Source of the DNA: Acetobacteraceae bacterium
GTDB taxonomy: Bacteria > Pseudomonadota > Alphaproteobacteria > Acetobacterales > Acetobacteraceae
Assembly: GCA_947371015.1 (NCBI GenBank)
Contig: CANBNK010000006.1
Location: 1-64,000 of the forward strand
Reading direction: 5' to 3'
DNA: 64,000 nt
Shown here: piece by piece, positions 1-64,000 of the stretch
Layout: every line of letters begins with the position of its first letter
Position numbering within the stretch: position 1 is the first letter of the stretch
Translations under genes and position numbers: made by a program
The notes under the pieces: generated by a model
Told to the model about the DNA's origin: nothing
The model's database searches: none
Seen by the model: only the letters and a program-made list of their open reading frames with translations

Positions 1-251
1 GCTTCATGGGCGGCGTGCCCGGCCTGGATGTCCGCGGCGACCTGAAGGACATCAAGGCGCCGACGCTGGTGGTGAACACCGATGCCAGCGGCATCGACGG
101 CATGGACGCGACCTTGGCCTGGCAGCGGCAGATCAAGGGCAGCGAGTTGATGATCGTGCCGGGCGACAGCTACCACGTCGCCGCAAGCCACCCCGAGCAA
201 TGCGCTGCGGCGACGGTGGAGTTCATTCGCAGAAGGGGCGTGCAAGCATGA
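1..251 (+). CDS. alpha/beta hydrolase, C-terminal part (5' end outside window)
   Basis: The window opens inside this gene, so only about 82 C-terminal residues are seen. They fit the last part of an alpha/beta-hydrolase fold: a strand ending in VVNTDASG, which supplies the acid residue, then a loop with GDSYHVAASHPE, where the His is the expected catalytic base, and a closing helix. The nucleophile elbow lies upstream, so the substrate cannot be inferred. It is followed 55 bp later by an acyl-CoA carboxyltransferase on the same strand, so the two may be co-transcribed. Family assignment is reasonably sure; any specific function would be a guess. Confidence 0.7.
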   Translation, partial: FMGGVPGLDVRGDLKDIKAPTLVVNTDASGIDGMDATLAWQRQIKGSELMIVPGDSYHVAASHPEQCAAATVEFIRRRGVQA

Positions 252-306
252 CCGCCCCGATGGTCGGAGCGCCGCAGGCGCGGAGAACTGAATCGGAGGC
301 GCGACT

Positions 307-1866
307 ATGACCTGGGAACCGGAATTGGCGGAACTCCGCCATCGCGAAGCGCTGGCCAAGCGCATGGGCGGCGCCGACAAGGTGGCGCGCCAGCACGCCG
401 GCGGCCGGCTGACGGTGCGGGAGCGGGTGGACCAGGTGCTGGATGCCGGCAGCTTCCACGAAGTCGGCGCCATCGCCGGCAAGGCGCAGTACGACGCCGC
501 CAACGAACTGGTCGATTTTACCCCCAGCAACTGCGTCATGGGGCGCGGCCTGGTGGATGGCCGGCCGGTGGTGGTCTGCGGCGACGACTTCACTGTGCGC
601 GGCGGCAGCGCCGATGCGACCATCCGCGACAAGCCGATCATGGCGGAGCGCATGGCCGCCGACCTGCGGCTGCCGATCATCCGCATCATCGAGGGCTCGG
701 GCGGCGGCGGTTCGGTCAAGACCATCGAGACCACGGGCCGGGCCAACCTGCCGGGCGGCGTCGGCGGCACCTGGATGTACCACCACACCGGCGACAACAT
801 GGCGCGCGTGCCCTGCGTCGGGTTGGGGCTGGGCAGCGTCGCCGGGCTGGGCGCGGCGCGGCTGGCGGCGACGCATTTCTCGGTGATGGTGAAGGAGACC
901 TCGGCGATGTTCGTCGCCGGGCCACCGGTGGTCAGCGCGTTGGGCAAGCCGATCACCAAGCAGGAGTTGGGCGGCTGGGAAATCCAGTGCAAGGCCGGCG
1001 GCGTGGACCACGCGGTGGACAGCGAGGCCGAGGCCTTCGCCGCCGCGCGCCGCTTCCTGAGCTACCTGCCTTCCTCGGTCTGGGACGTGCCGGCGCGGCA
1101 GCCGAGCACGGATGACCCGGACCGCCGGGTGGAGAAGCTGATCAGCGCCATTCCGCGCAACATCCGGCAGACTTACCGGGCGCGCCCGATCATCGAGAGC
1201 CTGGTCGATGCCGGCAGCTTCTTCGAGATGGGCAAGATGTTCGGCCGGCCGCTCATCACCGGGCTGGCGCGGTTGCAGGGGCTGCCGGTGGCGGTGATGG
1301 CCGGCGACCCGATGTTCTACGCGGGGTCCTGGACCGCGGATGCCTGCGCCAAGGTCATCCGTTTCGTTGATCTCGCAGAAACCTTCCACCTGCCGGTGGT
1401 CTATCTGATGGACTGCCCGGGCTTCATGATCGGGCTGGAAGCCGAGCAGCGCGCGACCATCCGCTGGGGCGTGCGTGCCATGGCGGCGGTGAACCAGTGC
1501 ACCGTGCCGTGGTGTACCGTCATTCTCCGCAATGCCTTCGGCGTGGCCGGCGTGGTGCACCAGCCGGCCAGCCGGTATTCCATGCGGTATGCGTGGCCGT
1601 CAGCCCGCTGGGGCAGCCTGCCGCTGGAAGGCGGGATCGAGGCGGCCTATCGCGCCGAGCTGGACGCCGCTGACGACCGTGCCGCCGCGCTGGCGGAGAT
1701 CGAGGGCCGTTTGCAGAAGCTGCGCAGCCCGCTGCGGACTGCCGAGGCGTTCTGGGCCGAGGAGATCATCGACCCGCGTGATACCCGCAAGCTGCTGTGC
1801 GAGTTCAGCCGGCTGGCGGAACCGCTGCGCAGCCCGGGGCAACGCAGCCATGGGATACGGCCTTAG
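307..1866 (+). CDS. acyl-CoA carboxylase carboxyltransferase (beta) subunit
   Basis: A 519-residue protein with the size and two-domain crotonase-like layout of propionyl-/methylcrotonyl-CoA carboxylase beta subunits. These transfer CO2 from carboxybiotin to an acyl-CoA. The N-terminal half has the glycine-rich oxyanion segment SGGGGS (residues 131-136). The C-terminal half ends with the family signature IDPRDTR (about 488-494), preceded by LPLEGGIEAAY. The start is set by GGAGG at 295-299, 7 nt before the ATG. No biotin carboxylase/BCCP alpha subunit lies downstream; it may be upstream of the window or elsewhere. Substrate (propionyl-, methylcrotonyl- or geranyl-CoA type) cannot be told from this subunit alone. 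Confidence 0.9.
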   Translation: MTWEPELAELRHREALAKRMGGADKVARQHAGGRLTVRERVDQVLDAGSFHEVGAIAGKAQYDAANELVDFTPSNCVMGRGLVDGRPVVVCGDDFTVRGGSADATIRDKPIMAERMAADLRLPIIRIIEGSGGGGSVKTIETTGRANLPGGVGGTWMYHHTGDNMARVPCVGLGLGSVAGLGAARLAATHFSVMVKETSAMFVAGPPVVSALGKPITKQELGGWEIQCKAGGVDHAVDSEAEAFAAARRFLSYLPSSVWDVPARQPSTDDPDRRVEKLISAIPRNIRQTYRARPIIESLVDAGSFFEMGKMFGRPLITGLARLQGLPVAVMAGDPMFYAGSWTADACAKVIRFVDLAETFHLPVVYLMDCPGFMIGLEAEQRATIRWGVRAMAAVNQCTVPWCTVILRNAFGVAGVVHQPASRYSMRYAWPSARWGSLPLEGGIEAAYRAELDAADDRAAALAEIEGRLQKLRSPLRTAEAFWAEEIIDPRDTRKLLCEFSRLAEPLRSPGQRSHGIRP

Positions 1867-1874
1867 CGCCTGAT

Positions 1875-1902
1875 GACCGAAGGGGCGAAGGCCCCGAAGG
1901 TC
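1875..1902. terminator. hairpin between convergent genes
   Basis: GACC-gaa-GGGGC-gaag-GCCCC-gaa-GGTC forms a symmetrical stem-loop with two 3-nt internal loops and a 4-nt apical loop. It sits in the 48-bp gap between the convergent carboxyltransferase and cheZ genes, so it can act on both transcripts. There is no U-tract, so it may be a 3'-end stabiliser rather than an intrinsic terminator. Confidence 0.5.
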
Positions 1903-1914
1903 TGAAGCAGCCGC

Positions 1915-2493
1915 TCAAAACGCCATCAACCGGTCGATCTCGGCCTGGTCGATATCCGGCCCGCTGCCGCCGGTGGAGGTGATCACCGGCTTGGCCGCCT
2001 CCGCTGCCACGGCCTGGGGCGTGACCATCTGGTCCAGCATGGCCTCGACGCTTTGCAGGTGCTCGATGGCGCGGCGCAGGCGCTGGCCGGTCAGGTCCTG
2101 GAAGGTGCAGGCCTCGAAGATGTCGTTGACCTTGGCCAGCAGCGCCGCCGGGTCGCGCTGGCCGCCGCCGCTGGCCCAATCGGCAATGGCCTCGGCGGCT
2201 TCCATGATGCTGTTGGCGGCCTGTTCGGTGGCGACCACCACGGCTTCCAACTCACTGCCGCTGTTGCGCGTAGCCATGGTCGGCGCAGAGACCAGGCCGC
2301 TGATCTGGCCATGGATCGCGGCGATCTGCGCCGTCAGGTTGCCCTCGCTGAACTCGGCGAGTTCGACGGTAGCGTGCAATTCGGCACTGAGCTCGGCAAA
2401 CCGGCGGTCCACGAAGCGGTGCAGGCTCTCCAGCCTGTCGCCGACCTCGGACCGCACGACCTCGCGCAGCAGCGTTTCCAGTTCCTGCGGCAT
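1915..2493 (-). CDS. cheZ: CheZ-type phosphatase of phospho-CheY
   Basis: A 192-residue, mostly helical protein. The decisive motif is FQDLTGQ at 131-137. In E. coli CheZ the equivalent Asp143 and Gln147 position Mg2+ and the attacking water that dephosphorylates CheY~P; here they are Asp133 and Gln137. The protein ends in an acidic, hydrophobic helix (DIDQAEIDRLMAF) like the C-terminal CheY-binding peptide of CheZ, after a flexible Ala/Pro/Gly linker. No other chemotaxis gene is nearby, so it is an orphan. It is transcribed toward the carboxyltransferase gene and is probably its own unit. It is slightly shorter than enterobacterial CheZ. Confidence 0.85.
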   Translation of the reverse strand: MPQELETLLREVVRSEVGDRLESLHRFVDRRFAELSAELHATVELAEFSEGNLTAQIAAIHGQISGLVSAPTMATRNSGSELEAVVVATEQAANSIMEAAEAIADWASGGGQRDPAALLAKVNDIFEACTFQDLTGQRLRRAIEHLQSVEAMLDQMVTPQAVAAEAAKPVITSTGGSGPDIDQAEIDRLMAF

Positions 2494-2542
2494 CTAAGGC
2501 CCTCCAGCATGCAAAATGCCGGGGGTGGGTTAACGGAAGCCC

Positions 2543-3493
2543 CTATTCGGCGCGGATTCCGGCGGCGCTGATCAGTTCCTGGAACTGGCGCCGATTGGCC
2601 GCCATGCGCGTCGCCAGCGCGTCGGGGCCTTCGTAGAGCGGGGTCAGACCGTTATCCAGCAGGCGCTGGCGGAACTGCGGCATTTCCAGCCCGGTGCGGA
2701 TGGCGCGTGCCCAGGCCGCCACCGCCTCGGGTGGCATCGCCTTCGGCCCGCAGGCGGCGAACCAGCCGCTGATGGCAAAGCCCGGGACATCGGCGGAAAT
2801 CCGCGGCGCCGGGTAGCCGGGGTGGCCGGTTTCGTCGGCTACCGCCAGCAGGCGTAGCGCGCCGTCACGCAGCTGGCCGGAAACATCGGCCAGGTTGGTG
2901 ATGAAGAAGTCCACCCGGCCGCCCAGCAGGTCCACGATGGCGGGCGAGCCGCCCCGATACGGCACATGGACGATATCGATCGCGGCCATGCGCTTCAGCA
3001 ACTCGCCGGACAAATGCTGCGCGCTGCCGATGCCGGCGCTGGCGAAGGTCAGCTTGCCCGGCTGCGCCCGCGCGGTGGCCAGCAACTGCGCCACGCTGCG
3101 ATACGGGCCATTCGCCGCCACCACCAGGCCGTAGGTGGAAAGCGCCAGGTTGGCCACCGGGATCATCTCGGTCACCACATCCACCGGCAGGCGCTGGCCC
3201 GGCAGGTTGGGGCTGATGGTCATGGTGCCCATCGGGCAGGCCAGCACGGTGTAGCCATCCGGCGTGCCATGGGCCACGGCGTCGGCCGCGATCATGCCAT
3301 TGGCGCCGCTGCGGTTCTCCACCACGGCATTCTGGCCCAGCACGCTGCCGGCCATTTCCGCGATGACGCGGGCGGTGAGGTCGCCGGCGCCGCCGGCCGG
3401 AAAGCCGACGATGACGCGCAGCGGGCGGTCGGGGAACTCGGCGCGGGCGAGGCCCGGCGAGAGCAACAGCATGGCGAGCAGCAGGCGCCGCAT
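2543..3493 (-). CDS. Bug/TctC tripartite tricarboxylate transporter substrate-binding protein
   Basis: A 316-residue secreted protein: signal peptide MRRLLLAMLLLSPGLARA, then the Bug hallmarks FPAGGAGD, VVENRSGANG and PDGYTVL in the first 100 residues and HVPYRGG near 150. Bug proteins are periplasmic binders of small carboxylates, usually feeding a TctAB permease. No tctA or tctB is present in the window. The open frame continues far upstream through the divergent genes, but the Met at 3493 with an immediate signal peptide is the only sensible start. It diverges from the next Bug gene across a 192-bp gap, so the two could share control. Confidence 0.9.
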   Translation of the reverse strand: MRRLLLAMLLLSPGLARAEFPDRPLRVIVGFPAGGAGDLTARVIAEMAGSVLGQNAVVENRSGANGMIAADAVAHGTPDGYTVLACPMGTMTISPNLPGQRLPVDVVTEMIPVANLALSTYGLVVAANGPYRSVAQLLATARAQPGKLTFASAGIGSAQHLSGELLKRMAAIDIVHVPYRGGSPAIVDLLGGRVDFFITNLADVSGQLRDGALRLLAVADETGHPGYPAPRISADVPGFAISGWFAACGPKAMPPEAVAAWARAIRTGLEMPQFRQRLLDNGLTPLYEGPDALATRMAANRRQFQELISAAGIRAE

Positions 3494-3685
3494 GGGCGTG
3501 GTCCCTTCCCGGTTCAGTCGCGCCGTTGCCCGGCGCCTGGTGCCGCCTGTGGGCAGGCCTGGCAGTTGCCGGCAGCATCCCGCCCCCGCCGCGGCGGCGT
3601 CAAGCGGCTTGCCGAGCCGCCGCTGCCGTGACCGAATGGCGCCCAGGGAAGACGTCGCCACGGCATGACGTAGAAGGAGAGAGAC

Positions 3686-4651
3686 ATGTTGCTCCGCGTG
3701 ATGCTGACACTTTGCCTTTGTTGTGCCGCGCTGGCAGCGCGGGCGGCTGAATTCGCGCCCAGCCGGCCGGTGCGGATCATCGTGCCGGTCTCGCCAGGGG
3801 GCAGCGCGGACGTCATGGCGCGCATCATGGCGCAGGCGCTGACGCCGATGTGGGGCCAGCAGGTGGTGGTGGAGACCCGCACCGGCGCCGGTGGGCATAT
3901 CGGCGGGGAGATGGTGGCGCATAGCCCGGGGGATGGGCATACGCTGCTGTTCGGCACCATCGCCATCCACGCCGCCTATGGCATGTACAGCCGGCTGGGC
4001 TATGAGCCGGCGCGCGAGCTGGCGCCGGTGGTGATGCTGGTGGAAGTGCCCTTCGTGGTCACGGTGAACCCCACGACACCCTTCCGCACGCTGGCCGATT
4101 TCATCGCCGCGGCCAAGGCACGGCCGGGGCAGATCACCTTCGGTTCCGCCGGCAACGGCACCAGCACCCACATGGCCGGGGAGTTGTTCCAGCTGGTGGC
4201 CGGCGTGCAGTTGCAGCACGTGCCGTATCGGGGTTCCAGCCAGGCGCTGAACGACGTGATGGCCGGCAACATCAACGCCATGTTCGAGAACCTGCCGACG
4301 ATTCCGCCGGTGCTGCGGGATGGCCGGGTGCGCGCCCTGGCGGTAAGCAGCCAGCAGCGGGTTCCGCCACTGCCGGAGACGCCGACCGCGACCGAGGCCG
4401 GGCTGCCTGGATATGTGACGAACGCCTGGTTCACCATCGCGGCGCCGGGGAGCACGCCCCCTGCCCTGCTGGATGCGCTGAACCGCGACGTGCGCGCCGC
4501 AATGGCACTGCCGGAGACGCGGGAGAAGCTGCTGGCGCTGGGCACCACGCCGCGCGGCGACCTGGACGTGGCCGCGGTGCGCGACTACTTCGCGCGGGAG
4601 ACGATGGTGTGGAACCGCGTCATCGCCGCCGCGAACCTGAAGGTGGATTGA
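3686..4651 (+). CDS. Bug/TctC substrate-binding protein heading the hyuAB operon
   Basis: A 321-residue Bug protein with signal peptide MLLRVMLTLCLCCAALAARA and motifs VSPGGSADVMAR, GAGGHIGG and HVPYRGSS. A strong Shine-Dalgarno (AAGGAGAG) precedes the ATG. The stop codon abuts the ATG of the enoyl-CoA hydratase, so this gene leads the operon Bug-ECH-hyuA-hyuB. That placement suggests the bound solute is the substrate or precursor of the HyuAB pathway, probably a lactam, hydantoin-like or aromatic ketone/acid compound. The pathway link is inference from gene order; the ligand is unknown. Confidence 0.9.
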   Translation: MLLRVMLTLCLCCAALAARAAEFAPSRPVRIIVPVSPGGSADVMARIMAQALTPMWGQQVVVETRTGAGGHIGGEMVAHSPGDGHTLLFGTIAIHAAYGMYSRLGYEPARELAPVVMLVEVPFVVTVNPTTPFRTLADFIAAAKARPGQITFGSAGNGTSTHMAGELFQLVAGVQLQHVPYRGSSQALNDVMAGNINAMFENLPTIPPVLRDGRVRALAVSSQQRVPPLPETPTATEAGLPGYVTNAWFTIAAPGSTPPALLDALNRDVRAAMALPETREKLLALGTTPRGDLDVAAVRDYFARETMVWNRVIAAANLKVD

Positions 4652-5437
4652 ATGGGCGAGGTACGCCTCAGCGTCGCCGATGGCGTGGCGCGGCTGGTCT
4701 TCGACAATCCGGCGAAGCTGAACGCGATCGACGCCGGCATGTGGCGCGCGCTGCCCCGCCTGTTGGCGCGGGTGGCCGAGGACCCGGCGGTGCGCGTGCT
4801 GGTGCTGGCTGGTGAGGGTGAGCGCGCCTTCTGCACCGGCAACGACATCAGCGAGTTCGACAGCATCCGCGCCGACCCGGTGCAGGCCGACGCGTATAAC
4901 GACCTGCAACGCGCCGTGGCCCGGGCGATGGTGGCCATGCCGAAGCCGGCCATCGCCGCGCTGCATGGGCACGCGCTGGGTGCCGGCATGGAGTTGGCGT
5001 TGCAGTGCGATTTCCGGCTGGCAACGCCCACCGCCCGCATGGGGGTGCCGGCGGTGAAGCTCGGCCTGCCCTACCGCATGGAGGACATCGTCAAGATCGC
5101 CGATGTCGTCGGCCTGGCGCGGGCGCGGGAGATGGTGCTGACCGGCCGCAGCTACGCCGGGGAAAACCTGCTGGCGCTGGGTCTGGTGCAGCAGGTACTG
5201 CCGGACCGCGCCGCGATGGAGGCGGAAGTGTCGCGGCTGGCGGCAGAACTGGCGACCAATGCGCCGCTTTCGCTGGCCGCCGCCAAGCTGGCCTTCCGCG
5301 AATTGGCGCGGCGCGATGCCGCCCCCGACCTGGTGGCCTGCCGCGCCGCCGATGATGACTGCTACGCCAGCGCTGACTACGCCGAGGGCCGCCTGGCCCG
5401 CCGCGAGAAACGCGCGCCGATTTTCACCGGGACCTGA
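4652..5437 (+). CDS. enoyl-CoA hydratase/isomerase family protein
   Basis: A 261-residue crotonase-fold protein. The first oxyanion-hole segment is FCTGNDISEFD and the second is HGHALGAGMELALQCD, which keeps the first catalytic Glu (as E144 of rat hydratase, in GMELAL). The second catalytic Glu (E164) falls in MGVPAVKLGLP, where it is replaced by Ala, so plain syn-hydration of enoyl-CoA is uncertain; an isomerase, hydrolase or lyase role is possible. It starts directly after the Bug stop codon and is followed 4 nt later by hyuA. It acts in the cytoplasm on a CoA ester, probably a product of the same operon. Confidence 0.88.
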   Translation: MGEVRLSVADGVARLVFDNPAKLNAIDAGMWRALPRLLARVAEDPAVRVLVLAGEGERAFCTGNDISEFDSIRADPVQADAYNDLQRAVARAMVAMPKPAIAALHGHALGAGMELALQCDFRLATPTARMGVPAVKLGLPYRMEDIVKIADVVGLARAREMVLTGRSYAGENLLALGLVQQVLPDRAAMEAEVSRLAAELATNAPLSLAAAKLAFRELARRDAAPDLVACRAADDDCYASADYAEGRLARREKRAPIFTGT

Positions 5438-5441
5438 CCGC

Positions 5442-7499
5442 ATGCTTTCACTGGGTATCGATATCGGTGGCACCTTCACCGACGTGGTGGTGCTGGACCC
5501 GCGCGATGGACGCGCGGTGATCTGGAAGGAAAGCACCACGCCGGACGACCCCGCGCGCGGCGCCATGACCGGTACGCTGGCGGTGCTGAAGAAGGCCGGC
5601 GTGCAGCCCGGGCAGATCGGCCGCGTGGCGCATGCGACTACCCTGTTCACCAACGCGCTGATCGAGCGCAAGGGCGCCAAGACCGGCCTGCTGGCGACGG
5701 CGGGCTTCGAGGACGGCTTGGAGATCGGCCGCGAGCGCAAGTACGAACTCTACGACATTTTTATCAGTATGCCGCAGCCACTGGTGCCGCGGCCGTGGCG
5801 GCGCGGGGCGCTGGAACGCGTCGGCGCCAATGGTGAGGTTGTGCGCCCGCTGGATGTGGATGCGGCGCTGCGCGAGGTGGAAGCTCTGGTGGCGCAGGGC
5901 GTCGAAAGCCTGGCCGTCTGCCTGCTGCACAGCTACGCCAACCCTGCGCATGAGCGCGCGATTGCCGAGGCGGTGGCGCGGCGCTTCCCGGCATTGTCCG
6001 TCTCGCTGTCGTCAGATATCGCGCCGGAAATCCGTGAATATCCGCGCGCCAGCACTACGGTGGCCAACGCCTATGTGCGGCCACTGGCGGAACACTACCT
6101 GGAGCGGCTGGAGAGCGAGTTGCGCGCGGCCGGTATCCCCGGCGGGCTGTTCCTGATGCTGTCCAATGGCGGGCTGACGCATGTGGCCGAGGCCAAGCGC
6201 GCGCCGGTGCAGTTGCTGGAAAGCGGCCCGGCTGCGGGCGCGCTGGCCGGCGCCTGGTTCGGGCGGAATGCCGGGCTTGAGCGCGTGCTGGCCTTCGACA
6301 TGGGCGGCACCACCGCCAAGCTGGCGCTGGTGGACGGCAACGAACCTCTGGTGGCCTGGGGCTTCGAGGCGGCGCGGGAAAAGCGCTTCCTGCGCGGCTC
6401 CGGCCTGCCGATCCAGATCGCCACGGTGGAACTGATAGAAATCGGCGCTGGCGGTGGCAGCATCGCGCGGCGCAGCGATTTGGGCACGCTGAATGTGGGG
6501 CCGGAAAGCAGCGGCGCGCAGCCCGGGCCGGCCTGCTACGGGCGCGGCGGCACCGAGCCGACCGTGACCGACGCCGACTTGGCGCTGGGCTACCTCAACG
6601 CGGATTTCTTCCTCGGTGGCGCCATGCAGATCGACATGCCCGCGGCGCAGGCGGCGCTGGGGCGGCTGGCCGGCGCGCTGGGCGTCACGCCGGAGCGGGC
6701 GGCGTTTGGCGTGCATGACGTGGTGAACGAGAACATGGCCGGCGCGGCGCGCGTCGCCATTGCCGAACGCGGGCGCATTCCCAGCGAATATGCGCTGCTG
6801 GCGACGGGTGGCGCGGCGCCGGTGCATGCCTGGCATGTGGCGCGGAAGCTGGGCATTTCGCGCGTGGTTTGCCCGCCTGGTGCGGGCGCGGGCAGCACCA
6901 TCGGCATGCTGATGGCGCCGGCCCGGGTGGACCGCACCGCCAGCTTCAGCCAGCCGCTGGCCAGTGCGGACTATGCGGCGGCCGAGGCGATCTTCGGCGC
7001 GCTTGAGGCCGAGGCGCTGGAAGTTCTGCACGCAACCGGCGCCGATGTGGGCGCCCGGGTGGTCCGGCGCTTGGCGGATATGCGCTACATCGGCCAGGGC
7101 AGCGAGATCACCGTCGCGCTGCCGGCGGGCTTCGCGCAGCCGATGGTGCAGGCGGCCTTCGAGGAAGCGTATCGCGCGCTGTTTGCCCGCACCCCGCCGG
7201 GCGCCGCGGCGCAGTTCGTCACCTTGCGGCTGAGCGTGACCGCGCCGATGCCGGGCGCTGGCAACCGTCTGGAACTGCCGCGCCATGCGGCGACCGAGGC
7301 GCTGAAGGGGTATCGGAGCGTGTTCTTCCCTGATGGCGGCGCGCTGCGCACCGCGGTGTATGACCGGTATGCGTTGGCGCTGGGCGCCACCGTCAGCGGC
7401 CCCGCGGTGTTCGAGGAAGATGAGAGCACCTTCATCGTCGGCCCGAATGCGACGGCGCGGGTGTTGGAAGACGGTTCGATCCTGGCGGAGGCAAACTAA
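5442..7499 (+). CDS. hyuA: hydantoinase/oxoprolinase family protein, HyuA-type subunit
   Basis: A 685-residue protein of the HyuA/oxoprolinase family, which uses ATP to open cyclic amides or to carboxylate ketones (acetone, acetophenone). The N-terminus has the actin-like phosphate-binding motif GIDIGGTFTD and a second one, DMGGTTAKLALV, near residue 286. Length matches HyuA (about 680-700). The ATG at 5442 is chosen because GIDIGGTFTD must lie at the extreme N-terminus; the open frame upstream overlaps the hydratase. It overlaps hyuB by one base (TAATG), implying coupled translation and a stoichiometric complex. Which substrate is used cannot be decided from the sequence. Confidence 0.9.
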   Translation: MLSLGIDIGGTFTDVVVLDPRDGRAVIWKESTTPDDPARGAMTGTLAVLKKAGVQPGQIGRVAHATTLFTNALIERKGAKTGLLATAGFEDGLEIGRERKYELYDIFISMPQPLVPRPWRRGALERVGANGEVVRPLDVDAALREVEALVAQGVESLAVCLLHSYANPAHERAIAEAVARRFPALSVSLSSDIAPEIREYPRASTTVANAYVRPLAEHYLERLESELRAAGIPGGLFLMLSNGGLTHVAEAKRAPVQLLESGPAAGALAGAWFGRNAGLERVLAFDMGGTTAKLALVDGNEPLVAWGFEAAREKRFLRGSGLPIQIATVELIEIGAGGGSIARRSDLGTLNVGPESSGAQPGPACYGRGGTEPTVTDADLALGYLNADFFLGGAMQIDMPAAQAALGRLAGALGVTPERAAFGVHDVVNENMAGAARVAIAERGRIPSEYALLATGGAAPVHAWHVARKLGISRVVCPPGAGAGSTIGMLMAPARVDRTASFSQPLASADYAAAEAIFGALEAEALEVLHATGADVGARVVRRLADMRYIGQGSEITVALPAGFAQPMVQAAFEEAYRALFARTPPGAAAQFVTLRLSVTAPMPGAGNRLELPRHAATEALKGYRSVFFPDGGALRTAVYDRYALALGATVSGPAVFEEDESTFIVGPNATARVLEDGSILAEAN

Positions 7500-9121
7500 T
7501 GACCCGGACCTTCGACGCAGTTGAGCTGGAACTGCTGTGGCGCCGGCTGATCTCCCTGGTGGACGAAGCAGCGGCGGCGCTGGTGCGGACCAGCTTCTCG
7601 ACCCTGGTGCGGGAGAGTTATGATTTTTCCTGCATCGTCACAGATGAGACCGGGCAATCCCTGGTGCAGGCAACGGAAAGCATTCCGTCCTTCATCGGCA
7701 CGCTGCCGGAAACGGTGAAGCACTTCCTGCGCTTCTTCCCGGCCGACAAGTTGCAGCCGGGCGATGTGCTGATCACCAACGACATCTACCTCGGTACCGG
7801 GCATTTGCCGGATATCACGCTGGCAAAACCGATCTTCAAGGACGGCAAGCTGGTGGCGTTCAGCGCCTCCACCGCGCATGCGCCGGATATCGGCGGCAAG
7901 ATCCGCAGCCCGGAGCCGCGCGAGGTGTTCGAGGAAGGCCTGCAGATTCCGCCGATGAAGTTCTATCGGGCCGGCGTGGCGGACGAGACACTCGTAGAAA
8001 TCATCCGCAAGAATGTCCGCACGCCGGACCAGACCATGGGCGACCTCTATGCCCAGGTTGTCGCGCTGGACCTGATGGAAGACCGGCTGCTGAACCTGAT
8101 GCAGGGCTACGACCTGCCGGACCTGAACGACCTGGCGCGGGAAATCCAGGGTCGCTGCGAAAGCGCGATGCGGGACGCCATCCGCGCCCTGCCGGACGGC
8201 ACCTACCACAGCGAGTTGCAGACCGATGGCCTGCTGGACGTGCCGATCACCATCCGCATGGCGCTGACCATCAGCGGTGACGAGATCAGCATGGACTTCG
8301 CCGGCACCGACGCGCAGGTGGACCGGGCGATCAACTGCGCCATGTGCTACACCTATGCCATGGTGATGTACGGGGTGAAGGTCTGCACCAACCCCAACCT
8401 GCCGAACAACGAAGGCGCCTGGCGGCCGATCAAGGTCAGCGCGCCGGCGGGCTGCATCGTCAACCCGGTGTTCCCGGCCTCGGGCGGCTCGCGCATGCTG
8501 ATCGGGCATTACCTGCCGATGCTGGTCTTCGGCTGCCTCGGCCAGGTGGTGCCGGAGCGCGTCATGGCCGCATGTGGGTCGCCGATGTGGGGCATGAACC
8601 AGTCCGGCGTGCGCGCCAACGGGAAGCCCTACGCCAACATGTTCTTCTACAATGGGGGCATGGGCGCCAACCACCTGGCGGATGGCGTGACCACGCTGTC
8701 CTGGCCGTCCAACGTCTCCTCCACCAGCATCGAGATCAGCGAGCACATCGCGCCGCTGCGCTTCCACCACAAGAAGCTGCGACCGGACAGCGGCGGGCCG
8801 GGCAAGTGGCGCGGCGGGCTGGGTCAGGAAATCGCCATGGAATGCCTGAGCGAGACGCCGATCGCGGTCAGCTTCCTGGCCGAGCGCACGATCTTCCCGG
8901 CCTTCGGCATCGAGGGTGGCAAGGCCGGTGCGCCGGGCGCGGTGGTGATCAACGGCGCGGTGACGGACCCGAAGAAGCAGTATGTGCTGCGCGCCGGCGA
9001 TACCGTCTCGCTGCATACGCCAGGCGGTGGCGGGCATGGCCCGGCCAACGAACGCGCCCCGACCGCGCTGGCCGCCGACCAGGCCGCCGGCTATGTGACG
9101 GACGCCGCGCCCTATCGCTGA
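7499..9121 (+). CDS. hyuB: hydantoinase/oxoprolinase family protein, HyuB-type subunit
   Basis: A 540-residue HyuB-type subunit, normal in length for the stand-alone B chain. Features include the start TFDAVELELLWRRLISLVDEA, the conserved TNDIYLGTGHLPDITL segment, and a C-terminus with GGGGHGPANERAP. It partners HyuA, to which it is translationally coupled. The last 10 bp overlap the 3' end of the convergent DUF1028 gene, so no separate terminator fits between them. Together with the upstream Bug protein and hydratase it forms a probable uptake-and-activation operon. Confidence 0.9.
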   Translation: MTRTFDAVELELLWRRLISLVDEAAAALVRTSFSTLVRESYDFSCIVTDETGQSLVQATESIPSFIGTLPETVKHFLRFFPADKLQPGDVLITNDIYLGTGHLPDITLAKPIFKDGKLVAFSASTAHAPDIGGKIRSPEPREVFEEGLQIPPMKFYRAGVADETLVEIIRKNVRTPDQTMGDLYAQVVALDLMEDRLLNLMQGYDLPDLNDLAREIQGRCESAMRDAIRALPDGTYHSELQTDGLLDVPITIRMALTISGDEISMDFAGTDAQVDRAINCAMCYTYAMVMYGVKVCTNPNLPNNEGAWRPIKVSAPAGCIVNPVFPASGGSRMLIGHYLPMLVFGCLGQVVPERVMAACGSPMWGMNQSGVRANGKPYANMFFYNGGMGANHLADGVTTLSWPSNVSSTSIEISEHIAPLRFHHKKLRPDSGGPGKWRGGLGQEIAMECLSETPIAVSFLAERTIFPAFGIEGGKAGAPGAVVINGAVTDPKKQYVLRAGDTVSLHTPGGGGHGPANERAPTALAADQAAGYVTDAAPYR

Positions 9122-9807
9122 AGGCTGGCGACAAAAACATCCTGCGGCGGGTTCGCCGCGGGGTCGCGCCAGCGTTGCTCATAGAACGGCGCCATCTTCT
9201 CGTATTCGTCGTGCAATTCGCGCAGCGCGACGATGGCGCTGGGCGAGAAATCCACCCGCAGGTCGCGGATCGGGAAGCTCTCGCCCAGGGCTACCTTCAG
9301 GCTAGCGGAACGCTCCGTCATCGGCCCGCTTGGCCCGACCTGACCGCCGGCGGCGCGGGCGGCTTCCAGCGCGCGCAGCAGGCGCTCGGCCAGGGATTCC
9401 CCGGCGCTGGCTTCGAAGGCGGCGACCATCGCGGCGACCACCTGCGGCCCGGCCAGCACGTTGCCGCTGGCGGCGCAGTCCTGCCCCTGCAATTGCCCGG
9501 CCCAGGCGCGCGGCTTGCTGCCGGTATGGGCCAGCGCCGTGCCGCGCGCATCCACCAGGGAGACCTGGCGCCAATCGAACTCCGCGTCCCACTCGCGCAG
9601 CTTGGCCATCACCTCGGGCGCGGTCAGGCCTTCGCGCAGCAGGCGCATGGCTTCGTCCGGGATCACGTAGCTGGCGAAGCCCTGGCTCATCACCGCGCCA
9701 ACGCCGGCCACGGCGCGGCTGCGGGCACCGCAGGCAAGGGAGAAGGTGGCCACCGCCACACCCACCGCGCCGGTTGTCGCGCAAAATCCCGTTATGCTGA
9801 AGGTCAT
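9112..9807 (-). CDS. DUF1028 family protein (Ntn-hydrolase-like)
   Basis: A 231-residue protein beginning MTFSITGFCATTGAVGVAVATFSLACGARSRAV in outline and carrying GAVMSQGFASY and VLAGPQVVAAM, the conserved blocks of DUF1028. The family has an Ntn-hydrolase-like fold and often accompanies amidohydrolases and peptidases, but has no firmly established reaction. Here the neighbours are HyuB (overlapping tail to tail by 10 bp) and, divergently, a dehydrogenase-amidohydrolase pair, in keeping with amide-bond metabolism. The Met at 9807 is chosen because the family motif starts there; the longer upstream frame overlaps the divergent gene. Confidence 0.85.
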   Translation of the reverse strand: MTFSITGFCATTGAVGVAVATFSLACGARSRAVAGVGAVMSQGFASYVIPDEAMRLLREGLTAPEVMAKLREWDAEFDWRQVSLVDARGTALAHTGSKPRAWAGQLQGQDCAASGNVLAGPQVVAAMVAAFEASAGESLAERLLRALEAARAAGGQVGPSGPMTERSASLKVALGESFPIRDLRVDFSPSAIVALRELHDEYEKMAPFYEQRWRDPAANPPQDVFVASLQR

Positions 9808-9889
9808 GTCACGGCTCCTTCTTTTGTCCAGGCTAGGACGCGGCCTGCCGCGGCGATAGGGTCCGCCGGCTGATCCAGGAGAGACCGCC

Positions 9890-10735
9890 ATGCTGACCGT
9901 CGCCATCATTGCCCAGGGCGCCATGGGCGCCGGCCTCGCTCGCCGTCTCAGCGACAACGGCGTCACCGTGTTGACCGACCTGGAAGGCCGCAGCCCCGCC
10001 AGCGCCGCGCGGGCGGAGGCCGCGGGGATGCGCGCGGCCTCGCCACAGGAAGTGGCGCGGGCGGATATCATCCTCTCGGTGCTGCCGCCGTCGGAGGCGC
10101 TGACCCTGGCGGAGCGCTATGCCCCGCTGCTACCGGCGACAGCGCTGTACGCGGACTGCAACGCCATCAGCCCGGAACAGGTGCTGCGCGTGGCGGCGGC
10201 GCTGGAGCGTAGCGGCTGCAGCTTTGTCGATGCCGGCATCATAGGGGGGCCACCGCGGGCGGATGGCTATACGCCCAAGCTCTACGCCAGTGGGCCGCAG
10301 GCGCCACGCCTGGCGGTGCTGGAGCAGCATGGCCTGATGGTGCCGGTGCTGGAAGGGCCGGTCGGCGCGGCTTCGGCGTTGAAGATGTGCTACGCCGGCA
10401 TCACCAAGGGGCTGACCGCGCTGGGCAGCGCGATGTTCCTGGCCGCGACGCGCGCCGGCGCGGCGGAAGCGCTGCATGCCGAGATAGCGGAGAGCCAGCC
10501 GGCGCTGCTGCCCTGGCTCGGCCGTTTCATCCCCAGCATGTACGACAAGGCCTATCGCTGGGTCGGCGAGATGGAGGAAATCTCCGCCTTCCTGTCGGAA
10601 GACGAGGCGCGCGGCGAGGCGGTGATCTATGCCGGCATGGCCGCGCTCTACACGCGGCTGGCGGAGGACCAGGCCGACGAAAAGCTGGAGGTCCAGGCGT
10701 TGCAGCGCTTCCTCGCGCTGGGGAAGAAGGGTTAG
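9890..10735 (+). CDS. NAD(P)-dependent beta-hydroxyacid dehydrogenase-like protein (6PGDH fold)
   Basis: A 281-residue protein of the 6-phosphogluconate/3-hydroxyisobutyrate dehydrogenase superfamily. The N-terminal Rossmann motif is AQGAMGAGLARRL, followed by SVLPPSEA and a central GIIGGPPRADG. The helical C-terminal domain carries CYAGITKGLTALG, with the Lys expected near the active site in this superfamily. It resembles members with a DUF1932 C-terminal domain more than classical hydroxyisobutyrate dehydrogenases. A GGAGAG ribosome site precedes the ATG. An amidohydrolase follows after 31 bp and is probably co-transcribed. Substrate not predicted. Confidence 0.82.
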   Translation: MLTVAIIAQGAMGAGLARRLSDNGVTVLTDLEGRSPASAARAEAAGMRAASPQEVARADIILSVLPPSEALTLAERYAPLLPATALYADCNAISPEQVLRVAAALERSGCSFVDAGIIGGPPRADGYTPKLYASGPQAPRLAVLEQHGLMVPVLEGPVGAASALKMCYAGITKGLTALGSAMFLAATRAGAAEALHAEIAESQPALLPWLGRFIPSMYDKAYRWVGEMEEISAFLSEDEARGEAVIYAGMAALYTRLAEDQADEKLEVQALQRFLALGKKG

Positions 10736-10766
10736 CCTGCACCCTCCAACCCGGGAGCCGCCGCCG

Positions 10767-12203
10767 ATGACCACCACCCTGATCCGCAATGCCGCCTGGG
10801 CCGTGGCGTGGAACGGCACCGCGCATGAGTATCGCCGCAACGTCGATGTGCTGCTGGAAGGCGGCCGCATCGCCAGCATTGCGCCGCATGCGGAAGCCCC
10901 GCCGCCAGCCGGTGCCACGGTGGTGGATGGCAGCCGGATGCTGCTGCTGCCAGGGCTGGTCAACATCCACAGCCACCCGACGACGGAACCCGGTATCCGC
11001 GGCATCCGCGAGGACCACGGCGTGCCCGAGCAGCAGATGACCGGGCTGTTCGAGCGGATGCAGGCGCTGACGCTGGACGAGGCCGGGCGGCAGGCGGCGC
11101 AGAAGCTGGCCTATGCCGAGTTGCTGTCGGCCGGCGTCACCAGCGTGGTGGATCTCTCGGCGCCCTTCCCCGGCTGGTTGCAGACCATGCGGGACAGCGG
11201 GCTGCGCGTCTGGGTCGGCCCGGGCTTTGCCAGCGCGCGCTGGGGCATGAGCGCGCCGCAGACGGTGGAATGGCTGTGGGATGCGCCGGGCGGCTACACC
11301 GGCTTTGCCCGGTCCCAGGCGATCATGGATGAGGCCGAGCGCGACCCGTCCGGGCGGCTCTCGGGCATCGTCTTCCCGGCACAGATCGACACGGTGGAGG
11401 AAGGCCTGTTCCGCGATGCCGTCGCCTATGCACGGCAGACCAACCGGCCCTTCACCACGCATATCGCCCAGGCTGTCGTGGAGGTGCGGGAGATCATCCG
11501 CCGCCACGGCATCACGCCGATCCAATGGGCCGGGCAGTTGGGCCTGCTGGGGCCGACCAGCATCCTCGGCCATGCGATCTTCGTGGATGAGCATCCGAGC
11601 GTCGGCTGGCACACCACCAAGGACCTGGCGCTGATCGCCGAGAGCGGCACCGCGGTGGCGCATTGCCCCAGCCCCTTCGCCCGCTATGGCGAGCACCTGG
11701 CGCATTTCGGCAAGTACCAGGCGCGTGGGGTGCGGATGGGGCTGGGCACCGATGTGGCGCCGCACAACCTGATCGAGGAGATGCGGCTGGCCATTCTGCT
11801 GGCGCGGGGCGTTTCCAAGCACCTGGATTCCGCCAGCACCGCCAGCCTGTTCCACGCGGGCACGGTGGGTGGCGCCGATGCGCTGGGCCGGCCGGATTTG
11901 GGCCGGCTGGCGCCGGGCATGGCCGCCGACGTGGTACTGGTGGACCTGGCGCATCCGCTGATGCAGCCGGCGCGCGATCCCCTCCGCAGCCTGGTGTGGC
12001 ATGCCGCGGACCGGGCTATCCGCCGGGTGTATGTGGCCGGCGAACTGGCGCTGGCCGACGGCAAGCCGGTGGGGCTGGATATCACCGAGGCCGGCGGCAT
12101 CCTGGCCGAGAGCCAGGCGCGGATGCTGCGGGATTCCGCCGGCCGGGACTACCTGAAGCGCGACGGCGACGTGCTGGCGCCGCTGAGCCTGGGAATGGGC
12201 TGA
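10767..12203 (+). CDS. amidohydrolase, ATZ/TRZ (TrzA/AtzA-like) family
   Basis: A 478-residue metal-dependent amidohydrolase. The beta-sandwich N-terminus leads into GLVNIHSHPTTEPGIRG, where HSH (68-70) is the HxH metal pair. Further ligands are the His in TTHIAQAVVEV, the His in LGHAIFVDEH and the Asp in GLGTDVAPHN. This layout is that of cytosine/guanine deaminases and s-triazine hydrolases, which use one Zn2+ or Fe2+ to deaminate or dechlorinate heterocycles. The start at 10767 places the usual short strand before the metal motif. With the adjacent dehydrogenase and HyuAB it suggests heterocyclic or lactam nitrogen metabolism. Confidence 0.88.
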   Translation: MTTTLIRNAAWAVAWNGTAHEYRRNVDVLLEGGRIASIAPHAEAPPPAGATVVDGSRMLLLPGLVNIHSHPTTEPGIRGIREDHGVPEQQMTGLFERMQALTLDEAGRQAAQKLAYAELLSAGVTSVVDLSAPFPGWLQTMRDSGLRVWVGPGFASARWGMSAPQTVEWLWDAPGGYTGFARSQAIMDEAERDPSGRLSGIVFPAQIDTVEEGLFRDAVAYARQTNRPFTTHIAQAVVEVREIIRRHGITPIQWAGQLGLLGPTSILGHAIFVDEHPSVGWHTTKDLALIAESGTAVAHCPSPFARYGEHLAHFGKYQARGVRMGLGTDVAPHNLIEEMRLAILLARGVSKHLDSASTASLFHAGTVGGADALGRPDLGRLAPGMAADVVLVDLAHPLMQPARDPLRSLVWHAADRAIRRVYVAGELALADGKPVGLDITEAGGILAESQARMLRDSAGRDYLKRDGDVLAPLSLGMG

Positions 12204-12211
12204 CGAATCCC

Positions 12212-12240
12212 TTGGCGGCCGGCCGGCGCAAACCATTATA
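12212..12240 (+). promoter_or_regulatory. candidate sigma-70 promoter for the DUF3597 gene
   Basis: TTGGCG at 12212-12217 and TTATAG near 12236-12241 are about 18 bp apart and lie some 36 bp before the gene start, whose ribosome site is GGGAG. The -35 box is moderate and the -10 box imperfect, so this is only a candidate. Confidence 0.35.
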
Positions 12241-12276
12241 GAGTGCCGACAATAACCACATACGGGAGCATCACGA

Positions 12277-12681
12277 ATGAGCATCTTCGGTAGCATCATG
12301 GCGAAGCTGACCGGTTACGCCGAGGCAGCAGCGCATGCGGCAGGCAGCGCCGCGGCTGCGGTCGGCGCCGCTGTCGGCATCGGCAGCGCCCAGGCCGCCG
12401 AGGCGCCTGCCGCCGCGCCGTTGGCGAAGGTGGATGTGGAGAAGATCCTGACCGAGCTGGCGGCCAAGCATGGCCAGCCGTCCAATTGGCGGGTCTCGAT
12501 CGTGGACCTGATGAAATTGCTGGGCCTGGACAGCAGCTTTGCCGCCCGCAAGGAACTGGCGCACGAACTCGGCTTCACCGGCGACACCAATGACAGCGCC
12601 GCGATGAATATCTGGCTGCACAAGCAGGTGATGACGAAGCTGGCCGAGAATGGCGGCAAGGTGCCGGCCGAGCTGCACTGA
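12277..12681 (+). CDS. DUF3597 domain-containing protein
   Basis: A 134-residue protein matching DUF3597: an N-terminal MSIFGSIMAKL, an Ala-rich flexible stretch (about 14-50), then a compact domain with VDVEKILTELAAKHG, WRVSIVDLMKLLGLDSS and ARKELAHELG. The conserved part resembles a LysM-like or helical small fold seen as a C-terminal module in other proteins; its biochemical role is not established. It has its own ribosome site (GGGAG, 8 nt spacing) and a plausible promoter. The stop lies 8 bp from the stop of a convergent Bug gene. Nothing in the context points to a pathway. Confidence 0.85.
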   Translation: MSIFGSIMAKLTGYAEAAAHAAGSAAAAVGAAVGIGSAQAAEAPAAAPLAKVDVEKILTELAAKHGQPSNWRVSIVDLMKLLGLDSSFAARKELAHELGFTGDTNDSAAMNIWLHKQVMTKLAENGGKVPAELH

Positions 12682-12689
12682 GCGGCTGA

Positions 12690-13655
12690 CTACGGCTCGT
12701 CGGCCTTGAAGCCGCTGGCGGCGATGACCGGGGCCCAGCGCGCCCGGTCCGCCGCGATGCGGTCTCGCAGCCCGGCCGGCGTGCCGCCGGTTGGTTCCAT
12801 GCCATAGCTGCGCAGCTTCGCCGCCACCGCGTGCGTGTGCAGGACAGCGGTGACAGCCTCGGCCAGTTGGGTGCGCACCGGCTCTGGCACTCCGGGTGGC
12901 AGGAACATGCCATTCCAGGCGCTGGCGACGAAATCCACCCCCTGTTCGTTGAAGCGCGCCACCTCCGGCGCCTGGGTCCAGCGCCCCTCGCCCAGGCTCT
13001 GCGCCAGCAGGCGCAGCCGGCCGCCGCGGTGCTGTTCGATGAACTCGGCGCCGATGGTCATGCCGGCGACGACATGCCCGCCCTCCAGGTCCGGGATGAT
13101 GGCGCCGGAACTGCGGTAGATGACGGGCGTCAGCGGCTGGCCGGTGCTGGCCGCCATCAGGTGCACGGCGAAGCGCGGCAGGCCGGTGGCGCTGTTCACC
13201 GCAATCTCGGCGCCGCGGCTGCCGCGTGACGCGAGCCATCCGCTGAGGGTGCCGCCGCCGGGCGCGTCGTGCTTCACCGCAATGCCGAAGGGCGTGTCGG
13301 TCAGGTGGCACAGCGGGGCGAGTTCCGCATCAGGGTCCATCGGAGACTTGCGGAATACCAGCGGCGACAACGCAGAAACGCCGATATTGGTCTGGATCAG
13401 CACCGAGCCATCGGCAGGCGCACCGCGCACCCCCATGGCGGAAGCGAAGCCGCCGGCGCCGGCACGGTTGTCGACCACGATGGCGCGGCCGAGCCGTTCG
13501 CGCAGCCCATCTGCCAGGGTGCGGCACAGCAGGTCCACCGAGCTGCCGGCGCTGCCATTGACCAGAATGCGCAGCGGCGGCGCGTTCTGCGCCCGGGCAA
13601 TGCCCGGTGCGGCAAGCGCAACCAGGCCAAGGGCGCGGCGTGTGAACAAGGGCAT
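12690..13655 (-). CDS. divergent Bug/TctC-like substrate-binding protein
   Basis: A 321-residue secreted protein with leader [22 protein letters not shown], which may be Tat-like because of the adjacent arginines. The Bug hallmarks are weakened: [13 protein letters not shown] replaces the usual PGGxxD segment, while [13 protein letters not shown] is kept and the DGYT motif reads ADGSVL. It is therefore the most diverged of the nine Bug proteins here and may bind a different ligand class. It is a lone gene facing DUF3597, with frmA diverging 71 bp upstream of its start. The frame upstream of 13655 runs into frmA and is not used. Confidence 0.85.
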
Positions 13656-13726
13656 CACTCCTCCGGCTGGCCTGTACCGGCCCCGGCTGGCACAATAGCG
13701 GCAATTGGCACGGCTGGAGAATGGGT

Positions 13727-14838
<1,112 letters not shown>

Positions 14839-14839
<1 letters not shown>

Positions 14840-15933
14840 TGGCGGATGACGACGCCACGATGGTGGCGCGCCCGGCCGCGGCCGAGGCTGCCGCCACCGT
14901 GGTGGAACACCTGCTGCTGGTGCATGCCCCCGGCCAGCCCGCGCGCCAGGTGAAGCTGGGCGCGGCGCCGCTGCGCATCGGCCGCACCGCTGAGAACGAG
15001 CTGGTGCTGCCACTGGCGGAGATCAGCCGGCAGCATTGCGTGGTGCAGGTGCAGGGCAGCCGCGCCATGCTGACCGACCTGGGTTCCACCAACGGCACCT
15101 ATGTGGAAGGCCGCCGGCTGGCGGCGCCGGTGGCGCTTTCGGATGGCGCGCATGTGGGGTTGGGTGGGTTCACGCTGGTCTATCGCAGCGGCACCCCTGC
15201 CCTGCTGGCCCGCGCCGTGGCGCTGGAGGAGGAAATCCAGCGTGCCAGCGACTACGTGCAGGCGCTGCTGCCGCCGCCGCTGCGGGAAGGCCCCGCCCGG
15301 GCGGATTGGCGCTTCGTGCCCTCGGCCAGCCTGGGTGGCGACGCCTTCGGCTATCACCGGCTGCCGGATGGGCGGCTGGCGATTTACCTGCTGGACGTGA
15401 CGGGGCATGGCGCCGGCTCCGCGCTGCTCGCGGTCTCGGTGCTGAACGTGCTGCGCCAGGCGGTGCTGCCGGGCGGCGTGGCGTGGGACGATGCCGGCGG
15501 CGTGCTGGCCGCGCTGAACGCGATGTTCCCGATGGAGCAGCAGGGCGGGCTGTGCTTTTCCATCTGGTACGGCCTGTACGACCCGGCGACGCGCCGGCTG
15601 GATTATGCCTCGGGCGGGCAGCACCCGGCCTATCTGCGCGCGGGCGACACGCTGACGCCGCTGGCCACGCGCAATATGATGCTCGGCGCGATGGACGGCC
15701 TGCCCTTCGCCGCCGCGCACGCCACCGTGCCGCCGGGCGCGCGGCTGACGCTGTTCAGTGATGGCGCCTTCGAGATCACCAGGCCGGATGGCTCGCAGCA
15801 GATGCTGGCGGACTTCGTGCCGGTGCTGCAGGCCGGCCCTGACGCCGAGCGCCTGCTGGCCGCGGCGCGGGCGCTGAACGGGCCTGGACCCTTCGAGGAC
15901 GACGTTTCCATCCTGGTGCTGGACTTTTCCTGA
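14839..15933 (+). CDS. FHA domain plus SpoIIE/PP2C-type serine phosphatase
   Basis: A 364-residue two-domain signalling protein. Residues 45-110 form an FHA phosphothreonine-binding domain (LRIGRTAENELVL, SRQHC, GSTNGTYVEGRRL). A short helical linker (about 120-145) leads to a SpoIIE-type PP2C phosphatase with metal-binding acids in GGDAF (Asp168), DVTGHGAGSALLA (Asp186), FSDGAFE and a C-terminal EDDVSILVLDF. Such proteins bind phosphorylated partners and remove phosphate from Ser/Thr, for example on anti-sigma antagonists. The ATG overlaps the frmA stop (TGATG), so the two are translationally coupled, an unusual partnership. No cognate kinase or anti-sigma gene lies nearby. Confidence 0.88.
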
Positions 15934-15941
15934 GCGAAAAA

Positions 15942-15980
15942 GCGGCGCATCCTCGGCGAAACTGTCCAAGGATGCGCCGC
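15942..15980 (+). promoter_or_regulatory. 12-bp perfect hairpin covering the ribosome site of the thiolase gene
   Basis: GCGGCGCATCCT (15942-15953) pairs perfectly with AGGATGCGCCGC (15969-15980) across a 15-nt loop. The 3' arm holds most of AAGGA, the only Shine-Dalgarno for the TTG start at 15982, so the folded RNA would hide it. Read on the minus strand the same stem is followed by five Ts, like an intrinsic terminator, but no minus-strand gene ends here. Confidence 0.65.
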
Positions 15981-15981
15981 G

Positions 15982-17121
15982 TTGACCGCCCCTTCAATTT
16001 CCACGCCCTGGCCGATGCGCGACAAGGTCGCCTTTGCCGGCATCGGCACCACCCGCTACGGCAGCTTCCCCGAGACCGACAGCTACGGCCTGGGCTGCGA
16101 GGCGCTGAACATCGCGCTGGATGATTGCGGGCTGAAGCCCAGCGACATCGACGGCCTGATCGTCAGCCGGATCCCCAGCTACGAACGCTTCGCCGAGATC
16201 ATGGGGATCAACCCGCAATACTGCCTGCTGACCGAGACCGCCGGGCGGTTCTCCGGCGTCTCCATGGCGCTGGCGGCCAACGCGCTGTATTCCGGCGCGG
16301 CGAAATACGTCGCGCTGGTCTATGGCAATAACGGCCGCAGCGTGCGCATGCGCTACGGCGGCGGCGACAGCCAGTGGAGCCCCTGGGGCATGACCAGCCC
16401 GGGCGCCATCCACGCCATGATGTGGCGCCGGCACATGCATGAGTTCGGCACAACCCATGCCGACCTTGGCCCGGTCGCCACTGCCTTCCGCCACCACGCC
16501 TGCCTGAACCCGGACGCTGTCATGCACGGCCGGCCGATCTCGCTGCTGGACCATGACCGGTCGCGGCCGATCTGCGAGCCGCTGCAACTGCTGGACTACT
16601 GCCTGATCAATGACGGCGCGGTGGCCTGGATCATGACCACGGCGGAACGCGCCCGCGACCTGAAGCGCCCACCGGTGCTGCTTTCCGGCTATGCGCGGCA
16701 GGACAACTTCACCTATCGCACCAGCCCGCCGGACGACTTCTGGTACCCCAGCCTTTCCGCCACCCGCAGCGTGTACGACCGCGCCGGCATCGGGCGGGAG
16801 GATATCCAGGGCCTCGGCATCTACGACAACTTCTCGCCGACGGTGTTGTTCAGCCTGGAGGGCCTCGGCTTCTGCAAGCAGGGCGAGAGCGGCGACTTCG
16901 TGCGCGACGGCACGCTGCAACTCGGCACCGGGCGCTGGCCCACCAATACCTCCGGCGGGCACCTTTCTGATAGCTACATGCAGGGCTGGGGCATCATCGC
17001 CGAATGCGTGCGCCAGCTGCGTGACGACTGCGGCGACCGGCAGATCCCGAACGCCCAGGCCATGCAGTACATCTGCGCCACCAATATCGCGCAAAGCGCC
17101 ATCCTGCGGAGGGCCGCATGA
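15982..17121 (+). CDS. thiolase-like protein (lipid-transfer/Ltp2-type), nucleophile Cys absent
   Basis: A 379-residue thiolase-fold protein (VAFAGIGTTRYG start, PSDIDGLIVSR, SGGHLSDSYMQGWG end). The segment that normally holds the nucleophilic Cys (consensus CxSG) reads AGRFSGVSM here, without cysteine, so it cannot work as an ordinary acyl-transferring thiolase. It is paired with a DUF35 protein overlapping by 4 bp, the layout of Ltp2-ChsH2 type aldolases and BbsAB-type thiolases; a retro-aldol or C-C cleavage role on a CoA ester is inferred. The start is TTG at 15982 with AAGGA 9 nt upstream; ATG at 16015 (Met12) is the alternative. Confidence 0.82.
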   Translation: MTAPSISTPWPMRDKVAFAGIGTTRYGSFPETDSYGLGCEALNIALDDCGLKPSDIDGLIVSRIPSYERFAEIMGINPQYCLLTETAGRFSGVSMALAANALYSGAAKYVALVYGNNGRSVRMRYGGGDSQWSPWGMTSPGAIHAMMWRRHMHEFGTTHADLGPVATAFRHHACLNPDAVMHGRPISLLDHDRSRPICEPLQLLDYCLINDGAVAWIMTTAERARDLKRPPVLLSGYARQDNFTYRTSPPDDFWYPSLSATRSVYDRAGIGREDIQGLGIYDNFSPTVLFSLEGLGFCKQGESGDFVRDGTLQLGTGRWPTNTSGGHLSDSYMQGWGIIAECVRQLRDDCGDRQIPNAQAMQYICATNIAQSAILRRAA

Positions 17122-17528
17122 GCCTCGAGAACCGGCCGAAGCCCGTCATCGACAACTGGAACCGCCCGTTCTTCGAGGCCGCGAAGAACGACAAGCTGCT
17201 GGTGCAGAAGTGCCGCGACACCGGGCAGTGCTTCTTCCCGCCGGCGCCGGTCTCGCCCTTCACCGGCCGCCCGCACTGGGACTGGATCGAGGCTTCCGGC
17301 AAGGGGGAGCTGTGGTCCTTCGTGGTGTTCTACCAGAGCTACTTCGAGGGCATGAAGGACGAGCTGCCCTACCCCGTCGGCATGGTGAAGCTGGCGGAAG
17401 GCCCGTTCATGCTGACCAACCTGTGGGACATGAGCCCGGACGACGCCGTCATCGGCATGAAGCTGAGCGTGCGCTTCCCCGGCGGGCCGGATGGCCTGGT
17501 GCTGCCGCAATTCGGGCCGGAGGTCTGA
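17118..17528 (+). CDS. DUF35 OB-fold protein, partner of the thiolase-like enzyme
   Basis: A 136-residue protein of the DUF35 family: an N-terminal helix with WNRPFFEAAKNDKLLVQKC, a rubredoxin-like zinc-ribbon region, then an OB-fold with ELWSFVVFYQSY. Three of the four expected zinc-ribbon cysteines are missing: the region reads KCRDTGQCFFPPAPVSPFTG, with Ser and Thr where the CxxC pairs should be, so zinc is probably not bound. Such proteins are obligate partners of thiolase-like enzymes and help seat the acyl-CoA. The ATGA overlap with the thiolase gene supports a one-to-one complex. Confidence 0.85.
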   Translation: MSLENRPKPVIDNWNRPFFEAAKNDKLLVQKCRDTGQCFFPPAPVSPFTGRPHWDWIEASGKGELWSFVVFYQSYFEGMKDELPYPVGMVKLAEGPFMLTNLWDMSPDDAVIGMKLSVRFPGGPDGLVLPQFGPEV

Positions 17529-17531
17529 TCC

Positions 17532-18308
17532 ATGAGCGAGCTGATCATCACCCAGCATGACGGCTGGGCGCAGTTGCAGGTGAACCGCGAGGCCCAGCGC
17601 AACGCGATGAACCGCGCCACGCGCCAGGGCCTGCTCAACGCCTTCGAGGAGCTGAAGGGCAAGGCCAAGGCCATCGTGCTGACCGGCACCGGCGTGGCCT
17701 TCTGCGCCGGCATGGACCTGAAGGAGCGCGAGGCCGACCGCAAGGCGGGCATCGAGGGCGCCGGCGAGGAATGGATCGCTGTCAACATGGCGATCCGCGC
17801 GCATCCCTCCATCTTCATCGCCGCGGTCAACGGCCTGGCGCTGGGCGGCGGGGCCACGCTGATCAACGTGTGCGACCTGGCCATTGCCAGCACCAAGGCG
17901 AGCATCGGTTGCCCGGAGATGGGCTTCGCCACCTATCCCGGCATGGCCGGCCCGGCGATCCAGCTCTCGGGCGTGACGCGCAAGCAGGCGGCGTGGCTGG
18001 TGCTGACCACCAACCGCATCGACGGCGCCACCGCCGAGCGTTGGGGCATGGTCAACCAGTGCGTCGAGCCGGATGCGCTGCTGCCCACGGCGGCCGCGCT
18101 GGCGCAGAAGGTCGCGCAGTTCGACGCCGTGGCGCTGCGCGAGAGCAAGCGTGCGCTCGACAAGATCCCGCAGGTCATCACCAACTGGCAGGACGCGATG
18201 GACTACGGCCAGCTGGTCAACACCACCATCAAGAGCCAGACGACGGCAGCGGCCGAGGGCAATGCCCGCTTCGCCGCCGGGCTGAAGAACCCCGGCCAGG
18301 GGGGCTAA
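17532..18308 (+). CDS. enoyl-CoA hydratase/isomerase family protein
   Basis: A 258-residue crotonase-fold protein: FCAGMDLKER supplies the first oxyanion loop and NGLALGGGATLINVCD the second. The first catalytic Glu position in that loop is not Glu (GGATL instead of GCEL), whereas the second is kept in GCPEMGFATYPG. This is the mirror image of the hydratase at 4652, so the two should differ in chemistry. It lies 3 nt after the DUF35 gene and 4 nt before the CoA-transferase, within one operon, and probably hydrates or isomerises the enoyl-CoA fed to the thiolase-like enzyme. Confidence 0.88.
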   Translation: MSELIITQHDGWAQLQVNREAQRNAMNRATRQGLLNAFEELKGKAKAIVLTGTGVAFCAGMDLKEREADRKAGIEGAGEEWIAVNMAIRAHPSIFIAAVNGLALGGGATLINVCDLAIASTKASIGCPEMGFATYPGMAGPAIQLSGVTRKQAAWLVLTTNRIDGATAERWGMVNQCVEPDALLPTAAALAQKVAQFDAVALRESKRALDKIPQVITNWQDAMDYGQLVNTTIKSQTTAAAEGNARFAAGLKNPGQGG

Positions 18309-18312
18309 CCGG

Positions 18313-20343
18313 ATGGTGTCGCCGCTTGCCGGCAAGCGCGTACTGGATCTCGGCGCCTTCTGCGCCCAGGTGCCGCACGCGCTGGCCGCTTCCATGGCCG
18401 CCCGGCTCTGCGCCGCCTATGGCGCCGAGGTGGTGCGGCCGGTGCCGGTGGGCGGCGACCCGTTTTGCGGGTTTGCGCCGCTGCTGCCGGGTGGTGGCTC
18501 GGCGCTGGACCGGTTCCTCAACACCGGCAAACGCATCGGCGCCGCGGAGGGCCGGTTCGACGCGGCCATCGGCGACACCGTGGCGCTGGCTGGCGTGGAC
18601 GCGCCGATAAAAGTGCGCCTCTCCCACTTCGGCCCCGGCGAGGACCCGGAGATGAGCGAGCTTGGCCTGCTCGCGCTGTCCGGCCTGCTCGGCATCGTCG
18701 GCGAGAGCGAAGGCCCGCCGGCGCGGCTGGCCGGGCACCAGGCAGCCTATTCCGGCGGCCTGGCGGCCAGCACCGCGCTGATGGCGGCGCTGCGCGCGGG
18801 CGGCGAGGAACAGATCGAAATCTCGCTGTTCGATGTGTGCTGCTGGCTGAACTGGAAGGTGGCGGCCAGCGTGGTCGTGCTCGGCACCTCGCCGATGCGC
18901 GGCGGCACCCGAGCGGACTGGTACACCGTGCCCTGCAAGGACGGCCATATCGCCCTGGTCTACCAGGAGAAGGACTGGCCGGCGATGCGCGCCATGGTGG
19001 CCGACCCCCGCCTGGACAACCCCATCTTCAAGGACCGACCCGGCCGCCGTGCCAACCGCACCGCGCTGCTGGAGGTGCTCGGCCCCTGGTTCATGGCGCG
19101 CACCCGCGCCGAGATCACCGCCGACGCCCAGCCGCGCCGCATCCCCATCGGCCCCGTGCTGTTCCCGGCCGAACTCCTGAAGGACAAGCAGCACGGCGCC
19201 CGTGGCTTCGTTGCCGCCGATGGCATGCCGGTGCTGCCGCTGAGCTGGAACGGCGCCCGCGTGGAGCCGGACCCTGGCGCCACCGCCGCCCCGCCGCCGG
19301 CCGCCCCGCGGGAAAAGCCGCTGTCGGGCATCAAGGTGGTGGACCTTGGCTGGCTGACCGCCGGGGCGGCGTCCTCCGCCGTGCTGCTGGACCTTGGCGC
19401 CCAGGTGGTGAAGGTGGAGGGCCCGACCGCGCCCGACCCGTTTCGCAACAACGAGAATTCCAAGCCCGGCGAGCCCTGGTGGAACCAATCCGCCTGGTTC
19501 GCCTTCACCAATCGCGGCAAGCAGAGCCTCTGCATCGACCTCAAGGACGCGCGCGGGCGCGAGGTCATCCTGCGCCTGCTGGAAGACGCCGATGTGCTGG
19601 TGGAGAATTACCGCCGTGGCGTGCTGGCCAATTTCGGGCTTTCCGTGGAGTTCCTGCGGCAGCGCTTCCCGCGCCTGGTCATCGCCAGCATCTCCAGCCA
19701 GGGCGAGACCGGGCCAGAGCGCGACATGACCAGTTTTGGGAGTACCTTGGAAGCGACCGGCGGCCTGGCCTCCATGACCGGCAGCGGGGCCGCGCCGGTC
19801 ATCAGCGGGCGGGACGTGAACTACCCCGACCAGGTGGTGTGCCTGTTCGCTTCGGGCGCCATGGTCGCGGCGCTGCTGGAGCGCGACCGCACCGGCCAGG
19901 GCGCGCATCTGGACCTGTCGCAGCGCGAACTCACCAGCTTTCTGCTGGGCGAGGAGTTGCTGGTGGCCGCCGCCGGCGCGCCCTCCGCCCGGCGCGGCAA
20001 TGCCGACCCCCTGGCGCCAGCGGACCGCGTGGTGGCGGATGGCGCCGGCTGGCGCGCGGAATGGCGGGGCGGCAGCGCCTCGGTGCGGGACGGCTACGCG
20101 CTGGCCGAAGCCGCCGAGTTCAAGGCCGGCACCGCGGTGCAGCGCGCCCCGGATGGCAAGCCGGCCAAGGGCATTCCGTTCCGCTTCACCCGCCGGCCGC
20201 TGGCCATTACGGATAGCTGCCATCTGCTGGGCGCCGACAACGCCGCAGTGCTGGCGGCGGCGGGTTACGATGCCGGCTTCATCGCTGGTCTGGAGCAGGC
20301 CGGTGTGCTGGCGACCGAACCGCGCGGCAAGCGCCACGAATAG
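18313..20343 (+). CDS. double-domain family III (CaiB/BaiF) CoA-transferase
   Basis: A 676-residue protein containing two family III CoA-transferase domains in tandem, whereas the usual subunit is 380-450 residues. The first (1 to about 320) keeps the overall pattern (GKRVLDLGAF, GAEVVRPV, EISLFDVCCW) but has AGHQAAYSGG where the catalytic Asp should be. The second (from about 335) has KVVDLGWLTAG, VVKVEGPTAPDPF, DVLVENYRRG and an Asp in VNYPDQVV (about residue 506) that aligns with the acyl-accepting Asp. Family III enzymes work as interlocked dimers, so the fusion may give one active and one degenerate half. It probably activates the acid degraded by this operon. Confidence 0.85.
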   Translation: MVSPLAGKRVLDLGAFCAQVPHALAASMAARLCAAYGAEVVRPVPVGGDPFCGFAPLLPGGGSALDRFLNTGKRIGAAEGRFDAAIGDTVALAGVDAPIKVRLSHFGPGEDPEMSELGLLALSGLLGIVGESEGPPARLAGHQAAYSGGLAASTALMAALRAGGEEQIEISLFDVCCWLNWKVAASVVVLGTSPMRGGTRADWYTVPCKDGHIALVYQEKDWPAMRAMVADPRLDNPIFKDRPGRRANRTALLEVLGPWFMARTRAEITADAQPRRIPIGPVLFPAELLKDKQHGARGFVAADGMPVLPLSWNGARVEPDPGATAAPPPAAPREKPLSGIKVVDLGWLTAGAASSAVLLDLGAQVVKVEGPTAPDPFRNNENSKPGEPWWNQSAWFAFTNRGKQSLCIDLKDARGREVILRLLEDADVLVENYRRGVLANFGLSVEFLRQRFPRLVIASISSQGETGPERDMTSFGSTLEATGGLASMTGSGAAPVISGRDVNYPDQVVCLFASGAMVAALLERDRTGQGAHLDLSQRELTSFLLGEELLVAAAGAPSARRGNADPLAPADRVVADGAGWRAEWRGGSASVRDGYALAEAAEFKAGTAVQRAPDGKPAKGIPFRFTRRPLAITDSCHLLGADNAAVLAAAGYDAGFIAGLEQAGVLATEPRGKRHE

Positions 20344-20361
20344 GCTAGCCGCTTCCGCGCA

Positions 20362-20461
20362 CCGCGCGGGTAGCGCGGCTGAACCCCCGCGCGGGGTGCG
20401 CGGCTGAACTACCGCGCGACCAGCGCGCCTGAGCCAACGCGCTGCAAGCGCGGCAGCATAA
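20362..20461 (+). repeat. four tandem 25-nt units, each a GC hairpin
   Basis: Units begin at 20362, 20387, 20412 and 20437 with an exact 25-nt period. Each has the form CCGCGC-N5-GCGCGG followed by CTGAAC-like sequence. Loops are GGGTA, GGGGT, GACCA and TGCAA. Units 1 and 2 have perfect 6-bp stems; units 3 and 4 keep 5 bp. The array fills the gap between the CoA-transferase stop and the ribosome site (AGAGGAAA) of the first Bug gene, so it forms its 5' leader. Confidence 0.9.
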
Positions 20462-20473
20462 GAGGAAACCCGG

Positions 20474-21433
20474 ATGACCCGTCGCCGTAGCCTGCTCGCC
20501 CTCCCCGCCCTGCTCGCCGCGCCGCGCGCCCGGGCGGCCGGCTACCCGGACAAGCCGGTGCGGATGATCGTGCCCTTTCCCCCCGGCGGCGGCACCGACA
20601 ACCTCGGCCGGCTGCTGGCGCGCGAGATGAGCGAGCGGCTGGGCCAGACCGTGGTGGTGGAGAACAGGGGCGGCGCCGGCGGCAATATCGGCGCGACCAC
20701 GGCCGCCCAGTCGGCGCCGGATGGCTACACCATGCTGTTCAACGGCAATGGCATGGCCATCAGCCGGGAGCTGTTCAAGAACCCCGGCTACAACTGGGAC
20801 ACCGACTTCACCTGGGTGGCCCGCACCGCCAGCACCCCGGTGCTGCTGGTGGTCAATGAGCACGTACCGGCCCGCAACCTGCGCGACTTCATCGCCTATG
20901 CCCGGGCCAACCCCGGCCGGCTGAACCACGGCACCGCCGGTGCCGGCACGCCCTTCCACCTGGGTGGCGAGCTGTTCAATGAAATGGCCGGCACCCGCAT
21001 CATCCATGTGCCGTACCGCGGCACCGGGCCTGCCGTCGCCGGGCTGCTGGGCAATGAGGTGCAGTGCATGTTCGCCTCCTCCACCGGGGTGGACGGGCTG
21101 ATCCGCGACGGCAAGATCTTCCCGCTGGCCAACCTGGCTGGCAAGCGCGCCCGGGGCTGGCCGCAACTGCCCAGCATCAGCGAGGAACTGCCCGGCTACG
21201 CCGCCGAGCAATGGTACGTGCTGGGCGTGCCGCGCCGCACGCCGGAGGACATCGTGCACAAGCTGGAGACGGTGACGCGGGCGATGATGACCGACCGCGC
21301 CTTCGCCCGGCTGTGCGAGGAGCGCGGCTTCGATCCGGAGTTCCTCGACAGCGCTGGGGCCACCAAGGCGCTGGAGGCCGACCACGCCCGCTGGGCGCCG
21401 ATCCTGCCGCGCGCCGGTATCACCCCCGAATGA
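20474..21433 (+). CDS. Bug/TctC substrate-binding protein, first of a coupled trio
   Basis: A 319-residue Bug protein with leader MTRRRSLLALPALLAAPRARA (arginine-rich, possibly Tat) and textbook motifs PFPPGGGTDNLGR, VVENRGGAGGNIG, APDGYTML and HVPYRGTG. The ribosome site is AGAGGAAA, right after the hairpin array. It overlaps the next Bug gene by ATGA. Being placed behind the CoA-ester operon, it may capture that pathway's acid from the periplasm. The hairpin leader suggests it is either insulated from, or differentially expressed relative to, the upstream genes. Confidence 0.92.
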   Translation: MTRRRSLLALPALLAAPRARAAGYPDKPVRMIVPFPPGGGTDNLGRLLAREMSERLGQTVVVENRGGAGGNIGATTAAQSAPDGYTMLFNGNGMAISRELFKNPGYNWDTDFTWVARTASTPVLLVVNEHVPARNLRDFIAYARANPGRLNHGTAGAGTPFHLGGELFNEMAGTRIIHVPYRGTGPAVAGLLGNEVQCMFASSTGVDGLIRDGKIFPLANLAGKRARGWPQLPSISEELPGYAAEQWYVLGVPRRTPEDIVHKLETVTRAMMTDRAFARLCEERGFDPEFLDSAGATKALEADHARWAPILPRAGITPE

Positions 21434-22365
21434 TCCGCTTTCTTGTAGCCCTGCTGCTGACCGCCCCGGCAGCGCAGGCGGCTTGGCCGGAGCGGCCCTT
21501 CCGGCTCATCGTCGGCTATGCGCCGGGTGGGTCCACCGACATCATCGCCCGCACCGTGGCCGATGGCATCGGCCAGCGGCTGGGCCAGCAGGTGGTGGTG
21601 GAGAATCGCGGCGGCGCCGGGGGCGTGCCCGCCGCCGCCGTGGCGGTGCAGAATGAGCCGGACGGCTACACCCTGGTGCTGCATACCCAGGGGCTGAACC
21701 AGGGCGCCGCCGTCGGCACCCGCATGCCGTTCCACCCGGTGGATGCCTGGGCGCCAATCGGCTTGGCCGCGACCGGCGCCAATGCGCTGATGATCCATCC
21801 CTCCATTCCCGCGCAGACGATGCGGGAGTTGCAGGCCTGGGTCCGTGCCTCCGGCCAGCCGCTGCGCTTCGGTACGCCGGGCATCGGGCTGTCCTCCGCC
21901 GTCTTCGCCCAGGGGATGGAGGTGGAGATGGAGGAGATCCGTTATCGCGGCACCTCCGCCGCGCTGGCGGATTTGCTGGCCGGGCGGGTGCACGCCTACA
22001 CCATCGCGCTGGCGGGGGTGCTGCCCTACGTCCAGTCCGGCCAACTCAGGGCGCTGGCCATCGCCGGGCCGCGCCGCAGCCGGGCGATGCCGGAGCTGCC
22101 GACCACGGCGGAGGCCGGTTTCCCCAGCGTCATCATGGTCAGCTGGTTCGGCCTGGTCACGCTGGCCGGCACGCCGCCGGACCGGGTGGCCGCGCTGTTC
22201 GGCGCGCTGAACGCCACGCTGGCCGACCCGGTGGCGCGGGAAAAGCTGGAAGCCGCCGGGCTGGATGTTGACCCCAGCGCCTCGCCGGCCCAGTTCGGCG
22301 CCATGTACCGTGCCGATTTCGACCGCTGGATGGTCGTCTCGCGCCAGCAGGGATGGACCCGATGA
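21430..22365 (+). CDS. Bug/TctC substrate-binding protein, second of a coupled trio
   Basis: A 311-residue Bug protein with signal peptide MIRFLVALLLTAPAAQA and motifs YAPGGSTDIIAR, VVENRGGAGGVPA, PDGYTLVL and EIRYRGTSAAL. The Met at 21430 overlaps the preceding stop as ATGA; there is no separate ribosome site, implying translation by re-initiation. It shares the phrase LPTTAEAGFP and the ending around DRVAALFGALNATLADP with the third member, so these two look like a recent duplication relative to the first. Ligand unknown. Confidence 0.9.
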   Translation: MIRFLVALLLTAPAAQAAWPERPFRLIVGYAPGGSTDIIARTVADGIGQRLGQQVVVENRGGAGGVPAAAVAVQNEPDGYTLVLHTQGLNQGAAVGTRMPFHPVDAWAPIGLAATGANALMIHPSIPAQTMRELQAWVRASGQPLRFGTPGIGLSSAVFAQGMEVEMEEIRYRGTSAALADLLAGRVHAYTIALAGVLPYVQSGQLRALAIAGPRRSRAMPELPTTAEAGFPSVIMVSWFGLVTLAGTPPDRVAALFGALNATLADPVAREKLEAAGLDVDPSASPAQFGAMYRADFDRWMVVSRQQGWTR

Positions 22366-23330
22366 TTCGCCTGCTCTTCGCGCTGCTGCTGCTGGCCCAA
22401 GGGGGAATGGTATCGGCGCAGGCTCAGTTCCCCGACAAGCCGCTGCGCCTGGTGATCCCGTTCACGCCGGGCGGCACCAACGACATCATCGGCCGCCTGG
22501 TGACGGAGGGCATGGGCCGGCGGCTGGGGCAGAACTTCATCATCGAGAACCGCGGTGGCGCCGGCGGCATGCTGGGTGCCGATATCGTCGCCAAGGCGGC
22601 GCCGGATGGCTACACCATCCTGCTCGGCGGCAGCGGCAGCCTGACCATCTCAAGCCTGGTGCACGCGCATGTGCCGTTCGACGTAGCGACCGCCTTCGCG
22701 CCGATCGGCCTGATGGCGGTGGGGCCGAACGTCATCGTCGTCCATCCCTCGGTGCCCGTGCAGTCACTGCGGGAGTTGCAGGCCTTCGCCCGCGCCGCCC
22801 GGCCGCCGCTGAGCTATGCCAGCCCCGGCGTCGGCAGCACCGGCCATGCCGCGGGCGTGATGATATTGCAGGCGCTGGGGGTGGAGATGGAGCACATCCC
22901 CTACCGGGGCACCGCGCCGGCGCTGACCGACGTGATGGCCGGGCGCATCCCGGTCTTCACCAACGCGCTGGCGCCGATGCAGCCCTATATCGAAGCTGGC
23001 CGTCTGCGTGCCCTGGCCATTGCCGGCACCCGCCGCAGCCCGGCGATGCCGAACCTGCCGACCACGGCGGAGGCGGGCTTCCCGCAGATCCAGGCCGCGA
23101 CCTGGTTCGGCCTGCTGGCCACCGGCGGCAGCCCGGCGGACCGGGTGGCGCGGCTGCATGCGGCGCTGAACGCAACCCTGGCCGACCCGGAAGTCCGCCG
23201 GAAGCTGGAGGAAAGCGGCAGCGAGGTGGAGGCCAGCGACAGCCCGGCCGCCTTCTCCCGCTACTTCGCCGAGGATCGGGCGCGCTGGGGCCAGGTGATC
23301 GACCGCGCGGGGATGCGCGGCCGGGAATAG
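22362..23330 (+). CDS. Bug/TctC substrate-binding protein, third of a coupled trio
   Basis: A 322-residue Bug protein with signal peptide MIRLLFALLLLAQGGMVSAQA and motifs FTPGGTNDIIGR, IIENRGGAGGMLG, APDGYTILL and HIPYRGTAPAL. It starts at 22362 by an ATGA overlap, as in the previous pair; an in-frame Met at 22353 is less likely. Its end is only 7 bp from the end of ssb on the other strand. High similarity in the C-terminal half to the second member (TTAEAGFP, ALNATLADP) points to tandem duplication. Confidence 0.9.
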   Translation: MIRLLFALLLLAQGGMVSAQAQFPDKPLRLVIPFTPGGTNDIIGRLVTEGMGRRLGQNFIIENRGGAGGMLGADIVAKAAPDGYTILLGGSGSLTISSLVHAHVPFDVATAFAPIGLMAVGPNVIVVHPSVPVQSLRELQAFARAARPPLSYASPGVGSTGHAAGVMILQALGVEMEHIPYRGTAPALTDVMAGRIPVFTNALAPMQPYIEAGRLRALAIAGTRRSPAMPNLPTTAEAGFPQIQAATWFGLLATGGSPADRVARLHAALNATLADPEVRRKLEESGSEVEASDSPAAFSRYFAEDRARWGQVIDRAGMRGRE

Positions 23331-23337
23331 CCCGGAT

Positions 23338-23880
23338 TCAGAACGGGATATCGTCGTCCAGGTCGCCGCCGCCCTTCGGCGCGTCCCACTGGCCGCCACC
23401 GCGCTGGGCGCCCGCGCCGCCGCTGCGGGCCGGGCCGGATGCGGGGCGGGAAGCGCCGCCGCCATAGCCGCCGCTGCTGCGCTCACCGCCGCCGCCGTAG
23501 CTGCGTTCGCCGCCTTCCTCGCCGCCGCCGGAGGCGCGGCCACCGATCAGCGACAATTCGCCGCGGAACTGGCGCAGCACGATTTCGGTGCTGTACTTCT
23601 CAACGCCGTCCTTGTCGGTCCATTTGCGGGTTTCAATCTGGCCTTCCAGATAAACCTCGCTGCCTTTCCGCAGGTATTTCTCAGCGATCTCGCCCAGCTT
23701 CTCGTTGAAGATGGACACCGCATGCCATTCGGTGCGCTCCTGCATGGCGCCCTCGCGGTCCTTGTAGCGCTCTGACGTGGCAATGCGCAGGCTCACCACC
23801 TTGCCGCCATTCTGGAAGTTGCGGACCTCGGGGTCTTTCCCGAGGCGCCCGAGGATGATCGCCTTGTTGACGCCGGCCAT
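23338..23880 (-). CDS. ssb: single-stranded DNA-binding protein
   Basis: A 180-residue SSB. The OB-fold (about 1-110) begins MAGVNKAIILGRLGKDPEVR and includes WHAVSIFNEKLGEIAEKYLRKG and VYLEGQIETRKWTDKDG. A Gly/Ser/Arg-rich linker with repeated GGGERS-like stretches follows, and the protein ends DDDIPF, the acidic tip that docks repair and replication proteins. The Met at 23880 fits the family better than the GTG nine bases upstream. It diverges from uvrA around a LexA box, the classic ssb-uvrA arrangement, so DNA damage may raise both. Confidence 0.96.
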   Translation of the reverse strand: MAGVNKAIILGRLGKDPEVRNFQNGGKVVSLRIATSERYKDREGAMQERTEWHAVSIFNEKLGEIAEKYLRKGSEVYLEGQIETRKWTDKDGVEKYSTEIVLRQFRGELSLIGGRASGGGEEGGERSYGGGGERSSGGYGGGASRPASGPARSGGAGAQRGGGQWDAPKGGGDLDDDIPF

Positions 23881-23986
23881 GCCCTGCACCTTGTGACTTG
23901 CTGTTGCCTTCTTAGCTAAAGGGAGCCGTCGCCGACAGCCCTCAGCTGTGGGGCGGCGCTGCCGTCACCCCTTCCCGAGGGGTCAA

Positions 23987-23992
23987 TATGAT
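23987..23992 (+). promoter_or_regulatory. candidate -10 box for uvrA
   Basis: TATGAT is a one-mismatch -10 hexamer, 66 bp before the uvrA ATG. No convincing -35 box is seen; an inverted repeat ACCCCT-N5-AGGGGT (23967-23983) occupies that place. The LexA box lies just downstream, over the expected start of transcription, which supports this placement. Confidence 0.45.
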
Positions 23993-24005
23993 GGCACAAC
24001 CCGAA

Positions 24006-24020
24006 GAACACAATGCGAAC
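24006..24020 (+). promoter_or_regulatory. LexA (SOS) box, alphaproteobacterial type
   Basis: GAAC-ACAATGC-GAAC is an exact match to the direct-repeat LexA site of alphaproteobacteria (GTTC-N7-GTTC, read on the other strand). It lies in the ssb-uvrA divergent region, 38 bp before the uvrA start and just past the candidate -10 box, where bound LexA would block transcription. Confidence 0.85.
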
Positions 24021-24058
24021 TTCTGCGCCCCACCAGGCGCCCCGGAGAGCCTTGCCCG

Positions 24059-26947
<2,889 letters not shown>

Positions 26948-27106
26948 GCCGCGTGGCGCTGGCGCGGGCTTTCGCGGGATGGTCAGGGCGGTGGGGTTCG
27001 GTGCTGAAGCACCTTCACGACCGCGCCCTCTCCAACTCAGTGCGAAATACGGACTTCCGGTGAGGATGACGTCCCGCCCCCGCCCACTTCATTGCGCGGC
27101 CGTTAG

Positions 27107-27156
27107 CGGGCGGCAGGCCCGCCCGGTGGCGCTGGCATTTTGCGCTGCCAGGCGCC
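27107..27156. terminator. two adjacent hairpins in the uvrA-ABC gap
   Basis: CGGGCGG-caggc-CCGCCCG (27107-27125) is a perfect 7-bp stem. Two bases on, GGCGCTGGCA pairs with TGCCA-g-GCGCC (27128-27156), a 10-bp stem with one bulge and an 8-nt loop starting TTTT. The 288-bp gap between uvrA and the ABC operon holds no other recognisable feature. The pair probably ends the uvrA transcript or forms an attenuator in the ABC leader. Confidence 0.5.
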
Positions 27157-27235
27157 CGCCGCGTGGGACGCTTTGCAAAGCCCTCCCATCCGGGTAATTC
27201 CACCGCTCTGTCGGGGGACAGCGGGGGATAACGGC

Positions 27236-27961
27236 TTGGCCGCGCTGATCGAGATCGAGAAACTGACGAAGCGCTTCGGCAGCTTCACCGCGGTGGACGA
27301 GGTGTCCTTCACGGTGGACCGGGGCGAGGTGCTGGGGTTCCTGGGGCCGAATGGTGCCGGCAAATCCACCACCATGCGGATGCTGGCCGGCTTCATGCCG
27401 CCCACCGCCGGCACCGCGCGCATCTGCGGCGCGGACGTGGTGGAAAACGGCGTGGAGGCCAAGCGCAGCCTGGGCTTCCTGCCCGAGGGCGCGCCGACCT
27501 ATCCGGAAATGAGCGTCAGCGGCTTCCTGCGCTTTACCGCCAGCATCCGCGGCTTCAGCGGCAGCGAACGCGATGACCGGGTCGCCCTGGCCATGGCGCA
27601 GACCCAGTTGGAAGGCGTGCGGTTGCAGCCGATTGAGACACTCTCGAAGGGTTTCAAGCGCCGCGTCGGCCTGGCCCAGGCGCTGCTGCACGACCCGCCG
27701 GTGCTGGTGCTGGATGAACCCACCGATGGCCTGGACCCCAACCAGAAGCACGAGGTCCGCGAGCTGATTCGCCGCATGGCGCCGACCAAGGCCATCGTCA
27801 TCTCCACCCATATCCTGGAAGAGGTGGACGCGGTCTGTACCCGCGCCATCATCATCGCCCGCGGCAAGGTCATCGTGGACGCGCCGCCGCGCGCGCTGGA
27901 AGTGGCTGGGCAGAGCCTGGAGCAGGTGTTCCGCAAGCTCACCCTGGGGGAGGCGGCGTGA
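27236..27961 (+). CDS. ABC transporter ATP-binding protein (GldA-like)
   Basis: A 241-residue ABC ATPase: Walker A GPNGAGKST (37-45), Q-loop region GFLPEGAPTYPEM, signature LSKGFKRRVGLAQALL, Walker B VLVLDEPTDGLDP and the switch His in ISTHILEEVD. The start is placed at TTG 27236, with GGGGG 8 nt before it and the family beginning (ALIEIEKLTKRFG) straight after; an upstream ATG would add 32 unrelated residues. The stop overlaps the next ATG by one base. With the following permease and GldG-like protein it forms the ABC unit known from Bacteroidetes gliding (GldA-GldF-GldG), which is also common in non-gliding bacteria and of uncertain cargo. Confidence 0.9.
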   Translation: MAALIEIEKLTKRFGSFTAVDEVSFTVDRGEVLGFLGPNGAGKSTTMRMLAGFMPPTAGTARICGADVVENGVEAKRSLGFLPEGAPTYPEMSVSGFLRFTASIRGFSGSERDDRVALAMAQTQLEGVRLQPIETLSKGFKRRVGLAQALLHDPPVLVLDEPTDGLDPNQKHEVRELIRRMAPTKAIVISTHILEEVDAVCTRAIIIARGKVIVDAPPRALEVAGQSLEQVFRKLTLGEAA

Positions 27962-28776
27962 TGGGCGGCATGATCCGACGCCTCGGCGACCTGCTGGCCG
28001 CCGGCTGGCTGATGTGGGGGCCGGGCAAGGCCGGCCCGCTGCCCTGGCATGGCGCCTGCGTGGTGGCGAAGCGCGAGCTGGCGGCGTATTTCGCCACGCC
28101 GGTCGCCTATGTGTTCATCGTCATCTTCCTGGTGCTGGCGGGGGCGCTGACCTTCACGCTCGGCGGGTTCTTCGCCCGCGGCCAGGCTGACCTGATGCCG
28201 TTCTTCAGCTTCGTGCCCTGGCTGTTCCTGTTCCTCGTGCCGGCGCTGACCATGCGCCTGTGGGCGGAGGAACGCCGCCACGGCACCATCGAGCTGCTGC
28301 TGACCCTGCCCTTGCCGCAATGGCAGGCGGTGGTCGGCAAGTTCCTGGCGGCCTGGGCGTTCTGCGGCATCGCGCTGGCGTTGACCTTCCCGCTGTGGAT
28401 CACCGTCAACGTGCTGGGCAACCCGGATAACGGCGTGGTGCTGACCGGCTATGTCGGCTGCCTGATGGTCGCCGGCGCCTATCTGGCGGTGGGCGCTGCG
28501 GTTTCGGCATCCACGAAGAACCAGGTCATCGCCTTCGTGCTGGCGGTGGCGATCTGCTTCGTCTTCGCCGCCGCCGGCAGCCCCGTGATCACCGAGTTCC
28601 TGTCCAACCGCCTGCCGGTGCTGGCGGAAGTGGCGCGCGGGCTTTCGGTGGCGGACCGCTTCGGCGGCTTCACCCGCGGCGTCATCTCGCTGCGCGACCT
28701 GGTGTATTTCGGCAGCTTCATCGGCTTCTGGCTGTTCGTGAACGCCGTGGTGCTTGACCTGAAGAAGGCGGACTGA
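27961..28776 (+). CDS. ABC-2 type permease (GldF-like)
   Basis: A 271-residue integral membrane protein with about six predicted helices (AYVFIVIFLVLAGALTF, PWLFLFLVPALTM, WAFCGIALALTFPLW, GCLMVAGAYLAVGAAVS, VIAFVLAVAICFVFAAAG, FIGFWLFVNAVVL). The segment LWAEERRHGTIELLLTLPLP is the cytoplasmic coupling motif of ABC-2 permeases of the GldF/NosY type. ATG at 27961 overlaps the ATPase stop; a GTG at 27958 is a minor alternative. The GldG-like gene starts 3 nt after its stop, making this the membrane core of a single transporter. Confidence 0.9.
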   Translation: MGGMIRRLGDLLAAGWLMWGPGKAGPLPWHGACVVAKRELAAYFATPVAYVFIVIFLVLAGALTFTLGGFFARGQADLMPFFSFVPWLFLFLVPALTMRLWAEERRHGTIELLLTLPLPQWQAVVGKFLAAWAFCGIALALTFPLWITVNVLGNPDNGVVLTGYVGCLMVAGAYLAVGAAVSASTKNQVIAFVLAVAICFVFAAAGSPVITEFLSNRLPVLAEVARGLSVADRFGGFTRGVISLRDLVYFGSFIGFWLFVNAVVLDLKKAD

Positions 28777-28779
28777 GCC

Positions 28780-30762
28780 ATGGCCGACCTTGCTGCTGAA
28801 CAACGCGCCGCCCAACTGGCGAAAGAAGCGCGCGCCGCGCGCAAGCGCCTCGGCTTCTCCGGCCTTGGCGTGTTGGCCGCGCTGGTGCTGGCCATCGGCG
28901 TGAACCTGCTGGCCGAACGGCTGCTGCCGCGCGTCCGCGTGGACCTGACCGAGAGCGGCCTCTACACGCTCAGCGACGGCACCCGCCAGGTGCTGAGCGG
29001 GTTGAAGGACCCGGTGACGCTGCGGCTGTTCTACTCCCGCCGGCTCGGCGCCGAAATCCCGACCTACGGCGCCTATGCCGACCGGGTCCGCGAGATCCTC
29101 GGCGAATACGTCTCCCGCTCCGCCGGCAAGCTGAAGCTGGAGGTCTTCGACCCCGAGCCGTTCAGCGAAACCGAGGACCGCGCCATGGGCTACGGCCTGC
29201 AGGGCGTGCCGCTGGACCAGGGCGGTGAGCAGGTCTGGTTCGGCCTGGTCGCCACCAACCTGGTGGACGAGGAACGGACCATCCCGTTCTTCCAGCCGGA
29301 GCGTGAGCGCTTCCTGGAATACGACCTGACGCGGCTGGTGTGGGAGCTTTCCAACCCGCGCCGCCCGACCGTCGGCGTGATGACCAGCCTGCCGCTGAAC
29401 GGCGACCCGCGCGCCATGATGATGCGCCAGCCCGGCGCCCAGCCAGCGGTGATCATGCAGCAGATGCGGCAGTTCTTCACGGTGAAGGACGTGCCGCTGG
29501 ACGTGCAGGTCATCGACGAGGACATCCAGGTGCTGCTGGTGGCGCATGCCCAGCGCCTGAGCGACAGCGCGCAATACGCCATCGACCAGTTCGTCATGCG
29601 GGGCGGCAAGCTGATCGCGCTGGTGGACCCGCACAGCGAAAGCCAGGCCAGCCGCCCCGGCCCCGGCGGCCAGCCGCCGACCGAAACCAGCTCGCAGCTC
29701 GACCGGCTGCTGAACGCCTGGGGCGTGGAGACGCCGCACGACAAGGTGGTGCTGGACCTGCGCGGCGCCTGGCGCGTGCGGGCCGGCGCGACGGATCGGG
29801 TGCAGGCGGTGGACTACGTCGCCTGGTACAACCTCTCGGCCGATAGCCTGGCACGCAACGAGGTGGTGACGGCGCAGCTTGACCAGGTGACGGTGGCCTC
29901 GGCCGGCGAAGTGCGCCGCCGCGAGGGCGCCACGGTGGAGTTCACCCCGCTGCTGACCTCCTCGGCGCAGTCCATGCTGGGCGACGTGGCCGCGGTGAAG
30001 GCGGAACCCAACCCGGTGCGGCTGCTGGCGGATTTCCGCGCCGATGGCCAGCGGCGGGTGCTGCTGGCGCGGGTGCGCGGCACGCTGCGCAGCGCCTTCC
30101 CGGATGGCCCGCCCGAGGTGACGGAAGGCCAGACCCGGCCGGACACCTTCCCGGCGCATCGGGCCGAGACCACCGGGCCAGCGAACCTCGTTGTCGGCAA
30201 CGACACCGACATCCTGGAGGACCGCTTCTGGGTGCGGGTGCAGGACTTCTTCGGCCAGCAGGTCGCCTCGCCCATCAGCAACAACGGCGCGCTGGTCTCC
30301 AACCTGGCGGATACCCTGGCCGGCAGCGACGCGCTGATCACGCTGCGCTCGCGCGGCGAGAGCCTCAGGCCGTTCGAGCTGGTGGAGAATATCCGCCGCA
30401 ATGCGGATGCGCAGTATCGCCAGACCGAACGCCAGTTGCAGCAGCGGCTGGAGGACACCGAGAAGCGCCTGCGTGAGCTGCGCCAGGGCCAGCCGACGCC
30501 CAGCACACAGCCGGGCGAGCGCAACCAGGCGCAGACCGTCATCACCCCCGAACAGCGCGCCGAGATCGACAAGGCGCGGGCCGAGATCGTCGCCACGCGG
30601 CGCCAGCTGCGCGCCGTGCAGCTGGAGCTGCGGCGGGATATCGAGGGGCTGGAGGGCTGGCTGCGGGTGGTGAACATCGCGCTGGTGCCGGCCCTGCTGA
30701 CCGCCTTTGCCATCGGGTTGGCGCTGGTCCGCGCCCGCCGTCGCGCTGCTGCCCGGGCCTGA
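28780..30762 (+). CDS. GldG-family ABC auxiliary protein
   Basis: A 660-residue protein with one N-terminal membrane helix (GVLAALVLAIGVNLLAERL), a large outside domain typical of GldG/IFT52-like proteins (VDLTESGLYTLSDGT, LRLFYSRRLGAEIPTYG, VEFTPLLTSS), a coiled-coil stretch (RQTERQLQQRLEDTEKRLRE) and a C-terminal membrane helix (NIALVPALLTAFAIGLALV) ending in arginines. Two anchors hold the domain in the periplasm next to the permease. The domain may grip an envelope substrate or lipid, but the cargo of these systems is unknown. A DUF4340 gene follows 10 bp later, the usual fourth member. Confidence 0.88.
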   Translation: MADLAAEQRAAQLAKEARAARKRLGFSGLGVLAALVLAIGVNLLAERLLPRVRVDLTESGLYTLSDGTRQVLSGLKDPVTLRLFYSRRLGAEIPTYGAYADRVREILGEYVSRSAGKLKLEVFDPEPFSETEDRAMGYGLQGVPLDQGGEQVWFGLVATNLVDEERTIPFFQPERERFLEYDLTRLVWELSNPRRPTVGVMTSLPLNGDPRAMMMRQPGAQPAVIMQQMRQFFTVKDVPLDVQVIDEDIQVLLVAHAQRLSDSAQYAIDQFVMRGGKLIALVDPHSESQASRPGPGGQPPTETSSQLDRLLNAWGVETPHDKVVLDLRGAWRVRAGATDRVQAVDYVAWYNLSADSLARNEVVTAQLDQVTVASAGEVRRREGATVEFTPLLTSSAQSMLGDVAAVKAEPNPVRLLADFRADGQRRVLLARVRGTLRSAFPDGPPEVTEGQTRPDTFPAHRAETTGPANLVVGNDTDILEDRFWVRVQDFFGQQVASPISNNGALVSNLADTLAGSDALITLRSRGESLRPFELVENIRRNADAQYRQTERQLQQRLEDTEKRLRELRQGQPTPSTQPGERNQAQTVITPEQRAEIDKARAEIVATRRQLRAVQLELRRDIEGLEGWLRVVNIALVPALLTAFAIGLALVRARRRAAARA

Positions 30763-30772
30763 GGGAAAAGCC

Positions 30773-31804
30773 ATGCTGAACCGGCGAACCCTGATCTGGC
30801 TGGGCGGCGGCGCCGCCGGCACCGTGGCGCTGGCCGCCCTGCTGGGGCCAACCTCCCCTGAGCGTTCCGGCCCGCCCGGCGGCGCCGGCACCCTGGCCTT
30901 CCCCGATGTGGCGGCGAAGCTGGCCAACGTGGTCCGGCTGGAGTTGCGCAAGACCGACGCGACGCTGGTGGTGGTGCGCGACGGCAATCGCTGGCTGTTG
31001 CCGGAAAAGGGCAATTATCCGGTCCGGCCGGAGCGGGTGCGGGAGACGCTGGTCGGCCTGACCGAGCTTCGCCTGGTGGAGCCGCGGACCAATGACCGCG
31101 CGCAGCTGGCCCAGCTGGGGTTGGACGACCCGACCATCGCCGGTAGTACCGCCGTGCTGCTGCGTGCGCTGGATGCCGCCGGCGCCGTGGTGGTGGAGCT
31201 GATCGTCGGGCGGCGCCGGGTGCGGACCCAGGGCAACCTGCCCGAGAGCGTCTATGTCCGCCGCCCCGGCGAGACCCAGGCCTGGCTGGGCGAAGGCCGC
31301 CTGGCGCTGGACACCGACCCGCAGCTTTGGGTGGACCGCGATATCGGCAACATCTCGGCCGAGCGGCTGCGCCGGGTGGTGGTCAACCGCGTGACCGAGG
31401 GCGTGCTGATCCTGGAACGCGGCGGCGAGGCGGATGCCAAGCTGCGCCTGGTGGAGCCGCCCAACCCGCCGAGCCAGGACGAGGTCTCGTTGGATGAGGT
31501 AGGCCGCAGCTTCGAGTTCCTGACCTTCCTGGACGTGAAGCCCGCCGCCGAGATCCCCGGCGAGGCACTGGGCGAGGCGCGCTTCGAGTTCACCAACGGG
31601 TTGGCGGTGACGGTGTGGCCCAACAAGGCCGATGACACGCTGTGGGTGCGGCTGAAGGCCGAGGGCGACGAGGCCGCCGGCTTCAATGCGCGCTGGGATG
31701 GCTGGGCCTATCAGGTCGGCATCTGGAAGGAAAAGGCCTTCGCGCCGAAGCTGGCGGACCTGATGGAACGCGAGCGCGGGGCCGCCCCGACCGCGCCGGA
31801 ATGA
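30773..31804 (+). CDS. DUF4340 domain protein, fourth member of the GldAFG cluster
   Basis: A 343-residue protein with an N-terminal hydrophobic anchor (LIWLGGGAAGTVALAALLGP) and a DUF4340 body: WLLPEKGNYPVRPERVRETL and ELRLVEPRTN are typical. DUF4340 proteins almost always follow GldG-like genes and lie in the periplasm; a direct role is unproven. GAGGGAAAAG before the ATG at 30773 fixes the start; the preceding open codons belong to the GldG frame's neighbour. It overlaps the NUDIX gene by ATGA, so it is co-translated with it. Confidence 0.85.
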   Translation: MLNRRTLIWLGGGAAGTVALAALLGPTSPERSGPPGGAGTLAFPDVAAKLANVVRLELRKTDATLVVVRDGNRWLLPEKGNYPVRPERVRETLVGLTELRLVEPRTNDRAQLAQLGLDDPTIAGSTAVLLRALDAAGAVVVELIVGRRRVRTQGNLPESVYVRRPGETQAWLGEGRLALDTDPQLWVDRDIGNISAERLRRVVVNRVTEGVLILERGGEADAKLRLVEPPNPPSQDEVSLDEVGRSFEFLTFLDVKPAAEIPGEALGEARFEFTNGLAVTVWPNKADDTLWVRLKAEGDEAAGFNARWDGWAYQVGIWKEKAFAPKLADLMERERGAAPTAPE

Positions 31805-32235
31805 CCGACCGGGAATACCCGGAACGGCCCTGGGTCGGCATCGGCTGCATCGTGCTGAAGGGCGACAAGGTGCTGCTGGTGCAGCGCGGCAAGCCGCCGC
31901 GGCTGGGCAGTTGGTCGCTGCCAGGCGGTGCGCAACACCTTGGCGAGCCGGCCGAGGTGGCGGCGCGGCGCGAGTTGCTGGAGGAAACCGGCATCGAGGT
32001 CGGGCCGCTGGTGCTGGCCGCTGTCATCGACGGCATCACCTACGATGCGCAGCGTCGGGTGCGTTACCACTACACCATCGTGGATTACTGCGCCGAATGG
32101 ACTGCCGGTGAGGCCGTGGCCGGCGATGACGTCTCGGCCGTGGCCTGGGCCGGGCCGGATGAGCTGGCCGCCTACAAGCTGACCGACGCCGTGCACCAGG
32201 TGCTGGCCGTGGCGCGGGAACGGCTGCGCCCATGA
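31801..32235 (+). CDS. NUDIX hydrolase (ADP-ribose pyrophosphatase-like)
   Basis: A 144-residue NUDIX protein with a complete Nudix box from Gly43 to Ile65 (GAQHLGEPAEV then AARRELLEETGI), giving the Mg2+-binding REllEE core. A preceding GSWSLPGG is typical of ADP-sugar and nucleotide-diphosphate hydrolases. It overlaps both neighbours by ATGA (DUF4340 before, TSUP permease after), so it is translated with the membrane operon although its cytosolic nucleotide-cleaning job has no obvious link to it. Substrate not predicted. Confidence 0.92.
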   Translation: MTDREYPERPWVGIGCIVLKGDKVLLVQRGKPPRLGSWSLPGGAQHLGEPAEVAARRELLEETGIEVGPLVLAAVIDGITYDAQRRVRYHYTIVDYCAEWTAGEAVAGDDVSAVAWAGPDELAAYKLTDAVHQVLAVARERLRP

Positions 32236-32954
32236 CCACCGCAGACTTGCTGCTGCTGGCGCTTGCCGGGGTGGCGGGCGGGCTGGCCAATGCGCTGGCG
32301 GGCGGTGGCACGCTGATCACCTTCCCAGCCTTCCTGGCCGCCGGGGTGCCACCGGTGGTGGCCAATGCCTCCAACGCGCTGGCGATCTGGCCGGCGCATG
32401 CCACCGCGGCCTGGGCGGAGCGCGCGACACTCGCAAAACTGCTGCCGGCCTGGCGCGGGCGCATGGCGCTGCTGGCGCTGGGCGGCACGGCGGGGGCGGC
32501 GCTGCTGCTGGCCAGCGGGGACCGCGCCTTCCTGACGCTGGTGCCGCCGCTGCTGGGGCTGGCGACGCTGCTGTTCGCGGTGCGCCGCCGTCTGGCGGCG
32601 CTGGCCGGTGGCTGGCTCGGCTCGCCGTTCAGCAGCTTCGTCCTGGCGATCTATGGTGGCTATTTCGGCGCCGGGCTGGGAGTGATGCTGCTGGCCTGGC
32701 TCGGCCTGGTGCTGCCGCCGGGCACGCCGCCGGCCGCGGCGAATGCGCTGAAGAACCTGCTGGCCAGCCTGGTCACCGCCGCCGGCATCCTGCTGCTCGT
32801 GCTGGCCGGCGCCATCGACTGGCCCGCCGCCCTGGCCTGCCTGCTGGGGGCGGCTGCCGGCGCCTTGGGTCGATGCCTGCGTGATTGTGGCCGGCACCGG
32901 GCTGACCGTGTTCTATGCTTGGCGCATCTACCGCTGAAAGGGTTTCGCCGATGA
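32232..32954 (+). CDS. TSUP (TauE/SafE) membrane permease with frameshifted C-terminus
   Basis: A 240-residue membrane protein of the TSUP family (export of sulfite or organosulfonates). The start GVAGGLANALAGGGTLITFPA and the mid repeat YGGYFGAGLGVMLLA are diagnostic. The last 30 residues (from about GAAAGALGRCLRD) are Arg/Cys-rich and hydrophilic, not the expected final helix. In the +1 frame from about 32851, the sequence instead reads LPAPWVDACVIVAGTGLTV and FYAWRIYR, then TGA at 32935-32937, a typical TSUP end. A small deletion (3n+2 bases) around 32847-32862 is inferred. The apparent ATGA overlap with the next gene would then be fortuitous. Confidence 0.85.
   Translation: MTTADLLLLALAGVAGGLANALAGGGTLITFPAFLAAGVPPVVANASNALAIWPAHATAAWAERATLAKLLPAWRGRMALLALGGTAGAALLLASGDRAFLTLVPPLLGLATLLFAVRRRLAALAGGWLGSPFSSFVLAIYGGYFGAGLGVMLLAWLGLVLPPGTPPAAANALKNLLASLVTAAGILLLVLAGAIDWPAALACLLGAAAGALGRCLRDCGRHRADRVLCLAHLPLKGFRR
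32857..32937 (+). other. displaced TSUP last helix in the +1 frame
   Basis: Reading from 32857 gives PAPWVDACVIVAGTGLTV followed by FYAWRIYR and a stop, a hydrophobic final helix of TSUP proteins with positive residues at its end. It is out of frame with the upstream coding sequence. The expected linker between the penultimate helix and this one (about ten residues) is missing, which points to a short deletion rather than a simple one-base error. Confidence 0.7.
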
Positions 32955-33937
32955 CGCTCCTCCGTCGTGCGCTGCTGGCCTCCGTGCTGGCTTCGCCCGC
33001 CATTGCGCAGCCCGTGGGCGGCGGCCGCTCGGTGAAGCTGGTGGTGCCCTTCCCGCCCGGCGGCGCGGTGGACATCCTCGGCCGGCTGGTCGGCGAGCGG
33101 CTCGGCGCTGCGCTCGGGCAGACCGTGGTGGTGGAGAATCGCGGCGGCGCCGGCGGCAATATCGGCGCCGATGCGGTGGCCCGCGCCCCGGCGGATGGCA
33201 CCACGCTCGGCGTTATCGGCGTCACCACGCTGTGTGCTGCGCCGTCGCTCTACAAGACGCTCAGCTTCGACCCGCAGAAGGACCTGGCGCCGGTCAGCCA
33301 GATCACCACCGGCGCGGTGCTGTGCGTGGTCAACGCGCAGGCCGCGGAAAAGCATGGCTGGCGGGACTTCCCCAGCATGATCGCCTGGGCCAAGGCGCAC
33401 CCTGGCGAAGTCCGCATGGGGTCGTCCGGCACCGGTACCACCAGCCACCTGACCATCGAGGCGGTGAACCGCGCAACGGGCGCGCAGATCACCCATGTGC
33501 CCTATCGCGGCGGCGGGCCGGCGATCTCCGACCTGCTGGCCGGCACCATCGAGATGATGTTCGACGTGATGCCCGCGCTGATGCCGCATGTGGAGGCCGG
33601 GCGGTTCAAGGCTCTGGCAGTCAGCAGCGCCAAGCGCCTGCCCTTCCTGCCCAATGTGCCCGGCCTGGCGGAGTTCACCGCCCTTGGCCTCGGGCATATC
33701 GATATCCAGAGCTGGAACGCCATCATGAGCAGTGGCGGCACGCCGGAGCCCGTGCTGGCGCGGCTGAACCAGGCGATGCGGCAGTTGGCGCAGCTTCCCG
33801 AGTTCTCCGACCGGCTGCGCCCGCTGGGCTACACGGTGGTGACCAGCGAGACCCCGGCGGCGCTGGCGGCCCTTATCCGCGCCGAGACGCCGCGCTGGCA
33901 GGAGCTGGTGCGGACCAGCGGCGTGACGCTGGATTGA
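32951..33937 (+). CDS. Bug/TctC substrate-binding protein
   Basis: A 328-residue Bug protein: leader MTLLRRALLASVLASPAIAQ, then VPFPPGGAVDILGR, VVENRGGAGGNIG, PADGTTLG and HVPYRGGGPAI. The ribosome site is AAAGGG, 8 nt before the ATG. It follows the TSUP permease, and both could handle small anions, but no TctAB is present. It is among the closest of the set to the gene at 20474. The stop is followed within 50 bp by a chain of hairpins. Confidence 0.92.
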   Translation: MTLLRRALLASVLASPAIAQPVGGGRSVKLVVPFPPGGAVDILGRLVGERLGAALGQTVVVENRGGAGGNIGADAVARAPADGTTLGVIGVTTLCAAPSLYKTLSFDPQKDLAPVSQITTGAVLCVVNAQAAEKHGWRDFPSMIAWAKAHPGEVRMGSSGTGTTSHLTIEAVNRATGAQITHVPYRGGGPAISDLLAGTIEMMFDVMPALMPHVEAGRFKALAVSSAKRLPFLPNVPGLAEFTALGLGHIDIQSWNAIMSSGGTPEPVLARLNQAMRQLAQLPEFSDRLRPLGYTVVTSETPAALAALIRAETPRWQELVRTSGVTLD

Positions 33938-33985
33938 TACCAAGCGCACGAAGTTCGGACCTGCGGCCCGCCTGTCGCGAGCCGA

Positions 33986-34128
33986 GCGCCCGAATGGGCG
34001 CCGCGGCTTATGCCGCGTTACGCGCCAGCGTGCGTTTGCACGACGCCAAGGGCCGCGAAGGCGGCCCGCGTCACGCCAGCGGCGTGCCAATGCACGACGC
34101 GATTGAGGGGCGCGAAGGTGAAACCTTC
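33986..34128. repeat. chain of five short hairpins in a 343-bp non-coding gap
   Basis: Five perfect stem-loops in a row: GCGCCC-gaat-GGGCGC (33986-34001), CGCGGC-ttat-GCCGCG (34002-34017), CGTGC-gttt-GCACG (34029-34042), CGTGC-caat-GCACG (34083-34096) and GAAGG-tgaaa-CCTTC (34114-34128). The third and fourth sit in two imperfect copies of a longer unit (34023-34061 and 34074-34118) sharing CGCCAGCG, GCACGACGC and CGCGAAGG. The remaining sequence up to 34280 has no gene. Confidence 0.85.
34068..34086 (+). other. spacer between hairpin units
   Basis: This short stretch joins the third hairpin to the fourth inside the two imperfect copies of the repeated unit. It has no independent feature that can be recognised and is listed only to mark where the second copy begins (34074). 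Confidence 0.3.
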
Positions 34129-34167
34129 ATGCGCTGAGTATGACAAAGGCCTCGCGGCTCACTGATC

Positions 34168-34186
34168 TGATATTGTAACGGTATCA
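34168..34186 (+). promoter_or_regulatory. inverted repeat TGATA-N9-TATCA, possible operator
   Basis: A 5-bp inverted repeat lies in an AT-rich patch about 95 bp before the RTX-like gene, the only AT-rich stretch of the gap. It could be part of a promoter or the site of a dimeric regulator. The arms are short, so chance is possible. Confidence 0.3.
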
Positions 34187-34252
34187 CGAATGCGTTGAAG
34201 CGACCCTCATCACCTGGCCGTTCATCGCCTTCGTCGCTGTCGTCGCTTAGGT

Positions 34253-34271
34253 CTCTCGTATCCAACGAGAG
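34253..34271 (+). promoter_or_regulatory. 7-bp hairpin overlapping the RTX-like gene ribosome site
   Basis: CTCTCGT pairs with ACGAGAG across a 5-nt loop. The 3' arm contains the first half of GAGAGGAG, the strong Shine-Dalgarno of the gene starting at 34281, so folding would partly hide it. Confidence 0.5.
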
Positions 34272-34280
34272 GAGCGACGC

Positions 34281-35249
34281 ATGGCTTTCCCCCCGCAAGG
34301 CACCGGCAGCAACGATGTGTTCTATCTAAGTGGCCCATTCAACACACTGCATGATGGATATGTCTATCTGGATGGCAGCGGCGGCTTCGATGCTATTTCG
34401 CTTTCAGGCGGGGCAACCATCCTCGACTACGCCTGGGGTGGTGTCAGCAACTTCGAGGATTTGATCCTGGGGAGCGGCATCTGGGCGCTGAGCCTCGGCG
34501 GCGCGGCGGCCAATGCCTTCACAGGCATGCATGTCGTCATCGACGCCGGGACCGCCTCCCGGATCAATGTGGATGGCTCCGGCCTCAGTGCAGGCGCCAC
34601 CATGCAGGTGATCGGCAGCGCCAGCGCCGACACCGTCATCGGCAGCAGCGGCACCAATGTATTCGACGCGCATGGCGGCGGCGACCTGCTGGTGGGCGGC
34701 GCGAGCGGCGACTTCTTCTACCTGGCGGACCACGGCGAACTGGCTGGCGACACGCTGGATGGTGGCGCCGGCATCGACACGCTGGTGATGAAGGGCGGCC
34801 AGCGCATCAACGACGTCGATTTCCTGCATGTCAGCCACATGGAGGCGCTGAACCTGCAGGGCGGCGGCGCGCAGATCGTCATCCTGGCGGCCACCGCCAG
34901 CGCCGCCTTCGACGGGGCGGTGACGCTGGGCGCGGCCAATGCCCATGGCCTGTATCTGGATGCCAGCGCCTTCACCCCGACGCTGCATGTGACGGCCACG
35001 GCGTTCTCGGACAGCTTCGTGTTCGGCCAGTATGGCGGCGATAACGTGATCTACAACTTCACCACGCACGGCCACGCCAATGCCGACCAGGTGCAGTTGC
35101 TGGGCCACAGCCTGGCGGAAGTGCAGGCCATGCTGGCCAGCGCGGTGGATGCCGGCAACGGCACCTACCTGTACCATGATGGCCATGCGCTGGTGTTCTC
35201 GGGCGTGGCCAAGGCGGCGCTTTCGACCGCCGACTTCATCATCGCCTGA
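34281..35249 (+). CDS. RTX-like calcium-binding, probably type I-secreted protein
   Basis: A 322-residue Gly/Asp/Ala-rich protein without signal peptide. It has degenerate RTX-type repeats: ASADTVIGSSGTNVFDAHGG, GDLLVGGASGDFFYL, LDGGAGIDTLVM. These build Ca2+-binding beta-rolls outside the cell. The C-terminal region, with DQVQLLGHSLAEVQAML and a hydrophobic end VFSGVAKAALSTADFIIA, resembles targets of type I secretion. No transporter genes are adjacent. Its first 100 bases are less GC-rich than the neighbours, and it is flanked by a hairpin array and a strong hairpin terminator, so it may be an acquired cassette. Function (adhesin, matrix or surface protein) is not determinable. Confidence 0.75.
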   Translation: MAFPPQGTGSNDVFYLSGPFNTLHDGYVYLDGSGGFDAISLSGGATILDYAWGGVSNFEDLILGSGIWALSLGGAAANAFTGMHVVIDAGTASRINVDGSGLSAGATMQVIGSASADTVIGSSGTNVFDAHGGGDLLVGGASGDFFYLADHGELAGDTLDGGAGIDTLVMKGGQRINDVDFLHVSHMEALNLQGGGAQIVILAATASAAFDGAVTLGAANAHGLYLDASAFTPTLHVTATAFSDSFVFGQYGGDNVIYNFTTHGHANADQVQLLGHSLAEVQAMLASAVDAGNGTYLYHDGHALVFSGVAKAALSTADFIIA

Positions 35250-35257
35250 ACGAACGA

Positions 35258-35279
35258 GGCCGGGCAGTGTGGCCCGGCC
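35258..35279. terminator. perfect 8-bp hairpin between convergent genes
   Basis: GGCCGGGC-agtgtg-GCCCGGCC lies 9 bp after the RTX-like stop and 10 bp before the msrP stop, so it can terminate both transcripts. There is no U-tract on either side. Confidence 0.7.
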
Positions 35280-35288
35280 CCGCTTGCT

Positions 35289-36239
35289 TCAGGCGAACAG
35301 CCGTTCGCGCGTCAGGCCGCTGTACATGCCCGCGACCTGCTCGCCATAGCCGTTCCACATCAGGGTCGGCACCCGCTCCCCGCTGCCCAGCAGGCGTTCG
35401 CTGGCCTGGCTCCAGCGGGGGTGGGAGACGTCCGGGTTCACATTGGCCCAGAAGCCGTATTCGCTGGCCTGGATGGCTTCCCACAACCCCTTCGGGCGCT
35501 GGTCGGTCAGGGTGATTTTCACCAGCGACTTGCCGTGCTTGAAGCCGTACTTCCATGGGAAGTGGACACGCAGCGGCGCGCCCATCTGCGGCGGCAGCGT
35601 CTTGCCATAGGCGCCGACGACCATGAAGCTCAGCTCATTGGCGGCTTCCTCGATGGTGCAGCCCTCGATATAGGGCCAGGGGTACCAGCTCTGCCGCAGG
35701 CCGGGCATCACGCCGCGCAGCGCCGCGCTCTCGAACCGCACGTATTTCGCGCCTGACAGCGGCTTCACCACGCCGAGCAACTGGGAGAGCTGGAAGCCGG
35801 TCCAGGGCACCACCATGGACCAGGCCTCGACGCAGCGGTGGCGATAGACCCGCTCCTCCAGCGTCATCAGCTTCAGCAGGTCGTCCATGTCGAACTCGCG
35901 CGGCGCCTCGACCATGCCATCGACCTTGACGGTCCAGGGCCGGGTCGGCAGCGCCTGGGCGGGGCGATGGACGCCCTTGTCGGTGCCGAACTCATAGAAG
36001 TTGTTGTAGGTGGTGGCGTCGCGCTCGGGCGTGATCTCGCGCCCAGCCGGATACTTGGCGGTGCGCGGCGCCGGCAGGGGCGCCAGCACCTGGGTGGCCT
36101 GCGCCTGGGCCTCGCCGCTGCCGAGCGCGAGCAGGCCGACGCCGGCGCCCAGCATGGCCGCCCGGCGGTTCAGGACCAGGTGCTCGGGCGTGGCCAGCCG
36201 CTCGGGCAGTTCCCAGCCGCGGGGGATGCGGATCGCCAT
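35289..36239 (-). CDS. msrP: periplasmic methionine-sulfoxide reductase, molybdopterin subunit
   Basis: A 316-residue sulfite-oxidase-fold protein matching MsrP (YedY), which repairs oxidised methionines in periplasmic proteins. The leader has a Tat motif NRRAAMLGAG (RR at 25-26) and a cleavage region SGEAQAQA, as needed to export a folded Mo-cofactor protein. The Mo-ligand Cys136 lies in YRHRCVEAWSMVVPW. The conserved FPWKYGFKHGKS segment near the C-terminus is also present. The usual partner, the haem membrane protein MsrQ, normally follows directly but is absent here: the gene ends 10 bp from a terminator. Electrons must come from elsewhere. Confidence 0.93.
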   Translation of the reverse strand: MAIRIPRGWELPERLATPEHLVLNRRAAMLGAGVGLLALGSGEAQAQATQVLAPLPAPRTAKYPAGREITPERDATTYNNFYEFGTDKGVHRPAQALPTRPWTVKVDGMVEAPREFDMDDLLKLMTLEERVYRHRCVEAWSMVVPWTGFQLSQLLGVVKPLSGAKYVRFESAALRGVMPGLRQSWYPWPYIEGCTIEEAANELSFMVVGAYGKTLPPQMGAPLRVHFPWKYGFKHGKSLVKITLTDQRPKGLWEAIQASEYGFWANVNPDVSHPRWSQASERLLGSGERVPTLMWNGYGEQVAGMYSGLTRERLFA

Positions 36240-36348
36240 GGTGCGTGCTCCTTGCTTGCCGTTGCCGCCATGTGAGGGCGGCGTGCTTGTTCGTCCAGCG
36301 GCAAAGGCGGGTGTTACAGCTGGCACGTCGCTTGCGCTGTGCCTGGCC

Positions 36349-37140
36349 ATGCGAACCCTGCGCCCCCTCGCCTTCCTCCTGATGCTCTTCGCCGTGGCAC
36401 CGCATGCGGTGACGGCGCAAGGCAACAATGCCGGTCTCTCGGACCTGCTGGACCCTGCGCATCTCTGCCGCGCCGCCGTGGCTGTGGTGGAACGCGAGGC
36501 CGGCACGCCGCCCGGCCTGCTGGCGGCCATCGCCCGGGTGGAATCCGGCAAGCGGGACCCGCAGACCGGCGCGGTGAACCCGTGGCCCTGGACGATCAAT
36601 GCCGAGGGGCGCGGCAGTCTTTTCCCCACCAAGGCGGCAGCTATTGCCGCCGTGAGGGAATTGCAGGCCCAGGGGGTCCGCAGCATCGATGTGGGATGCA
36701 TGCAGATCAACCAGCTGCACCACCCCAACGCCTTCCCCAACCTGGAGGCGGCCTTCGACCCGCTGACCAATGCCCGCTACGGCGCCCGCTTCCTGACCGA
36801 GTTGCAAAGCACCCGCAATGACTGGATGGCCGCCGCCGGGGCCTATCACAGCCAGACGCCGGAGCGGGCCGAGCCGTACAAGGGCATGGTCGCCCAGGCC
36901 TGGGCAGCGGAGCGGCAGGGCGGGCCGAACATCCCCTCCCCCGGCCTGCTGGCGGCGTTGCAGAGCGTGACGCCGGGCTTCCAGGGCAACCCCGGCTTCA
37001 TGCCTACGCCGGGCGGCGGCGGCGCCATGCTGGGCAACCGCGCCGAGCAGGTGGCGATGACACCGATGACCGGCGGCGGGCGCGGGAGGGGGCTGGACGC
37101 CTATCGCGCCGCGCCAACCATGCTGGCGCGGCGGTTTTAG
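36349..37140 (+). CDS. lytic transglycosylase (SLT domain)
   Basis: A 263-residue secreted protein with signal peptide ending PHAVTAQG. The SLT lysozyme-like domain runs from about 38 to 165: catalytic Glu65 in AIARVESG, then SIDVGCMQINQLHH and NARYGARFLTELQ. It cleaves peptidoglycan glycan strands with anhydro-muramyl formation. The last 90 residues are Gly/Pro/Met-rich and disordered. The start at 36349 gives a clean signal peptide; longer frames overlap msrP. It diverges from msrP, and its stop is 4 bp from the stop of the amino-acid binding protein. Confidence 0.88.
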   Translation: MRTLRPLAFLLMLFAVAPHAVTAQGNNAGLSDLLDPAHLCRAAVAVVEREAGTPPGLLAAIARVESGKRDPQTGAVNPWPWTINAEGRGSLFPTKAAAIAAVRELQAQGVRSIDVGCMQINQLHHPNAFPNLEAAFDPLTNARYGARFLTELQSTRNDWMAAAGAYHSQTPERAEPYKGMVAQAWAAERQGGPNIPSPGLLAALQSVTPGFQGNPGFMPTPGGGGAMLGNRAEQVAMTPMTGGGRGRGLDAYRAAPTMLARRF

Positions 37141-37144
37141 GTGG

Positions 37145-38164
37145 CTACCGCATCGGCCAAGCGTACATCAGCCCGCCATTGGTCCACAGCCGGTTCATGC
37201 CGCGGTCCAGGCCGATCGGGGTGTTCGGGCCGATGGTGCGCTCGAACAGCTCACCGTAGTTGCCGATGGCCTTCACCGCATTGAACAGCCAGCGCGGGTC
37301 CAGCTTCAGCGCGTTGCCCAGCACCGGGTCCACGCCCAGCAGGCGGCGGATATCGGGGTTGGGGCTGGCCAGCATCTGGTCCAGATTGCGGCTGGTCACG
37401 CCGAGTTCCTCCGCGTTGACCAGGCCCATCACCACCCAGCGCACCACGTCGAACCATTCGGCGTCATCGCGCCGCACCACGGGGCCGTAGGGCTCCTTGC
37501 TGATGCGCTCCGGCAGGATCACCCAGTCGGCCGGGTTCTGGAACTGGCTGCGCAGCGCGGCCAGCTGGGTCGCATCCGTGCCGATGGAATCGCAGCGCCC
37601 GGCCTGCAGGGCGGTCGCAGCATCGGCCATGCGCTCGATCAGCAGCGGCGTGAAGGTCAGGTTGTTGCTGCGGAAGTAGTCGGCGGTGACCACCTCATTC
37701 GTCGTGCCCGGCGACAGGCAGATGGTGGCGCCGCCCAAGGCCCGCAGGTTGGCGATATTGGCCGACTTGCGCACGATGAAGCCGTGGCCGTCATACAGGT
37801 TCACCGCCGTCAGCCGCATGCCGAGCGAGGTGTCGCGCGTCATGGAGAGCGTGGTCTGGCGGATCAGCACATCGATCTCGCCGGATTGCAGCGCGGGGAA
37901 GCGCTGCACCGCGGTCAGCGGCACGAAGCGCACCTTGGAGGGGTCGCCCAGCACGGCGGCGGCGACGCCACGGCACAGGTCGGCATCCATGCCCTGCCAG
38001 ATGCCGCGGCTGTCCGGCAGCGAGAAGCCGGCCACGCCGACATTGACGCCGCAGGTCAGGATGCCGCGGGACTTCACGCCATCCAGCGTGGTGCCGGCCT
38101 GGGCCGTGCCGGCGCCGAGCGCCAGCGCAAGCCCGGCGAGCGCGCCGAGCAGGGTATTCTTCAT
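37145..38164 (-). CDS. amino-acid ABC transporter substrate-binding protein (AapJ-like)
   Basis: A 339-residue periplasmic binding protein with signal peptide ending GAGTAQAG. It has the general L-amino-acid (AapJ) type pattern: LDGVKSRGILTCGVNVGVAGFS, WQGMDADLCRGVAAAVLGD, PLTAVQRFPALQSGEIDVL and a C-terminal NYGELFERTIG. These proteins deliver many L-amino acids to the AapQMP transporter; those genes are not here. It lies 48 bp downstream of the D-amino-acid dehydrogenase on the same strand, suggesting the two serve amino-acid uptake and oxidation together. Confidence 0.9.
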   Translation of the reverse strand: MKNTLLGALAGLALALGAGTAQAGTTLDGVKSRGILTCGVNVGVAGFSLPDSRGIWQGMDADLCRGVAAAVLGDPSKVRFVPLTAVQRFPALQSGEIDVLIRQTTLSMTRDTSLGMRLTAVNLYDGHGFIVRKSANIANLRALGGATICLSPGTTNEVVTADYFRSNNLTFTPLLIERMADAATALQAGRCDSIGTDATQLAALRSQFQNPADWVILPERISKEPYGPVVRRDDAEWFDVVRWVVMGLVNAEELGVTSRNLDQMLASPNPDIRRLLGVDPVLGNALKLDPRWLFNAVKAIGNYGELFERTIGPNTPIGLDRGMNRLWTNGGLMYAWPMR

Positions 38165-38212
38165 TGGGTGTCAGCCTCCGGTTGTCGTCTCAGGCCGGCA
38201 GGCTAGCGTGAT

Positions 38213-39505
38213 TCAGGCGGTTGCCGCCACCAGTTGCGCTGCCGTCGTGCGCCGCAGCGCGAAGGGTGCCGGGTCCAGCGCCGGGACCTCGCCGTCGATC
38301 ATGTCCGCCAGCAACTGCCCGGTGGCCGGTGCCAGGGTGAAGCCAAGCGCGCCATGGCCGACATTCAGCCACAGCCCGGGGATGCCGCTGGCGCCGATGA
38401 TGGGCTTGCCATCCGGCGTGGCCGGCCGCAGCCCGGCCCAGCTTTTGGCGCGGGACCAGTCGGCGGCGGCGGGAAAGGCGGCTTCCGCCTGGCGCGCCAG
38501 CGTGGCCAGGCGCCGGGCCGGCTGGCTGGTGTTCTCGCCAGCCAGGTCCACCATGCCGGCGACGCGCAGCTGATGGGTGCTGCGGTCCTGCAACGGAGCA
38601 TAGACGATCTTGTGGTGCGCGTCGGTGATGCTGATGCGCGGCGCGCTGTTCCAGGGCTCCACCGGCAGGGTCAGGCTGTAGCCGCGCAGCGGATAGATCG
38701 GCAGGCGAATGCCGTGCGGGCGCAGCAGATGCACCGCCGCGGCGCCGCCGGCCAGCACCAGCGCATCGGCGCGCAGCGGGCCTTCCATCGTCTCCACCCC
38801 CACCGCGCGGCCGCCGGCCAGCAGCAGGCGCAGCGCCTTGCGGCCGAACAGGAATTGCGCGCCTTGCGCTTCCAGCACGCGCTGGAGTTCCAGGCAGAAG
38901 CGATGGGCGTCGCCGACTTCCTCGCTGGGGGTGTGGATGCCGCCGGCCAGCACGCCGCGCATGCCCTCAAGCGCTGGTTCCAGCGCCAGGCATTGGCCGG
39001 AATCCAGCACCTCCTGCTCGCTGCCGTGGCGGGCCTGGAGGCGCACCACCTCGGCGGCGCCGGCCAGGTCCTTGGGGTCGCGGTACACCACGAGCTTGCC
39101 GTTCATCCGCCAGGCGAAATCCAGCGCTTCCCGCTGCATCAGCCGGTGGACCATGCGGCGGGAATAGGCGCCAAGGCCGAGCAGTTCGACCGTGGTGGCC
39201 TCGAACCGTGGCGCCGTGCAGCAGCGCAGGAACGCCAGCAGCCAGCGCCATTGCCCCGGGTCAACCTGGGGATGCAGGCGCAGTGGGGCATCGGGGTCCA
39301 GCATCCAGCCCAGCGCCTTCTGCGCCACGCCGGGCGCGGCCAGGGGGGCGACGTAGCTGTAGGAAAGCTGCGCCCCATTGGCGAAGCTGGCGCCATTGCC
39401 GGCGATTGGCTCGCGGTCCAGCACCGTTACCTGGTGGCCGGAGAGGGTCAGGCTGTAGGCGGCGGTCATGCCGGCGACGCCAGCGCCGATGACGAGAATG
39501 TGCAT
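38213..39505 (-). CDS. dadA: D-amino-acid dehydrogenase, small subunit type
   Basis: A 430-residue FAD protein of the DAO family. The dinucleotide motif VIGAGVAGMTAAYSL opens the chain, followed by FANGAQLSYSYVAPLA, a DadA hallmark, and ends with a second FAD contact region (WLNVGHGALGFTLAPATG). It oxidises D-amino acids to 2-oxo acids and ammonia at the membrane, passing electrons to quinone. The neighbouring amino-acid binding protein and the divergent ferredoxin fit an amino-acid oxidation context. No alanine racemase (dadX) is adjacent. Confidence 0.92.
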   Translation of the reverse strand: MHILVIGAGVAGMTAAYSLTLSGHQVTVLDREPIAGNGASFANGAQLSYSYVAPLAAPGVAQKALGWMLDPDAPLRLHPQVDPGQWRWLLAFLRCCTAPRFEATTVELLGLGAYSRRMVHRLMQREALDFAWRMNGKLVVYRDPKDLAGAAEVVRLQARHGSEQEVLDSGQCLALEPALEGMRGVLAGGIHTPSEEVGDAHRFCLELQRVLEAQGAQFLFGRKALRLLLAGGRAVGVETMEGPLRADALVLAGGAAAVHLLRPHGIRLPIYPLRGYSLTLPVEPWNSAPRISITDAHHKIVYAPLQDRSTHQLRVAGMVDLAGENTSQPARRLATLARQAEAAFPAAADWSRAKSWAGLRPATPDGKPIIGASGIPGLWLNVGHGALGFTLAPATGQLLADMIDGEVPALDPAPFALRRTTAAQLVAATA

Positions 39506-39605
39506 GCCCTGACTATGCCAGCCGATGCCGCCCGCGCGCCAGCCACGCCTTGCGATGCGCCGCGCGGAAGGCTAGGCGAGGCGCCGGACAGCCGGAGCCC
39601 AGCCC

Positions 39606-39929
39606 ATGCCGACCGTGACCTTCACCCTGCCCGACGGCACCGCCCGCAGCGTGGACAGCGGCGGTTGCGAGACACTGATGCATGTGGTGCTCCGCCACGA
39701 CATCCCGGGCATCGAGGCCGAGTGCGGCGGCCAGTTGGTCTGCGCGACCTGCCAGGTCTATGTCGAGGTGCCCTGGGCAGCCGCCCTGCCCGGCGCTTCC
39801 GAGGATGAGCAGGACATGATCGGCGACCTGGCGGTGGACGTGCGGCCGGAAAGCCGGCTGGCCTGCCAGATCCGGCTGACCCCGGCACTGGACGGGCTGA
39901 GCGTGCGGGTACCGGCGCGGCAGCGCTAG
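39606..39929 (+). CDS. [2Fe-2S] ferredoxin, adrenodoxin/putidaredoxin type
   Basis: A 107-residue ferredoxin with cluster cysteines Cys40, Cys46, Cys49 and Cys87 in the C-x5-C-x2-C...C spacing (AECGGQLVCATC and RLACQI). This spacing marks the group that serves cytochrome P450s, Rieske-type oxygenases or Fe-S assembly. The acidic stretch SEDEQDM is where redox partners usually dock. No oxygenase or ferredoxin reductase is adjacent, so the partner is unknown. It diverges from dadA across 100 bp and is followed by a hairpin. Confidence 0.92.
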   Translation: MPTVTFTLPDGTARSVDSGGCETLMHVVLRHDIPGIEAECGGQLVCATCQVYVEVPWAAALPGASEDEQDMIGDLAVDVRPESRLACQIRLTPALDGLSVRVPARQR

Positions 39930-39975
39930 CTCCGGCTTAACCCGCGCTCAGCATCGCGCTGCGGGGAACGCCGTC

Positions 39976-40003
39976 ACCGCTGCGGCGCTGCCGCCTTCGC
40001 GGT
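39976..40003. terminator. hairpin in the gap between ferredoxin and CoA-transferase
   Basis: ACCGC-t-GCGGC-gct-GCCGC-cttc-GCGGT forms a two-part stem with a 3-nt loop. It is 47 bp after the ferredoxin stop in a 182-bp convergent gap. No U-tract follows. Confidence 0.45.
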
Positions 40004-40111
40004 TCAAGCGGTGAAGTCCGTCACACTCTCACGGAGACGTCTGACAGCCTCCAACTGTTGCCCGAGCGGCTGCTTCACGCCGTTGGTGATTCCACCGGCG
40101 ACGGTCAGTCT

Positions 40112-41242
40112 CTAGCCCTCGCCCACCTCCGGCGTGCGGGTCTTGCCACTGGCCGGGCGAACCCCATCGAAGCTGATCGGCAAGTCAACGTAGCGGATGC
40201 CCTTGGGCGTTTCCCGCACCATGCCCAGCGCCTGCACCTGCGGATGCGCCACCGCCTGGGCCACGCCCTGAACCGGGGTGAAGGGGACGCCGACCTCGAC
40301 GAAGCGCGCCTCCCATTCCGCGTTGCCCTTGGCCAGCAGCAGCGCCTGGATCTGCGCGTTCAGCGCCTCCCGGTTCGCCACGCGGGCCGGATTGGTGGCG
40401 TAGCGCGGGTCGTCGCACCATTCGGGGTGGCCGATCAGCTTCGCCAGCCGGCGGAACAGGTTGTCGTTGCCGGCGCCGACCACCGCCTCGCCATCCGCGG
40501 TTGAGAACACCTGGTAGGGCACGATCATCGCCGCGCCGCTGCCCTCGCGCTTCGGCTCCTCGCCGGAAGCGCTGTGGTTGGTGACGTGATAGGTCATCCA
40601 GCCCATCGCCACTTCCAGCAGGGAGGTATCGATGCTGCCGCCGCGCCCGGTCTGTTCCCGCCGGTACAGCGCGGTGGTGATGCCGGTGACCAGCCACATG
40701 CCGGCGCCCATGTCGATGATGCTGGTGCCGACGCGCACCGGCGGGCGGCCCATCTCCCCGGTGACGTTCATGATGCCGGAGAAGGCCTGCATGAGGGGAT
40801 CGTAGCCTGGCCGGTCGCGCAGCGGGCCGGTGGCACCGAAGGCGCCGATGCTGGCGTGGATCAGCCGCGGGTTGGCGGCACACAGCTCGGCCGCGCCGAA
40901 GCCCATTTCCTCGGCCTGGCCGGGCTTCATGTTCTGGATCACCACGTCGCTGTCCAGGATCAGCGCGCGCAGTTCCGCCTTGGCGGCATCGCTGCGCAGG
41001 TCGAAGGCGCGGGAGTGCTTGCCGCGGTTCAACGCCATGAACAGGCTGGCCTGGCCATCCGCGAAGGGCGGTCCCCAGCCGCGGCAAGGGTCACCCTCGC
41101 CGGGGCGTTCGATCTTGGTCACCTCGGCGCCAAGCTCCGAAAGCACCAGCGCGGCATAGGGCGCCGCCACGCTGTGGCCCATCTCGATGACGCGAAGGCC
41201 GGCGAGCGGACCGGCCGGAGTGGCTGGCGCCGTGCTGCTCAC
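40112..41242 (-). CDS. family III (CaiB/BaiF) CoA-transferase, short C-terminus
   Basis: A 376-residue single-domain family III CoA-transferase: GLRVIEMGHSVAAPYAALVLSE, EVTKIERPGEGDP, VVIQNMKPGQAEEMG and the catalytic Asp in VGTSIIDMGAG. It moves CoA between carboxylic acids. The chain stops at TPEVGEG, the point where relatives usually continue with a GEHT motif and a final helix, so the C-terminus is short. After the TAG the frame stays open for another 35 codons. It overlaps the downstream LLM gene by ATGA, suggesting a two-gene operon. Confidence 0.88.
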   Translation of the reverse strand: MSSTAPATPAGPLAGLRVIEMGHSVAAPYAALVLSELGAEVTKIERPGEGDPCRGWGPPFADGQASLFMALNRGKHSRAFDLRSDAAKAELRALILDSDVVIQNMKPGQAEEMGFGAAELCAANPRLIHASIGAFGATGPLRDRPGYDPLMQAFSGIMNVTGEMGRPPVRVGTSIIDMGAGMWLVTGITTALYRREQTGRGGSIDTSLLEVAMGWMTYHVTNHSASGEEPKREGSGAAMIVPYQVFSTADGEAVVGAGNDNLFRRLAKLIGHPEWCDDPRYATNPARVANREALNAQIQALLLAKGNAEWEARFVEVGVPFTPVQGVAQAVAHPQVQALGMVRETPKGIRYVDLPISFDGVRPASGKTRTPEVGEG

Positions 41243-42444
41243 GCCATCACCTCCTCGGCCGCCGGCACGCGGGTGATCTGGTGCGCCTGCAGCTTAGGCA
41301 GCACCTCGGCAGCGAAGCGGCGGATCTGGTTCAGGAACATCTCATGCGGCATGGCGCCGCGGTTCATGCTGACCAGCAGCGTCTCGGCGCCGCACTTCTC
41401 GGCCTCCGCGATCAGCTTCGCCGCCACTTCGTCGCCGGTGCCCCAGGGCATGTGCTCGGCGCGCTTCTCGACATCGGCCATGGTCATATTGCGGAAATCC
41501 TGCCGGTCGAAGGCCGCCTGCTTCAGGTTCTCCTGCCGCACGTAGTCGGTGCTGGACTGCGTGACGTAGCCGTGTTCGCGCTGGATGGCGGTTTCGGTGA
41601 AGTTGCCGTGGCTGAACAGCGTCTGGTTGAAATAGAGGTGGTAAGGGCCGTTCTCCTTCACCGCCTGGGCCTTGCTGTCGGCCACGTAGGCGTTGACGCC
41701 GATGCTGAGGTGCTGCGGCGTCACCTTGCGGCCGTGCTGCGCCTGCACCTTGGCATACAACCCGATGATGTCGTCCCGCAGGCCGCCAGGCGCCAGGCCG
41801 GGCGTGATCGGCACGTCCTTGCGCGCCGCCCACTCGATGCTTTCCTTGCTGCCGACCACGGGCACCCAGACGCGCGGGTGCGGCCGCTGCATCGGGCGCG
41901 GCCAGAGCGCCACGTCCTTGTAGGACCAGAATTTTCCTTCGTAGCTGAAGACGTCCTGGGTCCAGGCGCCGGTGACGATCTCGTAGGCTTCCTCGAAGCG
42001 GTCGCGGCTCTCGCTCATCGAGACGTTGTGCACGCCGTATTCGCGCGGAATGCCACGGGCGAAGCCGCTGATGATGCGGCCGCCGGACAGGCAGTCCAGC
42101 ATCGCCAGTTCCTCGGCCAGGCGCAGGGGGGAATGCAGCGGCAGCAGGTTGCCGTAGATCAGCAGCTTCAGCTTCTTGGTGCGCTGCGCCGCCGCCGCCG
42201 CCATCAGGTTGGGCGAGTTCATCAGCCCGTAGGGCGAGGTGTGGTGCTCGTTGAAGCCGACGCCGTCGTAGCCGAGCTTGTCCATCTCCTCCCAGGCCTG
42301 GAGATGCTCCTCATAGGTCTGCATGCCGATCTTGGGGTCGAAGTGCTTCGCGCTCAGCGGGTACGGCAGTTCCTGCACGCCCGGCACCTTCACGTGGTTC
42401 AGGTTGGCGCCATAGGCCAGCAGGTCGAAGACAAAGACTTTCAT
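41239..42444 (-). CDS. LLM-class (luciferase-like) flavin-dependent oxidoreductase
   Basis: A 401-residue luciferase-like monooxygenase: NEHHTSPYGLMNSPN, LPLHSPLRLAEELAMLDCLSGGR and FARGIPREYG are typical of the TIM-barrel group that uses reduced FMN and O2. The Met at 42444 (MKVFVFDLLAYG) is chosen because the family begins there; the upstream frame is antisense to the next gene. It is the upstream partner of the CoA-transferase, sharing an ATGA junction. A two-step route, oxygenation plus CoA activation of an organic acid, is a reasonable inference. The substrate is unknown. Confidence 0.88.
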   Translation of the reverse strand: MKVFVFDLLAYGANLNHVKVPGVQELPYPLSAKHFDPKIGMQTYEEHLQAWEEMDKLGYDGVGFNEHHTSPYGLMNSPNLMAAAAAQRTKKLKLLIYGNLLPLHSPLRLAEELAMLDCLSGGRIISGFARGIPREYGVHNVSMSESRDRFEEAYEIVTGAWTQDVFSYEGKFWSYKDVALWPRPMQRPHPRVWVPVVGSKESIEWAARKDVPITPGLAPGGLRDDIIGLYAKVQAQHGRKVTPQHLSIGVNAYVADSKAQAVKENGPYHLYFNQTLFSHGNFTETAIQREHGYVTQSSTDYVRQENLKQAAFDRQDFRNMTMADVEKRAEHMPWGTGDEVAAKLIAEAEKCGAETLLVSMNRGAMPHEMFLNQIRRFAAEVLPKLQAHQITRVPAAEEVMA

Positions 42445-42535
42445 CGGATGGTTCCCTTGGTTGCGCGCAAGTTGGCGCAGGCTTGGTCGGCCGACAAGGT
42501 GGCGATAGCGTGCTTGCCATCGAAGGAATTTGACG

Positions 42536-43492
42536 ATGACGAAGCCGACCATTCTGCTGTGGCTCGATGAAGCCGAAACATACCGGCGCGCCGTCGCCGC
42601 CGCCGGGCTGGAGGAGCGCTGCACCCTGGTCGCGGTGCCGCGCGCTGCGACCCCGGACGCGGCCTTGCTGGCCAGCGCCGATGCCGTGCTGGCCTGGGGC
42701 GCCGCGCCCGGCCTGCTGGATCGCATGCCCAGGCTGCGCTGGGTGCAGGCGCTGACGGCGGGGGTGGAGATGTGGCTCGGCCGGCCGGACGTGACGGACC
42801 GCTTCGCGCTGTGCTGCGCCCGCGGCACGCATCGGGTAGCGATGCCGGAGAATATCCTCGGTGCGCTGTTCCACATCACCAAGCCCTACACCCAGGCGGT
42901 GCTGGCGCAGCGTGAGCACAAATGGGCGCGCAAGGTCGGCCAGCCGCTGGCCGGCAGGACGCTTGGCATCCTCGGCCTGGGCGCGATCGGCGCCGAGCTG
43001 GCGAAGAAGGCCGCCGCGCTGGAGTTGCGCGTCATCGGCACCAAGCGCGTGGTGGAGGACGTGCCGCATGTGGAAAAGGTGCTGCCACCGGACCGCACCG
43101 CCGAGGTGCTGGCCGAGAGCGATTTCCTCGTCGTCCTGCTGCCGCTGACGCCGGATACCGAGAACAGCATCGACGCCGGCTTCCTGGCGCAGATGAAGCC
43201 CACCGCCTGGCTGCTGAACTTCGGCCGGGGTGCCCTTGTGGTGGATGCGGACCTGATCGCCGCCGTGCAGCAGCAGCGCATCGCCGGCGCGGTGCTGGAC
43301 GTGTTCCGCCAGGAACCGCTGCCGCCGGAGCACCCGTTCTGGGCCACCGAGGGCGTGCTGGTGCTGCCGCATATCGGCGGTGGCCACCCGACGCGCGACG
43401 CCATCGTGGCCGAGCTGTTCGTGGAGAATCTGGGCCGCTTCCTGGACGGCCGACCCTTGGCCGCGCGGGTGGACCTGGCGGTCGGCTACTGA
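42536..43492 (+). CDS. D-2-hydroxyacid dehydrogenase (NAD-dependent)
   Basis: A 318-residue D-2-hydroxyacid dehydrogenase. The NAD fold has GILGLGAIGAELAKKA, and the catalytic set is visible as Arg in LLNFGRGALVV, Glu in FRQEPLPP and His in LPHIGGG. It reduces or oxidises 2-oxo/2-hydroxy acids. AAGGAA 7 nt before the ATG at 42536 fixes the start; the TTG two codons upstream is not needed. It diverges from the LLM gene across 91 bp. It is followed by a short tandem repeat and a strong hairpin before osmC. Confidence 0.9.
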   Translation: MTKPTILLWLDEAETYRRAVAAAGLEERCTLVAVPRAATPDAALLASADAVLAWGAAPGLLDRMPRLRWVQALTAGVEMWLGRPDVTDRFALCCARGTHRVAMPENILGALFHITKPYTQAVLAQREHKWARKVGQPLAGRTLGILGLGAIGAELAKKAAALELRVIGTKRVVEDVPHVEKVLPPDRTAEVLAESDFLVVLLPLTPDTENSIDAGFLAQMKPTAWLLNFGRGALVVDADLIAAVQQQRIAGAVLDVFRQEPLPPEHPFWATEGVLVLPHIGGGHPTRDAIVAELFVENLGRFLDGRPLAARVDLAVGY

Positions 43493-43497
43493 GCGCG

Positions 43498-43528
43498 GGA
43501 ACAAGCTGGGGGAACAAGCTGGGGGAAC
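43498..43528 (+). repeat. 13-nt tandem repeat, 2.4 copies
   Basis: GGAACAAGCTGGG occurs at 43498-43510 and again at 43511-43523, followed by GGAAC. It lies just after the hydroxyacid dehydrogenase stop, in the leader of osmC. It looks like a slippage repeat. Confidence 0.85.
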
Positions 43529-43546
43529 CCTGGGCGGGCCTTGCCG

Positions 43547-43572
43547 CTTGCTGCGGAAGCAACCGCAGCAAG
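43547..43572 (+). promoter_or_regulatory. perfect 10-bp hairpin overlapping the osmC ribosome site
   Basis: CTTGCTGCGG pairs with CCGCAGCAAG across the 6-nt loop AAGCAA. The 3' arm ends inside AAGGA (43570-43574), the Shine-Dalgarno 8 nt before the osmC ATG. It may control osmC translation, or end the upstream transcript. Confidence 0.65.
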
Positions 43573-43582
43573 GACGCCCCCG

Positions 43583-44017
43583 ATGGCAACCATTCACCGT
43601 AGCGCCAGCGCCGCCTGGCAAGGCAGCGGCAAGGACGGCAAAGGCGCATTGACTAGCCAGAGCGGCGCCCTCTCGCAGACGCCTTATGGCTTCAACACCC
43701 GCTTCGGCGATGCCAAGGGCACCAACCCTGAGGAGCTGATCGCCGCCGCCCATGCCGGCTGCTTCACCATGGCGCTCGCCTTCAAGTTGCAAGGCGCCGG
43801 GCATGTCGCCGAGAGCCTGCAGACCGAGGCGAAGCTTTCGATGGAGCAGGAAGCTGCCGGCTGGAAGATCGCGGCCGTGGCGTTGACGCTGACGGCCAGG
43901 GTTCCGGGCCTGACCGACGCCGAGTTCCAGACGCTGGCGGCGGATGCCAAGGCGACCTGCCCGGTCTCCCGCTTGTTGAACGCCGAGATCACGCTGGCGG
44001 CAACGCTGGAGACCTGA
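43583..44017 (+). CDS. osmC: OsmC-type peroxiredoxin
   Basis: A 144-residue OsmC, a thiol peroxidase that reduces organic hydroperoxides. The two redox cysteines are Cys60 in AAHAGCFTMAL and Cys126 in KATCPVSRLL. N-terminal ATIHRSASAAWQGSGKDGKG is typical of the OsmC rather than the Ohr branch. The start is fixed by AAGGA 8 nt upstream. A strong hairpin covers that site, and another hairpin follows the stop, so the gene seems to be its own unit. Confidence 0.93.
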   Translation: MATIHRSASAAWQGSGKDGKGALTSQSGALSQTPYGFNTRFGDAKGTNPEELIAAAHAGCFTMALAFKLQGAGHVAESLQTEAKLSMEQEAAGWKIAAVALTLTARVPGLTDAEFQTLAADAKATCPVSRLLNAEITLAATLET

Positions 44018-44025
44018 AAATGCAA

Positions 44026-44055
44026 CGGCCCGGACAGCTGAAGCTGCCCGGGCCG
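44026..44055 (+). terminator. 13-bp hairpin after osmC
   Basis: CGGCCCGG-a-CAGCT-ga-AGCTG-c-CCGGGCCG is a nearly continuous 13-bp stem starting 9 nt after the osmC stop. No U-tract follows, but the stem is very stable. Confidence 0.7.
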
Positions 44056-44111
44056 GAGGGCCGAACCTGGTGACGCCGGGGGAGGCACTGCCAAGGCTCG
44101 GCGCGGCACCT

Positions 44112-44131
44112 GGCCGGTGGGGGAACCGGCC
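44112..44131 (-). terminator. hairpin after the small membrane protein gene
   Basis: GGCCGGT-N6-ACCGGCC is a perfect 7-bp stem, extendable with one mismatch. It lies 11 bp beyond the stop of the minus-strand small gene, where its terminator is expected. Confidence 0.5.
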
Positions 44132-44141
44132 GGGCGCTAAA

Positions 44142-44303
44142 TCAGCTGCCGATTACCTTGAGCGCGACATTGCCCAGCGTGCCGACCAGGGCAAGCGCCA
44201 CCCCGATGAGCGTGAAGCGCAACAGCAGCAGAGCGACGGCGCCTGCGCGCGCATCGGGAATTTCGTGAACCGACGAACGACCGCCGATGGGTGCTGCACT
44301 CAT
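44142..44303 (-). CDS. 53-residue single-span membrane protein
   Basis: A short gene with an ideal ribosome site: AGGAGG 6 nt before the ATG. The product has a polar N-terminus (MSAAPIGGRSSVHEIPDARA) and one membrane helix of about 21 residues (GAVALLLLRFTLIGVALALV in part), then GTLGNVALKVIGS. The Arg inside the hydrophobic stretch could make it two shorter segments. I recognise no family. A promoter candidate, a perfect 7-bp palindrome between promoter and ribosome site, and a hairpin after the stop support a real, possibly regulated gene. It is not linked to any neighbour. Confidence 0.75.
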   Translation of the reverse strand: MSAAPIGGRSSVHEIPDARAGAVALLLLRFTLIGVALALVGTLGNVALKVIGS

Positions 44304-44319
44304 AACTTGCCTCCTATGG

Positions 44320-44339
44320 TTGTGTTATCCCGAACACAA
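44320..44339 (-). promoter_or_regulatory. palindrome TTGTGTT-N6-AACACAA before the small gene
   Basis: A perfect 7-bp inverted repeat with a 6-nt spacer, placed between the candidate -10 box and the ribosome site of the 53-residue gene. It could be the operator of a dimeric repressor near the transcription start, or a leader hairpin. Confidence 0.6.
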
Positions 44340-44343
44340 AGCA

Positions 44344-44372
44344 ACCTTACGTTATGATTCGTCTCGCGCCAA
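44344..44372 (-). promoter_or_regulatory. candidate promoter of the small membrane protein gene
   Basis: On the minus strand TTGGCG (44372-44367) and TAAGGT (44349-44344) are separated by 17 bp, a normal sigma-70 spacing. Transcription would begin inside the palindrome at 44320-44339. Both hexamers are imperfect. Confidence 0.45.
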
Positions 44373-44615
44373 CAGATTTTAGTGTGAATTAGCGAAATTT
44401 GTCTCAAATTCAGTTACGACCCAGAGACACCTCCGGCGTGAGAACGTAGACGGCCGGCAAGGTGTTGAATTCATGCGTTGACCGGTCGTAAGGCCTGGCC
44501 AGCGATAGCCAGCGCCGCGCGGTCCTCGGTGGTCGCGGCGCGCGGCTGAGACGACATTCCCCGGCATGGCCGGCGCGCCGGGGCGATGGGGTCTCCCCCA
44601 CCGCTCCGGCCTGCC
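44373..44615. other. non-coding stretch, partly AT-rich
   Basis: No gene is convincing here. The first 60 bases are AT-rich with a small inverted repeat (AATTT-N5-AAATT), and near the end CCCCGGC-N11-GCCGGGG (44559-44583) forms a hairpin over the palindrome CCGGCGCGCCGG. The stretch joins the small-gene promoter to the inverted-repeat element. Confidence 0.5.
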
Positions 44616-44870
44616 TAGAGCATGATCGCTTCTGACTGAAGCGGTCACGCTCTAACAGGCTGCGGAAATTCGATTTTCGGCACCAGACGCCGCAACATTG
44701 ATTCGCGGCGCCGACGCGGAGCGACAGGAAGTTTCAGGAAAAGGCCCGGACGGATTCCATTGCGACCTTTGTTGCCCTTCCGTGGTAGAATTTCCGCAGC
44801 CTGCTAGGCTTGTTGTGTGAGAGACTAATTCACGGCTTACTGCGATTCCGCCTAAGCCGATCGCGCTCTA
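44616..44870. mobile_element. MITE-like element with nested inverted repeats
   Basis: The outer ends TAGAGCATGATCG (44616) and CGATCGCGCTCTA (ending 44870) are inverted repeats matching at 11 of 13 positions. Inside, a 156-bp unit (44652-44807) is bounded by 20-bp inverted repeats matching at 19 of 20, with a perfect 16-bp core CAGGCTGCGGAAATTC and its complement. The left outer end is also the arm of a hairpin with TGACT loop (44616-44654). The element has no coding potential and is less GC-rich than its surroundings. It looks like a non-autonomous transposon or a repeat inserted in another. Confidence 0.65.
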
Positions 44871-44872
44871 CC

Positions 44873-45211
44873 TCAATGCCGGGATGAGCGGATCAGCGAG
44901 GTGACCAGCCAGGTGGCGGCCACCGCGACGCCGATGGCGACCAGCGGCCTGTTGCGGGTCATGCTACGCAGCTGGTCGGACAGGTCGGCAGCGTAGTCGC
45001 CGGCGTCATGCGCGTAGCCGCGGGCGCGTGCCCCGACCTTGGGCTGCTGCCGGGAGACGAGGGCCTCGATCTCCGACCAGAGGTCGCCCAGGCGGCTGGA
45101 GGCAGTGTCGGCATAGTCCGAGGCGCGGCTGGCAGCGTGCCGCCCGGTCTCCTCGACGGCGTCGGTGAAATGCTCGGCACGATCACGCAGGTGGCGAAGG
45201 GCGGCGGACAT
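44873..45211 (-). CDS. DUF883-like membrane-anchored protein
   Basis: A 112-residue protein with a long amphipathic, heptad-like helix (RAEHFTDAVEETGRHAASRA and following) and one C-terminal membrane helix (RPLVAIGVAVAATWLVTSLI) preceded by the typical TRNRPLVAIG-like motif. This is the ElaB/YgaM/YqjD pattern (DUF883), inner-membrane proteins that may tether ribosomes in stationary phase. The Met at 45211 is chosen because GGGAG stands 8 nt upstream; the longer frame runs into the tRNA. Its stop lies 3 bp from the inverted-repeat element. Confidence 0.78.
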   Translation of the reverse strand: MSAALRHLRDRAEHFTDAVEETGRHAASRASDYADTASSRLGDLWSEIEALVSRQQPKVGARARGYAHDAGDYAADLSDQLRSMTRNRPLVAIGVAVAATWLVTSLIRSSRH

Positions 45212-45294
45212 GGCGGTGCTCCCGTAGGGTCTGAGGAGACCTAACGGCGCTGCGGCTTGTCGGTTCGCCAGCATCGGGCGGCGCGCGGGAGGGA

Positions 45295-45369
45295 TGGTGT
45301 GCCCGGTGGGATTCGAACCCACGGCCATTCGATTAAAAGTCGAATGCTCTACCACTGAGCTACGGGCAC
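45295..45369 (-). tRNA. tRNA-Lys (anticodon UUU)
   Basis: The minus strand folds as a full cloverleaf: acceptor GTGCCCG pairs with CGGGCAC, D-stem GCTC/GAGC, anticodon stem TTCGA/TCGAA around CTTTTAA (anticodon TTT), T-stem GTGGG/CCCAC around TTCGAAT. The 3' end encodes ACCA, so CCA is templated. It reads AAA and AAG codons. Confidence 0.97.
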
Positions 45370-45372
45370 GTA

Positions 45373-45419
45373 GCCGGGGCGTTGGAAACGCCGTCGGCCG
45401 AGGCGTGAAAAGCCCCGGC
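45373..45419 (-). terminator. nested hairpin between the cyclophilin and tRNA genes
   Basis: GCCGGGGC (45373-45380) pairs with GCCCCGGC (45412-45419), enclosing a second pairing GGCGT/ACGCC and an alternative GGCGTT/AACGCC. It lies between the cyclophilin stop and the tRNA 5' end, so it may end the protein-gene transcript. Confidence 0.5.
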
Positions 45420-45447
45420 CGCCGATAATGTCAAGCGAAGCCTGGGG

Positions 45448-46074
45448 TCAGGCTTCGTCGGTCGGGATATCCGCCAGGATGCGGGCGCGGGCGATCTTGT
45501 CCGGGCCCTGCACCATGCCGGAGCCACCGCTGCCACGCTTGATCTTGTCCACGTTGTCCATGCCCTGCGTCACCTTGCCCCAGATGGTGTACTGGCCATC
45601 CAGGTGGCTGCTGGGCGCGAACATGATGAAGAACTGGCTGTTCGCGCTGTCCGGGTTGTTGGTGCGCGCCGCGCCCAGCGTGCCACGCTGGAAGCGGGCC
45701 TTCTGCGGCGAGGAGAACTCGGCGGGCAAATCGGGAAGGTCGGAGCCGCCGGTGCCGGTGCCGGTGGGGTCGCCACCCTGGGCCATGAAGCCCTCGATGA
45801 CGCGGTGGAACGGGGTGCCGTCATAGAAGCCGCGGCGCACCAGCGTCTTGATCCGCTCGACATGCAGCGGCGCCAGGTCGGGGCGCAGTTCGATGACGAT
45901 CTTGCCGTGCGGAATCTCAAGGACCAGCGTGTCCTCGTCCTTCGGGTCGGCCACGCGCGCGGCCGGGGCCGGGGCGACGGCTTCGGTCACGGTCTCGACG
46001 GGGGTCTCGGTGGCGGGGGTCTCGGTTGCTGCGGTCTCAGCCAGGGTCTCGGCCGGGTTGGTCTCGTCGCTCAT
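45448..46074 (-). CDS. cyclophilin peptidyl-prolyl isomerase with Thr/Pro/Glu-rich extension
   Basis: A 208-residue cyclophilin. The catalytic domain (about 45-208) has GFYDGTPFHRVIEGFMAQGGDPTGTGTGG, FQRGTLGAARTNNPDSANSQFFI in outline and YTIWGKVTQGMDNVDKI, including the Arg of FHRV and the Gln of MAQGGD. The first 45 residues are a low-complexity run of ETA/TETP units with no signal peptide, so this copy is likely cytoplasmic. It lies 19 bp after a secreted paralog, pointing to tandem duplication and relocation. It catalyses cis-trans isomerisation of Xaa-Pro bonds. Confidence 0.93.
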   Translation of the reverse strand: MSDETNPAETLAETAATETPATETPVETVTEAVAPAPAARVADPKDEDTLVLEIPHGKIVIELRPDLAPLHVERIKTLVRRGFYDGTPFHRVIEGFMAQGGDPTGTGTGGSDLPDLPAEFSSPQKARFQRGTLGAARTNNPDSANSQFFIMFAPSSHLDGQYTIWGKVTQGMDNVDKIKRGSGGSGMVQGPDKIARARILADIPTDEA

Positions 46075-46093
46075 GAGTATTGTCCTTGTGTGT

Positions 46094-46633
<540 letters not shown>

Positions 46634-46646
46634 GGGAGGGCCTTTC

Positions 46647-47159
46647 CTAGCCGGCGCGCTTGGAGACGCGCGCCATCGTGCGGTCGAACGTCAGCTTCGG
46701 CACGAAGGTTTTGATATCGCCGCCCAGCATGGCGATTTCCTTGACCAGGCGGGAGGCGATGAACTGGTTGGTCTCACTGGCCATCAGGAAGACGGTCTCG
46801 ATCTCGTCGTTCAGCCGCCGGTTCATGCCGGTCATCTGGAACTCGTAGTCGAAATCCGAGACGGCGCGCAGCCCGCGCACCAGCATCTGCGCGCCAACCT
46901 CGGCGCAGAAATGGATCAGCAGGCCCTGGAAGGGGCGAACCTCGATGACGCAGCCGGTCTTGGCCGCGATCATGTCGGTCTCGGCCTTCACCAGCTCGAC
47001 CCGTTCCTCCAGGCTGAACAGCGGCCCCTTGGCGTTGTTGATGGCGACGCCCACCACCAGCCGGTCCAGCAGCCGCGCGGCGCGGCTGATGACGTCCAGG
47101 TGGCCATTGGTCACGGGGTCGAAGGTGCCGGGATAGAGCCCGACGCGTTCACGAGGCAT
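46647..47159 (-). CDS. coaD: phosphopantetheine adenylyltransferase
   Basis: A 170-residue enzyme of coenzyme A biosynthesis that adds AMP to 4'-phosphopantetheine. The nucleotidyltransferase motif GTFDPVTNGHLD (with the HxGH-type T/H pair) and the C-terminal SSRLVKEIA-like segment (here ASRLVKEIAMLGGDI) are present. Length is normal for bacterial CoaD. It lies 2 bp after the gyrA stop, so it is almost certainly co-transcribed with gyrA. Confidence 0.96.
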   Translation of the reverse strand: MPRERVGLYPGTFDPVTNGHLDVISRAARLLDRLVVGVAINNAKGPLFSLEERVELVKAETDMIAAKTGCVIEVRPFQGLLIHFCAEVGAQMLVRGLRAVSDFDYEFQMTGMNRRLNDEIETVFLMASETNQFIASRLVKEIAMLGGDIKTFVPKLTFDRTMARVSKRAG

Positions 47160-47161
47160 GT

Positions 47162-49978
<2,817 letters not shown>

Positions 49979-50089
49979 GCTTGGTTCGGTCCTGTCATGG
50001 CCTGGGCAGCTTTGCGCCCGGCCTGAATTAGGGGCTGGCCGCGACTGCGGCCATGAACCCCGAGTCTATAGCAGTTTCAGTCAGATGAC

Positions 50090-50122
50090 GCACCCCTGGG
50101 CCAACAGGCCTCCCAGGGGTGC
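50090..50122 (-). terminator. perfect 11-bp hairpin after the ring-cleavage operon
   Basis: GCACCCCTGGG pairs with CCCAGGGGTGC across an 11-nt loop. It lies 20 bp beyond the stop of the last operon gene on the minus strand and ahead of the gyrA leader, which it insulates. There is no U-tract. Confidence 0.75.
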
Positions 50123-50142
50123 AACAGCGGCCCGTGGCGGGG

Positions 50143-51504
50143 CTATTCCGCCGCCAGTCGGGCCGGCGCCAGCAGGGCCAGCAGGCCGGAGATCGGCCGG
50201 TCGCCGGGGGCCAGGATGGCCTGCGCCACGGCCTGGGCGCTGGCCGCGCTGCCGGCATGGGCCAGGCAGCCCGCCAGCTTGGTGGCCAGTTCCGCGTCCG
50301 AGAGCGGCAGTTCCGGCCCGCCGCGCAGCGCATCCACCCGGCGATGCAGGCTGCGGCCGTCCTTCAACGAAAGGGTCACGCTGGTGAAGCGCGGCTTCAG
50401 GCTGCCGGGCAGTTCCGTCTTGGTCACCTTGGGCAGGAAGGCCTGGATCTCCGCCCGCTGGACCGCGGCGTCCTCGAAGCTGGCCAGCTCAACCTTGCCA
50501 TCCGCCAGGCCGGCGGCGATGGCGTATTGCATGGAGAACTTGCCCTCGAGCCCCGTCTTCGGTGCGTCGTGCAGCAGCGGCGAGAAGCTGCGGTTGGTGC
50601 CTTCCACCGCCACGCTCGCCACATCCGCCAGGGCGACGCCGGTTTCCGCCTTCAGGTCCAGCAGGGCGTCCAGGGCGCGATGGGTGGCGTAGCACATGGG
50701 GTATTTCTTCACTTCCAGCCCGGCGCGGACCAGCAGGCGCGGCGCCTTGCCGAGGTCGGCCATGCCAGCTACCAGGTCTTCCCCGGCGCCGTACAACTTC
50801 GCGTAGCCGCGCGGACCTTCCAGCGCTTCCGGCGAGCTATCGAAGCCTTCGCGCGCCAGCAACACGGATTGCAGCGCGGCGCGGTTGCTGTGCCCGGCCT
50901 GGAAGCTTTTGGCGTCGGTGCCGAAATTCTCCCGGCTGCCGGCGGCCTGGGCCACGGTCAGGCCAATGGCGTTGGCGGTTTGTTCGGCGGTCAGCTTCAG
51001 CAGGTTGGCGCAGGCGGCGGTGGCGCCGAACATGCCGATGCTGGCGGTGGCGTGGAACCCCTTGGCGTAGTGCTCGTCGCCCAGGCACTCGCCGATGCGG
51101 CCGGCCACCTCGAAGCCCACGGCATAGGCGGTGCAGACGGCCTGCAGCCCCAGCCCTTCGGCTTCCGCCAGGGCCAGCAGCGCCGGCAGCATGGCCACGC
51201 TGGGGTGGCCGCGCATCGGGCCGGTCACGTCGTCGAAGTCCAGCACATGGCCCAGCACGGCATTGGCGAAGGCGGCCTGCTCGATGCCCAGGCGCTCCTC
51301 GGTGCCCCAGATGCGCGCCACGCCGGGGCCGCTGGCGCGGCGGGCGTAGTTCAGCGCCTTGGCAAAGGCCGGCTCATGCGTGCCGCCGATGGCGCAGGCC
51401 AGCGTGTCCAGCAGCGCGCGGCGGGCGGCGTGGCTTTCCTCCGGGCTCATGTCGGCGGCGGTGAAGTTGGCGGCGAAGGCGCCGATCTGTTGTGCGAGGG
51501 TCAT
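50143..51504 (-). CDS. MmgE/PrpD family protein
   Basis: A 453-residue protein of the MmgE/PrpD family, whose best-known member dehydrates 2-methylcitrate. Typical segments are ALLDTLACAIGGTHEPA, FANAVLGHVLDFDDV, HPSVAMLPALLALAEAEG, GRIGECLGDEHYAKGFHATASIGMFGA and a C-terminal beta-alpha domain. Many family members in catabolic operons act on other hydroxy acids or aconitate-like compounds. It is the last gene of a four-gene operon, overlapping the hydrolase by ATGA, so a dehydration late in the same pathway is likely. The substrate is not identifiable. Confidence 0.9.
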   Translation of the reverse strand: MTLAQQIGAFAANFTAADMSPEESHAARRALLDTLACAIGGTHEPAFAKALNYARRASGPGVARIWGTEERLGIEQAAFANAVLGHVLDFDDVTGPMRGHPSVAMLPALLALAEAEGLGLQAVCTAYAVGFEVAGRIGECLGDEHYAKGFHATASIGMFGATAACANLLKLTAEQTANAIGLTVAQAAGSRENFGTDAKSFQAGHSNRAALQSVLLAREGFDSSPEALEGPRGYAKLYGAGEDLVAGMADLGKAPRLLVRAGLEVKKYPMCYATHRALDALLDLKAETGVALADVASVAVEGTNRSFSPLLHDAPKTGLEGKFSMQYAIAAGLADGKVELASFEDAAVQRAEIQAFLPKVTKTELPGSLKPRFTSVTLSLKDGRSLHRRVDALRGGPELPLSDAELATKLAGCLAHAGSAASAQAVAQAILAPGDRPISGLLALLAPARLAAE

Positions 51505-52340
51505 ACCTGCGTTTCCTTCCCTTGGAGGTCAGCCAGAAAGGCCAGCACGTCCCGCGCGCAGCGTTCCGGCACGGCGTCGCCGACATTATGCGGCATGCCG
51601 TCATAGGTGATCAGCCGGGCATTCGGGATCGCGTCCCGCATGCCCTCATACAGGCCATGATGCCCGATGGGTTCCGCGCCAGGCGCCACCAGCAGCGTCG
51701 GGCATTTTATCAGTGGCAGGTCGCCGGCCCAGTTGCGGCTGCTCATGTGGTTGACAAAGCGGCCGATGAAGGCCGGGTCGTTGCGGCCCATGTCCTTCGG
51801 GAACCACTCCAGGAAACCCGGGTCCTGGTCGGCCGGGAAGCGGTCGGCGATGGTCTCGCGGATGAAGCGCTCGATGCCATCCCGCTGGAAGCGGGCGACC
51901 CAGCCGGTGGCCTGGGTGCCGGCCAGGCCGGGCGAGGCGGCGAACAGGCTGAGGCTGGCGACGCGCGACGGCGCCTCGATGGCCATGCGCTGGCCGATAT
52001 AGCCGCCGGCGGAGTTGCCGACGACATGGGCCTTTTCCACGCCAAGGTGGTCCAGCAACTCCAGCGCATCGGCCAGCAGGCGTTCCAGCGTCAGCGGGCG
52101 GTCCTCACCGGGGATTTCGCTGGCGCCATGGCCGCGCAGTTCCGGCGTGATGCAGGTGTATTCGCGGGCCACGACCGGCAGCCAGCCGAACCAGCGGCGA
52201 TAGCTGCTCATGGCCGGGTGCAGCAGCAGCACCGGGATGGCCGGCGTGCGCCAAGGGTCGGTGAAATCGTCGATCCGATAGGCCAGGCTGGTGCCGTCGC
52301 TGGCGCGGAACCGCGCCATGTTGGGGGCAAGCTGGGTCAT
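51501..52340 (-). CDS. alpha/beta hydrolase, possibly C-C bond (meta-cleavage product) hydrolase
   Basis: A 279-residue alpha/beta hydrolase. The oxyanion region is LLLHPAMSS, the nucleophile elbow VVGNSAGGYIG (Ser in GNSAG), the acid in LLVAPGAEP and the catalytic His in DGMPHNVGD. It follows an extradiol dioxygenase and an FAD monooxygenase in an overlapping operon, which suggests that it hydrolyses the ring-fission product, as BphD or MhpC do, though the fold alone would also fit an esterase or lactonase. The Met at 52340 overlaps the monooxygenase stop (ATGA). Confidence 0.85.
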   Translation of the reverse strand: MTQLAPNMARFRASDGTSLAYRIDDFTDPWRTPAIPVLLLHPAMSSYRRWFGWLPVVAREYTCITPELRGHGASEIPGEDRPLTLERLLADALELLDHLGVEKAHVVGNSAGGYIGQRMAIEAPSRVASLSLFAASPGLAGTQATGWVARFQRDGIERFIRETIADRFPADQDPGFLEWFPKDMGRNDPAFIGRFVNHMSSRNWAGDLPLIKCPTLLVAPGAEPIGHHGLYEGMRDAIPNARLITYDGMPHNVGDAVPERCARDVLAFLADLQGKETQV

Positions 52341-53521
52341 ATGGCCACCGTCGTCGGGTCGTAGCTGTAGAGCCATTCATAGCGGCTGCGGACCAGGTCC
52401 GGCTGCCACTCGCGTTCCACATAGGCGGCCGCGCCTTCGGCATGCGCCAGGGCGGGGTTGTGGAAGCGCTTGGTGTTGTCGGTGCTGCCGCGGACCATGC
52501 GGGCGGTGCGTTCCACGCGGGCAGCCTCGTAGCGGCGCAGCGCGGTCTCGGTGCCGTCCACCTCGGTCAGCGCGCGGGCCAGGACATAGGCGTCCTCCAC
52601 CGCGTGGACGGCGCCCTGGGCCAGGAAGGGCAGCGTCGGGTGGCAGGCGTCGCCCAGCAGGGTCACGCGCCCCCTGCCCCATTCCATCAGCGGGTCGCGG
52701 GCCAGGAAGGCCCAGCGGAACGGGGTCTTGATGGTGTCGATCATCAGGTGGATGTCGGGGTGCCAGCCCTCAAAATCCGCATGCATCTCGGCGTGCGTCC
52801 CCTGGGTGGTCCAGCTTTCCTGCTGCCAGTGCTGGCCTTCGACCACGCCGACCAGGTTCATCAGCTTGAAGTTGCGCAGCGGGTACTGCACCACGTGCCG
52901 CCCCGGCCCGACCCAGTTGGTGGAGACCGGCTTGCACAGCCGCTCCGGCAGCAGGGACGTGTCCAGCACGCCGCGCCAGGCGAAGATACCGGTGAAGTGG
53001 GCCTTGGCCTCGCCCCACAACTGCCGGCGGATGGCGCTGTGGATGCCGTCGGCGCCCAGCAGCATGTCGCCCTCGGCCAGGCTGCCATCGGTGAAGCGCA
53101 GGCGGACGCGGTCTCCCAGGTCCTCGAAGCCCTCGGCCTTGCGGCCCAGCCGGATGCAGCCGGGCGACGCGGCGCGCACCGCGGCTTCCAGTGCCGCCAG
53201 CAGGTCCGGTCGATAGACGGTGAAGTACGGGAAGCCGTAGCGCTCCACGCATTCCTGCACGAGATCAAACGGGTTCCACGCCTGGCCGGTGGACCACAGC
53301 CGGATTTCCTTGCCCGGCGTCTCGCAGCTGGTGGCGGCAATCTGCTCGCCGATGCCCAGCGCGTACATCACGCGGGAGCCATTGGGCGAAAGCTGCACCC
53401 CGGCGCCAACCTCGGTCAGCGCCTGCGCCTGTTCATAGACCTCGACCTCATGGCCGCGCTGCAACATGGCGAGTGCAGCGGTCAGGCCGCCGATGCCGCC
53501 GCCGGCGATCAGTATCTTCAT
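52337..53521 (-). CDS. FAD-dependent aromatic hydroxylase (salicylate/3-hydroxybenzoate hydroxylase-like)
   Basis: A 394-residue class A flavoprotein monooxygenase. The FAD motif GGGIGGLTAALAM is at the N-terminus, followed by GADGIHSAIRRQLWG (DG motif) and GRVTLLGDACHPTLPFLAQGA (GD motif). Such enzymes hydroxylate phenolic acids next to an existing OH using NAD(P)H and O2. The ATG at 53521 overlaps the dioxygenase stop as TGATG. In this operon it would act before ring cleavage, making the catechol or hydroquinone that the dioxygenase opens. The precise aromatic acid is unknown. Confidence 0.9.
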   Translation of the reverse strand: MKILIAGGGIGGLTAALAMLQRGHEVEVYEQAQALTEVGAGVQLSPNGSRVMYALGIGEQIAATSCETPGKEIRLWSTGQAWNPFDLVQECVERYGFPYFTVYRPDLLAALEAAVRAASPGCIRLGRKAEGFEDLGDRVRLRFTDGSLAEGDMLLGADGIHSAIRRQLWGEAKAHFTGIFAWRGVLDTSLLPERLCKPVSTNWVGPGRHVVQYPLRNFKLMNLVGVVEGQHWQQESWTTQGTHAEMHADFEGWHPDIHLMIDTIKTPFRWAFLARDPLMEWGRGRVTLLGDACHPTLPFLAQGAVHAVEDAYVLARALTEVDGTETALRRYEAARVERTARMVRGSTDNTKRFHNPALAHAEGAAAYVEREWQPDLVRSRYEWLYSYDPTTVAI

Positions 53522-54528
53522 CACTCAGCCGCCCCGCGCACCGCCTGGTCCCACCACAGGCACTCGCCCTGGCGCAGGTCGTGATTGCCCGGCAGCACCT
53601 GCACCGGCACGCGCTCGCCCCGCTTCGCCGCGGCCATGCGCATTTCCTTCGCCGCCACGCGCTGGTCCGGGGAAACCCAGTCGCGGTCATGGCCCCACAG
53701 CGAAGGCCCGCTGGTGACCTCGCTCGGCGTCCAGCCCTGCTGCTGGATGGTACGGCCGCCCCAGCCGTATTCCATCAGGAAGCCACTGGGCGAATAGTTG
53801 TAGAAGCTGGTCATGTAGTCGTTCACGTGGCGGCCCAGCGTGGTGGCCACCCGCCCCGGCTGGTCCTGCGCGATGTCGTAGGCCTGGCCGACATCGTCCA
53901 GCTGGAAGGTTTCCAGCATCAGGTGATGCAGCTTTGGCTGCGGATTTTCGATCAGCGCCAGGCTGTGGTGCCGGTCATTGCAGTGGAAGAAATACGCCCG
54001 GAACGGCTGGGTGATGTAGTCGCTGACGCGGAAGCCCAGCAGGTCGCGGTAGAAGGCCAGCATCGGGTCGATTTCCGGCACCCACAGCACCGCATGGCCC
54101 ATGCCCAGCACGCCCGTGCGGAAGCCGCTGATCGGCCGGCCCGGCACGAAGGGCTCGGCCGCCACCTCGGCGCCGTGGATCAGTTCAACCCGGTTGCCCA
54201 AGGGGTCTTCGCACCACACCAGCCCGGCCACGGCACGCTGCGCACACAAGGCCGCGTCGCCCCGATGCACCCGGACGCCGGCCTTCTCCAGCTTCGCCGC
54301 CATGGCGTCCACGGCGGCGGCATCGGCCAGTTCCCAGCCGAAGAAGGCGGCGCCGTTGCCGGCATCCTCGGCCACCAGCAGGCGCTGCTTGCGGTCATCC
54401 ATGCGGAAGCGCAGCTGGCTGCGGGTCTGTTCCGCCAAATGCAGGCCAAGCAGCCCGGACCCGAAGCTGGCCCAATCCTCCAGCGACGTTGCGCGCACAC
54501 CGACATAGCCCAAGGCCTGAACCTGCAT
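53521..54528 (-). CDS. extradiol ring-cleavage dioxygenase (VOC superfamily, BphC-like)
   Basis: A 335-residue two-module vicinal-oxygen-chelate dioxygenase. The C-terminal module has the Fe(II) triad: His145 in LGMGHAVLWV, His201/202 in KLHHLMLE and Glu253 in FLMEYGW, with the His in NDRHHSLAL as a second-sphere residue. This matches BphC/HpcB-type enzymes that open catechols next to the two hydroxyls. The Met at 54528 gives the usual N-terminus (VQALGYVGVRATSLEDW). It is the first gene of the operon, diverging from a Bug gene across 96 bp that must contain both promoters. Confidence 0.9.
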   Translation of the reverse strand: MQVQALGYVGVRATSLEDWASFGSGLLGLHLAEQTRSQLRFRMDDRKQRLLVAEDAGNGAAFFGWELADAAAVDAMAAKLEKAGVRVHRGDAALCAQRAVAGLVWCEDPLGNRVELIHGAEVAAEPFVPGRPISGFRTGVLGMGHAVLWVPEIDPMLAFYRDLLGFRVSDYITQPFRAYFFHCNDRHHSLALIENPQPKLHHLMLETFQLDDVGQAYDIAQDQPGRVATTLGRHVNDYMTSFYNYSPSGFLMEYGWGGRTIQQQGWTPSEVTSGPSLWGHDRDWVSPDQRVAAKEMRMAAAKRGERVPVQVLPGNHDLRQGECLWWDQAVRGAAE

Positions 54529-54624
54529 GGCACCGTTCCCTTCCTGTCTTGCGGGGGATGTTAGACTGCGCTTGGCTGGCTGGCGACACCCGGCTGAAAC
54601 CAGGGCCGTCCGAGGGGGAAACGC

Positions 54625-55569
54625 ATGATCTGGCGCGGCATGATGCTGCTGGCTTCGCTGACGCTGGCCGGGCAGGCGCGGGCACAGGCCTTCCCCGACC
54701 ATCCGGTCCAGGTCATCAACCCGTACGGCGCCGGCAGCACGACAGACCTGCTGACCCGCGCACTGGCCACCGCCATGCAGCCGCGCCTGGGCCAGCCGGT
54801 GGTGGTGGTGAACCGCGATGGCGCCGCCGGCGGCCTCGGCACCAGCGTGGCGGCGCGGGCGGCGCCGGATGGCTACAACCTGCTGTTCGCGCCAGCGGTG
54901 GTGCTTTCCGTGCTGCCGACGCTGCGGCCGGATATCGGCTACCGCGCCGAAAGCTTCATCCCGGTGTGCCAGGCCTTCGAGAACCTGATGGTGCTGGCGG
55001 TGCGCACGGACAGCCCGCTGCGCAACCTCGCGGACCTGGTCGCGGCGGCAAAGGCGCGGCCGGGCACGCTGACCTATGGCCACCAGGGCGTTGCCTCGGT
55101 GCCGCATCTGGCCGCCGTCGCCTTCGCCCAGATGGCCGGGGTGGAACTGCAGGACGTACCCTACCGCAGCGAGCCCAACGTAGTGCTGGAAGTGCAGGCC
55201 GGGCGGGTCGATTTCGCCGCGCTGGTGGCGGGTTCCATCAACAACCAGCCGCTGCGGGCCTTGGCTGTCTTCGCGCCACAGCGCCACCATCTGCTGCCGG
55301 ACGCCCCGACCGCGAAGGAACAGGGCTACGACTTCTCCCCGGCCAGCTTTGGCGGGCTGTACGCGCCCGCGGGCACGCCGGCCCCGGTGGTGGCGCGGTT
55401 GGCCGAAGCCTGCGCCGCCGCCGCCACCGACCCGGGCTATGCCGAGGCCGCTCGCCGCAGCTTCCAGCCCGCACAGTTCCACCTGGGGCCGCAGGCCTTC
55501 GCCGCCCGCATGCGCGACGAGATCGCCGAGAAGGCCCGCCTGCTCGCCGGCCTGCGGCTGGAGCGCTGA
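54625..55569 (+). CDS. Bug/TctC substrate-binding protein, first of a pair
   Basis: A 314-residue Bug protein with leader MIWRGMMLLASLTLAGQARAQ and motifs NPYGAGSTTDLLTRA, VVVNRDGAAGGLG, APDGYNLLF and DVPYRSEPN. The first motif departs from the PGGxxD consensus but keeps the Asp. It diverges from the ring-cleavage operon, suggesting it captures the aromatic acid used there. It is followed two bases later by a close relative, and both share GHQG-S-PHLA and ending LER. Confidence 0.9.
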   Translation: MIWRGMMLLASLTLAGQARAQAFPDHPVQVINPYGAGSTTDLLTRALATAMQPRLGQPVVVVNRDGAAGGLGTSVAARAAPDGYNLLFAPAVVLSVLPTLRPDIGYRAESFIPVCQAFENLMVLAVRTDSPLRNLADLVAAAKARPGTLTYGHQGVASVPHLAAVAFAQMAGVELQDVPYRSEPNVVLEVQAGRVDFAALVAGSINNQPLRALAVFAPQRHHLLPDAPTAKEQGYDFSPASFGGLYAPAGTPAPVVARLAEACAAAATDPGYAEAARRSFQPAQFHLGPQAFAARMRDEIAEKARLLAGLRLER

Positions 55570-55571
55570 GC

Positions 55572-56498
55572 ATGCTGCGCCTGCTGTTCCTGCTGCTGGC
55601 CTCTGCCCCCGCCTGGGCGCAGCCCTTCCCCAGCCGGCCGATCACAGTCATCAACCCCACCGCGGCCGGCGCCTCCACCGATATCCTGATCCGCGCCATG
55701 GCGCCGGCGCTGTCCGCGCGGCTCGGCCAGCCGGTGGTGGTGGTGAACCGCGAGGGCGGCAGCAGTTCGCTCGGCACCGCTGCCGTCGCCCGCGCCCAGC
55801 CGGATGGCTACACCCTGCTGTTCGGCGCGGCCTATTCGCTCTCGGTCCTGCCGGTGATCCGCAACGATACCGGCTATACCGCGGCCAGCCTGGAGCCCAT
55901 CTGCCAGGCCTTCGTCAACACCATGGTGGTGGCGGTGCGGCCGGACAGCCCCTTCGCCACGCTGGCCGACTACATCGCCCGGGCGCGCCAGGGTGGCGCC
56001 ACCTTCGGGCACCAGGGCATCGCCAGCATTCCGCACCTGGCCATGGTGGAACTGGGCCAGGTGGCGGGCGTGGCGTTGCAGGACATTCCCTATCGCGGCG
56101 ACCCGCCGGTGGTGGTGGATACGCTGGCCGGGCGCGTCGATGCCGGGGCGATGGTGCTGGGCAGCCTGCGCGGCCAGAACCTGCGGGCGCTGGCGGTGTT
56201 CGGCGCCGCCCGCAACCCGGCCCTGCCCGACGTGCCCACGGTGCGCGAAGCCGGCTGGGACGTGGCGCCGGAAAGTTTCGGGGGGCTGTTCGCCCCGGCC
56301 GGCCTGCCGCCCGCGATACGCGCGACGCTGGCGGCAGCCTGCGAGGCCGGTGTGGCAGACCCGGCCTATCGGGAGGCCGCGCGGCGCGGCTTCCAGCCGG
56401 CGGAGTTGTTCCTGGGGCCGGAAGCGCTGGCCGCCCGGTTGCAGCGCGATGTCGAGGCCAAGGCAACGCTGTTGCGTGGCATAGCGCTGGAGCGGTAG
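55572..56498 (+). CDS. Bug/TctC substrate-binding protein, second of a pair
   Basis: A 308-residue Bug protein with signal peptide MLRLLFLLLASAPAWAQ and motifs NPTAAGASTDILIRA, VVVNREGGSSSLG, QPDGYTLLF and DIPYRGDPP. It resembles the preceding protein in several places (SVLP, CQAF, FGHQGIASIPHLA versus YGHQGVASVPHLA, GFQPAEL versus SFQPAQF), so the pair arose by tandem duplication. The gap between the two is 2 bp. Ligand differences are probable but cannot be read from the sequence. Confidence 0.9.
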   Translation: MLRLLFLLLASAPAWAQPFPSRPITVINPTAAGASTDILIRAMAPALSARLGQPVVVVNREGGSSSLGTAAVARAQPDGYTLLFGAAYSLSVLPVIRNDTGYTAASLEPICQAFVNTMVVAVRPDSPFATLADYIARARQGGATFGHQGIASIPHLAMVELGQVAGVALQDIPYRGDPPVVVDTLAGRVDAGAMVLGSLRGQNLRALAVFGAARNPALPDVPTVREAGWDVAPESFGGLFAPAGLPPAIRATLAAACEAGVADPAYREAARRGFQPAELFLGPEALAARLQRDVEAKATLLRGIALER

Positions 56499-56510
56499 CG
56501 CCAGCCCGCC

Positions 56511-57362
56511 TCAGTGCACCAGCTTCATCTCGGGGATGCCCTCGCTGGCCACCCAGAAGCGGTTGATGGAATCGGCATGCGTCGCCCTCGCCGCGGCATC
56601 CGCCTCCGCCGCCGGCCGCGGCTCCAGGTCGAAATGGCCGCAGCGGTCCACGCCGCGCACCAGCGTGGCTGAAAGCCGCGTCGGGCCGACATGCCTTACG
56701 CTGGCCGGGATGTAGCTGATGCCGATGCCGATGCGGTCCTCGGCCGAGCGGTTCGGCGTGCTGCTGTGCAGCGCCAGCGTGTGGTGCAGGCTGAACTCAC
56801 CGGGCGCCAGCAGCATCGGCACCGCCTTGGCGTCGTCCACCGCCGCCTGTGCGGTCTGCCCCCGAGACAGCATGTTGGCTGGGTTCTTCTCATCCGCATG
56901 CGGCACCTGGCCGCGCGCCTGGCTGCCCGGCAGCACGCGGACGCAGCCGCTCTCCTCATTGCTTGGCGTCAACGCCAGCCAGGCCGTCACATGCTCGAAC
57001 GGCGCCAGGCCGAAATAGGTGCCGTCCTGGTGCCAGGGCACGAAGCCTGCGCTGTTGGCGGCCTTCCACCAGATGGTGGTGTGGAAGATCAGGATATCCG
57101 GGCCGATCACGTCCTCCACCGCATCCAGGATCGCCGACGTGCGAACCAGTTCGGCGGCCCAAGGGAATAGCAGGTAGGGCTTGATCCGGTTGCTCGGCTG
57201 GCGGATGCCAGCCTCCGAGACCGCACGTTCCGCCTGGCCGCAGCAGCGCACCAGGTCGGCCCGCCAGCGTTCCGCCTGCGCCGCCTCCACAGCGCGCAGC
57301 GGCGTGGCATAGCCTTCGGCGCGGTAGCGGGCGATGGCGGCATCATCCAGCAGCTTGGGCAT
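56511..57362 (-). CDS. phytanoyl-CoA dioxygenase (PhyH) family protein
   Basis: A 283-residue non-haem Fe(II)/2-oxoglutarate oxygenase. The metal ligands are His111 and Asp113 in WHQDGTYF and His199 in LALHSSTPN; Arg210 in SAEDRIGIG binds 2-oxoglutarate. The N-terminal helix region and LLFPWAAELVRTSAILDAV fit PhyH, which hydroxylates acyl chains or small organics. GGAG 6 nt before the Met at 57362 supports the start. It stands 28 bp after the thioesterase-like gene on the same strand, so it may be the last gene of that operon. Confidence 0.88.
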   Translation of the reverse strand: MPKLLDDAAIARYRAEGYATPLRAVEAAQAERWRADLVRCCGQAERAVSEAGIRQPSNRIKPYLLFPWAAELVRTSAILDAVEDVIGPDILIFHTTIWWKAANSAGFVPWHQDGTYFGLAPFEHVTAWLALTPSNEESGCVRVLPGSQARGQVPHADEKNPANMLSRGQTAQAAVDDAKAVPMLLAPGEFSLHHTLALHSSTPNRSAEDRIGIGISYIPASVRHVGPTRLSATLVRGVDRCGHFDLEPRPAAEADAAARATHADSINRFWVASEGIPEMKLVH

Positions 57363-57390
57363 GGGTGGCTCCCTGGTGGAAGCCTCCAGC

Positions 57391-58113
57391 CTACGCTGCC
57401 ACGGGCCGCGGCATAACCCACAAGGCGCGGGCCAAGCCACGCACCCCGCCATCGGCTCCGAGAATGGCAGTGCCAGCGTGCAGCTTGCGGTCTTCCCGCC
57501 CGATCTGCCAGCCGAGCACGATGCACGGCTCGCCCGGTTCAACGCTGCCAAGCAGCTGCCCGGTCATCCGCGCCAGCAGCGAACGCGCGGGCGGCGTTTC
57601 CACCGCGAAGGCGAACTGTCCGGCGCAATCCAGCGCGGCCCACAGATGCTCCGGCGCCACCCGGCCACCAACCGCGAAGGCCGGGTCTGGCCGCCAGAGG
57701 CCAGCCGCCACACCAGTCCGGCCTTCGACCTTGCCGGTGAAGACGCGCAGCCCGTAGCCCGGCGCCTGGTTGTCGCCGCAGCAGAAGCACAGGCCGGTGG
57801 AGTGGCTGAGGCCGCTGGCCAGGAACCAGCGCGTCGCCGCCTCGGCCTCCGCCAGCGTCGGCGCCGGTGGCACGTCCAGCGTCAACTCGGCCGGGCGCGC
57901 TTCCACCACAACATTGCCTTCGGCGTCCAGCACAGCAGCGCCCTGCGCGTCGCGCCGCACCATCAGCGCGGTGTCCAGCGGCATCGGCCGGCGCAGCGTC
58001 ACTTCCGCAGGGCCATCCCCCAGCAGCAGCGCGGCGCGCCCTGCGACATAACCGCCATTGCCGCTGCCCGGCGGCCCGCGGAACTGCGCCGCGACGGTGA
58101 AGGCTTCGCTCAT
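57391..58113 (-). CDS. thioesterase-like (hotdog-fold) protein
   Basis: A 240-residue protein starting with SEAFTVAAQFRGPPGSGNGG, a pattern seen in acyl-CoA thioesterase-like proteins, and containing a cysteine cluster (LCFCCGDNQAPGYGL) followed by LWAALDCAGQFAF, typical of a helix in hotdog folds. It seems to comprise two hotdog halves. I cannot name the substrate. The start overlaps the cupin stop (ATGA), so it belongs to the operon cyclase-cupin-thioesterase-PhyH, suggesting handling of an activated acid. Confidence 0.65.
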   Translation of the reverse strand: MSEAFTVAAQFRGPPGSGNGGYVAGRAALLLGDGPAEVTLRRPMPLDTALMVRRDAQGAAVLDAEGNVVVEARPAELTLDVPPAPTLAEAEAATRWFLASGLSHSTGLCFCCGDNQAPGYGLRVFTGKVEGRTGVAAGLWRPDPAFAVGGRVAPEHLWAALDCAGQFAFAVETPPARSLLARMTGQLLGSVEPGEPCIVLGWQIGREDRKLHAGTAILGADGGVRGLARALWVMPRPVAA

Positions 58114-58556
58114 CGGATCTCCGCCGGCGTCGAGGTGCCCGGCCCTTGGCCGACGATCAGCAACTCGCAGGGTTCCGCCTTGGCGCCGTCATAGTGGATG
58201 CCGCGGCCGTAATGCGTGACGAAGCTGCCGGCGCTGACCGGCACCGTGCTGTCCTGGTTGAAGCGCGGGCCGCTGCCCATCCACCAGGTACCCTTGAGGA
58301 CGGTGATGAAGCGGTCATGCTGGTGGAAATGCGGCCGCGACATGTTGCCTGGCAGCCAGCGGTTCATCACCGCATAGAAGCCTTCCTTGGTGGGGTCGCC
58401 GACCAGCAGCGCCTGCTGGTTGCCGCCGCGCGAAACCGGCCCCCAGGGGATCTGTTCCGGCACCAGGTACTTGATGATGGCCGGGTCCACCTGGCCGAAA
58501 GCGCGGCCTGCCCAAGGCGCCAGCGCGGCAGCCAGCAGCAGCGAACGGCGGTTCAT
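58110..58556 (-). CDS. secreted cupin-domain protein
   Basis: A 148-residue protein with an N-terminal signal (MNRRSLLLAAALAPWAGRAFGQ, with a Tat-like NRRSLL) and one cupin domain. Metal-binding histidines appear in SRPHFHQHDRFITVLKGTWW (in parts) and in THYGRGIHYDG. Small secreted cupins bind a metal and may act as isomerases, lyases or sensors. It overlaps both neighbours (cyclase upstream, thioesterase-like downstream) by 4 bp. The reaction is unknown. Confidence 0.82.
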   Translation of the reverse strand: MNRRSLLLAAALAPWAGRAFGQVDPAIIKYLVPEQIPWGPVSRGGNQQALLVGDPTKEGFYAVMNRWLPGNMSRPHFHQHDRFITVLKGTWWMGSGPRFNQDSTVPVSAGSFVTHYGRGIHYDGAKAEPCELLIVGQGPGTSTPAEIR

Positions 58557-59230
58557 GGGGCATCTCCCTCGATGGCGATGACACGGGCCGGAGCGCCGTC
58601 GCTGTCCGGTACTTTCACCGGCAGCGCGACGACGAAGCTGCGCGGCTGCACCAGCGCACCGGTGTTGCACAGGTATTCGAACATGATGACGCCCTGCTTC
58701 AGCAGGTGGAAATGCGTGACATGCTCCGGCAGCGGCGGCCGCTTCTGCTTGGTGATGAAGTAGCGGATGCAATGGTCCTGCGGGAAGTCGAAGCCGACCG
58801 CCTTGATGCCGGCTTCCCGCAGGAAAATGGCGGCATCCGCGCTCATCCACGGCGCCTTCGCCCAATAGTCCGGCGTGTTGACGCTGTAGCGCTTGTCCCA
58901 CTGGGTCTTCAGGATGGCGATGTCGCCGCGCTTCAGGTGGCGGGCGCTGGCGGCGATGCGCTCGCCGGAGATCTCGGTGTTCTCCGGCACGTCCGAGAGG
59001 TCGAGGATCGCCGCCTCCCCCACCGTCATGTCCAGGTTGATGCTGTCCGTCGTGAAGCCCTGCGGGTCCACATGGCGTGGACTGTCCATGTGGGTGAAGG
59101 CGTGCAGGTTCCAGCCGGCCCAGGTGCCCTGCCCTTCGCCGGTGTCGTGGCTCTTCAGCAGGCGGCGCTCCACCGGCCAGCGGAAATGGCCCGTGGTGAC
59201 GGCGGTGGAGAGATCGACATAGCGGCGCAT
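58553..59230 (-). CDS. cyclase family / kynurenine formamidase-like metal hydrolase
   Basis: A 225-residue protein of the cyclase/KynB family. The metal motif is LHAFTHMDSPRHVDP, matching HxxxHxDxPxH, and a distal His lies in FPQDHCIRYF. These enzymes use Zn2+ or Mn2+ to hydrolyse formamides or cyclic amides such as isatin or N-formylkynurenine. The Met at 59230 (MRRYVDLSTAVTTGHFRWP) gives the expected start; longer frames are extra. It leads an overlapping operon with a cupin and a thioesterase-like protein. The rest of the kynurenine pathway is missing here, so the substrate may differ. Confidence 0.87.
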   Translation of the reverse strand: MRRYVDLSTAVTTGHFRWPVERRLLKSHDTGEGQGTWAGWNLHAFTHMDSPRHVDPQGFTTDSINLDMTVGEAAILDLSDVPENTEISGERIAASARHLKRGDIAILKTQWDKRYSVNTPDYWAKAPWMSADAAIFLREAGIKAVGFDFPQDHCIRYFITKQKRPPLPEHVTHFHLLKQGVIMFEYLCNTGALVQPRSFVVALPVKVPDSDGAPARVIAIEGDAP

Positions 59231-59305
59231 GCGGCTGCCCTTTCCGGACCGGGCCGCGTGTGGCCCGCCCTCCCTGTTTGGCGGCAAGCTAGCGCCGGGC
59301 GCTGG

Positions 59306-61870
59306 CTACGCCAATGCCTTCGCCACCTTCTCATGCGTGCCGCGGCTCAGCTTCGATTGTGCCAGTATGCGCTGCAACTCCCGCTGCATCAGGGCTCCGC
59401 GCTGCGCATTCTGCCGCCGCCACTGCCCGAGCGGCCCGACCATCCGCGCCGCCGTCTGGCCGTTGATCTGGTCCAGCGCGATCACCGCATCAGCCAAAAA
59501 GGAATAACCCTCGCCCGACACATCATGGAATCGCACCTGATTGCCGGCAGCGAAGGCGCCGATGACGCTGCGCGCCCGGTTCGGGTTCTTCAAGTCGAAG
59601 TCCACATGTGCGTACAGCGCGCGCACTTCGGCAATGGCATTCGGCCGCGCCGCCATGGCCTGGATGCTGAACCACTTGTCCAGCACCAGGTCGTCGCCGC
59701 GCCACTTCGCGTGGAAGCTGGCCAGTGCCGCATCGCGCTCCGGCGTCTCGGTACCGGCCAGCGCGTCCAGCGCCGCCAGTACTTCCGTCATGTTGCGGCC
59801 GGCGTCGAACTGCGCTTTTGCGAGAGCCACATCCTGCGTCGCCAGGTAGCCCAGGCAGACATTGCGCAGCGCACGGCAGCCGATGGCTTCGCCGGTGATG
59901 CTGGCCGGGTCGGTCGCGGCCATGGCGTCGTAGGTGCGGCGCAGGCTGGTGGCGCAGCGCTGCGCGATCTCGCGCCGTAGTTGCTCCCGCACGGCGTGGA
60001 TCGCCGCCGGCTCGGCCACCGCCATCTGGTCGGCGACGAAGGATTCGCCGGGCAGTAGCAGCGCCTCGGCGGCGAAGGCTGGGTCGCGCTCTGCATCCGC
60101 CAGCGTGGCTTCCACCGCCTCGGCCAGCGCTGGGTCGAAGGGTGTGGCCGGCGCCGCGATCATGCCAAGCATCACCGCCGTGGCGTATTGCTGGCCGCTG
60201 TCCCAGCGCACGAAGGGGTCGCTGTCATGCACCGCCAGGAAGCGCAGCCGGTCCTGCGGCACCCCCAGCAGCCGCACCGGCGCCGAGAAACCACGCAGCA
60301 GCGAAGGCACTGGCGCGGTGGCGATCTCGTCGAAGGTGAAGCTCTGCTCGGCACCCTCCAGCAGCAGCATCCGCTCCGCAATCTGCTGGCCGTTCGCGTC
60401 CAGCAGGCCGGTCGCAACCGGGATCGGCAGCGGCGCCTTCTGCGGCTGCCCGGGCGTGGCCGGCGTGGTTTGCCGCAGCGTCAGCGTGTAGCGGCGGGCG
60501 GCGGCGTCGTAGCTGTCCTCGGCGGTCAGCTCCGGCGTGCCGGCCTGGCCGTACCAGCCCTTGAAGCCGCTGAGGTCGATGCCGGACGCATCCTGCATCG
60601 CGGCCACGAACTCCTCGATCGTCACCGCCTGGTTGTCGTGGCGGGCAAAGTAGAGGTCCATGCCGCGGCGGAAGTTGGCGGCACCGATGCGGGTGTGCAG
60701 CAGCCGCACCACTTCCGCGCCCTTGTCATAGACCGTGGGCGTGTAGAAATTGTCGATCTCGATATAGCTGTCGGGACGCACGGGATGCGCCATCGGGCCG
60801 GCATCCTCGGGGAATTGCGCGGCGCGGAGACGGCGCACATCCTTCAGCCGCTTGACCGCGCGGCTGCCCATATCGCTGCTGAACTCCTGGTCGCGGAAGA
60901 CCGTCAGGCCTTCCTTCAGGCTCAGCTGGAACCAGTCCCGACAGGTGACGCGATTGCCGGTCCAGTTGTGGAAATACTCATGCGCGACCACGGTCTCGAT
61001 GCCCTGGTAGTCGCCGTCGGTCGCCGTCTCCGCCGTGGCCAGCACATACTTGGTGTTGAAGACGTTGAGACCCTTATTCTCCATGGCGCCCATGTTGAAG
61101 TCCGACACGGCGGCGATGTTGAACACGTCCAGGTCGTATTCCAGGCCGAAGACGTCCTCGTCCCACTTCATGCTGCGCTTCAGGCTGTCCATCGCATGGG
61201 CGCAGCGGGTCTCGTCGCCGCGGCGTACCCAGATGTTCAGCGCGACGGCACGGCCGGACGCGGTGGTGAAGTGGTCGTGCACATCCACCAGGTCGCCAGC
61301 GACCAGCGCGAACAGGTAGCACGGCTTCGGGTGCGGGTCCTGCCAGCGCACCCAATGCCGGCCGCCCTCGGCATGGCCGGAACCATGCGGATTGCCGTTG
61401 GAGAGCAGGATCGGGCAGGTCGCCCGATCCGCCGTCAGGGTGACGGTGTAGCGGCTCATCACATCGGGCCGGTCGGGGAAGTAGGTGATGCGGCGGAAGC
61501 CCTCGGCCTCGCACTGCGTGTAGTAATTTCCGCCGGAGGTGTAGAGGCCGCTCAACTCGGTATTCTCCGCCGGCGCGATCTGCGTGGTGATCTCCAGCAT
61601 GCAGGCATCCGGCAGCGCGCCGATCGTCATGCCCGCGTCGTCCAGCGTGTACTGTTCCGGCGGCAGCGTCGCGCCATCCAGCGCGATATGCCGCAACTCC
61701 AGCGCCACGCCATCCAGCCGCAGCGGCCCTGGCCGGTTCCGCCGCAGCGCCAGGCGAGAGCGCACGATGGTCGCCGCCGGGTCCAGTTGGAAATCCAGGT
61801 CCACCGTGTCGATATGGAAGACCGGCGGGGTGTAGTCCTGGCGATGCGTGGCGCGCGGCGTTTCGGTCAT
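59306..61870 (-). CDS. pepN: aminopeptidase N
   Basis: An 854-residue M1 metallopeptidase that removes N-terminal residues from peptides. The substrate-anchoring motif GAMEN is at 261-265. The zinc site is HEYFH (297-301) with Glu320 after 18 residues, and the catalytic Tyr is expected in the following domain. Length and the N-terminal RQDYTPPVFHIDTVDLDFQL region fit the bacterial PepN of E. coli type. It is followed by the M81 peptidase transcribed toward it from only 4 bp away, so the two share a transcript. Confidence 0.95.
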   Translation of the reverse strand: MTETPRATHRQDYTPPVFHIDTVDLDFQLDPAATIVRSRLALRRNRPGPLRLDGVALELRHIALDGATLPPEQYTLDDAGMTIGALPDACMLEITTQIAPAENTELSGLYTSGGNYYTQCEAEGFRRITYFPDRPDVMSRYTVTLTADRATCPILLSNGNPHGSGHAEGGRHWVRWQDPHPKPCYLFALVAGDLVDVHDHFTTASGRAVALNIWVRRGDETRCAHAMDSLKRSMKWDEDVFGLEYDLDVFNIAAVSDFNMGAMENKGLNVFNTKYVLATAETATDGDYQGIETVVAHEYFHNWTGNRVTCRDWFQLSLKEGLTVFRDQEFSSDMGSRAVKRLKDVRRLRAAQFPEDAGPMAHPVRPDSYIEIDNFYTPTVYDKGAEVVRLLHTRIGAANFRRGMDLYFARHDNQAVTIEEFVAAMQDASGIDLSGFKGWYGQAGTPELTAEDSYDAAARRYTLTLRQTTPATPGQPQKAPLPIPVATGLLDANGQQIAERMLLLEGAEQSFTFDEIATAPVPSLLRGFSAPVRLLGVPQDRLRFLAVHDSDPFVRWDSGQQYATAVMLGMIAAPATPFDPALAEAVEATLADAERDPAFAAEALLLPGESFVADQMAVAEPAAIHAVREQLRREIAQRCATSLRRTYDAMAATDPASITGEAIGCRALRNVCLGYLATQDVALAKAQFDAGRNMTEVLAALDALAGTETPERDAALASFHAKWRGDDLVLDKWFSIQAMAARPNAIAEVRALYAHVDFDLKNPNRARSVIGAFAAGNQVRFHDVSGEGYSFLADAVIALDQINGQTAARMVGPLGQWRRQNAQRGALMQRELQRILAQSKLSRGTHEKVAKALA

Positions 61871-61874
61871 GGGG

Positions 61875-63374
61875 CTACCCGTTGGTGCCGGGGTCGAGCG
61901 GATAGATCGGCCGGCGGACGTTGCGGAAGGTCAGCTGCGAATAGTCGGACGTGCAGACCCCAACGCCGGCGCACTCGACAATATCCCTGGCCAATGGACC
62001 GAGCGCGGCGCGCCAATGCACCCGTGACTTGATGGCCAGGTAGCGCTTGTCGCGCGGCTCGATGCCGAGCACGCGGAACATGTCGGGGCTGGTCGGCTCG
62101 ATCTGGCGCGTGACCAGCACGATCTCCACCGCGCCGGTGTCCAGCACCACGGTCGGGCCCATATATACCTTCAACCCCGGCGCCAGGCCGGCCTTGGTGA
62201 CGAAGTAGCCAGCCGAGATCGTCTTCACCCTGCCGGTCACGCTGAGCGGCTTGGAGGATTGCGGCAACTCCGGCATCGGCAGTTTGCCGCCGAGTTCCAG
62301 CGTCACTTCCGCGCCAATGCCGGCACGCTGGCAAGCAGCCACGGCGTCAGGGTCGCAGATGCCAAAGAAGGCGACATCCTCCAACCCCTGGCGCAGGATT
62401 TCTGCGAGTACCTCGGTGGTATCCATGGTGCCGCCGGAAGCGCAGTTGTCGTAGTGGTCCAGCAGCACCACCGGCAGTTCCGCCTTGGTCGCGCCGGCCT
62501 GCTTGGCCCGCGCTACGCTGTCGGCTAGCGGTTCCGGCTTGAAGGTAAAGGCCTCCCGCGCTTTCCAGGCGAAGTCGAGCAGCTCCTGCACCATGGCCTG
62601 CGCGTCGGCCTGGTTGTTGTCGGTGCAGACCACGGCGGAAAGCCCGGCGCCGTGGATATCCGCGTGTGGAAAGCCGACATACAGGCTGGCGCTGAGCGCG
62701 CGGCCACTGGTTTCCCAGCCGCGGCACATCGCCTGCAACTCCTTGTTCGGGAAGGCGTGCGTGCCCTGCGCCATCACGTGCGGCAGCATCGGTGCCCGGG
62801 CCCAGGCGGTGGTTGGCTTGACCTCGCCGCGCAGCGCACGCAGCAACGGTCGCGCCGCACGCTCGGCGGTTTGGTACATGTCCACATGCGGGTAGGTCTG
62901 GTAGCCCGCCGTCACCGTGGCGGTTTCCACCATGTTGGCGTGCATGTTGGCGTGCATGTCATAGGCCACGGCCATCGGCGTGGTCGGGTCGATGGCGCGG
63001 ATGCGGCGCAGCAACTCGCCCTCGCCGTCCTCGTAGGCGTCCGTCACCATCGCGCCATGCAGGTCCAGCAGAATGGCGTCCCAGCCACCCTGCTTCACCG
63101 CATCAGTGATCGCGCCGCAGAACGCCTCATACGCCGCGCCATCCACCTTGCCCGAAGGCGGTGCATGCGCGGCGACGGGCACCACAACCTCGGCGCCCGC
63201 CTCCGCGGCCACGTCGAGGAAGCCGCCCATGCAGGTGCGGGTGCCCTTGAAGAACGCAATGGCCCGCTCGCCGGCCAGCAACTCCGTGCCATCCCGGCAG
63301 AACCTCGCCAATGGCGTCGGCACCGGCGAGAAGGTGTTGGTTTCGTGGCTGAGCGCGGCGAGCAGGAAGCGCAT
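61875..63374 (-). CDS. M81 family metallopeptidase (MlrC-like)
   Basis: A 499-residue protein of family M81, whose founder MlrC breaks down linearised microcystin. Characteristic blocks are ALSHETNTFSPVPTPLARF at the N-terminus, DLHGAMVTDAYEDGEGELLRRIR, AVAYDMHANMHANMVE, VVLLDHYDNCASGGTMDTTEVL and the C-terminal SRVHWRAALGPLARDIVECAG. Despite the name, most members are found in bacteria with no contact with microcystin, and likely act on other small amides or peptides. It lies 4 bp upstream of pepN, and 2 bp after the FMN dehydrogenase gene. Confidence 0.92.
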   Translation of the reverse strand: MRFLLAALSHETNTFSPVPTPLARFCRDGTELLAGERAIAFFKGTRTCMGGFLDVAAEAGAEVVVPVAAHAPPSGKVDGAAYEAFCGAITDAVKQGGWDAILLDLHGAMVTDAYEDGEGELLRRIRAIDPTTPMAVAYDMHANMHANMVETATVTAGYQTYPHVDMYQTAERAARPLLRALRGEVKPTTAWARAPMLPHVMAQGTHAFPNKELQAMCRGWETSGRALSASLYVGFPHADIHGAGLSAVVCTDNNQADAQAMVQELLDFAWKAREAFTFKPEPLADSVARAKQAGATKAELPVVLLDHYDNCASGGTMDTTEVLAEILRQGLEDVAFFGICDPDAVAACQRAGIGAEVTLELGGKLPMPELPQSSKPLSVTGRVKTISAGYFVTKAGLAPGLKVYMGPTVVLDTGAVEIVLVTRQIEPTSPDMFRVLGIEPRDKRYLAIKSRVHWRAALGPLARDIVECAGVGVCTSDYSQLTFRNVRRPIYPLDPGTNG

Positions 63375-63376
63375 GG

Positions 63377-64000
63377 TCAGCGGTACCCCGGGTCCGAGAG
63401 GTTGAGCAACGGAAAGGCACTGAACAGCGAAGGCGGCCGCACCGGCTGCGCCTGGTGCAGGTAGCCCGGATGCAGGTCCACGAAGCGCGAAACGCCGAGC
63501 AGGCCGAGCACCTCATGGATTTCGGTCTGCAGCAATTCCAGTACGCGCTGCACGCCATCCTCGCCGGCGGCGGCCAGGCCGTAGCAGTAAAGTCGACCGA
63601 TCGCGACCATGTCGGCGCCCAGTGCCATCGCCTTCACCACGTCGCTGCCACGGCTGATGGAGCCATCCATCCACACCTTGGCGCGGCCACCCACGGCCTT
63701 CACCACTTCCGGCAGCGCCTCCAGCGAACCACGGCCGTGATCCAACTGGCGGCCACCATGGTTGGAGACATAGACCACGTCCACGCCGTGGTCGCAGGCC
63801 ATGCCGGCATCCTCTGACGTGGCGATGCCCTTCAGCACCAGCGGTACGTTCGGGAATTTCTGCTTGAAGTGCCGCACGTAGTCCCAGTTCAACCCAGCCT
63901 GGAAGCTGTGCCCCACGGCGCGCGCCCGCCACGGCTTGACGAAGCGCTTGGCGATGTCGCGTTCGCGCCGGCTGTAGATCGCGGTATCGACGGTCAGGCA
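63377..64000 (-). CDS. FMN-dependent alpha-hydroxyacid dehydrogenase (LldD-like), C-terminal part
   Basis: The gene runs out of the window; about 208 C-terminal residues are visible. They belong to the FMN-dependent lactate/glycolate oxidase family: LTVDTAIYSRRERDIAKRF, LVLKGIATSEDAGMA (flavin Lys), YVSNHGGRQLDHG with the catalytic His and the substrate-binding Arg, and VWMDGSISRGSDVVKAMALGA, then AIGRLYCYGL. It oxidises a 2-hydroxy acid such as L-lactate to the 2-oxo acid. It is the most upstream gene of a tight strand with M81 and pepN. Mandelate or lactate as substrate cannot be separated. Confidence 0.9.
   Translation of the reverse strand, partial: CLTVDTAIYSRRERDIAKRFVKPWRARAVGHSFQAGLNWDYVRHFKQKFPNVPLVLKGIATSEDAGMACDHGVDVVYVSNHGGRQLDHGRGSLEALPEVVKAVGGRAKVWMDGSISRGSDVVKAMALGADMVAIGRLYCYGLAAAGEDGVQRVLELLQTEIHEVLGLLGVSRFVDLHPGYLHQAQPVRPPSLFSAFPLLNLSDPGYR

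Follow-up and report, generated by a model that had tools for sequence, protein, structure and literature searches.

A species-specific array of 25-nt inverted-repeat units between a CaiB-type gene and three Bug receptor genes in an Acetobacteraceae bacterium, and its relation to gene-end arrays in the genus

Several hairpins may stand in a row after a gene, as in tandem intrinsic terminators. A second kind of tandem arrangement is provided by prokaryotic satellites and intergenic minisatellites, i.e. head-to-tail units of 10–200 nt, the sequence of which is private to the locus and the copy number of which varies (PMC6749651). REPs and GTAG-tagged palindromes of 20–40 nt adjoin genes, are sometimes arranged in tandem and may provide the stop codon (PMC3733652), and in Escherichia coli, ribosomes are reported to stall where a REP lies no more than 15 nt from the stop codon (Liang 2015, as cited in PMC12306157). 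In archaeal Borgs, finally, tandem repeats originate independently at each locus, have unique units, have flanking partial repeats that are taken as seeds, and evolve fast, with non-coding unit lengths mostly not divisible by three (PMC9879509). In the openly licensed literature, we found no published account of gene-end hairpin minisatellites combining the features described below. An earlier statement that no named element has the form of the focal array is fair, with gene-end REP clusters and intergenic minisatellites being the closest kinds.

The window, i.e. the whole 64,000-nt stretch of Acetobacteraceae DNA analysed here, contains four tandem units of a G+C-rich inverted repeat with an exact period of 25 nt, located between two genes (positions 20360–20459, Table 1). 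The array reached a TRF score of 99, with a maximum of 71 in 60 dinucleotide shuffles of the window, so that the head-to-tail repetition is above chance. This confirms the period reported by a sequence-only reading of the locus, and the unit sequences bear out the differing 5-nt loops. The common form CCGCGC-N5-GCGCGG given there holds for units 1 and 2 with their 6-bp stems; units 3 and 4 have stems of only 5 bp, and the stem common to all four is CGCGC/GCGCG. Comparison of the four units yields no covariation support for this stem, because none of the five inner pairs varies, the number of pairs changed on both sides being zero.

The gap between the CaiB-type stop codon and the first Bug start codon comprises 130 nt (20344–20473), of which the array occupies about 100 nt. 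It starts 16 nt after the stop codon (at 20343), i.e. as an extragenic palindrome near a gene end, and ends 14 nt ahead of the first Bug start codon (20474). Translational coupling of the three Bug genes, as proposed earlier, is plausible from their overlapping ends, and the CaiB-type and Bug genes probably form one operon.

Table 1. Positions of the features at the focal locus, given in window coordinates, and of the arrays at two genes that carry them in four species
Feature	Position	Strand	Basis or remark
CaiB-type CoA-transferase (family III) gene, upstream of the array	18313..20343	+	PF02515, E 5e-92, two stretches
3' end of the CaiB-type gene, GAACCGCGCGGCAAGCGCCACGAATAG; similar to the array unit, possible seed	20317..20343	+	Sequence comparison
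Unit 1	20360..20384	.	CA-CCGCGC-GGGTA-GCGCGG-CTGAAC, 6-bp stem
Unit 2	20385..20409	.	CC-CCGCGC-GGGGT-GCGCGG-CTGAAC, 6-bp stem
Unit 3	20410..20434	.	TA-CCGCGC-GACCA-GCGCGC-CTGAGC, outer pair C.C, 5-bp stem
Unit 4	20435..20459	.	CA-ACGCGC-TGCAA-GCGCGG-CAGCAT, outer pair A.G, 5-bp stem
Probable Shine-Dalgarno sequence GAGGAAA before the first Bug gene	20462..20468	+	Direct sequence; G003 and G004 have AGGAAAC at this position
First Bug/TctC receptor gene	20474..21433	+	PF03401, E 2e-61
Second Bug/TctC receptor gene	21430..22365	+	PF03401, E 9e-50; ATGA overlap with the first (stop 21433/start 21430)
Third Bug/TctC receptor gene	22353..23330	+	PF03401, E 4e-62; overlaps the second (stop 22365/start 22353)
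TPP-enzyme array	G000:C5 (L179:7733-7794)
TPP-enzyme array	G003:C26 (L227:8808)
TPP-enzyme array	G005:C50 (L229:1872-1947)
TPP-enzyme array	G002:C139 (L304)
Malic-enzyme array	L291 (G005)
Malic-enzyme array	L292 (G003)
Malic-enzyme array	L293 (G000)
Malic-enzyme array	L294 (G002)

The CaiB-type and Bug gene pair was also found in four other species of the genus, with the end of the CaiB-type gene almost invariant in the five species and the gap varying. Compared between species, with one genome for each, the orthologous gap holds four units in the focal genome (G000), one in G004, whose Bug protein is 94 % identical to the focal one, one and perhaps a decayed second in G003, and none in G001 and G005, where the Bug start codon lies 15–24 nt after the CaiB-type stop codon. 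It is unit 4, the one nearest the Shine-Dalgarno sequence, that is matched by a single copy in G003 and in G004. The array itself, the conservation of which in close relatives had been named as decisive by the sequence-only reading, is thus specific to its species, although two of the relatives have kept a single unit.

The search proposed along with that reading, for which the four copies were turned into a covariance model, recovered these copies; all further matches in the six genomes of the genus were isolated and no more frequent than by chance. The lone units in G003 and G004 scored about 20 bits, and no second array of the focal unit was detected elsewhere in these genomes. Pattern matches outside the focal array were about as frequent as those of a reversed-pattern control, i.e. 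there is no dispersed family. The scans likewise offered no promoter, terminator, Rfam family or dispersed unit copies that would explain the array. In sum, the focal array is genuine, is best described as a hairpin minisatellite peculiar to this species within a probable operon, and is not a conserved Bug leader.

Pattern searches revealed other GCGC-N5-GCGC hairpin arrays in the focal genus, with periods of 24–28 nt. A census covered samples of G000 (755 kb) and G003 (940 kb), which had been selected regardless of arrays, as well as 400 kb of another genus of the family, with genes called by a simple GC-frame method and non-coding arrays with a period of 20–30 nt detected by TRF. This resulted in 10 arrays in G000, 20 in G003 and one in the other genus. 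The units of this class measure 23–28 nt and mostly bear a hairpin, each locus having its own unit, some of them without GCGC. Stop codons were overlapped by 14 of the 21 stronger arrays of G000 and G003, compared to a null mean of 3.9 (none of 300 random placements reached 14), while overlaps with start codons were as expected (3 vs 4.1). Typically, the gene terminates within the first unit, which thus comprises its final codons together with the stop codon, and one to six further copies follow. Divergent gaps harbour only about one of 30 arrays, though they account for 24 % of the gaps of at least 60 nt, and three arrays found by pattern search in other genera of the family overlap stop codons too. 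A general enrichment of stop-centred hairpins across all genes was not found in the genus; there is a modest bump of hairpins after stop codons, which is also present in the control genus and is as expected of terminators. One periodicity was missed by the gene caller, i.e. 24.5 imperfect copies of 24 nt over almost 600 nt (G000:C8, L214:2209-2796), which on the other strand resembles an alanine/lysine-rich coding repeat.

Two genes carry arrays in the same four species (G000, G002, G003 and G005), where both the version of the unit and the number of copies differ from array to array. At the end of the malic enzyme genes, the gene end and stop codon of the respective species are repeated in tandem in two to six copies, and the array of the TPP-dependent enzyme gene starts inside its last codons (..ALRG-TAG). 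In G001 and G004, neither gene has an array and the gene ends are without a GCGC hairpin, that of the TPP-dependent enzyme gene having lost it, which points to the gene-end hairpin as the seed. An array at the gene for AccC (biotin carboxylase) is found only in G000. For the focal array, an origin from a seed at the end of the CaiB-type gene is likely, judging by the resemblance of CGAACCGCGCGGCAAGCGC to positions 20358–20376; it is not proven, because the array does not overlap the stop codon, the identity is 84 % over 19 nt and the spacing is 42 instead of 25.

Further arrays of the genus deserve mention in their own right. Seven almost perfect 26-nt copies of GTCGTGCGTCAGCACGCCTTTGGCAT lie 42 nt after a predicted ORF in G000:C10 (L220:6058-6236), the C-terminal half of which resembles a PhoR-type sensor histidine kinase, making this array a good candidate for a copy-number test. 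In G003, the loop is inverted within a single array (L238:18815-18895), with GCGC-TTTA-GCGC in three units and GCGC-TAAA-GCGC in the last, suggesting a change such as a template switch inside the hairpin would produce.

With bacterial minisatellites and VNTRs (PMC6749651), the class shares the general form, locus-private units and a varying copy number, but it is distinguished by mostly hairpin-bearing units, a period of 23–28 nt, arrays that start at stop codons and more slowly diverging stems. REP and BIME elements are likewise palindromes next to genes, and REPs near a stop codon can alter mRNA stability or translation; in contrast, the present class has no dispersed family and no RAYT, and each unit usually copies the end of its own gene. 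Borg repeats (PMC9879509) have independent origins, locus-specific units, seed flanks, fast evolution and non-coding unit lengths that are mostly no multiples of three in common with our arrays, but are almost perfect, A-rich and common inside ORFs, whereas the present arrays are G+C-rich, imperfect, hairpin-bearing and located at gene ends. Unlike tandem intrinsic terminators, the focal hairpins are without a U-tract. An array in G003 (G003:C54, L194:3771-3923) consists of nearly seven 23-nt units GCGCGC-CTCA-GCGCGC-TTTTCAG right after a TGA, with TTTT after each hairpin, and resembles a row of canonical intrinsic terminators.

The better preservation of stems than loops, which had been noted for the focal array, turned out to be true of the class and is not special to the focal locus. 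In 15 unselected arrays of the genus, i.e. leaving out the focal array and those chosen by the GCGC pattern, the divergence from the array consensus was 5.2 % in stems and 12.0 % at other positions, with 4 of 2000 rotations of the stem mask giving a value as low. At G/C sites only, the values were 4.7 % and 13.5 %, respectively (1 of 2000 rotations). The effect was smaller but held once the GCGC-pattern-chosen arrays, which favour conserved stems, had been removed, and coding arrays showed only a small difference between stems and the rest. Compensatory changes were almost absent, i.e. one vs 24 broken pairs and six G-U pairs in the set including the GCGC-pattern-chosen arrays. The slower divergence of stems suggests selection or hairpin-dependent copying rather than pure neutrality, and may also reflect DNA-level recognition.

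Taken together, we consider it probable, at roughly 0.6, that the focal array is a minisatellite, which arose recently and in this species only by tandem expansion of a G+C-rich inverted-repeat unit of about 25 nt in the 3' flank of the CaiB-type gene, and a member of the genus-wide class. Such an array would begin with a short hairpin at or just past the 3' end of a gene, in many cases with the stop codon and the codons before it as part of the hairpin, which would be duplicated head to tail through local slippage or tandem duplication, presumably favoured by the hairpin. Copy numbers turn over fast between species, and extra copies may be tolerated because the reading frame is not disturbed by the first one. 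If there is an effect, it would concern the end of the upstream transcript, i.e. a barrier to 3' exonucleases or a pause of ribosomes at the stop codon, and would not be that of a dedicated Bug leader; the array most likely acts, if at all, on the upstream transcript. Against a reading as a minisatellite only, a maintained function could be the reason why four species share arrays at two of their genes.

The alternative that retains most weight, though we regard it as clearly less probable than the expansion, is a functional RNA structure at the 3' end, with selected hairpins that protect the upstream transcript against 3' exonucleases or delay ribosomes when they reach the stop codon, and with more copies having a stronger effect, so that arrays originate repeatedly at the same genes. 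The divergence of stems in the unselected arrays, at about half the rate of the other positions, the placement at stop rather than start codons with only one of about 30 arrays in a divergent gap, the recurrence at two genes in four of six species and the ribosome stalling at REPs within 15 nt of stop codons, as reported via PMC12306157, are all in line with it. However, compensatory changes are nearly lacking, stop-centred hairpins are not generally enriched in the genus, and the focal copy number is zero in relatives that keep both genes. Moreover, the prediction for the focal array is pairing between units instead of four hairpins. The structure with four hairpins has −41.4 kcal/mol compared to −68.8 kcal/mol for the best fold, and the ensemble pairing probability of each of the hairpins is near 0 and rises to at most 0.15 when the pair span is limited to 30 nt, because the GCGCG arms pair equally well or better with the arms of neighbouring units. 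RNA folding thus does not predict a separate hairpin for every unit, as in the earlier view, and compared to shuffled sequences, the region has a folding z-score of only −1.7.

A leader or attenuator in the 5' region of the Bug mRNA, controlling transcription or translation of the gene trio as originally suggested, appears quite improbable. The array does occupy most of the 130-nt gap up to 14 nt before the Bug start codon, and a single unit holds its position in G003 and G004, but copy numbers of 4, 1, 1, 0 and 0, with the genes only 15–24 nt apart where units are missing (G001 and G005), disagree with this role, as does the occurrence of the class at many unrelated genes, at stops rather than starts. 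Besides the lack of covariation, our scans of the focal region gave no sigma-70-like promoter match, no intrinsic terminator (a stem followed by a T run) between 20100 and 20700, and no Rfam family at the gathering score, the three weak Rfam matches all lying outside the array.

Even less probable is a cluster of operators for a DNA-binding protein with the GCGC arms as the putative recognised sequence. The invariant part of the focal array is indeed CGCGC/GCGCG and not the loops, the spacing is regular at close to 25 bp, and recognition at the DNA level needs no compensatory change; yet the units differ by locus, some being without GCGC, the focal unit is no more frequent outside its array than by chance, and the placement tracks stop codons, not promoters. 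A REP/BIME-type element spread by a Y1 (RAYT) transposase, as suggested by short palindromes adjoining stop codons, by a GGRTAGCGC core recurring at several loci and by the ability of GTAG REPs to supply the TAG stop of an ORF (PMC3733652), was rejected, since Y1_Tnp (PF01797) is present in none of the six genomes of the genus (the same search was positive in five control genomes), the focal unit is not dispersed and units are locus-specific, and the core itself is found at few loci only, several of which are orthologous gene ends.

On its own, the focal array is a lineage-specific repeat, and it is the class around it that is more useful and deserves a proper census. More speculatively, and as a possibility that we hold to be rather doubtful in this full form, stop-codon hairpin arrays could constitute a class that is genus-wide, perhaps family-wide, in which the gene end together with its stop codon folds as a hairpin and is reiterated two to seven times in units of about 25 nt, with stems under selection and with a copy number that could be adjusted in evolution to set how stable the upstream mRNA is or how it is translated. 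In the class, core genes such as those for AccC and the malic enzyme provide a natural set of hairpin arrays at gene ends that are present or absent between sister species. Thereby, it allows one to test whether tandem duplication in bacteria is driven by hairpins, and whether the number of repeats at the stop codon tunes mRNA stability or translation termination.
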